Assembly (NCBI RefSeq): GCF_020379485.1
Contig: NC_063450.1
Location: forward strand, 49,752,681-49,816,680
Length of the DNA: 64,000 nucleotides
Source of the DNA: Brassica napus
Lineage: Eukaryota; Streptophyta; Magnoliopsida; Brassicales; Brassicaceae
Direction: 5' to 3'
The notes beneath the pieces are model-generated. The model was not told the DNA's origin. It did no database searches and was given only the letters and a program-made list of their open reading frames with translations. Shown piece by piece: positions 1-64,000 of this stretch. The translations under genes and the position numbers were made by a program. Positions within the stretch are counted from its first letter, which is position 1; every line of letters starts with the position of its first letter.

Positions 1-189
1 ATAAATCATCTAAATGAATCTTATGTTTATTTTTTTATTTTCATTTTCATCCAAATGAGTTTAATAAACAAATTACCAAAATATCTTTGTGTTGATTTAA
101 TAATATATTTGATATTAATTTTAACTATATTACATTTAATTATTGAGTCTAATATATTTACATTATAATTATTTCAAAATTAACGAGTT
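1..189. other. AT-rich flank, no gene seen
   Basis: AT-rich sequence with no coding exon, RNA gene or clear transposon end. It leads into the minisatellite that follows. Confidence 0.5.
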
Positions 190-930
190 TTTTGTGGTTT
201 TGGCAGGAAAATAAGATTATTTTGGTTTTAGCGGGAAAACACATTTTTCGGTTTTGGCGGAAAAATATTTTTTTTTTTTTGGTTTTGGCGGAAAAGCGCG
301 TTTTTGCGGTTTTGGCGGGAAAATATGTTTTGTGGTTTTCGCAGGAAAACACATTTTTGCGATTTTCGCGGTTTTCGCGGAAAAATGAGATTTTCGGTTT
401 TGGTGGGAAAATGAAATTTTCGATTTTGGCGGAAAAACGAGATTTTGCGATTTTAGTGGGAATACGCGTTTTTGTGGTTTTTGTGGGAAAACGCGTTTTG
501 GCAGGAAAATACTTTTTTTTTTGTTTTGGTGGGAAAATGAAAACTTTCGGTTTTGGCGGAAAAACGTGATTTTGCAATTTTGGCGGAAAACACATTTTTG
601 CGGTTTTTGTGGGAAAATGCGTTTTTTAGGTTTTGGCGTGAAAACGCGTTTTTGCAATTTTGGCGGGAAAAACGAGATTTTGCAATTTTGGCGGGAAAAC
701 ACGTTTTTGCGATTTGGCAGAAATTTGCGTTTTGGGGTTTCGGCGTGAAAACATGTTTTTTGTGATTTTGGCCTGAAAACACGTTTTTGCATTTTTTGCG
801 GGAAAACACGTTTTTACAATTTTGGTGAAAAAACACGTTTTTACAATTTTAGCGGAAAAATATGTTTTTGGAGTTCTGGCGTGAAAAATTAATTTTTAGA
901 TTTTTGCGGGAAAACGTATTTTTGTAGTTT
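190..930. repeat. Minisatellite of E2F-like motifs
   Basis: Degenerate tandem array with a period of about 28-30 bp. The unit alternates a core like TTTTGGCGGGAAAA with a spacer like CACGTTTTTGCGG. The exact nine-mer TTTTGGCGG occurs at least eight times, and many more units carry one-base variants (GTGGGAAA, GCAGGAAA, GCGTGAAA). The core fits the plant E2F consensus TTTSSCGS. Open frames across the array on both strands are by-products of the low-complexity repeat (for example endless FPPK/FSAK peptides) and are not genes. Whether E2F binds here is inference. Confidence 0.85.
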
Positions 931-1077
931 TGTCAGTTTTCGCGTGTGACAAAATGATATTATGTTTAAATTTGTAATTTGTGAATTACATTAATGGCAT
1001 AATAGAGGTGATACTATTTTGAATGAATCATCTCCATTCAAATGATCGTTGAGTTGGACTTTAAAATTAAGCCTACA

Positions 1078-2308
1078 CTAGACCCTGATCCGCGCGCCAG
1101 CGCGGATTTGAATTTTCAGTTTTAATTATTTATTTTATTAAATGATGTATTTGTAATATTCGTTCATATTATATTAAGTAAATATTTTTTTTTTGCATCT
1201 TAAACTATCTATTATTTACGAATGTGTGATATCGTATAAAAAATATAAAAAATGAGTATAGAGTTAATTAAATAATTTTAAAAACAGAAATTTTTCTTTC
1301 GTGTGCGATATCATATAAATAATGATCCGCCCAGTTAACAAAAATCATGATTATTTTATGTGTAATATTTTTTTTGACCATTTCCTTAAAACTATATTAA
1401 ATTTTACATATTTTAATTAGAATATTTTTAATATCTTTACCTTTTTATTTGAAATGCAATTCAATATTTTTTTAACAATTATAACAAAATATTTTAAAAA
1501 TATTTTAGAATTTGTTTGAAAAATATGAAAATTACATTTTAAATTAAAATTATCCTAAAATATGAAGTTTTGATGTAAACGAAAACTCAAATTATGTCAA
1601 AAATAATGATATTCAATGATAATAACAATTTTAATTGATTATTTTTTAGAAAATACATTTACAAAAATATTGTTTGTAAGAAAATTCATTTATTTTTCAA
1701 ATATAAAATGAAAATATTATAATTAAATAATAAAAAATATAAATAAAAACCATAAATTTAGCAAATGACAATTGAGTTATATTATGCTAAAATTTTTTTT
1801 CTAACAATTTATCAAATGACAAATGAGTTATGAGCAAATAATACCATATAATTTTTTAAAAACATAGCCATTCTTAAATATTTTTTGAATAAATAATTAT
1901 TTTTAAATTTAATCAACTGAAAATAATATCCGTACAATTGTGTGAGTCAAATTCTAGTTTTATTGATGCATGTTATATATTAGTGTTGCATGTTTTAGGT
2001 AACATTTTAATGATGCATGTTTTTAAAAATCTCTATTATTAAAATTATTGCACGTAAGGATAACTCATGAGTTTTTTTGGTTGATTAAATGATTTTATGT
2101 CCAAATTTATTTAAAGATATTTCATTAAGGCAACTGAAAAAGACAAACAATAAAATATGATGTTTAAATTCATTTAAGCATATTTCATTAATATAATTGA
2201 AAAGACAAGTAATAAATTAGGCACTTTTATTTGTTTTAGGATATTCAATATAATTAATTAACGAAGTTAGAACATTTGAAAATGGCAATTCTCTTTTAAT
2301 AATACAGA
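1078..2308 (-). mobile_element. Non-autonomous Helitron (about 1.2 kb)
   Basis: Read on the minus strand, it begins with TC in TCTGTATTATTAAAAG (2308 downward), close to the crucifer Helitron start TCTATATTATTAAAA. It ends with a GC-rich hairpin (CCGCGC/GCGCGG, about 1090-1105) followed by CTAG at 1081-1078. The flanking bases are A before the 5' end and T after the 3' end, as expected for insertion between A and T. The interior is AT-rich with no Rep/helicase coding. The 5' end lies only about 220 bp upstream of the AP4M start codon. Confidence 0.8.
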
Positions 2309-2526
2309 TTTCGGAAAGTCACGCAGATGGCTCATCCTGATCGAGAAAATAAGGGGCCTGAACCTTCCAACTCGTGAACTGAAGAAGCTTTACGACAACG
2401 ACAGCAATCGGTGGAAACGTGGTCCACCCGACACACTCTATAGACACGAGACTGATCGGCGATCAGTAGACTTAAATCAAAATGAGCCGGTGAACATTTC
2501 GGAACTAACCGCTAAGGAAAAGGATG

Positions 2527-5269
2527 ATGATCTCTCAGTTCTTCGTCTTATCTCAGCGTGGAGATAACATCGTCTTCCGCGACTGTAACCTCTCTTTCTC
2601 TCTCACTCTCCCGATCTCATCCTCTCTGTTTCTCCCTGTTTTTTTGTGTTTTTTTTGTCCTTCAAAGTAAAGACTTTTCGTCAATGTTTCGAGTTTTGTT
2701 CCCCCTTTAAGCTTCTCTAACCTCATTGATCTGCTTGATCTACCAGCATTTCTTATGATTGTACGATCATTAGATATCTGAAACAGTTGGTATACATTCC
2801 TTGTAAAGCTAAGTTCTTTAGTTTTTTCCGGAGAAAGCCCATTAGATATTTCTTTGTATTTACTTGAAGAACCTTGTTTGTTTGAGCTAACTTGGTGTAT
2901 CAAACTAGAATTTTTGAAGATGTGTGGATCGTTTTCATTTGCTGCAGACCGAGCTGAGGTACCAAAAGGAAGTACAGAGACATTCTTCCGTAAAGTCAAG
3001 TTCTGGAAGGAGGATGGTAATGCAGAGGCGCCACCTATCTTTGTAGGTATCATCGTCCTCATAAGAGAAACCAAATTGCCAATCAAATTAAATGTTCTCT
3101 ACTGGTCTTGTAATGGTTTTATCTAACTTTCTTTTTTTTTTTTCCTTTTGTGCTTGATAGAATGTGGATGGTGTGAACTACTTCCATGTCAAGGTCGTTG
3201 GTCTTTATTTCGTTGCGACTACGAAGGTTAACGTGTCACCGTCTCTTGTCTTGGAGCTTCTACAAAGAATCGCCCGTGTTATTAAAGATTACCTTGGTGT
3301 TTTAAATGAAGATTCGTTCCGGAAAAATTTCGTGCTCGTGTATGAGTTACTCGATGAAGTCATTGTAAGTCTCATCATTAGAATGTATATTACCGCATAG
3401 TAGCAAATTTTACTATATATAAACCTATGATCTTTTTGATTAGGATTTTGGTTACGTGCAAACTACATCAACCGAGGTTTTGAAGGCCTATGTATTCAAC
3501 GAGCCAATTTTGATTGCTCCTGCACGCCTTCAACCTATTGATCCTGCTGCCATCTTCACAGTTAGATTTGATTTTTTTATTTTTATTTTCCCCGTTATGG
3601 TATATGTGACTGACCAGTGACTCCTTTGGATTAATGCTTATGCAGCAAGGAGCCAAAAGAATGCCTGGAGCAGCAGTTACAAAACCCGTTCTAGCTAATG
3701 ATCCTGGGGGTCGGAGAAGAGAGGAGATTTTTGTGGACATCATCGAGAAAATCAGTGTTACTTTCAGTTCAAGCGTGAGTAGCTGATGTGGCAGTCTCTA
3801 TCTACCTTACCACATCAAGCTATTTATTTATGCATATCAATGCTATGTAGGGTTATATACTGACATCTGAGATTGATGGCACCATTCAAATGAAGAGTTA
3901 TCTTTCTGGTAATCCGGAAATTCGTTTAGCTCTTAATGAAGACCTTAACATAGGAAGAGGAGGAGGAGGAGTATCTGTATATGGTATTTCTCATTTCACC
4001 CCCTTTGAATCAACATTTATTTTGCCTCTTTGGGGCACATCTTTATCAACTTCATATACGTAAGGTGTGTTTGATCTTGAATTACGATCTAATAGTTGGT
4101 AACGTCACTAGTGAAGTATAATTTGGTTCTTTTGTTGCAGATTATAGGAGTTCTTCAGGTTCAGGGGTGATACTTGATGACTGTAACTTTCATGAGTCTG
4201 TTCGCCTTAATAGCTTCGATTCAGATAGAACTCTGTCCCTTGTGAGCTTTAATTTTTTTTTACTACTGATTAACATCTTGTCATAACATGTTGTTTTGCA
4301 CTTTAAACTCTTGTTATGTTTTCAGGTTCCACCAGATGGTGAGTTTCCAGTGATGAATTACCGTATGACACAGGAGTTCAGGCCTCCTTTTCATGTTAAT
4401 ACCTTGATTGAAGAGGCCGGACGCCTTAAGGTGCAGTTCTATATAATTTTCTTAATTACTATATAAATCTTTATCCAAGTGCTTAAGTCGTATATTCCTG
4501 CTTGCTGGAAAATTTAGGCTGAAGTGATAATTAAAATACGAGCCGAGTTCCCTTCAGACATAATTGCAAACACGATTGCTGTTCAGATGCCATTGCCAAA
4601 TTATACTTGCAGGTACTTAGCTTTTTGGTTGGTAACAAACGTTAAAATTCATTTTCATTTATGTTAGAATCCTACAAGAGATAGATGTTTGTTGGGACAG
4701 GGCTAGTTTTGAGTTAGAACATGATGCGGTTGGACAGAAGACAGATTTCAAGGAAACCAGCAAAATGCTTGAATGGAGTTTGAAAAAGGCAAGTCTTGAA
4801 TTCTCTAGCTCACTTATATAGTATGGTTGTGCTTACGTTAGCTAACTGTCGTGTTTTAGATTGTTGGCGGGGCTGAACATACACTGCGTGCCAAGCTGAC
4901 ATTTTCTCAGGAATTTCATGGTGACCCTCTTAAGACGAAAGAGTTTTCCTTATTTCTCTATTAGAGACAGATAGAGAGCACTACTGATATAATTATCATT
5001 ACGTTGTAAGGTAATATCACAAAGGAAGCTGGACCTGTCAGCATGACGTTCACGATACCCATGTACAATGTTTCAAAACTTCAGGTCAGTAAAATGTTGA
5101 CTGCTACCTTCTTGTATTACTATTAACCGTCCTCCTCAATCACCTGTTGTAATGAATTATGTGATTACAGGTCAAATACTTGCAGATAGCAAAGAAATCA
5201 AGTAGTTACAATCCATATCGTTGGGTGAGGTATGTGACGCAGGCCAATTCGTACGTGGCTCGGATATGA
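2527..5269 (+). CDS. AP4M: AP-4 adaptor complex mu subunit
   Basis: Medium subunit of the AP-4 adaptor, which sorts cargo at the trans-Golgi network towards vacuoles. I can join 13 exons: 2527-2584, 2948-3042, 3161-3364, 3444-3560, 3646-3774, 3851-3983, 4141-4241, 4326-4430, 4518-4612, 4701-4788, 4860-4920, 5011-5084, 5171-5269. They total 1359 nt, or 452 residues, the usual size of plant AP4M. The N-terminal longin-like part (MISQFFVLSQRGDNIVF, then YRAEVPKGSTETFFRKVKFW) is followed by the mu-homology domain from about residue 190 and ends ...YVAR I. Intron 10 starts with GC (4789) instead of GT. The start is the first ATG of the conserved MISQFF peptide. A Helitron sits just upstream, which may have replaced part of the promoter. 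UBP16 converges on its 3' end. Confidence 0.95.
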
Positions 5270-5688
5270 CCAACTTTGAGATAATGTTTGTCACTTTGTA
5301 TGTCTCCTAAGTACTTTCTATTTTCTTCTCGAGAGTGTGTTCATTTTTCAAGTCAATACTTGTTCTGAGTTCTACGGTGGGTGCCCCTGATGATCTCTTT
5401 TCATGAAATCCGCAGAACTGAATAATATAGTGTTATAATGTTTTAATACGCTTGTGTGCACTATTAGATTAGCTTTATTGATGGTTAATACAAGAATCAA
5501 AACACCTTATTAACAAAAGTAAGTTCCGTTCCCTTCAATTACGGTTATACTATTTTCATGGACAAAATCTCTCTTCCCCACTGTACACTACTATATATAC
5601 TTCAGTAACCACTTTTACCAACCCTAAAAGGTTCTACTACTTTGACTTAATTGGGCCTCTGGACAAAAAATCATCGTTTCCCTTACCT
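5270..5688. other. Convergent 3' region, AP4M/UBP16
   Basis: About 420 bp between two converging genes. It holds the presumed 3' UTRs and polyadenylation signals of both. I see no further coding sequence or repeat. Confidence 0.5.
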
Positions 5689-8600
5689 CTATCTTCCCAA
5701 GGACACGCGATGTCTCGAGTTTCTGCAAGTTTCTTGAGAAGAACGACTCGAGTCCCCTAGCCGCGAATGCCTTGTGAAAGGAGGAGAAGACGAGGAAGAT
5801 GATGATGTCGGAGAGGGAGCCTCGGACTGTCCATGAGCCCGTCCTTGATTATCTCCAAAAATGAAATCAGCAAAGTCGTCCATGCTTGTACTGTCCGTGC
5901 TACAAGAGCATTCATCTGAGGTGCTGTCAAAGAGAGAAGAACTGTCACTCGACGAGTCCTCTTCCAAAATTCTCTGCAGCCTCTGGAAGCTGGAGTAAAA
6001 CGACTGTATATTCCCAGGTCGATCACCACCAGGAGTGTTGGAAGACAACACATGACTTGCAGTAGACACAGACCGTGACACAGTAGTCTTAGGTACCGGC
6101 ACACTGCCTTTTTTATTGGATGCTTCAGATTTGTTACATACTACCAATCTTGGTGGCATTGGAGAGCACCTGTATCCAGTTCATTTGAATATATAACATA
6201 AGTAACCAGATCAAACATAATCCACAATCTTAAAGAGACTGATAGATGAGTTATTATTGTAAAATATTATTTACCTTTCGTAGAACAACATATACGCTCC
6301 CTTTGTCAATACCCTTTCAACATCAGACGTTACTACCTGAAGATAATCACAACAGAAGAATTAAACTTAGAAAATTTTATTCAAATGTAACAATATTCAA
6401 AACAGAGCTTACTTAGAAACTAATTCACAACTCTTACCGTGCTATCATCAGCTTTGTACCACTTGTTTTGACTGTTTCTAACATAGCACACGTAGTGACC
6501 AGAAAATGCTGCATTCATTGTATCCAAGTGAACAATAACTCCATAGAGTTTGTAGTCATGTGATTTTTCACTTCCACCGCTGACATATGGAGTCAAATCT
6601 AGATTTTCTGGAAACCTAATCAACTTATTTAGCTTCCCGAATTTTCCTGACTGCAAGAAGTTTCCTAAAATTGTGAGCTAACAAACAAAAAAAACACAGA
6701 TGGACCCAACATAACAACCCGTGTCTCCGCTGAAGATATTATTTACCTGGAATCGTTTTAGTGCAATTGTAAGGACATTCGGAGGCTCTGTGATTTTCAG
6801 TTTCTTTTTGGCTCTCTCATAGGACTTACACCTGCTCACACAAAGAAAAAAAAAAGCTTAGCTTCGATCAGCTTTTGAATGTAAATCCTACTACCAGAAT
6901 CGGATAAGAGGTTGCAGTTGATTGGTTAGAACTAGTAGGCAAATACACGACCATGAATGTACTAGATATAACTTTGACTTGAAATGCCTCAAGGAACTGT
7001 ATCAAACGACCATAAGAAGTTCATCACATGGAAAGGAAACGCTGACAGACCTGCCACATTTATATTTGTTTTCTCCATCCAATATTTCAGTTCTTGTAAA
7101 TCGACGCAAAGCCTCCTCCAATGTGCTGATATCACCATCAATCTCAACTGTCAGATCCATCATTTTCTCAAGCCGCTCAGATTTTTCTTGACATTTCATG
7201 CATTTAATCTATTGTTTTACAAGTAAAAACAAACGATCAGCACTACTAGTTCCTCAAAAACAATGTATAATGCGGCAAATACAAATCTAATAGTTAGCAG
7301 CACCTTTGATCGGAGGTATCCACCGAATGTCAAACCAATGAGAGTAGTATCTTCTAATTTCTTAGTCTTTGGCATATCGTATCCAGATGCCTTAATGCAC
7401 ACAGACTGCATTGTGTCGACAACAAACCTGCAAAAGGCAAGAAAAAATGGGAAGGGAAAATGAAATCAAAACAAGTTCTTCCAGTTGTAATATACAGATA
7501 ATGCATTAAAGTTTATTTGATAGGCGAAATGTCAGTTCACCTAAGGAATTCATGCGCATCTTCTTGCTTGCCATTCCCAAGACGGATTCCAATACTCTGC
7601 AGCTGTGATAGCAACCCATTAGGGGACAGTGAAGACTTCCCTTCTTTTGCCTTTAAGACCAGCTTCTCAAACCCACAGGTGAAGCACTGTTCTTTGTTTG
7701 GACCTAACGGTTAAATGAACTATTAAGAGCTTGATATAACAATGATAACTAAACATCAAATGAGCAACATATATCACATAGAAAAGAAAAGAAAAGAAAA
7801 GAGAACAGAACCAGAGACGCACATGTTCTAGAATGGAGTTGTTGGAGGAAGTATGTGGTCAGAGGAGCAGTGAACATCAGGCATTGGAAGACAACATTAG
7901 CAAAGCAGCTGCACGAAAAGAAGAACTTTTTTCCATCAGCAAGTGTGAGCTACAAATTATAGTTCTTTTTACAACAGAAGATGAAGATTACAACAGAGAC
8001 AAAAGAACATACACTTCTTCAGAAAGCATTATTCCCAGACTAAAAAGACTATGAGAAGAGAAACTGGGGTTACCTATTGCCACAATTGATGAGGCCACAA
8101 GGCTGGAACTCAATTTTACTTGTATACAGCTTAGAAAATAATTCATATGAAAAGAGCCCCTGCATACACACAAACGAATTGATAAGAACAAATAGCTGTC
8201 TTGATTTGTTGATGTAGGAAATAAGTATTGCAGAATGATGATAGTATCACAGAGCGCAGTGATAACCTTATGACTATGGTTTCCTGCTATCTCATTCTCA
8301 GCTAATGACTTCGGTCTAGTCCACTGGTCTACAGCTTTCAGTAGCGACGCCTTCATGCCACTTCTTCCATTTAGAGAATTTATAGGGTGAACGGCAACCC
8401 CATTCTGTTTCTGATGGTCAAGAACTCTCCCAGATTTTGCACCTAGAGCAGAATGTTTCATAGCATCAGCACACTCCCTAGTATCTGAGGCCTTGGATGA
8501 CAAACGTTGGACTTCCCCAACCTTCATAGGGGCCAACATAAAGCCGCTTCCAGCACTGGTGCTCTTTGACTTCTGAAGTGTCACAGTGGATAAAACAGTG

Positions 8601-10216
8601 GGATTCAAATGACTCGGCGCATCAAGAGAAGAGGATCTTGGTAAAGAAATTTCAGCTTCATCAGATCTTTTGGCAATTCTTTCTTTTAAATTTACTCCAC
8701 CAGAAAATTTACGAGTCCCTAAAGCAGCCCTAGTAGTTTCTTCTGAATTTTTATTCTTATGAGAAACTTCAGCAGCTGAGATGTCCCTAGAGGAGCCAAG
8801 TGATAAATGCAGAGAAGATTTACCAGGTTCACCAGATTTAGAACCATCACAATTCTCAGTTACACGTTCTACTGATCCAAGAGCAGTACCCCAAAAATCA
8901 GATGACTTCATAAGAGACGGATCAGCTGATCGTGGATGCCCATCCGTACCTACCGAAGAGACTAAGCTACTTGATTGGCTCGGTTTCTGCCCCGCATCGC
9001 CCCCAGGTTTATTCAGACTCAACTTAGGTAACTTAGCAAGGTCATTTGCAGACTCAACCAACTGCACAAATTTAGGAGACAACGGTTTGGATTTCACATC
9101 ATCAATATTGCTGAAACAGGTCTCCTCTGACTCTACAGAAACATGAGCATCACGTGGAGGCTCTGATATCTCGGAATCAGATGAACTGGAGCTCTCACAA
9201 AAAGAAATATCATCATCACCAGAGTCATTACGAGGGGAAGAGGAGAAGCCAGAAAAGGATGATCCAGATGTTTCCGCAACGGAAACAGCTTCTTCCTTAT
9301 CCATAAGTTCATCTTTGTTGTCTGCACTTTCTCCACCCCCATCTTCAGGAGATGAGACAGGATTAGAGAGTATTGCTTCCCTGACTTGTACAGTAGTAGC
9401 CTGTTCTGTATGCAGCAATAGAGTTTCATCAGGAGTAAGCCCTTCATTTCCTTCTCTGAACTTCAAATCACAGTCACTTTTCTCATCATCTGTATTATAT
9501 AAGACTGAAGCAGGATGACATTCATCTCTGTGACCTTGCCGCCAGTGGATAATTTGACATTTCCCGGAACTGAAATTAAAAAAAAAAAAAAAAGTATCAG
9601 ATGTAACAAACAATACTAAGACATACATGTAAGGACAAATGGAAAAAGCTTAAGACACAATGTAAAAAGCTAGATAACTGACGTAAATTTATTATCAACA
9701 GAACACTTTCTCCATTAATTACGCATTATATTATCCCGACATAGAAAAATCAAAACACTTTACTGAAAAGATAACAGAGATGCACTATGAGTACTGCTAA
9801 AGTTACAAAAAACTACAACTCATTCTTCCCTTCTAACTACTCCAATTCACCACATCTCACCAGAGAATGAAATGCAAAAATCAAAATTTAAGATCATACA
9901 AGGGCCAACACAAAGCGATAGGATATCTAGCATACCAATAGCGAACGGCTTTGCAGCGAGAGCAACGAGTAGAGGCAGGAGAATAGCACACAGGACACTG
10001 GAAGCTATTAGGGACATAAACCGAAGAGAACTCGACGGAGGACTCTAGCTCAGCTCTAGCAGCCTCCTCTGACGCATGGATAAGAAGTCTCCGAATCTCC
10101 TCCCTTCTCAGAGCAGCCAGCCTCCATTTCCGCCTAACAACGAAGGCGACTACAGGTAGAACAAGAGAGATCAAAAGGAATAGACTTGAAAGCCCGAGAT
10201 CCAGAACTATGAGCAT
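5689..10216 (-). CDS. UBP16: Ubiquitin-specific protease 16 with MYND finger
   Basis: Deubiquitinating cysteine protease. Eleven exons (minus order): 9936-10216, 8267-9569, 8074-8159, 7823-7908, 7541-7703, 7304-7427, 7051-7208, 6747-6831, 6438-6650, 6275-6336, 5689-6169. They total 3042 nt, or 1013 residues, close to Arabidopsis UBP16. Order of parts: an N-terminal hydrophobic anchor (about residues 5-28); a MYND zinc finger (CPVC...CSRC...YCSGKC...HWRQGH) split by intron 1; a long Ser-rich linker; then the USP domain. The Cys box (GLINCGNS-CFANVVFQCL) spans introns 2-3, and the His box is GHYVCYVRN with a downstream DDST. The tail is Ser/Asp-rich. The exon 4 donor is placed at GTGCGT because only that junction restores the conserved HSRTC-PNKEQCFTC reading. 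In Arabidopsis this protein acts in salt tolerance by stabilising serine hydroxymethyltransferase. Confidence 0.95.
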
Positions 10217-10991
10217 TTATCCTCCCCACCAGATGCACAAAACAATCGGAGCTCCGAATCAGACCACAAACCATAGATTTCGCCGCCGAGTTGGTCGGAA
10301 AGGAGGTTACTTTAGGAATCAGAAAACGAGATTTGGCATGCAGAGAGATCAGAAGATCGTTTACAGTTGAATCCGCTGGTGGGTAAGCTTCCAAATGATG
10401 ATGACCCAGTAACAATCGAAGATCAAAACCCTCGAGAGCCCAAGTTGATTGGTTCTCTGAAAATGTGAAAAATCAAGTCTTTCTGGGTTAGGGTATGGAA
10501 CAAAGCAAGGAAGGAAGGAAGATAGAAAAGTGAATAGAGATTCTTCGGTAGAAGGAGGAAGAAATTAGCAAGAATATTGCTTTTTTTTTTTTATTTATTA
10601 CCTGGTATACTATTTTTCCTTGTTTCTTTTTACCGCCAACAGAAATTGATTTTTTATTTTAATAATGTGCCGTCAAGACCAGGAAGTCTATTAATTTATT
10701 TAGACAATTTTTTCAGGTGATGCTTTTCCTCTTTTTTTTATATTGGATAAAAATAACAGTTCAACGATGATAATGGTTTTTAAAATATGGTGGTTCCTTT
10801 CACGCATATGGAAGGGTGAAAAACGCTTTATACTTATCCTCTTACCAGTTGAACAAAAAAAAAAAAAAAAAAAAAAACTTATCCTCTTACCATTTCTCAA
10901 CTCTCTAGAGTATACATGGAGAAGACAATTAATTTAATAACATGAAGAGTTGGAATGAAGCCTGTTAAGACGTAACCTCCCTTTTTGCTAA
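10217..10991. other. UBP16 upstream region
   Basis: Presumed promoter and 5' UTR of UBP16, then AT-rich DNA. A phrase like CTTATCCTCTTACCA is present twice (about 10833 and 10877), separated by a run of about 20 A. No gene is visible. Confidence 0.4.
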
Positions 10992-11126
10992 AGTGGTAAG
11001 AGATTGATTATTGGAAGGTTATTAACGGGGAATTCTTAGCGGAATATAAGAACCTGTCTCTTAAGTTTTAACTAAAAAAACTAAGAACCGGCTCTTAAAT
11101 AAGAGTTTTAAGAAACGGTTCTTAGT

Positions 11127-11148
11127 TTTTTTTTTTTTTTTTTTTTTT
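11127..11148. repeat. Poly(T) tract
   Basis: A run of about 22 T downstream of the DUF4283 ORF, or poly(A) on the ORF strand. It lies inside the TIR element. It could be the remnant of a retroposed gene tail or simple slippage. Confidence 0.5.
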
Positions 11149-11294
11149 TAATTATTATTATCATAAAAGTTAAGAACTACAACCGAAATTATAGAGTGTT
11201 GGAAAAGCGATTACAACAGAAAAAGTTCATATAATAAACGAGAGAAACAATCGGAAGCCAATCCTGGTCGGCTAATGATAAGCAATCGAAATGT

Positions 11295-13205
11295 CTAACC
11301 GTGTCCACCGCGTCGTCCACGACCTCGATTTCCCCGTCCACGGCTAGTGGGTTGCCCATGCATCTCCTTTGCTTTTGTAGAAGGTTTAACTGGTCTCTCC
11401 CGAAGGATTCTTTTCCCTGAAGGTGTCATGAGATCCAACGGTCCCGTCTCCTTATCTGAATCTATGAAATTTTCTTCTTCCTCGAAAGACATTAATGAGG
11501 CGAAATTGTTAGAGCCAAGGTCTACCTCAACTGTTTTATCTTTTTCCGTTTGGGACTGAGTGACTGCTGAAGAGTTTACTTGAGCGCTGGGAACTGCATC
11601 AACAGATGTCTCATGGGAAGGAACAGACTGCTCCACAATCTCGTTGATGCAAACATATGAAGGAGGCATACACATGTTCTCAAGAATAGATAAAGTAGCT
11701 AAGGATAACAATTCATCCTTATTTTCAGTGACTGGATCAACCAACGTTGATGCATTATGCATAACAAAGAGAGTACTAGGAGGTGATACCTCCATAGCTG
11801 ATGGGATATGAGACATAGCAGCTGCAGAGTTCTCAGCATATGAGAGCGCATTTGGTTGTTCCAGAGTATTAGATGTCTGGTTGATAACTACTGAATCAGA
11901 TGGAGCTTGGACCTCCTCAACAGCAGAATCAGTGTTCTTCGCTTCATCTTTTTCAGATTGTAGACAACGTTTCACCTTGTGTCTTAAATGTCCGCATCTA
12001 GTACAAACTGTGGGCAACCAAGCATATTCGACATCCACCATAGAAATGAAACCCGTTTCGTCGCTTGCTGCAATCCTTTGAGGAAAAGCTTTACTCAACT
12101 CTACTTCAACAAGGATTTTTGCTTCTCCCATATGTATGGGATCCAAGCGAGGTTTATGAGTCGCCATTGGAGCTCCTAACCCGGAAGCTATGTGACTAAT
12201 TCCCGGAATTGAGTAAACAATGTGAGGTATCTTTTTTAAAGTTACCCAAATAGGAATAGTCTTGATCTCGGGAATAGCTAAGGTCGCTTCTGGTGTCCGT
12301 GGAGCAACAAACATTAGACAATCGTCAATATGCCAAATGCCTCTTGAAAGTACCCAATTCCTCGAAGCTTCATCAGGAATGTGGAAAAGATAACTTGATT
12401 CACCCAACTTCTGTATGGTGATTCTACATTTCCTACCCCATAGCTTGTTGAAAACCGCATAAATCATACCACCTGGAGGAGGAGAGCATCTATAGAACTG
12501 GCCTAAGATGTACTCTCTCTGGTTTGCTAACCTTTGCTGTAAGACATGTGTAGGAATGGTTACCTTAGGAGTGCCATCTTCTAAGTACTCTGGTTCCGTC
12601 GCTCTGAATAGATTCCGTGATGCTGGATTCATTCTCGCAGCCCAGGGAAACCTAAGAGCATCCTCTTTCCTGTCAGAAAATTTCATAATACCCGGTACAA
12701 TCCCTTTGAGTGAACCCATGTTAGTTACATCCTTTCTAGTCGGCCTGAAACCTTGTTCCGACAGGGGTGGCCAATGTTCTTTGAATGGTATCTGAGCAAC
12801 TTCTCCTCCATCTGTTTGAAGTGTTAGGTTCAAATGTGTTGTAGGAGAGAGAATTTTTATCGGCTTAGCCCACGCTCCAAGCCTAGACAAGGGAGTGGCC
12901 GTAGTGGTAGCATCGTCGGACGTTGTCTTCTGCTCAGGAACCGCAGAAGAGGGTAGAGGAGCTGCAGTTGTGCTATCTAGTGGTGGAGATATGGTTCTGG
13001 GAGGAGAGACCAGACTGATGTTGGAGACACCACCAATCTCATCATGAGTTCCAGAACGATTTTGAACTTCAACCACAGGATTGAGAACACCTAGCTCTGC
13101 AACTGAAGAAGGAGAAGAGCCATCCCTGAGATCAGTGCTTTCACCAGATGGTTGAATAGACACTTCCGTCAGAGTCGACGGCGGATCTTCCATCTCGGAT
13201 TCCAT
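11295..13205 (-). CDS. DUF4283 / zinc-knuckle protein, element-borne
   Basis: Uninterrupted 636-residue frame. The middle part (about residues 230-400) is a DUF4283-type domain with GQFYRCSPPPGG, WGRKCRITIQKLG and WHIDDCLMFVAPRTP. It is followed by the zinc knuckle CTRCGHLRHKVKRC (spacing CX2CX4HX4C), an acidic Ser/Thr-rich linker, and a basic Arg/Gly tail. In plants this pair of domains is typical of LINE-type ORF1 proteins and free-standing relatives that bind nucleic acid. No reverse transcriptase follows. The ATG at 13205-13203 is also the target duplication of the adjacent CACTA element, so the native 5' UTR is now 2.45 kb away. The frame is open, but expression is doubtful. Confidence 0.75.
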   Translation of the reverse strand: MESEMEDPPSTLTEVSIQPSGESTDLRDGSSPSSVAELGVLNPVVEVQNRSGTHDEIGGVSNISLVSPPRTISPPLDSTTAAPLPSSAVPEQKTTSDDATTTATPLSRLGAWAKPIKILSPTTHLNLTLQTDGGEVAQIPFKEHWPPLSEQGFRPTRKDVTNMGSLKGIVPGIMKFSDRKEDALRFPWAARMNPASRNLFRATEPEYLEDGTPKVTIPTHVLQQRLANQREYILGQFYRCSPPPGGMIYAVFNKLWGRKCRITIQKLGESSYLFHIPDEASRNWVLSRGIWHIDDCLMFVAPRTPEATLAIPEIKTIPIWVTLKKIPHIVYSIPGISHIASGLGAPMATHKPRLDPIHMGEAKILVEVELSKAFPQRIAASDETGFISMVDVEYAWLPTVCTRCGHLRHKVKRCLQSEKDEAKNTDSAVEEVQAPSDSVVINQTSNTLEQPNALSYAENSAAAMSHIPSAMEVSPPSTLFVMHNASTLVDPVTENKDELLSLATLSILENMCMPPSYVCINEIVEQSVPSHETSVDAVPSAQVNSSAVTQSQTEKDKTVEVDLGSNNFASLMSFEEEENFIDSDKETGPLDLMTPSGKRILRERPVKPSTKAKEMHGQPTSRGRGNRGRGRRGGHG

Positions 13206-13379
13206 CACTACAAGAAAACAGCGGTATTCTGACGGACATTCCGACGGAAAATGAAATCCTCGGAATTTCCTCGGAATATACCGACGGAATTCTGAGGAAA
13301 TATCAATCCGTCAGAATATTCCGAGGAAATTCCGAGGAAAAATGTGTTCCTCGGAATATTCCGAGGAAATTCCGAGGAA

Positions 13380-13705
13380 CTAGTGATCGATCAATGCGTT
13401 TTTGGACATATACCCATCGATCGATCACATTGTTACGCTTTGGTCCATCTTAGTGATCGATCGATGCGTTTTTGGACATAAATCCATCGATCGATCCGTT
13501 TATAAAAAAACATTCGAGATTTTGAAATCCCAAACACTAGTTCCTCGGAATTTCCTCGGAATATTCCGAGGAAATTTCGAGGAACACTTGATATCCTCGA
13601 TCGATCGATGGGATAATCTCATCGATCGATCACATTGTTACGCTTTGGTCCATCTTAGTGATCGATCGATGCGTTTTTGGACATAAATCCATCGATCGAT
13701 TTGTT
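13380..13705. repeat. GATCGATCGATG-containing direct repeats
   Basis: Within the CACTA subterminal region, a block running from ATTGTTACGCTTTGG to GGACATAAATCCATCGATCG occurs at about 13430 and again at about 13630, with a further partial copy near 13385. Short ATCGATCGAT palindromes punctuate it. Confidence 0.75.
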
Positions 13706-14749
13706 TATAAAAAAAAATTGACGTTTTGAAACCCCAAACACTAGTTCCTCGGAATTTCCTCGAAATATTTCGACGGAATTACGAGGAAGAAAAGGGTTTC
13801 CTCGGAATTCCCTCGGAATATTCCGAGGAAATTCCGAGGAAATAGGGTTTTTAAACCGAAAACAACGTTTTCCGGTTTGAATAACACCTATATAACCCTT
13901 ATTAAGTGTCTTACGTTCATTATGAAGTCAAAAATTTGTTCCTTACCCTATAATAAACACTTTTCCGATTGTATGAACGAAATCCCCACAACATAAGAGA
14001 AACACTTATACACTTTAATGAACGGTAAAGGGAATACTTACAATTCGTTTTGAAATTTGTTATTTCATGGTTTATGCTCATCTATACAAAGAATCCTCAA
14101 TGGTATGCATTACAATTGTATAAGAAATGAAATACAGCAAAAAAAATTGATGTTTTGAAACCCCAAACACTAGTTCCTCGGTATTTCCTCGGAATATTCC
14201 GAGGAAATTCCGAGAAACAATATAAATTAATAGAAATACATGCACAGGATATTCTTTTTCCTCGAATTAATGAAAATATTCCGAGGAAATTCCGACGGAT
14301 ATTTAAGTGGCCGTCGGAATTTCCTCGGAATATTTTCATTTAACCGGGCAAACAAGCCGCCAAATATTTTGCGAAAATTGAAATTGAAAATACTGAGGGA
14401 ATTCCGACGGAAAATATCCGTCGGACCCAAGGTTTTATAAACTCGAAACGCATCTTCTTCCCCATTTCTCTCTTCTTCCTCTCCGGCGATCTCTCTCTCC
14501 TTCCGGCGTTCTCCACCTTCTCTCGCGACGATCTCTCCGGCGAATCCTTTCCATTCTCTTACAAATCATGTAAGGACCCTATCCCACTCTGTTAGGTCCT
14601 ATTTGTTAGGTTTTTAAGTAGATTTGATGATTTTAGAAGGTTTTTGATAGATTTTTGTTAGGGTGATTGGGTAGTATTGTAATTTGTTGTGTAATAGGTT
14701 TAGAATTGTGATTTCGTTGTGTTGAATTGATTTAGAACTTTTTTTATAA

Positions 14750-15350
14750 ATTGTTCATTATTTTTGTATTTACAAAACGTTTTTTCTATATAAATTTGAT
14801 TTTACAAAACGTTTTTTGTATATAAATTCGATTTTTGGATTTATAAAAGATGATTTCATATTTATAAAAATATTTATATTTATTAAAACTAATTTTGTAT
14901 TTATAAAACATTTTTTTGATTTATAAACACTATTTTTTTATTTTTGTATCTATAAAAACTATTTTTAAATATACAAACCTTTCTTTGTATATAAATTCGT
15001 TTTTTGGATTTATAAAAGATGATTTCATATTTTGAAATTAATTTTGTATTTATAAAATATTTTTTTTGATTTATAAACACTATTTTATTATTTTTTGTAT
15101 TTATAAAAACTATTTTGTATTTATAAAAAGATGATTTCATATCTATAAAAATATTTATATTTATAAAACTAATTTTGTATTTATAAAACATTTTTTGATT
15201 TATAAACACTATTTTATTATTTTTTGTATTTATAAAAACTATTTTGTATTTATAAAAAGATGATTTCATATTTATTAAAACTAATTTTGTATTTATAAAA
15301 CATGTTTTTTATTTATAAAAACTATTTTATTATTTTTTTGTATTTTAAAT
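14750..15350. repeat. AT-rich tandem repeat inside CACTA
   Basis: Degenerate tandem units of the form TTTATAAAAACTATTTTGTA, including longer duplicated blocks of about 110 bp (compare 15040-15140 with 15160-15260). It is non-coding. Confidence 0.75.
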
Positions 15351-15907
15351 ATGTTTTCTATTTCAATTTTAATTTTATATTTTCGAATTTCAATTAAAAA
15401 AAATAAATTTATAATTTTTTTTTTTAATTTTGGAAATATTCCGAGGAAGTTTATCCCTCGGAATATTCCGACGACATCTTCCTCGGAATATTCCGAGGAA
15501 TTTCCGACGAACTTGTGGTCCTCGGAAATTCCGAAGAAAGATGAATTTCCGAGGAGTTATTTTCGAGGACTTTTTTCGTCGGTATGTCGTCGGAATAGCG
15601 TTATTCCGACGACATACCGACGATTTTTTCCCTCAGTATGCCGCTGTTTTCTTGTAGTGCATGGCGGCTTGTAAGGAGAAGGGATGAGAGCAGAGAGGGG
15701 ATGGCTAGATCAGAGGGGACCTTCCGGCGAGGCTTACGCCGGCGAGGACACCAAGAACGGCACTTTGATTTTTAGGTTTTCGCCTTTGGGACCACTCACA
15801 CTTAGGTTCTTAGTTTTTTAGTTAAAAGTTGAGAAACGAGTTCTTATATTCCGCTAAAAACTCCACCCTAAGAACCTCCCAATAATCATGCTCTAACCAC
15901 CCTCTAA

Positions 15908-16240
15908 AACTAGCTCATTTACATGCAACACTGACGCTTCTTAGAAATTAGATGCACAAGTTTGTGAGATGAGAGAGGGATGGTCAAGTTACGGTCAACT
16001 ATGCATGCAGAAACAAATAAAGTGGAATTTAAGCACATCTAAGGTGGTGTTTAAGCAAAGAGTGATACCAAACAACGTCCATGAAAACATTTTTAACTCA
16101 TGAGTCATGTCTGTATTTTTATTTTTAACATATTAATCTCTTAAATATCGATCGTCCTTTCCAACGGAGGAATACAGTGAAAAGATTTATTTCAGAGTTC
16201 CGAATTTTCTTTAATATTGTTTATCAGCTCTGAGACAAAA
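15908..16240. other. Intergenic, nothing recognised
   Basis: About 330 bp of unique-looking sequence between the transposon block and the tRNA gene. I see no ORF, repeat or RNA gene. Confidence 0.4.
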
Positions 16241-16322
16241 GTCGCTTTGGCCGAGTGGTTAAGGCGTGTGCCTGCTAAGTACATGGGGTTTCCCCGCGAG
16301 AGTTCGAATCTCTCAGGCGACG
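16241..16322 (+). tRNA. tRNA-Ser (anticodon GCU)
   Basis: 82-nt class II tRNA. Acceptor stem GTCGCTT pairs with AGGCGAC (16315-16321) with one G-T pair; discriminator G at 16322. The D arm has TGGCCGAGTGG. The anticodon stem TGTGC/GTACA encloses the loop CTGCTAA, with anticodon GCT at 16274-16276. The extended variable arm is typical of serine, and the T arm contains GTTCGAATC. It reads AGC/AGU codons. No CCA is encoded, as expected for a nuclear gene. Confidence 0.95.
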
Positions 16323-16329
16323 AATATTG

Positions 16330-16334
16330 TTTTT
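16330..16334 (+). terminator. Pol III terminator of tRNA-Ser
   Basis: Five T residues eight bases after the tRNA 3' end, the usual RNA polymerase III stop signal. Confidence 0.7.
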
Positions 16335-16666
16335 CCACGAAACCTTTTTAGAATAATTAAGAAGCCCAATTATTCTTGTATTAAGCCCAAAAGCAAGGCC
16401 GTCTTAGAGTCGAGTCTGTCACACACACGCCTATTTTAACTTGGACAAGTTGTTTTACTTTAATAGTTAGAGACCAACTCTCATGACTTGTAAAAGCAAT
16501 CATCGGTCTGACATGAACAGCTCTTTAGCTCTTACGACGCAACACAAAACCGCGTCTCGCTACAAGTGCTTCCTTCCCCTCTCTTCATCTTCTCCACACA
16601 TCTCTCAGCTCTCAGCTTCTCTCTTTTCTTTCAGCTTTTAATAAAGTTTCCACCTTTACAGCAACA

Positions 16667-17374
16667 ATGGGAGTCAAAAGCTTCGTGGATCGCCTCTGTA
16701 GTCGCCGGTTGCTCAACTCTACCCTCTCGATCTCATCAAGGTCCGCCTTCAGCTCCACGGCGAAGCTTCTTCAGTCACTCTCCTCCAGCTTTTCTCGAAA
16801 CGGCTAAAGTAGGACCCTTTTCTCTCGGAGTCAATCTCGTCAAAACGGAAGGCGCCGCCGCGCTCTTCTCCGGCGTCTCCGCCACCACAAGGATGGGCCT
16901 TTACGAGGTCCCGAAAAACAAGTGGGCTGATCCCGAGTCGGGTAAGCTAAGTCTGACTCGGAAGATCGCCGGCGGGAGCCGCCGTCGGAAACCCAGCAAG
17001 CGGACGGGAGGCTTCCATAAACGCAGCGTCGTACCTACTTGGGGGGTAGGAGACGCGATCAGGAGCATGGCGAAGCAAGAAGGCGTGATGAGCTCGTGGC
17101 GCGGCTCGGCGCTGACGATTAACAGAGCGATGATTGTGACGGCGGCTCAGCTCGCGTCGTACGACCAGTTCAAGGAAAAGTTAGTGGAGAGCGGATTGAT
17201 GAGAGATGGGCTGGGGACTCACGCGGTGGCTAGTTTCGCGGCGGGGCTCGTGGCGTCTAACCCGGTGGACGTGATAAAGACGAGGGTGATGAATACGAAG
17301 GCTCCGTACTACAAAGTCCTTTCACTGTTGTGCTCTTTGTTATACGTTGGAGCAAGTCAAGAAGCTGCTCCCTG
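16667..17374 (+). pseudogene. DIC2: Decayed mitochondrial dicarboxylate carrier
   Basis: Remnant of an intronless mitochondrial carrier family gene (dicarboxylate carrier/uncoupling-protein-like), in the position of Arabidopsis At4g24570. The ATG at 16667 opens MGVKSFVD and then shifts frame. Homology continues in a second frame through VAGCST. Later recognisable blocks are FLETAKVGPFSLGVNLVK, TTRMGLYEV, GVGDAIRSM and WRGSALTINRAMIV. The third carrier signature, NPVDVIKTR, survives. The first signature is frame-shifted and the second is lost. LLRQTLYS and the stretch after VMN are deleted, although the final EQVKKLLPD survives out of frame. These are several independent lesions, so it is a pseudogene rather than one sequencing error. 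Confidence 0.85.
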
Positions 17375-17712
17375 ATTTTTTTTTGATCAATTCTTTTTAT
17401 TCTTTAATACGATGACGACTAGCAGCATTGATAGGAATGATTATTTATATTGGTTTTTGTTCAAGCATTGTTGTTTACATACAATTCATTTTTTGTTTTG
17501 TTTCTATACTGATGTCAATGGCACTACCAAAATAAACATAACCAACACAGTCAAGAATATACACGAACAAAAAGTGCAAGTTTATTTGGTCTTTGAAGCA
17601 AGACAAGAGAGAGAGAGTGGAGAAAAAGAAATGAATAGGCAGGTAAATGGAGTTAAAATGGTGGATGTACATGTGGTGAAGTTGGGGGTTATAAGCAGCT
17701 CTGATAAAGAGA
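17375..17712. other. 3' flank between DIC2 relic and REN1
   Basis: About 340 bp, presumably the REN1 3' UTR (minus strand) and the DIC2 relic 3' flank. Nothing else is recognised. Confidence 0.4.
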
Positions 17713-20700
17713 TCATCTGGACAAGGTCCTCGGTGTAGTGCTGGGTTGGTTTCCTCCAGATCCTCCTCTGCCTCTGCCTCCTCCGTTATCAGATCTTCCT
17801 CTGTCAAGAACATGCGGGCTTTGGAGTTTGCTGCTGTCTGAATCCTGGTTCTGGTTTGACTCTGTTCCTCTTTCAGTTTCCTGCACACTTGGGTTTTGCT
17901 CCGTGGAAGGACTGGGTTGCCCTGAGCTGCTTTTCCCTTTATCCATGTTTGAGAGCTCGTTTGCGATCTGACTCCGTCTCTCCTTGAGGAAGTTGAGCCG
18001 CATTGTCAATTTAGAAAGTGCAGAAGTTGTTGTTGTTGTGTTTCCCTGTTTGTTTGTTAGTACTCAGCTCCTACCTTTTGAACGTTATTTGGTTATAATG
18101 TAATGGTATGTTTGTGTTGTTGTTACTTACCTCTCCCTTTGTCCCAGACCTCTTAGACATGCCCGCAAGCTTTGAGCTTTGTTGTGAGCTTTTGCTCCGT
18201 GGATCTTGTATCTTCTCTATCTCATTTTCTCTTGCAGACCCTTGCCCATCCTGTAAAATGTTACGTGTCTGTAGTGCATAATGGAAAGAAGAAACAGACT
18301 TGTAAAGGCATATTTGTAGTGTTGTTACCTTGAGCATTGACCTTTCTGAAACATTACCAGAGGCTGCTTCAGTATCCTTTTGTTTCTCCTTCCTGTGTGA
18401 CAGGGTTTAAAATAAAAGACTATTAATTAGCTTTGATAATGATTTAAAGCAAAGTAAGGTTAAATGTGAAACTTGTTGGTGAATCCTTCTTACATCTTTG
18501 CATTGTGCTCTGGACTTCTCCTAGATTCTCTCGGTGAACCAGAGCCTTTAACGTCTTGTTGACCAAGTCTATTCTCAAGATCATCAACCTTATTTTCCAA
18601 ATTGGAAATATCAGCCTCCGCCTGAGCTACCTCTTGCAGATCTTTTTTCAACTATGAAAACAAACATGTCTTTCAAGTTGGATATGTAACTTTAAAAATC
18701 AACAAGTTGCTAGACAGAAACCTTTTCATCGGTTGTTTCTGGAATAGATTGGTTCCCTTTCGACATGTTAAGTCCTGCTTCCAGAGCTAACTTCCTGTCT
18801 CTCTCTTGCTTCAACTGTTCTTGTAGTCTTTCCACCTTAGAGAGAAAGAAGGTAAAGCACATTTTTATAACTCAAAACAACTTGTAATATATAAGCTAGG
18901 ATATGGTTTTGTTATAAGCTTACATCATTCTCTAGAGCTTGGCGCCTCACGTACAAAGCCTTCTTCCGTCGCTCCAGACTAGCCTGTAGAACTGCATTGT
19001 TCTTAACCTGTTCCAGGAAATATAAAGGTTGTTACAGGTCACAGACTCGTTACAAGTCATCAAGCAATAATAACTCAAATGGGCTTATCCTGACTTCCTC
19101 TCTTATTCTGTTTTGTAGCTCCGATTTGGTTGATTCAAGTCTTTCAATGTCAGCACTGAAAATAAATAAACATTGTCAGTTTTAAGTACCCATGTAGATC
19201 ACATTGTTTTAAAGTATCTACTTTAGTTCCAAACAGGCTCTCTTTTTGAGTATTGATCTAAACAAGTCACTAGTAGAGATGAAAATAATACTTACTCATC
19301 CTCGTCCACCTCCAGTGTGAAATCAATAGATTCCATAGAAAGGTTCTTCCTCCCCTAAGGCACATTAAAAAACCAAAGTGTTACTAAAACGTGTGGATCC
19401 TTTAGCCCCTTGGGGGTTATATGAAGAAGAAAAAATAAACTTACATGGGCACGGCCCCATAGCCTTTTACTTCCTCCTGGTGCACTTGATAATGTAGTTG
19501 ATGAGCTCTTTTCCTCAGGTTTTGAGACCTCTAATACAGCCTTTACCTCTCCACTATCAGACCCTTTAACCAAAACATTCTGATCCTTTCTTGCATCACC
19601 ATGCCGTGGTAGCGAAGACCGTTTAGAGCTGGATAAAAGCTTCTTAGGAACTTGGGGCTCCGTACTTCCTTTGGGGGTGGATTCAGAGCTTGTAATTTCA
19701 GTTATCTGCAACATAAACAAAAGTAAATGTCTAAATGACAATCACCAAGTAAAGATGGAGTGAGGACCAAGGAAACTAGATTAGTTATTGAGACCTGAAT
19801 AGAGGGCCGTGCTTTATGGTCATGGGGAGTGTCGGCTGAGGCTTCACTCTCACTGTATGATCTATCAGATTCATTTTCAAGATCCTCTTCTTCATCTGTG
19901 TAGTCATCAGATCCTTGTGTGCCGTCATAGTCAGAGTCACCATCATCTGTTCCCTCCTCCGTTTCACTACCACTCTCTTCTGAGTCAGAGTACAATCCAG
20001 CTGACAAGGAACCTTCCTGCGGACATAGACCATATATGCAGCTAGGAGTCAGTGTCTGAATATAATAACTACACTGGTGTAAAAACTGAAATGGTCCTTG
20101 TAAAAGCTTACTCCAAAAATGCTGTCATATTCTTCTAACAATGTAATCACTATAGCTTGTGCATGATTTGCTGCAGCAGCTGCTTGAAGAAGTTGCATAG
20201 AACCATCACCGCCCACATCAAAATCATTTTCAATATTGCAGTCCCCAGCCAGAAGAGGTCGGAGAAGTAAAGGTGCCATACAAGCTGCAACAGCGTTGGT
20301 GTTCATCCGGTTCACATTTTTGTTAGAGGCCACTAGCTGCATCATCATCAGGATTCTTGCAATAGGAATAAACAAGGTTTTATTGGATTCAGTTACTGGT
20401 GGTTTTGCACATAAACAAGTTTCATCTCTAAACTTTCATAAGCTAATAGTGAAAATAGATAAGAGACTACCTTTGTAATAGGCGTCTATTTGGTTCAGGG
20501 AATGATTCACATATTGCTTCACGCATAGCATTGACTCTATTACCACGGATAGTACCTGATGATGTTATGCGTTAGATAACTAGGAATGATTCAAGATGTC
20601 TCAATGATAAAACTTACGGCAAGCTTCCAGAAGAGCGTTGCAACAAGATGCAGGCACAGGAGAGGAAGGCAACTCTCTAAGAAAATACTGAAAATTCATA

Positions 20701-22878
20701 GATACAATTAGAGATATTTAAGATCCAGCAATGGATATAACTCAGCATTGTAGTGATAAGTGGAAGGTACCTTAAGACAATCAGCAATAACATGAGCATC
20801 CTCTGTTGGAGAGAACTCATTTTTCCCTGAACCAAAGTGACTACATATTAAATACTAAATCACAATGCAGTAAATCAAGAAAAGGCATAAACTCAAACCT
20901 TGCTCATATTCACGAATCCGATGTTCAACATCATCAACATCAGCGGCTTGTCTCAAGATTCCTTCTGTATTGACTCCTGCAAGATTAAAGTATTTCCTTT
21001 AATGATCACTGTGACTAAAAGATAAGCAATATGAAAGCATGAAACTAATTAATACCATGATCTTCAACAAATCTAAGTGCCTTTTCCAAGAAAGACGGAG
21101 TTCCATCAACATCTTCTAGAGCAAGTAAAACTGGTCTTCCAAGTACGGTTGGTCTTGCTGGTGCCTCATCTCCTGTAAGAAATATGGAAAAATGCATCAC
21201 TGGATGTCACCGGTTATCTAAACTATGCCCACATTCTTTATGAGCCTTTTATTACTCTTTGACACTCTCTCAGCACTCAAAACAGATCATGTTACTACTA
21301 TACATGGTGTTTAAGGACTAAAAACCATTGAAATTTTTGACAAACATACTATGTTCATCAACACCGGCAGGGGCATCTGATTGATCATTCCTGAAGATAC
21401 CATTTTGACCCATAACATGAGAAGCACTAGGTGCTTGTGTCAAAGCGTGTTCTAGAGCAGCTTTCCACTCATGTAGATCCTCCATAGTGTCAGCCTGCAA
21501 TATAAAAATATCAAATAAAAAATGAGATGGATGCAACTGATAGTAGCAAGAGTGAGGAGATAAAAACAGAAAAGGAAAGCAAAGTTTTGAAGGAACCTTG
21601 AGTGTGAAGGCACGTCCATCACGACCATCAGGGAAGAGAACAGTCAACAGCTTTTTATCTGCCTTGACAACCACGCTAAACAAAAATAAAGTCCAAAGTT
21701 ATATGACGTTAGTAACACCGAACCAGATATTTACATAATACATGAGTTAAAAGACTATAGTAAGAAAACAAGTGATGATTCAAGACAATAAGCTAACCTG
21801 CCTGAACTGTTGAGATCAATTCCCCCAAGGGTTAAATTGACCTCACCTCCTCTCTGTTGGACTGCGCTCTGTAAATAAAATAAAACAGAAACCTACTGAG
21901 AAAGACAAACAAAAAACAATTGGCAGAACCCTTGATCATCAGAATATGAAAGTTTACCGGGTCACTTCGAAAGAAAACCAGTGAAGTACGAGTCAAGATA
22001 AACCATCTTTTCTTCCAAGATGTCCACCCAAGCCCTGTGTTAAGTAAACCTTATGAAACTTATGAACCAAATAAATACAAATTTTGCAGTATAGTTAGCT
22101 TAGCACCAATCAAAAACCCTCAAGAAAGCTACTCCTAAACTCCTGCTTTTGTAAACAATCGAAGTAGCATAGGTTTGAAAATGAAACAGAAGGAGGTGAT
22201 ATTGTAGCCTCCACAGTAAGCACAGCCTGTATAACCCACCTCACATGATGTAACAGCTATCCCCAGCCGAAACTGGAAATGCTGCACCTTCTATAAAACA
22301 ACTCTCATCATAGAATTGGAACACACACAAAAAAGGGAAAGGCTATATGAACAAAGAATCTCAGTATCCTCAGAAGTAACCAAACCTTTTGAGGATATAT
22401 ATAGCGGTCCACTCTTGAATACCTACAAAAGTAAATACCAGTACGTACTACGTACATTAAGAAAATCACTGAGGTATCTAACATAAAAAAATATACTAGT
22501 AACAGTAAGGATTGTTTCTTTTCGTTTGCCTATACATTATTGTGTGTTTACATTAAAAAGTGTATATTTCAATCCACATGGTTATTATATGAATGCTCAA
22601 ATGTAAGAAAGTAATATTACCGTGTTGCCACCACGGGAACGAGGGTCTGCGTTTCCAGACTGTCCAGGAGGAAAAACACAAGTATTGATCAATATGAGAA
22701 ACATTGAGCATCTTCAGAAGGAGGACTGTTAGGTTTGATCGGAGATTAATAGTGAAAATAAAAAAAGAGAGAGAGAGAGACAGACATGATGCTCCGGGTC
22801 TTGTTCATTAGCATTCTGTTGTTGTGGCTGGAATTGAGGAGGCTGTGAAGAAGAAGATTCTCCGTTTCTGTTAGCCAT
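17713..22878 (-). CDS. REN1: Rho/Rop GTPase-activating protein, PH-RhoGAP
   Basis: Rop GTPase-activating protein that limits active ROP1 at the pollen-tube tip in Arabidopsis. The multi-exon gene starts at ATG 22878 (MANRNGESSSSQPPQF) and ends after ...TTPRTLSR at 17713. Order: a short Gln/Pro-rich N-terminus; a PH domain (GWTSWKKRWFILTRTSLVFF through the exon ending near 21430, containing VVKADKKLLTVLFPDGRDGR and MEDLHEWKAALEHAL); then a RhoGAP domain (about 21180-20110). The RhoGAP domain has the arginine-finger segment EGILRQAADVDDVE, YFLRELPSSPVPASCCNALL and MNTNAVAACMAPLLLRPL. An acidic Ser/Asp/Glu-rich segment follows (19860-20000), then a long coiled coil (19300-18520) and a basic tail. 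All landmark exons are open and in family order, so it appears functional. A GAT microsatellite and GA tracts lie in the 5' UTR. Confidence 0.92.
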
Positions 22879-22952
22879 AGTTTTGATATAGCGCGAGTGG
22901 TCACACCATTGAAATTCAGCACTAAGGCCAAGGGAAAAAAAAAGAAAATAAT

Positions 22953-22980
22953 GAAGATGATGATGATGATGATGATAATA
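22953..22980. repeat. GAT trinucleotide microsatellite
   Basis: About eight GAT/GATAAT units in the presumed REN1 5' UTR. Confidence 0.8.
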
Positions 22981-24286
22981 GCCGATCTCAGATCATAAGA
23001 AACATGAATTCAATAAACAAAACCTTGATTTTTGATCTGGAGAATGAATTAAGATGATAATAATAATTGTTAAATTTTCTTAAGGGTTAGGAGAGAGAGA
23101 GAGATTTGGATTTGATGTGTTCAACGGTGTTTTGAGAGAGAAGAGGTGAAGCGAAAATGTTGGGCGTAAACCGAGGAAGTCTTTTGTTTCATCATTCATT
23201 CGGCAGTTGTACACGCCCTCCCTTCTTGGAGGGAGAAACATTTCTCATTCTTCTATCTTATGACCTCTTCTCTTCTCCAACCATTTCTCTCATAAAAATA
23301 CACATATGTCCACTCTTATAATTTACTCTCTAACCTATAGTTTTTGATAACGCCTTCTTTATATAGCTAGTTAATATATCAATGTCTCTACCTAGTCTTT
23401 ATCAATTACTACATTTTATTAAGTAAGTTTGGGATAATAATTATTTGATTTTGTAATCAGAACAAAGGGAATAGAAATGACAACCTTAATACACCCTTGC
23501 ATTGGTGTATCGTGCCGACCACGACCATCCACCACTCTCTCTTTTTACTTTCTGTTAATGGTGACACCTTTGACTATTTATTATATATACAGACATCTTT
23601 ACACCTCTTTGATAAAAGCTACGTGGCCCATTCATATAAAACAACTTATCATTTGAATAATGCTGGTGCATGCATGGGGACTCCATTCATTCGTCTACTT
23701 TATTTTATTTGTTTGATGGGTGTTTCGTTATATTATTTTCATGCATTATAATCTTTGTTTGTTGGATGTCCGAGCCAGCCAGCATTTATGCCCCGAACGG
23801 CCTTTGGTACTAGGAAAGGATTATGATGAAGTTCAAGAACCAAATTGGATACACCGCAAACTTTGCTAACCGTAAATTGCATGAACCTGAAGATTTCACC
23901 GGTTAAGCCGTAATGTTGTATAGTAGCGGCCAGCGGGGAAGGTCACCTCACCTCCTTCGTTGAATAGAATGGCTGTCGCTGTTGCGCCCCAGTTTTTATA
24001 ATCGACAAAAGCACTCTTTGGAGTTCATATATGAGCTACTAAACAAAAAGAAAAGAATACTATTGGGCTTAAAAACAAAAGGGATCACACAGGCCTATTC
24101 GTAGCTCACAAGTCACAAGTCACAACACTTGATTAGAATCATAAGAAAAAACAATACTCCGACCAGCTGGTTCGGTCCAGGCGTTGGAGATTTGGATCGG
24201 TTTTCTCGCCCGTGAATCGGTTTAGCTCCCAATGAAACCGGTGTTTTTATCCGATTTCGGCTTTGTAAGTTAGGATAAAATAAAAT

Positions 24287-24497
24287 CAAGGCCGGTCCGA
24301 GGCAAATCATAACGAAACATTGCCTTAAGCCCCTAAAACTTTTGGAAAAAATTACATAGAAAAAATCTTCTAAATTTTTTTTTTGGGCAAAACCCCTAAA
24401 TTTTTTTTTTTCAAGCCTCTAAATTTACCAAAATTTTTTTTAGCCGAAATATTTTATAAGTCGTCTATAGACCCCCAAAATCTAAAGGCCGACCCTG
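24287..24497. mobile_element. hAT-type MITE (211 bp)
   Basis: Terminal inverted repeats CAAGGCCGGTCCGAGG (left) and a right end finishing GGCCGACCCTG, i.e. CAGGGTCGGCC inverted. Both sides are flanked by the perfect 8-bp duplication AATAAAAT (24279-24286 and 24498-24505). An 8-bp target duplication and a C-A-start, GGCC-rich end fit hAT. The interior is poly(T)-rich and non-coding. Confidence 0.85.
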
Positions 24498-24961
24498 AAT
24501 AAAATAAATAGTTTTAATGTAAATGATAATATTAATCTTGCAAAGTAAGCACGCACCAATTGCTTTCTTATTTAATTTTGATGTTAATATATTTAGGGTA
24601 TGATTGTGGGTTTCAGGCTTTTAGCAAATTTGACCAAGGAAACAGGCTGGGTAATTATGGTTTGCAGCTGGTTTAAATCGACGCCAAATCGACTAAATAT
24701 TTAAATGTACATAATTAAATTTCTTAAGAAATGTTTGTTACTCTTGTATCTAAATAAGATTCAACAAGAAGATTCTAATATTCCGACAAATATTAATGTA
24801 GTTGCTTGTTGTCTTACTACATACGACTCTCTTTATCCTTTTCTCTTTTTTTTTTTTTTTCTTTTTCCCCACAAATAAGAGAAAGGGTGGAGACGACGAA
24901 GAAGAATCAAAATCAGTCTCTTGCGATTTTCCACGCCTTCAGATAGTTTCCTCTCAATTCC

Positions 24962-26161
24962 ATGGAAATTGAGGTCTCTAGCTCGACTCCTGGTTCAGTA
25001 AACCGCGTCGAGTTGGATAGTATTCGAGTCAAGCGGAAGACGTTGCAGAATCTGCTCGAGGATTGCCAGCGAGCTCTCGAGCTGCTCAATCTCACCGATA
25101 CTGCTCCCAGCGGCGATGGAATCGAAACCGGTGGTTCCCAGGAGGAGGAGGATAATAGCGACTCGCCGGAGAGGGAAGAAGAGTTTTCTTCTTCTTCCGA
25201 TCAAGGAGATCCTGAAACCGATAAAGTATGCTCCTTTAAATTTATTAAATTTTAAAAATTGCACCTTGATCCCATGATTCTTGTGCAGTTGTATGATCTC
25301 ATCAAGTCTAGAGTCGAAGGTCATGACTTTCGGGAAAAGATCGAGTTAGCTCAAGTTTCTCTTCTCCAAGATCTTCCTGGTATGAACACTTCATTACAGT
25401 TTTGTTTTTTGGTACTTGTAGAGATAAAACTATATAGAGGCTGTTGAATTTGGCAGAAGATGGTAGCACTTGGGATGTAGTTAGTGAAGATGATGTATGG
25501 GGTGAGGGTGAAACAGAAGATGATTATGTTCTTGTTAGAGAAGAAGATATAGCTGACGGTCTCGCTTGTTTCATGGCTACTTATTTATCTTCCCTTAAGC
25601 AGACCAAGGTACATTAATGCCCCTGTTCTCGTATCTCTGTTCTGTTTCCATGTCTGATCAACTTATTGTGAGTGTTGCTCTTTGTGTAGGATATATCACC
25701 TGATCAGCTTCAGAAAGGTAACATCTATGTGTCACGATTAGAAACAAAGAATGTTAGCCTCTAGGGATTTTTGTTAGATAGATCTCAAATATCTTTGCTA
25801 AGATGCTAGTGAGAGTGTGACTCTTATGTCTCTCTCCTTATCAAAGAGTGGTACTAAGAGAGTTTTTGCTTATGAACGCAGCACTTAGCACCATGTTTTC
25901 AGTGAAGAAGCGAAAGGGGAAGCTTCGTAAAGCATGGGAAGGAAGTAAAGTTATTTACAACGTTGCATCCTGGAGCGCAACTGCCATAGGGTACATCCAC
26001 CAAACATTCTCTCTTTTTAATCATTAGTTTGTTTGTCTGACTGCTTCTAAGTAGTTCAAATTTGTTCTTTTGGCTACAGGATATATCAAAACCCAATGAT
26101 CTTGAGTATTGCATCCAAAGCCTTCTGGGTGTCTTGCAAGGCCATATCAAAGCTTGTCTGA
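24962..26161 (+). CDS. Small plant protein of unknown function
   Basis: Six exons: 24962-25225, 25289-25379, 25457-25608, 25690-25717, 25882-25990, 26080-26161. They total 726 nt, or 241 residues, in one consistent frame. The position matches Arabidopsis At4g24590. The N-terminal third (VELDSIRVKRKTLQNLLEDC) is predicted helical and is followed by an acidic Ser/Glu-rich linker. The middle contains acidic DVWGEGETEDDYVLVREED and then FMATYLSSLKQTK. The C-terminus is basic, then mildly hydrophobic (KRKGKLRKAW ... SIASKAFWVSCKAISKLV), possibly a membrane-associating helix. I see no catalytic motif and do not assign a function. Confidence 0.85.
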
Positions 26162-26599
26162 AATCTGAATTGGAACACCCATCTCACTCACATTGGTGCT
26201 CATAAGTTGCAACATCCTCAACTCAGCAAATGTTTTATATCTTTCTGATTTTATCTGTACATATGCCATTTGTTTGTTTGCCTCTTCTTCTCTCTGATGT
26301 TATCCTCAACATTCAATGTTAAAGATTAGTTTGATCTCAATTCAATAGATGCTTGTTTTTGAAGCCGTCAACCATTAGTTTGTTCTCAATCTTCTTCACA
26401 ACGCAGGGACTTGGTCGCCAGATATTAAATCAGACTTATTCTCCATGAATTTAGTCAATTTTGTAAAGAGAGTTTTTGTATTTCACTTCACCAGTCTTGT
26501 AATACATTGATATGCTAGTGCTAAAAGGAAATGAGATCTGATCCCTTACAGTTTCGAGCTATAAAGGAATCTTGAGCATTTTTAGGCGTTTGATATTTA
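26162..26599. other. Convergent 3' region
   Basis: About 440 bp between two converging genes, presumably 3' UTRs. No other feature is seen. Confidence 0.4.
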
Positions 26600-29500
26600 C
26601 TAGTCGAAAGACTTGCCTTTATTAACTGTAGTGTCCTTGCAAAGAATCCAGCGAAGCTCCACAATCGATCTCGGAGGCTCCAGGTCTTGCTCTCTCAACG
26701 AATCTCCTAGTAGCTTTTGCATCTCTGCTGCAAATGTATCGTCTAACATCTGCGAATATGCACCATTTATTAAGATGAGGTAAAGTCTTAGAGTAATGCA
26801 ATCAGAAGTATAGGGGGGGGCTTACAGAGACAGCAACTCTAGGACCCTTATACCAAGCTCTGTTCTCTGTCTTGTTCTCCAAAAAGCTCAGAACAATCTG
26901 TCATGGGGGCAAGAGATGAAGAATCAGCTCTCCCAACACACACACGCCAGACAAAACAAAACTCAGGAGACACTATTGAAATAGTTGACCTCTCCCATAC
27001 GATCCCAGTATCCTCGAGACAATGCGATGAATACATGCGTCGCACAAACCGAATGTAGATTATTCAGTGTGTTGGTGAGCTGCTCCTTCAAGTTATGCAT
27101 GTCTGATTCTCCAACACTTTCTTTAGAGCAGGCGCAGTGGAGACCACTGCTGATGCCCTTAGAGTCCCGAAGAATCTTCTTCAACGTTGTCGCCTTTTGT
27201 AGAAAACAATAAAAAAAGATAAACTATTACAACACGTGCATTTTAGGATCTCAAAACATGCTAAAACCAAACAAGATTAGAAAACATAAGACTCACATTT
27301 TGTACGAGTTTTTCGACAACAGCTTGAAGGTAACTTCGAAACTTGGCTCTGAGCATCACCGTCACCTCAGAAAGACGATCCCCAGGAGCTACGTTCCCAC
27401 CATCAGGAATGCATGATGAAGACCATGCTTTGAATTGAGCCTCTATATTGTACCGTAGAACATCAAGCATTCTCTTCATAGTGTTTAATAAAATGCCCAG
27501 CTGCACCAGCGGATAAAATAAACTTTTTAACAAACAGATCTTCATTAATTTTAAGGAAAAAGGTGTTGGAAGTACTCACCTCATCCGGAACTACATATGG
27601 CTTTTTTGGAGCCAAGTTTTCTTTTAGAGGTGATAAGACATTTGCATACTGCTTCTCCAGAGCTTCCACAATTGCTTTTTCAACATCAGCAATGGCCTAA
27701 AAGAAACACAATCTATGTTGTAGCTTATATACATGCAATGGAAGAATACACATGAAAACTTTTCACAGTTGCGTAAGGCATCGATCGAGAAACTTACACT
27801 CTCCAGGACAAAGATACATTTGGGCCAGCTAGAAATGATAACTTGATAGTCTTGAATGGTTTCGTTCAGCCTGGTGTACATTTCATCAACAAATGGGGTT
27901 GTTGAACGATGTGCCCCGACTCCGCCCCATTGTACCTGATTGAATGATAGGTTTTTTTAATGGACACTAAGGAGTCAGTTACTCAATGATGCACCATAAG
28001 CTCATAAGGACGCACATCCAGCAAAAAAATTTGTTACTTCTCCACAGTTTTGATTTAGAATTGAAGAAAACCACGCAGAGAAGCCATATATATATATACT
28101 CCTTCCCTTTCCTTAAGTTAGATATCTAATTATATAAAAAATTGTTTGAGTCCCTCCCGCAATGTCCACGTGGAAACTCAATTGATATAGGGTTGACACG
28201 TGTCCCTGTCCAATGAAACTCATCGTATCATTTTCTCTGCAGTTTGTTGGGCCTTGAACGTCATCCGGTATTTATTTTTGTTGGGCTTTCATTAAGTTTG
28301 ATGGGCGCGTTTCAGTTAGGGTTTACCCTGTTTTCTTCTTCGCCTCTCTTTTACACCCCCATGTCAATTAGCTCTTCGAAATCGATTTTCCATCTTCTTC
28401 CTCGGAGTAACGCAACGTTACGAGTTACCAGGTTATCATCTAAAACCCTCCATTACTCTCTCACACATTATCTACATTCAATGCGATTTCTGGATCTGTA
28501 AGACGGTGGAGATTCATATATAAAAAGGTAAGATTTCTTCATTCGATAATCATCCTCTCATTCTTAAAAGCTAACCGGTAAGACAATTCTGTGAAATATG
28601 GCTGACGTTTCGGTCTTCCTCTCCGATCTGCAGACTGGCCGCCCCTCCTCCACTGTTCAAGTCCATTTGCTAAGTTTCTGGGAGGCTCAGGTATGTTATC
28701 TACATCCGCCTTTTGTTCATAGACAACGTCTTTCACCGGTTAGTTCATTAGACATTTGCACCGTCCTGAATCCATAGTACAGAGTCAGATTTATGTTTTA
28801 GAAGTTTCAAACTCCCCGGACTTTGTGTTTCTAATAGTTAAGATTATTTAAGTATGAGTGGACTCAGATTGATTGGTGCTCTTATTAGATTGATCATGCA
28901 TCATCATCTCATGCAATGTTAGATTGTTTTTTTTTTTGGAATTTATAATTGTTTATTAATGACTAAATTGCAAGAGGTTAACTAAGAATATAATGGATTC
29001 TGGAAAATGCATGCGTGAAAAAAAATTGATTTTTAAAAATACATTCACGATGTGTCTCTAATATGTGTTGTTTCACGGTATAGGAAGGTGTCAAGGTTAC
29101 AGATGTGGTTCCGAGTGGAGCTTCCATTGGTATCTACGAGAGTGAGACTCTTGAGCTTAGTGATGGGGGATCAAACTACCTTGGGAAGGATGTCTCTAAG
29201 GTGAGAAACTATATTTTTAGTGAAAGAATTGTTATCCAATTTTTGTCATATTTGTTTTTTTGTTGTTGATGTCAATAGGCTGTTGACAACTTCATGGTCT
29301 ATGAACTGATGGAACCCAAAACAAGTGGGGTTAATGCAATCAAAATCAAAAGGTGATTCAAGGGAAATTCATGTGTCATGTAGTTACTCAATAATGAAAG
29401 AAGATTTTAACCATCTTGGTTCTTCTTCTTGTGTACAGCTTGGAGCCAATGATATCCTTGATGCGTGCAAACCTGGGGCCATTCTCAATGGCATTCGTCT

Positions 29501-32500
29501 CTACAAAAGGAAGGTAGAAGAGCAACAGGTAAACATATATTAGACGACGGGGGAGATAGGAAAACAATAATAAATATTAATGATTATATTTTTTACATTT
29601 TTCATGGTAGTATAGTTTTGTAAATTTTAACAAAAAGGAAAATAGTTCAGATTAAATCTTCAACTTTCTATCTTCTTACTTACTACGACAGTTAATGTAT
29701 TCTGTGATGTGGTACAATAACATGTTTATACGTTTCTATCTTTTGACTCATGAAAGTTTGTAAAATATTTTGAACTCGAGACTACTTAGGAGCCAAAACC
29801 AATGCCTTTATAATTGCGACTCTTTCGAGAATGACAATCAAAAAGAAAAAAAAAGGATTATGCAACTATAAAGCATTAACACATGCTGGAAACAAATGAC
29901 GCGATCATTGTGCAACGTCCCATGTATGAAGAGAGCAGAATACAACCTGATGCTAATCATGCTACTCATAAAATGTAACCTTGGAGATCTTGACAGCCCA
30001 TGCACAGTTTGTTTTCGTTACAAAAAAATCACGAAGTTCCTTGAACTGAAGTAACTTCAGCATGCACTATCCATCACACACTCACTCAGACCACCTACCA
30101 TTTTTAAGTTCTCTTTAATACTTTTCCTACTTTCCAGAACAATATTCGCAGTAATCGTTCCTCTGGTTTTAAGTTTAATACACTCGCAATTTCTATTATT
30201 TATAAAACTATCTTTTTATACATCCTCTTAGTTACTATCTACTCTCTACGTCTGTCTCCAATTTCCATAGAACACAGTGTAATCAAAATGGATTCCCCTA
30301 GCTTACGTGTTCGTGTTTGTATTTTGCTGTAATTGACTTGGTGCAGAACCTATACAGAAAAAAAGATGCGCATCCAACCTTTTTTCCAAATTCAGATTTT
30401 AGGTTTGTTAGTTTTTCATCGTATTAAGTTCAAGGCCCATTACACACGTAGGCCTTTTAACTGTCTTCATGTGTTCCCAAATATCACCATAATTATTATC
30501 GGTACTGCCATAAGATCAATGATAAGAAAAAAACTTAGTCTAATATTATATGATGTTAATAACAGATACAACCGAGTATCATTTCACTTCACCAATTAAT
30601 AAGAAAGTACTACAATCATATATAAGGTTTATACTAAAACATACAATATATGGAAAATGTATTTTAATGATTTGATATACGTACAACGAATATTTCTTCT
30701 AATATATTAATCTGTGTTACGTTAAAAAATGACGACCCTGTTCTATTTTTTTTAATATAAATCTTACTATTTGAATATATCATACACCATTTAATATTCC
30801 AAATTGATAGTAAGATATATTGGTTGACAAAAAAAAAGATAGTAAGATACATTAATTTATCTTTTTGTTTTTTAAATTAAAAATTCATCATATAATTATA
30901 TTTGTGCAATTGTAAAGCTTATATTAATAATAATGCATAATGTATTTAATGATTTGGTAAAAATATACATAAGATTTTTTACAAACAATTAATTTGTATA
31001 GCAAAAACCAATCCCGTAAAATTATTAACCAAACCAATAACACCAAATAGGCCTATAACCCATAAAATCAACATGAATCCAATTATTCCTAAACTTGAGA
31101 TTAAAACGTCAGTACTACTCAAACTGTTCATGTAGAACTATAAAATTTCTTTTCAAAAATAACTACACACAATTACAGCTTATGCTCTTTGTTACATACG
31201 AGACATGCCAATGCAATGTTATCATTTAAAAAAATATATTTTATGAAGTCATAACGCAGATTTTCTATTAATTACTTCTAAATTTTAAAGAAATATATAT
31301 ATACTAAAAAAATTATTAGATGCACCACATGAATTATTATATTATAATAACTTCCGATCCAACAATATAAAGAGTAAATTGATTGTTTATTTAAACATAA
31401 AACAATAATATATATAAATATATAGTTTTCACATTTTATTATATTCTAAAATACAAACTTTCTTTACAGATACATATCATTTAAAAAGTTGTTAGTATTT
31501 ACCACAAAACATTATATTATATTATTTAATAACTATAATGTCATAGCAAGAAAAATTTCCTCTAAACAAAATTACAATTCTAATATATTAGTATAAATTT
31601 GGAAGAAGCTAATAACGTCAAAAATATACAGTGAATTTTATTAAAGTCAACCACGATATTACTCTCATAAATATATCAATACCGTAACTCAATCATATAC
31701 ACCAAAAACATTTCAATAGCAACACAAACATAATACAACCCTCCTAAACCATAACATCTACACGTTTCAATATAATGACAATATTAAACCCAACACATCA
31801 GATATCTAAGTACATAAATACATCAAAATACAATATAGAAACTACATTTTTTTCATAAAAACACCATAAACACAGAACCACTCTCCTAAGTCATAGTTGA
31901 AAAAGACAAAAAGTCCAAATATCATAGGGTAATTCTCTTAAATAGTCATTTTTAAATATTTGTCACAAAAATAACTTTTGAAAAAGAAAATGATTAAAAT
32001 ACCTCTTTTTATTTTGAAATTTTTAGTATTTATTTTTTATTTTTTAAAATTTGAAACCATATCCACAAACTTCACCCCTTAACTATAAATTCTAAGTCTA
32101 GATTAGTTAACCCTAGGATAAAAATACATTTTTACTGTTTAATAAAACTTATTTTGATCATTTTATTTATTGATGGCTATTTTGGTGACAAAAACTAAAA
32201 AAAAAAAAAGCTATTTTAAGAAATTTCTCAATATCTTATACATAAACAGTCATATATCTGAAACCCCAAAACAACCAAAAAAAATCACACAAATTATCAT
32301 AACATAAATATAGACATTCCGCGCGTAGCGCGGACCGACCCTAGTTTTAGAAAAAAAAAATTGTTTCACAAAAATAGACTTTTTGTATTTTCTATAAAAC
32401 AATTGTGATTTTCAAAAAAATTAATTGACTTTAATGAATTATTATTGATTAAAAATTATTGAAAATTGAAAATTACAAAAAAAGATACATTTATTATAGT

Positions 32501-34303
32501 GATTTAATGTGTTTTTTTTATAGGTATTAAAACACTAAAAAAGTCTATCATCGTATCGTGAAACAGAGGGAGTATATACCTTATCAAGTTTGCATGACTC
32601 AAGTAAGGAAAGGCGTCTATCTTGAATCCAAATCATAATATATTGGTGGAACAATTCTTTTGCATCAACACCAGCTTGGATAGGACTGCAAAATAACAAC
32701 ATTATGCCAGTCAATAACAAATTGCCAGTCAATAATCTAAATGACCTACCCAATGTTCCAGCTGGAAAGATCACGTTGAAATTCTACAGTTGCAATAACA
32801 AGCTCTGCAACTGCTGGTGAAGGACCAGACGGTGGGCATGCAACAAGGAATGTTCGAAGTCTGTTGTGGAGATCAGTGCTATATATGGATGCTGACAAGT
32901 TTGGAAGGTCAATAAAGCTGCATAAAACAACAATATAACAAACATTGGGCAATCAACACCTGTAGGTAGATGCTACAAGACCTCCTTTCATATCAATTGT
33001 TTGGAAATAGTTGAATAAGACTAGACTAGCTTAGCTGAACCTAACTTTCTTCACTTGCATACTAACCTGGGAAGTATATATTGATTGTGGATCTCAATAT
33101 CAGTATAAATCTCATTCTTTACATTCTTGCAGACCATAGTCATTTTCTTGTAAGCAGACGACATTGAAGAAGGATCCCAAAAATTGGGATCATTGTTGTT
33201 TGTAACAAACTCATCCGTCTCACCCATATGCATTCTAGATATCTTCTTTGCTCCTACCTATAAAAAGCATTGATGCCAAATAGATGAGAAAAATTAACCA
33301 AGAGTAAAGTAAGGCATTTGAGAAGGTGTATGCTTTACCTGGAAGTAATTACAAAGATTACTCTGATCCTTCGGAGACAATATATCATGCAGAAGCAAGT
33401 ACACTTTAACAGCCGGAGCGAGCGCTGGCGCTGGAACTCCTGTTGCAGAACTGACTACATCATTCATTCCAGAGAAAGAAGACTCATCAAGAGATTTGTA
33501 GTTCTCAAAGACCAGCTTCAGAATCTGCTCGGTTTGGTTCTTGATTTCATTTAGGATCCCATTCTTTTGAAAGGAAAAAAAAAGGAGATTCATAAGCGGT
33601 TCAGAAGCAGAAAAAGCATTTGTATGACAAGACTACTATGCTTACACACACAAAAAACAAATCAACAGCAAACAGAAATAACTTGGTATTTTCATGTCTA
33701 AATTTTCAATGTGAGCAACTACGTGAAGTCTACTCTGTCATTCATCATTGCATGCACAACTATGAATACAATGGTGAACAACACACAAATATTGCTTAAC
33801 TTGAGACAAGATTCACACAAAACAACAAAACGAAAAGAAAAAAATAATAGGATTGAGGATCTACCTCTTGATGACTCAAGGTAGCCTTGCCATTTCCTTT
33901 CATGATGACAGGTGCTAGCAAGTCATGCACCAAATGGAGACAGTCTGAAGTCGGTGTAGCGACATCCATCACATAGGTCAAGTATCTTAATGCAACCAAA
34001 CACGATAGAGAAAACCGAGTTATAGCATATCCTCCAATGATTAAAAAAAGAAGAAGAGAAAGTGAGTGCGGTATACCTGAGCTTGGTGTAGACATCTGAA
34101 ATCCCATAGTAGGAGGCAAATTCTTCCAAAAGCCATTTCCATGAACCATATAACAACAATTTTCTTTGCTGAAACCACTGCGTTTTCAAGGCCACTTCCA
34201 GGACTAGGTCATATGCGACTGTTTCCGCAACGGAACAACCCTACAGGAAGATGAAACAAGAAAATCAATACACCAAAATCTTCTGAGCACTATACAATGA
34301 GTT

Positions 34304-34353
<50 letters not shown>

Positions 34354-37300
34354 TCATACACATAATCTGCAGAGGATACACATACTTAAAACAGAAGATA
34401 AATTTTGTCAATAAATTTGAGGAACGTTTCATTAATTGAACATAGAGAGGAGCAGAATGTACTTTCATAAGCTCTTTTACAACCATGAAGCTCCCATGTT
34501 GTAATAAAATTAACAACTATTATAAAATGATTTTTTCTGAGTAAAATTATCTAGTTACTATCAACAAGAGAAGAGGTAGTCTCTCAGTCTGTTACAGATA
34601 GATGCCAATCCACTTAATTAGAGGAAGCAAACAAAAAGAGAGATCATCACAGATACCAAATATAATGAGAGAGAGAGGTCGCTAACACACCTTCAAATGG
34701 CTATTATCATCAGAACTTGCTGAATAGTCAAAATGGATCTGGATTTTTCCCACAAGTTGATGTCCCGGCTCACGAAATACAGACTCCCAGGAAAGTGAAT
34801 AAGCCTGTATGCATTCTTCATTAGAAACATTTTGAAACGTACTAACAAATGAAAAAGGTACGTAAAATGACTCACGGAAACTTCAGTAACTTTAGCTAGC
34901 GGGACAAGCGCACGCCCAAATTCCTTCCCCTTTGATTCAAATATTTCAACTATCAGATCATCTTCATGACTATCAAGAAAGCTGTTGAAATTCCATGTAC
35001 TTTGTCAGACACCACATAGATGGAAATGGAAGAGAGGAAAGAATGTCAAATATATATAAGTACATACAAAACACGGCCTTCTTCATCGGATCCGGATTGC
35101 ATGATAACGGCGTCATCTACAGTTGAGCTTTTCAATCTTAACCTACACAAGTATTTCTCTGAATGGCAGAATCAAATGGATTAGCCCATATCTATGAACG
35201 TCATCTCACCAAAAAAAAAAAAAACATAAAGCAGTGAAATGGCGAAACATGGAACTACATCTTCCTCACCTCGCCCACACATACTGTATACAGGGGCGGA
35301 CGCACGCACGGAGAGGGTGTGGCACGTGCCACATACTCATTGATATAATAAATCTTGTAAGCATTTGCTTACAAAGATGAAATTGTTCATTTTTTTCGGC
35401 TAAAACGTGCCCTTGTGCCACACCCTAATAACGTTCAAGCCCACTTAACTGTCCTTTGTTCGTTCATTTTTTTTAACACTTACAATCACATGTTCATAAA
35501 TATATTTTTCTTTCTTTTTTCTTTTGTTTTTCGTACCTAAGACTATTCTTTATTCTTACAATTGTTTTTATTTTCTTTTGTCTACTATCATTTTCTTCCA
35601 AAATATATAATTTATTTTGTTCAAACATTAATATATAATTAACAAAACTTTACATGAATTTTACTCTAACAATTAGTTTTATTAAGTTTTTTCTTTTTAA
35701 TTTTAAATTAAAAGAAAAAATAAAATAAATAAAGATCCTATAATGAAACTATTATGTGTAATATATAATTTAATAATATTACTTAAGTGAATATTTAACA
35801 CTATAAAAACTGTTTACTTTTTCTTTGATCTATTTAAAATATAATATGATGTATTATTAAATAATATATAATTAAATTTTATTGGTTATCTAATATAATT
35901 TAATTATTAAATTATATAAAATATTATTATTTATTATGTCTCATGTTAAATTATTTTCTAGATCCGCCCCTGACTGTATATATATATATATATAAGACAT
36001 ATGCTAAGTAAAAGAAAATAACCATTTGCACGAAGATTGATCTTCTTTAGAGCCCGCCATTTAGAAGATATACGTGTTGAGATATTGGAAAAGTGAACCC
36101 GGAGTTTCTCAATCTTTTTCAGCGATGGCTCGACATATAATATACCATTACCCGTTGGAGCTGCATCCAAATCTGTTTTAACACGCCATACTGCAGAAGT
36201 AGACAAGTTCATTTTTTTTTCTATTGGTTATAGGAGGGCAGCAGCCAAATAAGAGCAGATGGAATATGGAATAAAATTTTACCTTGAACCATCATTTTGC
36301 CAATGTTTTTCTTGGGTTTTGGTGCAACTCCCTCGTGCGGAGCTTGTGAAGATTGACTCACCAGCATTTCCTCCTTCGATAGCGAAAGGTGTTCCTTCAC
36401 CCTGTATTCAGTTTCAACCCCCCAAAAACATCTGTTACTCAATAATTACTTTTGAGGCATGTGGATGAAAACATATAATTTGACTTTCAGTTTTGTATAA
36501 AGAAATATAAAATATTTACACTTCAATAATAAACTCACCCGAATGCTTCTCGTAGAAGAGCACATTCGTTTTCCAGAAACATGCGAGCCTCCATGCAACC
36601 CTTTGCCCACGCATGAAGGCAAAGTCGCACACATGCATCGTAGGAAACCACTGCATGCGATGTGCCACGAGCGCTGCTGTATCAAGGTACATAAGAAATA
36701 GAAGGCTCAATCCAACTTGTTTACAAAACTGACTGAAGATAACTATTAGAGATGTATTAGGCCGTATCTCCCTAGAGACCCAGAACTGACTGAAGATAAC
36801 AAAACTGACTGAAGATAACTGACTGAAGATAACTATTAGGCCGTATCTCCCTAGAGACCCAGAAGACTAAAAGAATAGATTTGAAAAGCAAGATAATCTC
36901 GAAATATTATTAGCATATTTACTTAGGAAAATTAACATTATTTAGTATTAGCATTACGTTAATGTTACTGCTATATATATGTGTCTTGTATTTTTTTTAT
37001 CAAACACAACACAATAATATTTATATTCTCCTCCTTCCGTTTATTAAAGATGGATGTTTTGGTGTTTTCACACATATTAAGAAAACACATTAATCATTCA
37101 TCGTTTTTTGAAATTATCAAATTCCAATGCTTTTTAACCAATAGTCTTTTAATAAATCCAATTAATTTTATTGAAATTTGCAATTTTTGTATAGAAAACA
37201 TAAAAAACCTATCTTTGTGAAACAAAATTTTTTTCTAAAACTTTTATCTTTAATGAAACCTAGGGGGTATTATATTTTACATGGTATCAGAAGCTTCTGA

Positions 37301-38061
37301 AACTTGAATACTTGCTGGTTTAATTTTTCCGGATTCCTCTACTGCCAAGGGAATTGGAGGGGCACTCGGAATATAGCTTACTTCTTCAGAAGAGAACTTT
37401 TCATCATTAAGCTCCTGTAATATGAACTAAGATTATGAGAAGATCAGTAAAGAAAAAAAAATCACATCCTTGTTGTTCCACCCATCATTATACAAGTAAA
37501 ACAGAATCAACACAAGCAATTCTTCTCTGATGTCACATACAACCTGTAAACACAAGCTCTAAGAAAGATCATATCCACCACTATATTTTCTTCCAAAATT
37601 AGTGGAAAAAATGCCGGAAAATATTTTTTTATCAATCATTTTATATCTATCATTTTTATTCTTTTATATCTATCATTTTTATTATTAATGCGGAAAAAAT
37701 CATCAAATCAACCATGGTGGATCCAGATTTTAACAGAGAAAGGCTAAACACAAACCATAGTGGGCTCCGTCTGTCCGCGCGCAGCCACGAGAGTCTCCCT
37801 AGAGGATCTCACCTCGGAGCAAATGTAATAAGACGAGCTTCTTACGTGACTACGACCGACGTTACTATACACTCTACTGTTCGCAAGAAACGAATGGAGG
37901 GAGGAGTCGTCGGAATTTGTATACATGTGATATTTGGAAGCTGAACCAGCGGCCTCAGGATCGGTCACTAGGGATCTGGTGACCTGTACAGAAGCTGAGG
38001 ATGATACGTTGCCGTTATGGGCCTTGGGAGCAGGCGAATCTGATACTCTGCTGGAGACCAT
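26600..38061 (-). CDS. Large conserved plant protein, unknown function
   Basis: Long multi-exon gene in the position of Arabidopsis At4g24610, whose product is conserved but uncharacterised. It starts at ATG 38061 ([13 protein letters not shown]); exon 1 is 37756-38061 and exon 2 about 37281-37414. Recognisable later exons include [20 protein letters not shown] (near 36600), [17 protein letters not shown] (near 36370), [18 protein letters not shown] sequence (near 36170) and [20 protein letters not shown] (near 33530). The exon ending [10 protein letters not shown] closes at 32580. The next, [20 protein letters not shown], starts at 27935. The last exon (26600-26749) ends ...[17 protein letters not shown] then [10 protein letters not shown]. 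The intron between 27935 and 32580 is 4.6 kb because of nested transposons; another intron holds a hAT element and another a Stowaway-like MITE. The exons stay open and in order, so the gene may still be functional. Confidence 0.85.
28598..28690 (+). pseudogene. DUF223 (RPA-like OB fold) exon fragment
   Basis: [19 protein letters not shown] continuing to LLSFWEAQ, then a GT donor at 28691. This is the start of the DUF223 OB-fold domain common in RPA-like proteins encoded by plant Helitrons. Only the first 31 residues remain, and the next recognisable exon belongs to enolase. Confidence 0.7.
29084..29528 (+). pseudogene. Captured enolase gene fragment
   Basis: Exons 29084-29200, 29279-29352 and 29439-29528 read [45 protein letters not shown] and [19 protein letters not shown]. 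These match enolase blocks around residues 30-130 (VPSGASTGIYE, DGGSDYLGKGVSKAV, DNFMVxELD, LGANAILAVSLAVCKAGA). Several segments are missing and key spacing is lost. Introns persist between the blocks, so this was copied from genomic DNA, not from mRNA. It cannot encode an active enzyme. Confidence 0.85.
34308..34352. repeat. (TA)n(TG)n microsatellite
   Basis: About 14 TA units followed by about eight TG units, inside an intron of the large minus-strand gene. Confidence 0.9.
35291..35972. mobile_element. hAT-type element (682 bp)
   Basis: Inverted ends CAGGGGCGGA (35291-35300) and TCCGCCCCTG (35963-35972), flanked by a perfect 8-bp duplication ACTGTATA (35283-35290 and 35973-35980). The subterminal region near the left end reads GTGTGGCACGTGCCACA, and a related GTGCCACACCCTAA lies at about 35416. 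The interior is very AT-rich with no transposase. It lies in an intron of the large minus-strand gene. Confidence 0.92.
36735..36865. repeat. Local tandem duplication in intron
   Basis: The phrase GGCCGTATCTCCCTAGAGAC occurs at about 36762 and 36840, and CTGACTGAAGATAAC occurs four times between. This is a small patchwork duplication inside an intron. Confidence 0.8.
37030..37267. mobile_element. Stowaway-like MITE (about 240 bp)
   Basis: The left end CTCCTTCCGTTTATTAAAGATGG and the right end, inverted as CCCCCTAGGTTTCATTAAAGATA, match over about 30 bp with gaps, followed by TA. Exact ends are unclear. It lies in an intron of the large minus-strand gene. Confidence 0.45.
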
Positions 38062-39806
38062 GGTGTGAGTTTGAGTTGCTAAGCTGAACAAACGAACGTC
38101 TTGCTTACGAGGAGATTCCTCAGGGAGTCAGTCACAGATCACGCAGTGGAGGAGACGAAGGAAGCTTAATCAAAAAGCTTTCACGGAGGAGCGAGGGAGA
38201 GAAACGAAGTTTAAATTAAACTTTTGTTTGCTTTTTTTATTTATGTAGTCAAAGTAACCAAATTAGAAGTCAAAGTAACCAAATTAGATTTCTTAAACAT
38301 GGTAACTTTGTTTTGTCAACCATAAAAATGTGACTAATAATTATATTTTCATTTATTGTTTTAATTAAGAGAAACTATTTATTTAATATATATTGAAATT
38401 TCGAAAATAATATCATTGAAATTTTTTTTCATCAATTTCTTTCTTTTAGATTCGATTTTTCTTTACAAAAATAAATAATCTTCATGAACGTGTACTATGT
38501 CTTCGTGAATTTATAAAAAAAAAATTCTAAATTAATGAATGTCTTCATAAACGTTAATCAGATTTCTTGAATATAAACTTGTATGTATATTAAATTTATT
38601 TCTAAATGTATATAGCATTTTCATGAATTTAACTTATATGCATATTTATAAAGATATTATTCAAAATTTACAAAGATATTTTCAAAATGTGTAGCATATT
38701 TTATAAAATTTAGGTATCAAATTCAATAATTTCTTCAGTAAACTTTAGGAAGATGCTATATATATTTCTTGGAATATATTTGTTAATATACATATAATTC
38801 TAGTTTAGTAAAGATTTCATAAATATATATTCATGATGGTGATCATAAATACAAATTAAGAATGTATTTTTCAAATCATGTTTCTGAATATTTTCTAAAT
38901 TATATAAAGATATTATACTTATTCTGGAATATCTTTATAAACTCAAATTAAGAAAGATATAATACACATTCAAGAATGTCTTACTAACTTTTTACAATTA
39001 TCTTTTTTTAGAAGCAAAAATTACTTTGAAAAAAACGTTTTCATGAAAGAAAATTTTAGAATATTTTTAAAATATTTATTTATTTTTATATATCTGAACA
39101 AAAGTATAATTGTCATTTTATGAAACTTAATTTGATCATTTGATTAGTTTGAAAACGATAACTTGTTTTGGGTTATTTGAAACCATTTCTCCACTTTTAG
39201 TTCTCTTTTTAATTTTCAAAATATAGAGAATTCTTTTTTTTTTTTGTTAAAGTTTTGGTAGTTTTTTTTTTAATAAGAAAAAAAGACTACCAAAACTCTG
39301 GCGAAAGCGATTATTTTCAAAAGAAAAACGATCATTCAGCAATATCTTTATACAAAAAGTGGTGTTCAAAAATGGGAAAAAAACAGAAGCAACGTTATAT
39401 TTTGATGTATGTTGTTATGTTAGCTGAAACTAGATGGTTGGTGGGGACAAATCGACTTGTGTCTTGGGTTTTCTTACGGAAGATGCTACAAACATGTAAC
39501 GATTCACTTTGCTTGAGTTGCAATACTCATGAACATTTAACCACACGGAGGAGATTTGTTGAGCATCCCTGACATACCTTTGTTTAGTTTGTTTATAGAG
39601 AGAATCAACGGAAGAACATCTAGAAACGTGTTGAGATCTAAACAAGTGATTGATTGATGAACCCTGCAATGTTTTCAGTACACAAGTGTTTCCTGCTCTT
39701 ATTGCAATCTTTTATTAATATTTCAAAATCATAGACGTTGCAGAAATAAATAAGCAAAACAACAGAACAGAGATTGAGACTCATTTGAGCGTTTGAGAAA
39801 GTTTTC
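38062..39806. other. Intergenic, AT-rich
   Basis: About 1.75 kb. The first 150 bp are probably 5' UTR/promoter of the minus-strand gene, and the last 200 bp are the PGI1 3' UTR. The middle is AT-rich with imperfect repeats such as TCATAAATATATA. No gene is supported. Confidence 0.4.
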
Positions 39807-42800
39807 TTATGCGTACATGTCATCCACATTGCACTCACCAAGGTACACTTTAACACTCCTTGGCGATCCGCAGCTACCTTCAGCTATCAGAACTCTGTCG
39901 TTTGCTGACATGTGAGCTATGATCTTGTATATCATCTCAATCTGCAAATTTCAAAACATACAACTTCTTGATCATGTCCATGCGAAAAGATACAAAGGAT
40001 TTAAACACGTTACTTCTTCAGGAGCATGGCAACGATCAGCTATCTCATCCAGTGTCAATGGCTCTACCGGATCTTTACAACTACAGGCAGAGAAAAGAAG
40101 GATTAATACCTAACTGGTCTCTCCTGATAAGAAGCACACATGGTCTGACTCTTACCTGGCTTCATTAAGAACTGACAATACACGCTTTTGCAGGGCCAGA
40201 ACTTCAGCTGCCGCCTTCTTCCCGGCTTCCACACCTGAACTCGTTGTTGTTTTATAAGATTCAGTACACAAATTTAAGCTGGCAAATCACAAAACATAGA
40301 TTTGGTCGGAATATATATACCAGGTTGGTGGTAAGCATTAATATTGACAAGTGAGGCATACAACCCAACCGCTCTTTCATAGAGAGCTATAATAGCCCCA
40401 ACAGATCTTGGTGTCACTTCCTCGATGGTAACACTAATGGACTCTCTACCGTTTGCATATAAAGCAGATCTAGTTCCCTGCCAAAAATACAAACCAGCTC
40501 ATCAGAGGGGAAGATCATCCAAATACCAGTGTGTAAAGTGTAAATATTGTTCTTGAATCAGACCTGAAGCATCCCAAAGAGGTAGTCACCACAAGTGACA
40601 CCTGGCTCAAGCTCCCAATCATGACCCGGGGGTCTGTCACGTAGCACTTCTATGAAGGTTGCAAAGAAGTTGTGCACACCCTCCCTCAGTTGTTGAATGT
40701 AGCTATAATGAAATTCAACAAAATTAATTAATGGTGCATATAGAGATCCATCATTGCTTTGTCTTGAATAGGAGAACTATATGAATAAAGGAAACTCACG
40801 CGTGCTGATCTGTGCTACCTTTGTTTCCATATACAGTTAACCCTTGATTAACCTGCAAATTTCAAATCATTGTTCCTTGGGTGAAAACTCAACTCAGTCA
40901 TGTGCACAAGTGACTAAGTAAGTAGTCAATATCTAATGGTTTACAGCAATATACAGATCTTAGGACATTTTAATGCTCATGAACTCTCATTTGGGATGCT
41001 GAGGTCTATATTGAAGAAAGAGAATGCTTACAGTGTTACCGTCGAGATCAAACTCCTTTCCTAGTGATTCCATGACCAACTGCTGCAGATACCGGCTAAA
41101 TAGCAATAAGCTATCCTTGTAAGGAAGGATCACCATATCCTGTAAAAAAAAGTGAGTACAAAAGTCAAAAATAAGAAACTCAATCTCCTTGCTAGTCTTA
41201 GACGCTCTTGAAAAAAGTTGAGGAAAATTACTTTGGAACCAACGCCATCAGAAGCCCAGTACCAACACATGGCTAAGAGCGCTGCAGGATTATTCTTGAG
41301 CTGAAATAAAATTTACCCTGGTGAGTAGATTCATCTTCAACAGAACAAGAATGAAGGAGTTCGTTCATACACAAGTAAGACTTACCGAAGTTGTCCTAGT
41401 AGCCTCATCCATTATTGCAGCACCAGCAAGCATCTCTCTAATATCAATTCCCTATACGATGACAGACAGTGCATTAATACACATAAAAGCAACTGATGAT
41501 CCTACCACTAAGTTTAAGCATATATGTATCAGTACTTACCTGAAGTGCAGCTGGAAGGAGACCAACTGCAGACATAACTGATGTTCTTCCACCCACCCAG
41601 TCGTACATAGGAAACCTAGCTAACCAACCTTCAATTCTCGCCGTGTTATCCAGCAACGAGTTTTCTTGTGTTATTGCAACACCCTGCATAGGCATATATA
41701 TCTGCTGAGGAACAAGAGTTGGGCAGAAGTTGAAGCTAAATCATATGCAATATATCTGAAGGTGTCTAAAGATCCATGAGAAGCCAATTTTTGATGAGAC
41801 AACTTATTTAAGATATTTTCCAACTGTGTAGCCATGTTCGAAGAGACATGGATCTCAGCAAAAACAAAAACCTGAGATCAAAACCTGTTTTGCGAAGTTC
41901 AGACCAGCTTCTCGGAATGCCTTCTGTACTTCCAGTAGTCCATTTCTAGTTTCAGGAGTGCCTCCACTCTAAGAAACACATAAGAAACTTAGTCATGCTC
42001 GCCAAAGCATCACATAAACAGCTAGTGCACACTACTGAATAAAGTACACACCTTTGAGATAACAATTACTAAAGTTGAAGCAAGCTCTGGCCCAAGTTGT
42101 GCAATCTGATGATCTATTCCAGCAGGGTCGGTGTTGTCTATGAATCTTATCTATCAACAGTCAAAAGTGAAAAAAAAAAGTCTTAAAGAGCAATGGAGAA
42201 GAAAAGAAGGAAAGCTTTCAATATAGTACCCAACAAGTTTGAATCTTTCAATCAAAAAAGGACCTCAGAAGTCAGAACAATGTTCAATACCTTCAATGGA
42301 GGATTATCAGGAGCCAAGGCCTCAGCAACAAACTGAGGACCAAGAGCTGACCCACCAATCCCCACAGAAAGAATCTGAGTAAAACGAGGAGAAGACGGTG
42401 GCTTTATCTGTCAATGCACAAACCAAAAACTGATTGTGAATCAAAAAGCAAACAAGATTCAGACAAGGTGAGATCAAACAAACACCAAACCTTGCCAGAA
42501 ATTATGTCATCAGCGAAACTACAGATCGAGTCAAGAGTGTTCTCAATCAATGTCTTCAAAGTCGGCTTCGGGACAAGACTAGAGTTCCTAAGCCAGTAGT
42601 GACCAACCATCCTCCCTTCGTCCGGATTCGCTATAGACCCTTTCTCAAGCTCGTCCATAGCCTTGAACGCGGATTTGAACCTATGCTCCATGTCGACCAC
42701 AAACTCATCGGTGAATCCGACGCGGCTGACGTCAAGATACAGCCCGAGGTCCTTCTCCTGGTACAGCCAATCTAGGTACCGCTCCCAGAGCGCATCTGGA

Positions 42801-43018
42801 TCTTTGATCAGCTCCTTCTTGGCAGCGGTGGCGGCGTCCGTGTGAGAAATGTCGGAGCGAGAAGCGGAGAGAGTCAACGGTAGGTGTGTGGGTTTGGAGG
42901 TTTGTGGGAAAGAGAAGGAGTCTCCTCCTCTTGTCGGCGGCGCCGACAATGCTTTGACGGAGAGGGTTTTGGACGGTTTGAGAGAGGAAGAGAAGAGGCC
43001 TGAGAGAGAGGAGGCCAT
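39807..43018 (-). CDS. PGI1: Plastid glucose-6-phosphate isomerase
   Basis: Interconverts fructose 6-phosphate and glucose 6-phosphate in plastids, feeding starch synthesis. Exon 1 is 42491-43018, starting [17 protein letters not shown]. The Ser/Thr-rich, acid-poor N-terminus is a chloroplast transit peptide of roughly 45 residues. Then come [17 protein letters not shown] and [15 protein letters not shown]. The family signature [19 protein letters not shown] is near 41600 and the product ends CNVDDMYA with TAA at 39809-39807. About a dozen further exons lie between. All landmarks are open and in order. In Arabidopsis the gene is At4g24620, the neighbour expected here. The plus-strand frames over exon 1 are shadows. 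Confidence 0.93.
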
Positions 43019-44379
43019 GCTTTGGGGACAGCGATGTTTACGAGAGAGAGGAGAGTGAGAGAAATGAGGTTTTTATTCAGACAGGGTATGTATCTTTTCG
43101 TGTGTGTGTGTTTGTGACTCTTTTGATATTTGGAGGAACCAATGAGAAGGGAAAGAGTTTTGTCCTTTGGTGGAAGTGAACGGTTCTGCTTAGATAACGA
43201 TTCAAGGGAGCTTCATCACTCTCACGACTATGTCTATACCCATTGCTCGAATATCTCTCCACCTTTTGGCATCATATTCTATTTTGACATATGGCCCGCC
43301 ATTTAGAATATTTTGGTAATAAACTAACGCTTGAGTTCCACTTAAAACAAAAATTGTGGAGGTGGTGGTTGTAGTAGACCAATGATTTTCTGATTTTCTA
43401 TTTGGTATTGATATTTTTAGTGAATGTGACCTATGGTTGATTAGTAGAGTCAAGTTTCCCTGGAAAACTTTAGCATTGTAAAACCGTTTGTCCCACAACT
43501 ATATTACCATGTCAAGAAATCGATTTATCAATATGAAGAGTACTTAAAGATCTATGGGGAATACTAGTTAAACAAGCATGAAGAGATTCAGAAGTGGGTT
43601 TGAGAATAGGATTGAGATTTCGGATTTTCAAATCGGTTCCAGAAAATATCCGATAATGGATATAGAAAAATTAATATTCATATAGGATCCAATAGACTTT
43701 CGGTTTGGATCCGAGTCGGTTCCAGTTTCGGGTTGGTTGATAATTACCTTTTAATGACAATTACTTTCTAATAAAAATAATATATGTATTTATAATGTGC
43801 AAAAAAAAAAACAAATTACAAACAAATTGATGTGGTCTAGTGAAATGAAATACAAATAATGTGAAAAGAATTACAGATGAGTGATTTGGTACCTTAAATA
43901 AGTTATGGTTTAAACATGTATCTGATCGGTTTGAGTAAGAACCGGAACCGATACCACGAGTATTCATTACAATACATATCGGATAAACAGACTAGTTGAG
44001 AGTTGGGTGGATGAGTTCCAAGCCGAGATCAAAGTGCTATGATGTCTAACTTGAAGATGTAATGCGGTCTCACCCTCTATTTGATTTTGGAGTAGGTTTC
44101 AGCTCCTATGATGTTAGCTGCTCAATCGTGTTAATCAGATGTTACTTATGTTAATAAGAGAAGTAAACCATGTTTAATCAAATGCATACATAACGGGTTT
44201 ACAAGTACTAGAGTCTAATAGTCCCAATATTTACATAATCATTTACTCTTTTCTTTTTTCTTACTCAAAGACTTTCCCAAGTAAATTGCAACGTTGAGAG
44301 GCACATCAGGAGCCGTAAAATAATAGTTATAGAAAACATGTATACGGCCGAGAGATAGTTTGAGACGGCTAGGAATATT
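43019..44379. other. PGI1 upstream and intergenic DNA
   Basis: Presumed PGI1 promoter and 5' UTR, then unique and repeat-like sequence. From 43600 to 43980 it contains CGGTTCC/GGAACCG-rich ends that resemble a degraded DNA transposon, but I found no target duplication. The genes expected between PGI1 and TAR2 in Arabidopsis are not visible. Confidence 0.4.
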
Positions 44380-44715
44380 ATGACTCACAATAATAAGGCG
44401 CAGCTGAGACGACATTGATGAGACCGGAGACATCATGTGGGCAGAGAGCATAGAGAGCAGCCTGATATAAATGTGTTGACCCAGTGCCAACAACAACGTA
44501 TTGGTCTTATGTTACAACGTTCCAAGCAACCTTATGCATCCTCAGTTCCTCACAAACAACCTCTTAGCCAAGCTCAGGTTCAATAAACCAACAAAGGTTG
44601 TCGTTGTTATCTGAAAAATAGCTGAGAGATTTGCCATTCCAGGTATCACAATTGTCGTCATCTCACCCATTTCTTGCAAGTATATATCTCTCATACACCG
44701 TTGGATCGCCACTGC
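44380..44715 (-). pseudogene. TAR2: Tryptophan aminotransferase-related relic
   Basis: Remnant of an alliinase/TAA1-family aminotransferase; the family makes indole-3-pyruvate for auxin synthesis. Read on the minus strand, it shows GDPTVYERY, EMGEMTTIVIPG, SYFSDNNDNLCWFIEPEL, VVVGTGSTHLYQAALYAL and INVVSAAPYY. All are typical of TAR exon 1-2 and the cofactor-binding region. A TAA stop precedes DQYVVVGTGS, and at least two frame changes separate the blocks. The upstream and downstream exons are absent. Position between PGI1 and MOS1 fits At4g24670. Confidence 0.85.
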
Positions 44716-46648
44716 ATATAATCATTTCAAGGTACATTAATTAAATATATGCGTAATGTCTCTATCAGCGTGGTAATCTCGTCTCCTTTTTACCTTCCAA
44801 CCCCATTTTTATCATTCTCCAACATCTCTAAATTGATACGCCAATGATACAATTCTGAGTTTATAATCGCATAAGATTGTTACCATTCTCCATTTTATCA
44901 TTCTCTTTTCACAAAAAATTCATATTTAATTAGAAAGTTTCTCGAAAACTTTAAAAAATTATACTAAAATTTCCCATTTGAAAGATTCTAATATGAATCT
45001 CTTAATTATTAAAATATTCTTATTTTTGTGAGAATTTAATTTGAGTTTTTTTAGTAAGGATGCCCTGGCCGACTTATGAATGCTATCTATATTATTAAAA
45101 TTGTAGTACATTTGAGAATTGTTTGGAAACATGGATAGCAATATTAAAAAAAATGAGTATAATGTTGTTTTGAAACATAGATAGCAATATATTAATAAAA
45201 AAAGTAATGGACTTATGTTATTAAGACAAATTAGAAGTCTATTATATTATGAGAAATTATCTATTTGAGCTAACTTTAAAATATACGAAAATGGTACAAT
45301 CTAATTACATAATTTAATCTTTATATACATATTTCAAATCAAAAAAATAATTTAAAATTAATTTATATCAAAAATTGATTCAAAATATACATATATTCAA
45401 AATTTTATTTTTACTAAAATATATTTCAATAACTATTATAAAAAATGTTTTCAATATATATAAGAAAAATACAATACAAATCTCAATTTCAAACCAACTT
45501 AAATTATGGTTTTTATATTTCACATTAAGTTTTTAAAATATAATATATGTGATTATTTATACGATGATACGTATAAAATACGATTAATTATATGATGACA
45601 CATATACGATATATAATAGTGACATGAAAAACAAATAGCAACGTGTTTTTGAAAAATTTAGTTTATACTAGAAAATTTAATTATATGATGTACATGAACT
45701 AGAAAATATAGGTTTAAGAAGAAATTGATTTTTAGTTAAAGTATATAAATGGTATGCATATAGTCACCTAAATTAGTATACTTTTGGGTGTGAAATAAGT
45801 TAAATCATTTATTATTATTTATATCTTTACCTTTTACAGATTAGATCAAAAATAAACAAAAAAAAGAAAAGAAGCTGAGTAAAACCGTGCAGCCCCTGAA
45901 CTTCGACGCTTTCTCGTCTTTCAACCAATCCGTTCAACGTTAAGCTTCATCCATCACTTTCTCCGTAGATCCTTCGTTTCATCCTTCATCTCCCTTCTTC
46001 GATTCCATCGATCACCCAGCAGAACCTCCGATCTGCCCCCCTTACTGTTGGATTCTCACGATTTCTAGGGTTTGCGACGTGCCCCCAAGGTATTCGTTTT
46101 TTTTTTTTGTTCAGTTATTTCTCTTCTTCCCAATCTCTTACCGTATTGAAATACGATTAGTGACGAGGCTGTAGAATCTTCAGACTACTAATAAGTTTGT
46201 GTGTCCTTTCGTAGAGTTTGATTGACATTGGTGAATGCATTTTTAGAAAGTTTTCGACTTTTTTGCAATCTATAGCTCATGATTCGTCAAGCAGGTGGAA
46301 ATAAGAATTTGTGTTTCGTATTGGGGAACTTGAACTTGTATAGGCGTGTTACAGCTCGTAGTCTGAGTTATTCTATTTCTTCATTTAGCTCAGTTTGATA
46401 TCTACATGATACTTTTTTTTTTTTTTTGCTTTCTTGTATAATTTGGTAGCTCTTTATATTTTAATTTAAACTGAAGAGAGATGCTAACGAGTCAAGGTTG
46501 ATTCTTTATCATATCAATAGTTCTTCAGAGTCGAGTATGGTTTGATTTTCTTGGGGATTTGAGCTTGAAGTTTCGTCTGGGAACCTAATTCTGCATGTGA
46601 CCTTACAGGTTTCAAAAGGGCTACTTGGATCCTGTAGCTGCTTAAATA
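44716..46648. other. AT-rich DNA and MOS1 5' region
   Basis: Up to about 45830 this is extremely AT-rich DNA without coding signal. From about 45870 a CT-rich leader suggests the MOS1 transcription start, with a 5' UTR intron before the ATG at 46649. Confidence 0.45.
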
Positions 46649-49600
46649 ATGACCTCTAGCACGACAGGGGATCGAAGGTTTTTATTCTCTTCTTTTTACT
46701 TTGTCTTTGTCATGCATTTTTCTATGTTGTTTTTTTTTTGGAGGGTAAAAACAGAGTGGATTTTTTTCCCCTTTCAATCGCTTTGCTTCTTTTCGTAGTG
46801 CCTGCGTGATATCACTTTGATTTGGCCTTGATTGATTTTCGTATATGATCTATTCCAACTACTGTTAAAATAAAATCACTATATGTGAAAACTCTGTGTC
46901 TGGCTTTTTCTTTCCTTCAAAGAGCTTGCTCGTCTCGTCTCGTCTCGTCTCGTCTCGTCTCGCGTCATTGCTTTCAAGCTTTGATACCAAATTGCTTTTT
47001 TTTTGGATAAATTCGCAGATGGGGTACTACAAGAAGAAGTGGCATGACTATATTGGGAAAGGTTGCTGTTCCGAAACCGATTAATTTACCAAGCCAAAGG
47101 TATTTGATGAGCGCATGATCATATTTAGTCTTAATATATATATATATATATGTTATTTCGTTCCTGAATACTTCTCTTCTGAATTCAAGGCTAGAGAATC
47201 AAGGCCTTGACCCGAATGTGGAAATTGTTCCAAAGTAAGTTTGTACCTTTTTTCAGATGCTATTTCTCATTCTTATCTGTAGTCAAATTTTAGACATTTC
47301 AGTTTTCTTCTCGGCATCTATTGTAGGGGAACCCTTAGTTGGGGAAGTAAATCACCACTTAATGCGTGGGGGACATCATCACTGTCACCACGAACTGAAA
47401 GTGGCCCTGGTTCACCAAGCCACCTTAGTAATCGCCCTTCTTCTGGTGGAAGTGTCACTCGACCTTCAACTGCGGACAGTGACAAAGCGCATGATTCTTC
47501 TTCTACTGCATGGGATTCAAACTCCCGGCCTTCATCAGCATCCGGAGTGTTTCCATCTAATCAGGCATCAGTTGCTCTACAACGTCCACATAGTGCAGAC
47601 ACAAGACCTGGAAGTTCCCACTTATCACGATTTGCTGAAGCCGTGTCAGAGACTTCTGCAACATGGGGTCAACATGTATGGTTCTTCCCTTTAAAAATCG
47701 TGTCTATTATTCATCTGACTCTGCGAAGCATCAGCTTAATCTTTTTTTTTTGTATCCTTACATCTGTTGAGCGCCATATTTGTGGGACAGGGAATGGTAT
47801 TGGTAGTAACTTTTCTGGACTAATGATCGATATCCAATCTGATTGGAATTATAACTGCTGGATATATCCTTCGTGTTTGCTGTGGAAACACAAAATAGGA
47901 TGCTGAATTTGTCAAATTTAGGTCACTTATTCGTTCTCCTAGAGAAATTGTTTGTAGTGCGTAAGATGATCTGGAAACCTGGTGGCGCATCTTCTGGTTG
48001 GTAAATTGGAATTTGATGGAAGTGTTTTCATGATTATTTTGAAAATTTCCATGCCATCAAGTAATTTTTTTGTAGGATAACTTTGTACACTTTACCTAAC
48101 TTTGCATAGTCTGCACGGAAATTTATCTTCACTCCTCAAGATTTCTCACCATTTATTACAGGGCGATGCTCCAGCAAAAAAGGATGGGTTTTCTTTGACT
48201 TCTGGAGATTTTCCTTCTCTTGGTACTGAAAAAGAAAGTACTGAAAAGAGCGCAATGCCACAAGGTATCATCTGTAAACAGTAGAAAATGTGGCACTAAA
48301 AAATATAATAATACAATCAGCAGTTTCTATGTAAAGGAGGAGAAAATAAATGTTTCAGTTTGTACCGAATTCTATCTCATACTCGCCGTTTTTGCGGTCT
48401 AGAGAGTGACGTTAGCAAACACAGGTTCATTTTGCAATAAAGTTAAAACCTGTAGAGACTGGGTTTTCTGGCTTGCTGTTTGTTGAACACTCTTATGATC
48501 TTATATGACCTCTTAGTACGTGCCCCTCGAGGGTTTTAGAATTACCTAGATATAATGTGATCTGATTTTAGGGAGTGAATACGTTAGATATTGCTCTTAG
48601 AAACTACGATTTTGCAGATGCTGGACCTGGAACTCGTCCTGCATCTTCGTCTGGAAGATCTGCGGAAGAGCGAGGTGTGGATTGCACACAAGGTTCTTAT
48701 TTTCAATGATTGGCATTTCATTTCTATAGTTACTTTTGTTCCAATGATTTCTTCTTACTTCTTTATTCCCCTTACCTATTTTTAGTGAATGTTCTCTTGG
48801 GAACTTTGTCTGACCATATCTTGATTTCTATATGCAGAAGCTAATGTACGGATTGGAGATGACAGTGCCTGGAGAAGAGATAATCAACCATACAGTGAAA
48901 ATGAATCTAGATATTGTAGAGAGGAAGGGCAATTGGACTCCCGTGGTTTACAACCTTATCCCAATGCGAATTTCCCTCATCAATATGATGCTTGGCGAGG
49001 TCCTCCAGTAAATAATCATCAAGGTGGAAGCTGGTACAGAGGGAACCAACCTTATGGTCCCCCATTGGGTCCTGGGAGATTTCATGTGGATCCTTTTCCG
49101 TTTTATCCTACGCAAGTTCCACCTGTTCCTGGACATGAGGCTGGTCCTCGGGGTAATCACGCTATTAATGAAAAGATGTTCAGGCCTCCAATCCTTGACC
49201 CTTATGTCCACCCAAGACCTGGGTTTTATCATGGTCCAGTGCCACGTGATGGCTACTATGGTCCTCCCATGGGGTACGGCGGTCCTAACAATAGAGATCT
49301 GCCTTTTGCAGGGAGGCCTGCTGGTCCTCATGCTTATCACCAGCACCCTGGCCAAGGTAGATATGATACGTCTGCAAGTTCAGTGGCTTTGGAACGGAAT
49401 GAGCCATCACATTCTCAAGAAAGACAATACAAGATTCTCTTAAAGCCCCAAGATGGGAGGTTAAAGGAAGATGAAGCAAAGCGGGAAGAATTTCTAGGAA
49501 ATAGGCCCTCGACTGCAGAGAAAGTAGCTCCACACATGCAAACTTCAAAAAACAACAGGAGAGTAAACAACAATGAGACAAGTGGTGAGGTACAACCAAT

Positions 49601-52472
49601 TACGGTAGAAAATGCTGCCCGCGAAGATCCCAGTTTGATTCAGAAAATAGAGGGCTTAAATGCAAAAACTACATTCAATTCTGGGACCTCTGCAAATAAA
49701 GTTTCAACAAGAATGCCTCGAAGTGGTCATGCAAGTGATAGTCAGAACTCATTACCCTATAAACAAGTTGATCCTGCCACCAACAAAAGCGCCGAGCTGG
49801 CAGCTATTAGTGGAACTACCATATCCAGGTCTGTTATTATTTTGTCACTAACGTTTTGGCAGGTTATGCTATCCTTCGTTCGGAAAATGTTGATGTTAGT
49901 ACCTACAGGAGATCTACTCAACAGACTCAAGGTGGAGCTGATCATCAGGCCAAACAAAGAGTGAACAGCGGAGGCAATGATGGTTGGCGGAAGACAGCTG
50001 TTATGTCAGGCTCCTCTGCTGTAACTTTAGCTCCAAACCCAGAAAGATTTGCTGAGATAAATGTAGGTGACTCGCTGGACACCGATTCCATCGGGAAGAC
50101 TGGGTCTGGAATATCTGTGGAGCCAAACGACAACCAGGTATAAACTAGTTCATGTGATTGTATTGTTGGTTGCCATCCTTTTGTGGTTATACTGAGTGTT
50201 TGACATGTTCTCTTAAAAGCGTACTACAATGAGAGAGTTAGCCAGGCAGCGTGCTCAACAGAGGCAAAAAGAGGAGGAAGAAAGAGCAAGAGATCAGCGG
50301 GCTAAGGCTCTTGCTAAACTAGAAGAATTGAACAGACGTTCCCAACTTGCTGGGGATGGTTCAGTCAAGAACTTGGAAGCTGCGCACAATGCTTCTACCC
50401 CTGACATGCCAGAAGTTCCTCTGTCACATTCACCTGCATCACGGGAGAAGAAGACCACTGTTACAGCTGAAGATTCTATAGAAGTCACTGTAGATTCAGG
50501 AAAAACGTTACTGCCTTCACCAGAAGATGCAAATAATGAAGGCTCTACTCAACATGATAACCCTCCACGTCACCATGATGGCGCTGCCTCAAAACAGAAA
50601 CGCTTGGGTTATAAGCAGAAGCAAAATATCGTATTTGAGAAAAAAATGGCGGGGAGCTCTTTCTCTGAAGCTACCACAGAGGTGGTTGATGTTGTTCCAC
50701 CTCCTGAGGTGTCAAACGAAGGTGTTCTAGGTCATAACTCAGTCATGCCAGCAGCGTCAAGCGTTTCAACTGAGTCAACTAACACGAAAAGAAAAAATAA
50801 CAGGAATGGTAAGAAAAAGCACAGGGCTGAGGAGACGACAGTAATGAACCCGACAAGAGCTACCGTTGGAAAAGATTCAAAATCCGGAGATGAGTCAACT
50901 GAGATAGGTAGGGAAAGGGGAGCAGAAATGGAGTTTGGGTCTCTTTCAGTCCCAAGCTTGGATATTAAAGTGTCTGGTAATTCGTCTGACCAAATCAGTT
51001 CCTTCACGAATGAAGAGTCGCAAAGCAGAGTAAAACACAACTGGAAATCTCAGCACTTGCGTAGGAATCCAAGAAACTCAGTGGCAAATAAGCCTGCAGA
51101 GAAATTTGCTGGTAGCAGTACTGTTATTTGGGCCCCGGTACATCCACAGCAGAAAGCTGATATCTCCACAGATGCAGACAGTCAGAAAACAGTTCCTGAG
51201 TTTAGCACCTCTTCGAAGAGTCTGCATCAAGTTCAGACTAGTTCTAAAAGCAAAAGAGTGGAGATGGAGAGATATGTAGCAAAGCCCATAGTAAAGGAAA
51301 TGGCTGAGCAAAGCGTCATTAAGAATCCAATAACGACTGCCCCAGAAATGACAGAAAATGTTCTGCAAAAAGAAAACTGTGGGGGTGAAGGTACAGGAAT
51401 TCTCCAACCTTCTGGTTTAACTGCGGGGAAATCGGGGTCTCCTTCAAAGTCAAGACATGGGAATGGTAGGCAGGGCAAGCATGGTAGAGATCATGGATCA
51501 TCGCACCAGCGAGGTTCTGTAGCTTCTACCAAAGCTTTGGAGGATGGACAATTCCGTGGAACAATGAACTATCACAGAAATAACCAAACTGAACAAATTG
51601 CTGTAGGCTCTTCTAAGGATCACACCACATCTAATACTGATGGATGGAACGATGGCTGGTATATGCCTCCTGAAACGCATTCCTCTGCGGCTGAAGAAGT
51701 AGAAGCAAATGGTCCTGGAACCGTTGCTGTTGGAAAAGATCAGGGAATGAGCATTCACTGTAAGCAGCATGCTTCCAGAAGCTACAAGGATGGAGGAAGT
51801 AACTATAGCGACCCTAGAAAAGCGAATAAGAGGGATCCCAGTAAAGCTCATATGCAGCAGTCTGGACATGGGGTAGGTCAAGAAGATCTTCCTGTTGCTT
51901 CCAAAGAAAGTCGTGGCCCTGAGGATCATGTGTCGCACACAGCTGTTAACTCTAATGTTAATAGGGGAGGTAACCATGGTGGTCGTGAATACACGAGAGA
52001 CAAAATTTATGTATCTCAGAAAAGGGATGTTGCTGGATACGGACAGAAAATGACATCAGCTGATACACCAGCCCAGTCCCAAAACCGATCTACCAGTAAG
52101 GAGGTCCAGGGTGAGCATCATCCGAACAGCATGTTCCAAAAGAACACAGACCATAGTCAACGGTTTGGAAGAGGGCATCATGACTCGCAAGGAGGTTGGG
52201 GTTCATCGGCGCAAGAGAATATGCACCACCATCACCATCAGAGGCCAGCTTCAAACGGAGATAGACAGAAGCAGAATCTGCATTACGAATACAAGCCTGT
52301 TGGTTCACATACGCATGATGGAGAACAACAATTTAAAGACGGATCTCAGGCAGAAGGTCCACCAAGATACAGGGAGAAGGGACAGGGCCAGCAAAGGCAT
52401 GGTGGACACCAACAGCAAAGGGGTAGTGCTGGGAGAAACACCGGTCATGGATTAACAGATGAGAGAAACTAA
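46649..52472 (+). CDS. MOS1: MOS1, BAT2-domain regulator of SNC1
   Basis: Modifier of snc1, 1: a large nuclear protein needed for expression of the immune receptor gene SNC1 in Arabidopsis. Nine exons: 46649-46677, 47019-47099, 47190-47234, 47327-47675, 48162-48264, 48618-48692, 48838-49828, 49909-50137, 50220-52472. They total 4155 nt, or 1384 residues, close to the Arabidopsis length. The N-terminal BAT2-type domain (RRSGMTILGKVAVPKPINLP, GLDPNVEIVPKGTLSWGSK) is followed by Pro/Gly/Tyr-rich and then low-complexity charged sequence. A short coiled coil lies at the start of exon 9 (MRELARQRAQQRQKEEEERA) and a His/Gln/Gly-rich tail ends the protein. The exon 8 acceptor at 49908 keeps the frame (ISR-RSTQQTQGG); an upstream acceptor at 49862 would hit a stop. 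Exons 8-9 are duplicated downstream. Confidence 0.93.
46928..46962. repeat. (CTCGT)n microsatellite
   Basis: About seven CTCGT/CTCGC units in MOS1 intron 1. Confidence 0.9.
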
Positions 52473-53055
52473 GATTTGGCCTCTATGTTATTATAGATAG
52501 TAGTAAGAGCTGCGTAGCTGAGGCCTGTTGCATTTTGAGATATGGCCATTGAAGGAAGCTATTATTTTGTAGGGCAGGGGCATAGCCTTTAGGTGCCTGC
52601 CAAAGGAGTCGTCCTCATCTGAGGACGTATTGGCAGATAACAAAGTCTATGCTCGAGGGTGGTTTTATTATGTATGTCGGTCACTTATTTGAATATGCAT
52701 CTCATCAAACTTTAGCCTTTTGGTGTTACATTTGCTGGCAGTTGGACTGACTCTGTTTTGTTAAGCCGTTGCTGGTTGTGTTGTTTGTTTCTCCTTTTGT
52801 TGTCGGAGTATGTGAACCATTTAACATGACCTACTTTTCTTTTGAATTCAATTCCTTTTTTCTTACAAATACTTAATATTCATTAGTTAGAAGAATCCTT
52901 GAGCAGTTAGCAATTCTAAAGTCTCAAAATTATGCAAAGTTGTTTAAATCATTTGTTAGTAATGAGAAATGACTAAATAGTTTCACAAAATTTAGTTGGG
53001 AAAGTATATTAAATATCAAATCATTAAATACCACAATAATTAGATGGGTAAGTTT
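52473..53055. other. MOS1 3' UTR and flank
   Basis: Presumed 3' UTR and downstream sequence, repeated nearly identically at 58544-59126. A palindrome-like GTCCTCATCTGAGGAC lies at about 52609-52624 in this copy. Confidence 0.6.
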
Positions 53056-55170
53056 GGGTCTGGGCGTTCGGTTACCCGTCGGCGTTCAGATCGGGATTTT
53101 CGGATTTTTGATCTTAGGTCCCATACTAAATTTTATTAGTACGGGTTGGGTTCGGATAATAACACTTCGGGTTCGGTTCAAAATTGTATTGCGTCCTAAA
53201 ACCCATAAAGTAATCATATATCGTACGGATTCGGGTTATATCGGTTCGGTTCGGATATAACCGAAGTAAAAAACAAAAATTTTGAAGCAAAAACATAAAG
53301 AAAGCATCTAAATTAAATACAAATTAATCTATCACACGTAAAATTGATAAAATAACAATAAAATGTTAAATTAAGCATGAAAACAAACATCATTTGTAAA
53401 CAATATGTATTCCTTTATAGAGAGTAGATTTTTTATTCAATGAGCAAATTATAAAATACTTATTTATAACTAACTGTGTACTTAAAGCATTTATTAAAAT
53501 TTTAATATTTATTATTATATATCATATTACCACAAATATTGAATTTAATAATTGAAACACTTATAAATATTTCAAAATATTTATATCTAATCTATTAAAA
53601 AAAAAGTACAAAATTAAACTAACCCTTAGACTTGCACAATATTTGCAATAGAATGTCATTGCAGTATTTAATAAACCTAACAATAAATATTCTTTGTCTT
53701 TCATATTTTATTAATGCATTTTCAAATTGATTTTTAACTAAAAACATGGCAACAATAATTTAAGCAAATCTAAACAATAAAGAATATCAAAACATGAATC
53801 AGTTGAGACAATTTTTTCACGAAAAAGATGATTAGTTTGTACTTTAATAATCATATCATGGATCAGTTGTAACTTACAATCCAAATTTTAAATATATATT
53901 TATCCTATATTGTAAAACAAAATGACGTAATAATTGAAAAAATCATTTTAACCACACGAGATCAACACATGAACAATAAGAAAACATATACAAACATCGT
54001 CCGTCCATTTGTTCAATGAATATTATATCTTTGTTAAATCCTCCATATATTCAATATAACCAAAATATCTATTTTAATATATCTATATTATTAAAAGTGA
54101 AGTAAATATTAGAAATATATTTTTTTCATTCTAATAACTACATGTTCTACCTAATTAATAACTATTAATTGACAACAAATCATTTATTTTGTTAGATTTT
54201 TCGCTATCCAAACTTCAAACTTAATTGATTAACTACAAATCATTTATTTTGTTAAATTCTTTTCTAACCAAATGTACGAAACTTACGATTATTTTCTAAC
54301 CGGATTATTCTGTAACCAAATTTTACAATAAAACTAAACAAATTTATTTAAAATGTATTTACAAACTTTAAATGTTATAGATATATTCATATATATCATT
54401 ATTTTATTTCACATGCAAAATATAAACTATAGATATTTTTATTAAAATATATAAAGTTATTTTTAAAATATATATTAAATAATTTGATGATTAATACAAT
54501 TCACACGTATAAATTTGAATTATAAGAATACAACAAATAAATTTCAATTTAATATTTTCTCAAAAATGAAAATAAAAGTGAAATTTATTTGGCATATAAA
54601 AAAAATTTAGAGACATGTATATCTATATTATTAAAACATGATAATTTAATTTTAAAAATATAGATTTATTAATATATATAAACATAATAATTGGTACTCT
54701 AATTTAGAAATAAATACATCAAAATGGTTACTATAGTCAAAAATATAAATCGACAAATATATTATATAATATATTTTTTAATTGGTTTTGTATTCTACCA
54801 TAATATGAGAAATCAAAAAATTACACACAACAAAAATAGTCCATTTATCACAATTACAAATCGAATAAATACCCATATGAATGTATGTTTGTACAACTAT
54901 TATATTTTGTATTGTAAAAAATTTATATGTCGATTTTATTAAATTAAACATCCGTGCGGATGCACGGGTCAAACTCTAGTTGACTATTAATTTCAGATTT
55001 TTCGGGTTACTCGTTCGGGTTCATTTAATAATACTTCGGATTCGGATATTTTTTGTACCACCCTACAAGACCCGTTCGGGTATCTTTACATTTCGGATTG
55101 GATAACGGATTGGATTTTTAGGTTCGGGTTCGGTTCGGATTTTGGGTTCCAGATTTTATGCTCAGGCTTA
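53056..55170. mobile_element. MULE-like element, copy 1 (low certainty)
   Basis: Left end GGGTCTGGGCGTTCGG; right end inverted TAAGCCTGAGCAT. Candidate 9-bp duplications GGTAAGTTT (53047-53055) and GGTAAGTCT (55171-55179) differ by one base. Both ends are rich in CGGGTTCGGTTCGG. A Helitron is nested inside. A 9-bp duplication would suit Mutator-like elements, but the inverted repeats are weak. No coding. Confidence 0.4.
54082..54979 (+). mobile_element. Helitron, copy 1 (898 bp)
   Basis: Starts TCTATATTATTAAAAGTG after an A (54081). Ends with hairpin CCGTGCGGATGCACGG and then CTAG (54976-54979), followed by T. The interior is AT-rich and non-coding. Confidence 0.85.
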
Positions 55171-55179
55171 GGTAAGTCT

Positions 55180-55509
55180 ATTAAAAACCACAAAAATTAA
55201 ATTAATGTCGCTTTTATTCTCTCATAAATGTTTTTTCTTAGGGCTTTACTTAGCGTTGTTGGTTTTAGTTGTCTTTCTGGACAAGCCAAATAACCAGACA
55301 AGTCAATATCTTGTTTGATAAGTCGAATTCATTATTAATTAAATCTAAAAATGAATTAAATAATCAGTTAATATATAACATCATCGTCTCGATATAAATA
55401 TCAACGCGACCGTCAATATTATTGTGTTGACGATATAAGCGGACTACGGGTACGCTTCTCAAAGGATAAGTTACCTGTTCATTTGCCGATTCTCTAGCCT
55501 GTGAGAGCG
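55180..55509 (+). promoter_or_regulatory. NBR1-type promoter driving the chimeric gene
   Basis: About 330 bp between the transposon end and the ATG at 55510, nearly identical to 61291-61620 in front of NBR1. It therefore should carry the same start-site signals and 5' UTR. No individual motif is assigned. Confidence 0.55.
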
Positions 55510-58500
55510 ATGGATTCTACTTCTGCACTCGTCGTCAAGGTTTGATTCCTTTCTTTATCCTCTGTTTTAGCTGCGATCGCGTCGATCTTCGTTTCTGTTC
55601 CTCTAGGTTTACTAGATTTGTTGTTTCTTGTAATCTCTCCTTTCGTTTTTTTGAATTTTTCCATGGATCGAATGTGTAACCGCCGGAAAATTGAAGCGGA
55701 GATTCGAATTTACTCTGTTAAGTAGCATAAACCCTAAGAAATATAGTGCTTGAATCGTGATCGTGATCGTGATCGCTCGCGACGCTTGTTTAAAACTTTT
55801 AATTCATTCATGTGAGATGCATCTGTTTGTGATCATCGCAGGTGAGCTACGGAGGTGTGCTTAGGCGCTTCAGGGTGCCTGTGAAAGCTAATGGACAGCT
55901 TGATCTTCATTCGGAAAATGTTGATGTCAGTACCTACAGGAGATCTACTCAACAGACTCAAGGTGGACCTGATCATCAGGCCAAACAAAGAGTGAACAGC
56001 GGAGGCAATGATGGTTGGCGGAAGACAGCTGTTATGTCAGGCTCCTCTGCTGTAACTTTAGCTCCAAACCCAGAAAGATCTCCAAACCCAGAAAGATTTG
56101 CTGAGATAAATGTAGGTGACTCGCTGGACACCGATTCCATCGGGAAGCCTGGGTCTGGAATATCTGTGGAGCCAAACGACAACCAGGTATAAACTAGTTC
56201 ATGTGATTGTAATTGTTGTACTTGTTTCTATTGTTTGTTGCCATCCTTTTGTGGTTATACTGAGTGTTTGACATGTTCTCTTAAAAGCGTACTACAATGA
56301 GAGAGTTAGCCAGGCAGCGTACTCAACAGAGGCAAAAAGAGGAGGAAGAAAGAGCAAGAGATCAGCGGGCTAAGGCTCTTGCTAAACTAGAAGAATTGAA
56401 CAGACGTTCCCAACTGGCTGGGGAGAGTTCAGTGAAGAACTTGGAAGCTGCGCACAATGCTTCTACCCCTGACATGCCAGAAGTTCCTCTGTCACATTCA
56501 CCTGCATCACGGGAGAAGAAGACCACTGTTACAGCTGAAGATTCTATAGAAGTCACTGAAGAGTCAAGAAAAACGTTACTGCCTTCACCAGAAGATGCAA
56601 ATAATGAAGGCTCTACTCAACATGATAACCCTCCACGTCACCATGATGGCGCTGCCTCAAAACAGAAACGCTTGGGTTATAAGCAGAAGCAAAATATCGT
56701 ATTTGAGAAAAAAATGGCGGGGAGCTCTTTCTCTGAAGCTACCACAGAGGTAGTTGATGTTGTTCCACCTCCTGAGGTGTCAAACGAAGGTGTTCTAGGT
56801 CATAACTCAGTCATGCCAGCAGCGTCAAGCGTTTCAACTGAGTCAACTAACACGAAAAGAAAAAATAACAGGAATGGTAATAAGAAAAAGCACAGGGTTG
56901 AGGAGACGACAGCAATGAACCCGACAAGAGCTACCGTTGTAAAAGATTCAAAATCCGGAGATGAGTCAACTGAGATAGGTAGGGAAAGGGCACCAGAAAT
57001 GGAGTTTGGGTCTCTTTCAGTCCCAAGCTTGGATATTAAAGTGTCTGGTAATTCGTCTGACCAAATAAGTTCCTTCACGAATGAAGAGTCGCAAAGCAGA
57101 GTAAAACACAACTGGAAATCTCAGCACTTGCGTAGGAATCCAAGAAACTCAGTGGCAAATAAGCCTGCAGAGAAATTTGCTGGTAGCAGTACTGTTATTT
57201 GGGCCCCGGTACATCCACAGCAGAAAGCTGATATCTCCACAGATGCAGACAGTCAGAAAACAGTTCCTGAGTTTAGCACCTCTTCGAAGAGTCTGCATCA
57301 AGTTCAGACTAGTTCTAAAAGCAAAAGAGTGGAGATGGAGAGATATGTAGCAAAGCCCATAGTAAAGGAAATGGCTGAGCAAAGCGTCAGTAAGAATCCA
57401 ATAACGACTGCCCCAGAAATGACAGAAAATGTTCTGCAGAAAGAAAATTGTGGGGGTGAAGGTACAGGAATTCTCCAACCTTCTGTTTCAACTGCGGGGA
57501 AATCTGGGTCTCCTTCAAAGTCAAGACATGGGAATGGTAGGCAGGGCAAGCATGGTAGAGATCATGGATCTCCGCACCAGCGAGGTTCTGTAGCTTCTAC
57601 TAAAGCTTTGGAGGATGGACAATTCCGAGGAACAGTGAACTATCACAGAAATAACCAAACTGAACAAATTGCTGTAGGCTCTTCTAAGGATCACACCACA
57701 TGTAAATCTGATGGATGGAACGATGGCTGGTATGTGCCTCCTGAAACGCATTCCTCTGCGGCTGAAGAAGTAGAAGCAAATGGTCCTGGAACCGTTGCTG
57801 TTGGAAAAGATCAGGGAATGAGCATTCACGGTAAGCAGCATGCTTCCAGAAGCTACAAGGATGGAGGAAGTAACTATAGCGACCCTAGAAAAGCGAATAA
57901 GAGGGATCCCAGTAAAGCTCATATGCAGCAGTCTGGACATGGAGTAGGTCAACAAGATCTTCCTGTTGCTTCCAAAGAAAGTCGTGGCCCTGAGGATCAT
58001 GTGTCGCACACAGCTGTTAACTCTAATGTTAATAGGGGAGGTAACCATGGTGGTCGTGAATACACGAGAGACAAAACTTATGTATCTCAGAAAAGGGATG
58101 TTGCTGGATACGGACAGAAAATGACATCAGCTGATACACCAGCCCAGTCCCAAAACCGATCTACCAGTAAGGAGGTCCAGGGTGAGCATCATCCGAACAG
58201 CATGTTCCAAAAGAACACAGACCATAGTCAACGGTTTGGAAGAGGGCATCATGACTCGCAAGGAGGTTGGGGTTCATCGGCGCAAGAGAATATGCACCAC
58301 CATCACCATCAGAGGCCAGCTTCAAACAGAGATAGACAGAAGCAGAATCTGCATTACGAATACAAGCCTGTTGGTTCACATACGCATGATGGAGAACAAC
58401 AATTTAAAGACGGATCTCAGGCAGAAGGTCCACCAAGATACAGGGAGAAGGGACAGGGCCAGCAAAGGCATGGTGGACACCAACAGCAAAGGGGTAGTGC

Positions 58501-58543
58501 TGGGAGAAACACCGGTCATGGATTAACAGATGAGAGAAACTAA
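55510..58543 (+). CDS. Chimeric NBR1-MOS1 fusion gene
   Basis: Exons 55510-55539 (MDSTSALVVK), 55842-56186 and 56288-58543 total 2631 nt, or 876 residues, in one frame. The first 32 residues come from NBR1 (VSYGGVLRRFRVPVKANGQ, the basic first half of its PB1 domain). At 55906 exon 2 passes into MOS1 sequence. Twenty-nine bases that are intron in MOS1 are now coding (SENVDVSTYR). The rest is MOS1 exons 8-9, with about 17-20 substitutions from the parent across 748 residues. It lacks the MOS1 BAT2 domain and the acidic half of PB1, plus ZZ, FW and UBA of NBR1. An 18-bp in-frame tandem duplication (SPNPER) lies near 56080. The frame has stayed open, suggesting either youth or constraint. Function is unknown. 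Confidence 0.8.
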
Positions 58544-59126
58544 GATTTGGCCTCTATGTTATTATAGATAGTAGTAAGAGCTGCGTAGCTGAGGCCTGTT
58601 GCATTTTGAGATATGGCCATTGAAGGAAGCTATTATTTTGTAGGGCAGGGGCATAGCCTTTAGGTGCCTGCCAAAGGAGGAGTCCTCATCTGAGGACGTA
58701 TTGGCAGATAACAAAGTCTATGCTCGAGGGTGGTTTTATTATGTATGTCAGTCACTTATTTGAATATGCATCTCATCAAACTTTAGCCTTTTGGTGTTAC
58801 ATTTGCTGGCAGTTGGACTGACTCTGTTTTGTTAAGCCGTTGCTGGTTGTGTTGTTTGTTTCTCCTTTTGTTGTCGGAGTATGTGAACCATTTAACATGA
58901 CCTACTTTTCTTTTGAATTCAATTCCTTTTTTCTTACAAATACTTAATATTTATTAGTTAGAAGAATCCTTGAGCAGTTAGCAATTCTAAAGTCTCAAAA
59001 TTATGCAAAGTTGTTTAAATCATTTGTTAGTAATGAGAAATGACTAAATAGTTTCACAAAATTTAGTTGGGAAAGTATATTAAATATCAAATCATTAAAT
59101 ACCACACTAATTAGATGGGTAAGTTT

Positions 59127-61281
59127 GGACCTGGGCGTTCGGTTACCCGTTGGCGTTCAGATCGGGATTTTTGGATTTTTGCTCTTAGGCCCCATACTAG
59201 AATTTTATTAGTACGGGTTTAAGTTCGGATAATAACACTTCGGATTCGGTTCAAAATTGTATTGCGTCCTAAAACCCATAAAATAATCATATATCGTACG
59301 GATTCGGGTTATATCGGTTCGGTTCGGATATAACCGAAGTAAAAAACAAAAATTTTGAAGCAAAAACATAAAGAAAAACATCTAAATTAAATACAAATTA
59401 ATCTAACACACGTAAAATTGATAAAATAACAATAAAATGTTAAATTAAGCATGATAACAAACATCATTTGTAAACAATATAATATGTATTGCCTTATAGA
59501 GAGTAGACTTTTTATTTCAATGAGCAAATTATAAAATACTTATTTATAACTAACTGTGTACTTAAAGCATTTATTAAAAATTTAATATTTATTATTATAT
59601 ATAATATTACCACAAATATTGAATTTAATAATTGAAACACTTATATATATTTTAAAATATTTATATATAATCTATTAAAAAAGTACAAAATTAAACTAAC
59701 CGTTAGACTTGCACAATATTTACAATAGAATGCCATTGCAATATTTAATAAACCTAACAATAAATATTCTTTGTCTTTTCTGTTTTATTTATGCATTTTC
59801 AAATTGATTTTTAACTAAAAACATGACAACAATAATTTAAGCAAATCTAAACAATAAGGAATATCAAAACATGAATCAGTTGAGACATTTTTTTTCACGA
59901 AAAAGATGATTAGTTTGTACTTTAATAATCATATCATGAATCAGTTGTAACTTACAATCCAATTTTTAAATATATATTTATACTATAGTGTAAAAAAATG
60001 ACGTAATAAGTGAAAAAATCATTTTAACCACACGAGATCAACACATGAACAATAAGAAAACATATACAAACATCGTCCATTTGTTCAATGAATATTATAT
60101 CTTTGTTACGCCCTCCATGTATTCAATATAACCAAAATATATATTTTCTTTTTTGTCATGAACAATACAGACTCATATCTATTTTAATATATATATATTA
60201 TTAAAAGTGAAGTAAGTATTAGAAATATTTTTTTTTCATTCTAATAACTACATGTGCTACCTAATTAATAACTATTAATTGACAACAAATCATTTATTTT
60301 GTTAGATTTTTCGCTATCCAAACTTCAAACTTAATTGATTAACTACAACTCATTTATTTTGTTAAATTCTTTTCTAACGAAACGTACGAAACTTACGATT
60401 ATTTTCTAACCGGATTATTCTATAACCAAATTTTACAATAAAACTAAAAAAAATTATTTAAAATGTATCTACAAACTTTAAATGTTATAGATATATTCAT
60501 ATATATCATTATTTTATTTCACATGCAAAATATAAACTATAGATATTTTTATTAAAATATATAAAGTTATTTTTAAAATATATATTAAATAGTTTGATGA
60601 TTAATACAATTCACACGTATAAATTTTAATTATAAGAATACAACAAATAAATTTCAATTTAATATTTTCTCAAAAATGAAAATAAAAGTGAAATTTATTT
60701 GGCATATAAAAAAAAATTTAGAGACATATATATCTATGTTATTAAAACATGATACATTTAATTTTGAAAATATAGATTTATTAATATATATAAACATAAT
60801 AATTGGTACTCTAATTTAGAAATAAATACGTCAAAATGGTTAATATAGTCAAAAATATAAATCGACAAATATATTATATAATATATTTTTAATTGGTTTT
60901 GTATTCTACCACAATATGAGAAATCAAAAAATTACACACAACAAAAATAGTCCATTTATCACAATTACAAATCGAATAAATACCCATATGAATGTATGTT
61001 TGTACAACTATTATATTTTGTATTGTAAAAAATTTATATGTCTATTTTATTAAATTAAACATCCGTGCGGATGCACGGGTCAAACTCTAGTTGACTATTA
61101 ATTTCAGATTTTTCGGGTTACTCGTTCGGGTTCATTTAATAATACTTCGGATTCAGATATTTTTTGTACCACCCTACAAGACCCGTTCGGGTATCTTTAC
61201 ATTTCGGATTGGATAACGGATTGGATTTTTCGGTTCGGGTTCGGTTCGGATTTTGGGTTCCAGATTTTATGCTCAGGCTTA
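59127..61281. mobile_element. MULE-like element, copy 2 (low certainty)
   Basis: Duplicate of the element at 53056-55170, with the same flanking GGTAAGTTT and GGTAAGTCT (59118-59126 and 61282-61290). It was carried along by the segmental duplication, not a separate insertion. Confidence 0.4.
60192..61090 (+). mobile_element. Helitron, copy 2 (end mutated)
   Basis: Same Helitron as 54082-54979, with the hairpin and CTAG at 61087-61090. The terminal TC has become TA (TATATATTATTAAAAGTG). It is a by-product of the duplication. Confidence 0.85.
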
Positions 61282-61290
61282 GGTAAGTCT

Positions 61291-61620
61291 ATTAAAAACC
61301 ACAAAAATTAAATTAATGTCGCTTTTATTCTCTCATAAATGTTTTTTCTCAGGGCTTTACTTAGCGTTGTTGGTTTTAGTTGTCTTTCTGGACAAGCCAA
61401 ATAACCAGACAAGTCAATATCTTGTTTGATAAGTCGAATTCATTATTAATTAAATCTAAAAATGAATTAAATAATCAGTTAATATATAACATCATCGTCT
61501 CGATATAAATATCAACGCGACCGTCAATATTATTGTGTTGACGATATAAGCGGACTACGGGTACGCTTCTCAAAGGATAAGTTACCTGTTCATTTGCCGA
61601 TTCTCTAGCCTGTGAGAGCG
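61291..61620 (+). promoter_or_regulatory. NBR1 promoter region
   Basis: About 330 bp upstream of the NBR1 ATG, almost identical to 55180-55509. It carries the 5' UTR. No further feature is seen. Confidence 0.5.
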
Positions 61621-64000
61621 ATGGATTCTACTTCTGCACTCGTCGTCAAGGTTTGATTCCTTTCTTTATCCTCTGTTTTAGCTGCGATCGCGTCGATCTT
61701 CGTTTCTGTTCCTCTAGGTTTACTAGATTTGTTGTTTCTTGTAATCTCTCCTTTCGTTTTTTTGAATTTTTCCATGGATCGAATGTGTAACCGCCGGAAA
61801 ATTGAAGCGGAGATTCGAATTTACTCTGTTAAGTAGCATAAACCCTAAGAAATATAGTGCTTGAATCGTGATCGTGATCGTGATCGTGATCGCGACGCTT
61901 GTTTAAAACTTTTAATTCATTCATGTGAGATACATCTGTTTGTGATCATCGCAGGTGAGCTACGGAGGTGTGCTTAGGCGATTCAGGGTGCCTGTCAAAG
62001 CTAATGGACAGCTTGATCTTGACATGGCCTCTCTTAGGAGAAAGATCGCTGCTCTGTTTAACCTCCCTCTGGATGATGGTTTCTCTCTGACTTACTCTGA
62101 TGAAGATGGGGATGTGGTGGCTCTAGTTGATGACAACGACCTCTTTGATGTCACGAATCAGCGACTTAAGTTCTTGAAGATCGATGTACAGCTGAACACT
62201 GGTATGACCACTAACTCTATTGCTACGGAGAGAAGTGGGAGGAGTTCATCAGCTTCGGGCATGCCTGATAGCCAAAACCCGGTTGCTATAATCCACAAGG
62301 GTATAAATGATGTTATGATGGCTGTACCTAACCCGATGCGTGATACTATTTCCAAGGTGTATATTGACCTTACTTCTAAGGCGGCATCTTCTAGCCCTGT
62401 GGTTGGTGAGCTGTTTGATTGCATCTCCAAGCTAGGGAAACTCTCGATTAGTCAGGAAGGTACTCCTTGCTCTCCTGTTACTAAGCCTGGTTCTTCAGTT
62501 CCTTCCGCTGGTGAAAAGAACGATATCTCTAAGAAGTCCCAGGCCGGAAAAAAGCCTGCGACTTCTGGTCATGTACCAACCTCAATGGGAGTGGGTGCTA
62601 GTTTCAACGAGTGTCCCTTCAGTGGCGTAAATGGATCCAGTCTAAATCCAATGAACCTCAACAAGTATCCCCTTGGTGTATGTCACTCTAAAAAGGGCAG
62701 CAATGGTGATTACTGGACCTCCTCACTGGGAGTCTTCCATAAGGGCATCCAGTGTGATGGATGTGCAGTTGTTCCAATAACCGGGCCTAGATTTAAGTCT
62801 AAAGTGTAAGGAGTTTTTTTAGTTCCAAGTATAGAAATTACAGACGTCGTAGAATTTATATATGCTTTTGTTTGTTTCTCTGGTGAATATTTTGCAGGAA
62901 AGAAGACTATGATCTTTGCAATAACTGCTTCTCGGTGATGGGTAACGAATGGGACTACACGAGAATGGATGAGCCCGTCTCAGTTCGACATCTACATCCC
63001 TTTGGAGGACAACGTGTCCCAGTATTGCTCTTCTTCTATGTTTGAGAGTCATTTGTTTCTACTCCTCTCTTTCTCTAGTATAGCTTTGTGGAGATCTCAC
63101 CTTACTTTTTTTTTATTATATAGTTTTCAAATCCGTGGTTGGTCCCTGTGCCGCAACCACACCATGGAGGCTCAGATTTCAGGAGTACCTGGACTAAACT
63201 CGACAGTCGCTTTGTGCTTGATGTGAATGTAATTGATGGAACAGTTGTCGCTCCATCTGCTCCATTCACTAAGATTTGGAAAATGAGGAACAATGGATCG
63301 CTGGTGTGGCCGCGTGGCACACAGATATTCTGGATCGGTGGGGACAGATTCAGCAACTCATTTGCAGTTGATTTACAGGTTAGAAAGCTATTTTTTTAGT
63401 TTTGCCACTTCTTTTGCTCGATTCCAACCCTTAGCTTCCACTTAAAAGATCAATTATACCGTTTAAATTACTCATGAGTGGCTTGAGTTAGCTTCTTTGC
63501 ACAAAATGGCAATAGTTTTTATATGTATATAGTTATATATAATACTAGCTGTTTACTGGTCTCAACATCATTGCAGATTCCAGCGGAGGGTGTGCCCATC
63601 AACGGTGAGCTTGATGTGAAAGTTGATTTTGTTGCACCAGAGTTACCTGGTCGATACATTTCTTATTGGATGATGGCGTCCCCTATTGGTGTTAAGTTCG
63701 GGCAACGTGTTTGGGTGTCGATAAATGTACTTACGAGACCTTTGCTGCTCTTTCTTTTCCTTGAATCTTTGTTTATCTTTGTCAAAATGTCTTTGATACC
63801 TTTTTTGTGGTTGGTTGCGTGGTCAGGTTGATGCATCGCTGAAGGGAACTGATGCGAATGAGTTTCATGGATTGAACTTGAACGCCTTTCCTGATGAAAC
63901 ATTTGCACGAGAGTTTACAGGGACCAACGTGAATTATGAGCCAGCTCAAACTGGCAGCTCCAGTGTTAACGGGACATTGAAAGGTGCTGATCTAGAACGA
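61621..64000 (+). CDS. NBR1: NBR1 selective autophagy receptor (3' cut off)
   Basis: Cargo receptor that links ubiquitinated aggregates to ATG8 on autophagosomes. Exons 61621-61650, 61955-62805, 62898-63015, 63124-63378, 63577-63726, and 63827 to the window edge are all in one frame. The PB1 domain (residues about 8-85) has the basic YGGVLRRFRVP and the acidic loop YSDEDGDVVALVDDNDLFD. A ZZ zinc finger follows (CDGC ... DYDLCNNC ... VRHLHPF, split by intron 2). The four-tryptophan FW domain (WKMRNNGSLVWPRGTQIFWIGGDRF, ELPGRYISYW) lies in exons 4-5. The ATG8-interacting motif and UBA domains lie beyond the window. The exon 3 donor (GTCCCA at 63016) is weak but is the junction that keeps the frame (GGQR-FSNPWL). 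Confidence 0.93.

Follow-up and report, generated by a model that had tools for sequence, protein, structure and literature searches.

Self-BLAST of the window, a stretch of 64,000 nucleotides of Brassica napus DNA, revealed one large direct repeat, the copies of which measure 6.0 and 6.1 kb and are 96.5% identical over 6126 aligned columns. A chimeric NBR1–MOS1 gene is located in the middle, with an intact full-length MOS1 gene on its left and an NBR1 gene with an intact frame on its right (Table 1). The exons of the left MOS1 gene were placed by protein alignment and their splice dinucleotides were checked, with the acceptor of exon 4 taken from the sequence. The intergenic part of the repeat includes ∼2.1 kb between MOS1 and NBR1 (53053–55172) that is present in both copies and has no counterpart at the A03-like locus. 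Far upstream, positions 182–932 contain degenerate tandem repeats and a minus-strand frame of 191 residues (217–792) that is rich in lysine, proline, and phenylalanine.

Table 1. Coordinates of the genes, repeat copies, and junction in the window
Feature	Coordinates	Strand	Description	Basis
Left full-length MOS1	46649..52472	+	1384 codons, single terminal stop	Protein alignment and translation
Left MOS1, nine coding exons	46649-46677, 47019-47099, 47190-47234, 47327-47675, 48162-48264, 48618-48692, 48838-49828, 49909-50137, 50220-52472	+		Protein alignment
MOS1 intron with the breakpoint	49829..49908	+	Homology to the chimera from 49874 onward	
Repeat, left copy	49874..55907	+	MOS1 3′ part, intergenic sequence, NBR1 5′ part	Self-BLAST
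MOS1 3′ flank, intergenic sequence, and NBR1 upstream region	52473..55509	+	Upstream of the chimera	
Chimera exon 1, coding part	55510..55539	+	NBR1 exon 1, MDSTSALVVK	
Chimera exon 2	55842..56186	+	Remnant of NBR1 exon 2 as far as 55907, then former MOS1 intron as far as ∼55939, then MOS1 exon 8	
Junction	55905..55907	+	3-base microhomology CTT, common to NBR1 and MOS1	
Repeat, right copy	55905..62020	+		Self-BLAST
Chimera intron 2	56187..56287	+	Equals the MOS1 intron from exon 8 to exon 9	
Chimera exon 3	56288..58543	+	MOS1 last exon and stop	
Right full-length NBR1	61621..64000, past the window to 64549 (extended coordinates)	+	685 codons, frame intact	

Coding frame and predicted product of the chimera

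The three coding exons of the chimera are separated by canonical introns and form a frame of 876 codons plus stop that is open across the join. It comprises 32 NBR1 residues, ten residues of former intron (HSENVDVSTY), and ∼833 C-terminal MOS1 residues. Translation of the exons was thus in agreement with the intact 876-codon NBR1–MOS1 frame that had been proposed in the sequence-only reading. The gene identities were also supported, and the C-terminal part of MOS1 continues the frame that starts in exon 1 of NBR1 and runs into its exon 2, behind the NBR1 5′ region. The same reading had assumed a join of exon to exon, and this was not borne out, as the NBR1 exon meets a MOS1 intron. The MOS1 intron at the breakpoint is spliced out in all six C-genome MOS1 gene models that were inspected (P0001–P0006, from B. 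oleracea, B. napus, and B. carinata). In five of them (P0001 and P0003–P0006) the acceptor is CTACAG/GAG, so that the intron ends at 49908, and in P0002 it is located nine bases upstream (49899). Because the MOS1 sequence up to 49908 is spliced out in the models, the HSENVDVSTY segment of the chimera represents former intron. Retention of intron 2 leads to a stop after 126 codons, and splicing of exon 1 to the original MOS1 acceptors leads to a stop after 20–23 codons. The predicted form with the full exon 2 is therefore the sole long coding form. When joins of nearby NBR1 and MOS1 positions were simulated, 7380 of 22500 (33%) stayed open to the MOS1 stop, so about one join in three near the break would leave the frame open, and the open frame gives no sign of selection. 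At the upstream end and exon 1 of NBR1 (55461–55539) the two repeat copies are identical (0 of 79 sites differ), and differences are few in intron 1 (2 of 302 sites) and in the part of exon 2 that is present in the chimera (2 of 66).

NBR1, which we take to be AT4G24690, is a selective autophagy receptor. The chimera shares with it the upstream region, exon 1, and the first 32 residues, but is devoid of the OPCA acidic residues, ZZ, N_BRCA1_IG (FW), and UBA. With MOS1 (MODIFIER OF SNC1 1, AT4G24680, a member of the BAT2 family) it shares the ∼833 C-terminal residues, including a charged stretch at chimera residues 126–168; it differs in the absence of the BAT2 N-terminal domain, in place of which it has the upstream region and start of NBR1. 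In the Pfam search, the PB1, ZZ, N_BRCA1_IG, and UBA domains were all identified in NBR1 (P0094) and none of them in the chimera, and the BAT2 N-terminal domain (PF07001) was identified in P0006 and not in the chimera. This confirmed the loss of BAT2, ZZ, FW, and UBA that had been read from the sequence. At E ≤ 10 the chimera has no listed Pfam match, in a listing that is incomplete above ∼0.1, where the HMMER filters discard most matches. The related proposal that the chimera keeps the basic half of PB1 holds for the basic residues, as K10 and R18–R19 are found within the 32 NBR1 residues. It does not hold for a domain, as the piece is only 32 residues long and no PB1 match is listed for it at E ≤ 10. 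By position rather than by alignment, these residues are taken to equal K11 and the R19–R20 finger of AtNBR1 that are described in PMC6978347. A PB1 function of the 32-residue piece was rejected, since no Pfam match is listed for it and the acidic half, as described in the same source, is gone. In the MOS1 part, chimera residues 53–185, 394–491, and 806–846 can be aligned with lettuce P0087, and MOS1 stretches align in some distant angiosperms. MOS1 is described in PMC7584024 as acting on SNC1 through TCP factors and interacting with MAD2 and SUF4.

The junction and the related loci

The chimeric locus is almost certainly real. A single copy of the junction 37-mer is present in the 997-Mb genome to which the window belongs, and neither the window nor the adjoining downstream sequence contains any Ns. 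The junction is also found in P0186 (111 aa, two member sequences), which is encoded on a 704-base contig. Residues 2–111 of P0186 are identical to the window frame 55857–56192, and its first residue is a Met read from GTG. This protein was the best of the three returned from 11 scored candidates in a protein search that was limited to residues 1–90 of a 201-residue chimera piece. P0186 runs into the intron stop and the contig is therefore DNA or unspliced RNA; it might come from the same cultivar. As the junction frame is present on this separate contig, an assembly error is unlikely. The alternative is that two haplotypes or reads were wrongly joined during assembly, and the repeat copies do differ (by 1.55% in the last MOS1 exon and 2.55% in the intergenic sequence) and resemble two sequence classes. 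However, the junction is also present on the separate 704-base contig and Ns are absent. In addition, a MOS1 5′ query found no further C07-type 5′ half of MOS1 in the genome (five of five candidates scored; the C07- and A03-like copies matched at 99–100% and the others at 85–86%), even though the assembly retains a redundant contig for the A01-like locus. A query with NBR1 exon 2 (seven of seven candidates scored) found no second NBR1 body on the contig of the chimera, where exon 2 of NBR1 is present once in full and once as the 66-base piece in the chimera. The absence of a second MOS1 5′ half and a second NBR1 body counts against merged haplotypes, because such remnants might be expected from a second haplotype that had been merged by error. 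An assembly artefact was rejected on the grounds of the separate junction contig, the lack of Ns, and the missing second MOS1 5′ half, and we consider it extremely improbable. The redundant contig (G000:C1888, 39 kb) carries an A01-like MOS1 whose 5′ scores equal those of C1 and whose last exon reaches ∼79–80% versus 77%.

No chimera was found as a cluster representative among 110 proteins in one search or among the 120 shown of 164 in another. Scoring in these searches was limited to the candidates with the most words in common, and a chimera might be masked within a 90% cluster. One further protein, P0007 (715 aa, 14 members, on a 5319-base contig), has 5 left-type and 19 right-type residues at 24 diagnostic sites, and one of these residues is a valine that is found in the chimera and is absent from the left MOS1 and from P0001–P0006. 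P0007 may be a recombinant or an assembly mix, and it faintly hints that both copies may exist elsewhere.

Three related loci in the same genome (A03-, A01-, and C01-like; 20–30 kb fetched per locus) each contain one unrearranged MOS1–NBR1 pair and no chimera. MOS1 and NBR1 are thus neighbors at three further loci, and the statement in the sequence-only reading that the chimera connects an autophagy receptor with a regulator of immune receptors is an overstatement. What the chimera retains of NBR1 is the upstream region, the start codon, and 32 residues. Exon 6 of the A03-like NBR1 (G000:C79, ∼26426058–26428450) holds a presumably hAT-like insert of 2393 bases, which has terminal inverted repeats and a target duplication of 8 bases; the insertion site corresponds to 64079–64086 in window-extended coordinates. 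This copy is therefore probably disrupted, and the C07-like NBR1 is open. Another NBR1 fragment gene is B. oleracea LOC106332591, which encodes a truncated NBR1 of 226 residues with PB1 (P0187).

Source of the MOS1 part and substitution patterns

In the present sequences, the MOS1 part of the chimera appears to be nearest to the full-length B. oleracea P0001 and not to the left MOS1. An 18-base duplication (PNPERS) is common to the chimera and P0001 and is absent from the left MOS1 and P0002–P0006, and within the common MOS1 part the chimera has three private residues and P0001 has one. In a tree of the C-terminal half (16 rows), the chimera groups with P0001–P0006 with support values of 100/97, with the inner order unresolved and the left MOS1 outside. 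In the tree of the N-terminal half (15 rows), the left MOS1 groups with A03 and P0006 (96/93), and P0001–P0005 are outside. Both trees omit P0011 and P0012 (2 of the 15 given database proteins), in which no split motif was found. The N half of P0006 is thus left-like and its C half chimera-like, which argues against two clean MOS1 types and leaves room for a later exchange in the last exons of the left copy.

Site patterns relative to A03 (shared by both copies, left-only, and right-only) also differ along the repeat, with 17, 13, and 22 sites in MOS1 49880–51900 and 61, 8, and 3 sites in 51901–53052 together with the NBR1 5′ part. The nominal Fisher p-value of this contrast is 5e-9, for a border that was chosen after viewing the data and with one three-state site omitted. 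Within the ‘old’ MOS1 part, the block 50801–51300 looks recent (10, 3, and 3 sites). The repeat has a mosaic structure, and the fusion cannot be dated from the divergence of its copies (last exon, 1.55%; intergenic sequence, 2.55%). The MOS1 part had been read as a simple recent duplicate of the adjacent MOS1, which is not supported in that form, since the 18-base duplication and other changes are common to the chimera and P0001 and absent from the left copy. That the chimera simply received a recent copy from the left MOS1 is disfavored by this duplication, by the C-half tree, and by the mosaic site pattern, although less strongly in view of P0006.

Between the left and right copies of the last MOS1 exon, dN/dS is 0.61 (24 nonsynonymous and 11 synonymous changes; p = 0.22 against neutrality). 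Parsimony with A03, which may be an unclean outgroup, places 12 nonsynonymous and 2 synonymous changes on the left branch and 11 and 9 on the right branch, with one nonsynonymous change unassigned. For the right branch p is 0.025, and 9 of its 11 amino-acid changes are also found in the full-length P0001, which is a protein only, so that this comparison covers amino-acid changes. These changes are therefore probably older than the fusion, and the p-value cannot be assigned to the chimera. Comparison of dN/dS with the parent, as the sequence-only reading had proposed, thus says little, and dN/dS was rejected as a test of constraint on the chimera. The left copy's own changes in the last exon are, taken by themselves, consistent with an absence of constraint (test against neutrality, p = 0.75).

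Formation and possible action of the chimera

The reading that we favor, with a probability of about 0.72, is that of a probably young chimeric gene at the MOS1–NBR1 pair, probably of C07 of Brassica napus, that would act, if at all, as a C-terminal fragment of MOS1 under NBR1 control. The repeat copies meet at the fusion point and both outer parents have open frames, as in chimeric genes formed by tandem duplication. We class the locus as a chimeric gene of a tandem segment that arose by duplication or by deletion. End joining through the 3-base microhomology would have linked NBR1 exon 2 to the MOS1 intron, through a tandem duplication between two diverged MOS1–NBR1 segments or through a deletion within a tandem array that already existed. 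The frame would have been kept by a one-in-three chance, with ten codons of MOS1 intron becoming exon. Transcription of the chimera is somewhat more probable than silence, and it would most likely start from the copied NBR1 promoter. If spliced as predicted and translated, the protein would be mostly disordered, judging from its make-up, and its 32 NBR1 residues should form no PB1 domain; no autophagy-receptor activity is expected. Any action would be that of a BAT2-less MOS1 C-terminal fragment that is expressed under NBR1 control and weakly substitutes for MOS1 or competes with it, and a phenotypic role seems improbable.

We give even odds to the possibility that the chimera is a silent or decaying by-product without effect, in which the frame has stayed open simply because the join formed recently. 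The proportion of simulated joins near the break that stay open would fit this explanation, as would the absence of any constraint that can be assigned to the chimera, and the low numbers of private residues in the chimera and P0001 leave little time for decay. However, the promoter-proximal region and the start are nearly unchanged and the stop is located in the last exon, so that there is no obvious silencing. Concerning the route, a deletion inside an older MOS1–NBR1–MOS1–NBR1 array instead of a tandem duplication would produce an identical dot plot, and we place its probability slightly short of one half. The mosaic of site patterns is as in an array with conversion, but the recent-looking block 50801–51300 within the ‘old’ part does not fit, and diverged alleles joined by duplication in a heterozygote would give the same pattern. 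Another possible trace of an array is P0032, a gene model of 951 aa (three members) that consists of NBR1, then a MOS1 stretch, and then NBR1, and that would be a contig-mate of the B. carinata MOS1 P0004. Its MOS1 segment begins after approximately NBR1 residue 276 and, by eye, its end looks frame-shifted. P0032 may be a separate event or a join made in gene prediction, and two complete units were not seen together in any assembly. It is very unlikely that the C-genome MOS1–NBR1 segment is a rearranging array that repeatedly makes NBR1–MOS1 fusions and that the chimera, as a BAT2-less MOS1 with NBR1-controlled expression, alters the balance of growth and defence and contributes to the C07 branch-height association described below.

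The locus is a new case of a well-known and common kind of fusion gene, with a putative function. Chimeric genes from tandem duplications were studied in Drosophila yakuba (PMC5460883), and for Oryza the estimate given in PMC9199173 is up to 63 fusion genes per species per million years. In these chimeras, as described in the two sources, breaks in two neighboring genes likewise unite the promoter and 5′ exons of one with the 3′ exons of the other, and the parents survive. The Brassica chimera differs in that its MOS1 side is nearest to a non-adjacent MOS1 and in that the break is located in an intron. No prior report of an NBR1–MOS1 fusion was found in the open-licence literature that was searched (Brassica, AT4G24680/AT4G24690, the B. 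oleracea pan-genome, and BnaC07G0459400ZS). The precise junction, the open-framed parents alongside it, and the unrearranged related loci that can serve as controls make a gain of expression directly testable.

In a 2025 rapeseed GWAS, the MOS1 copies on A03 and C07 are named for plant height and first-branch height (PMC12155442). According to the same source, the C07 peak for first-branch height lies in MOS1, with SNP positions that differ between its text and its table. The position of the A03 MOS1 is close to that given there, and the C07 positions are not close (49.8 Mb here versus 55.7 Mb for ZS11; PMC12155442). The contig of the chimera carries two copies of the last MOS1 exon with ∼98% identity, so short-read SNP calls in this exon can mix the two copies, and the duplication has practical weight given the GWAS peak in the C07 MOS1 (PMC12155442).
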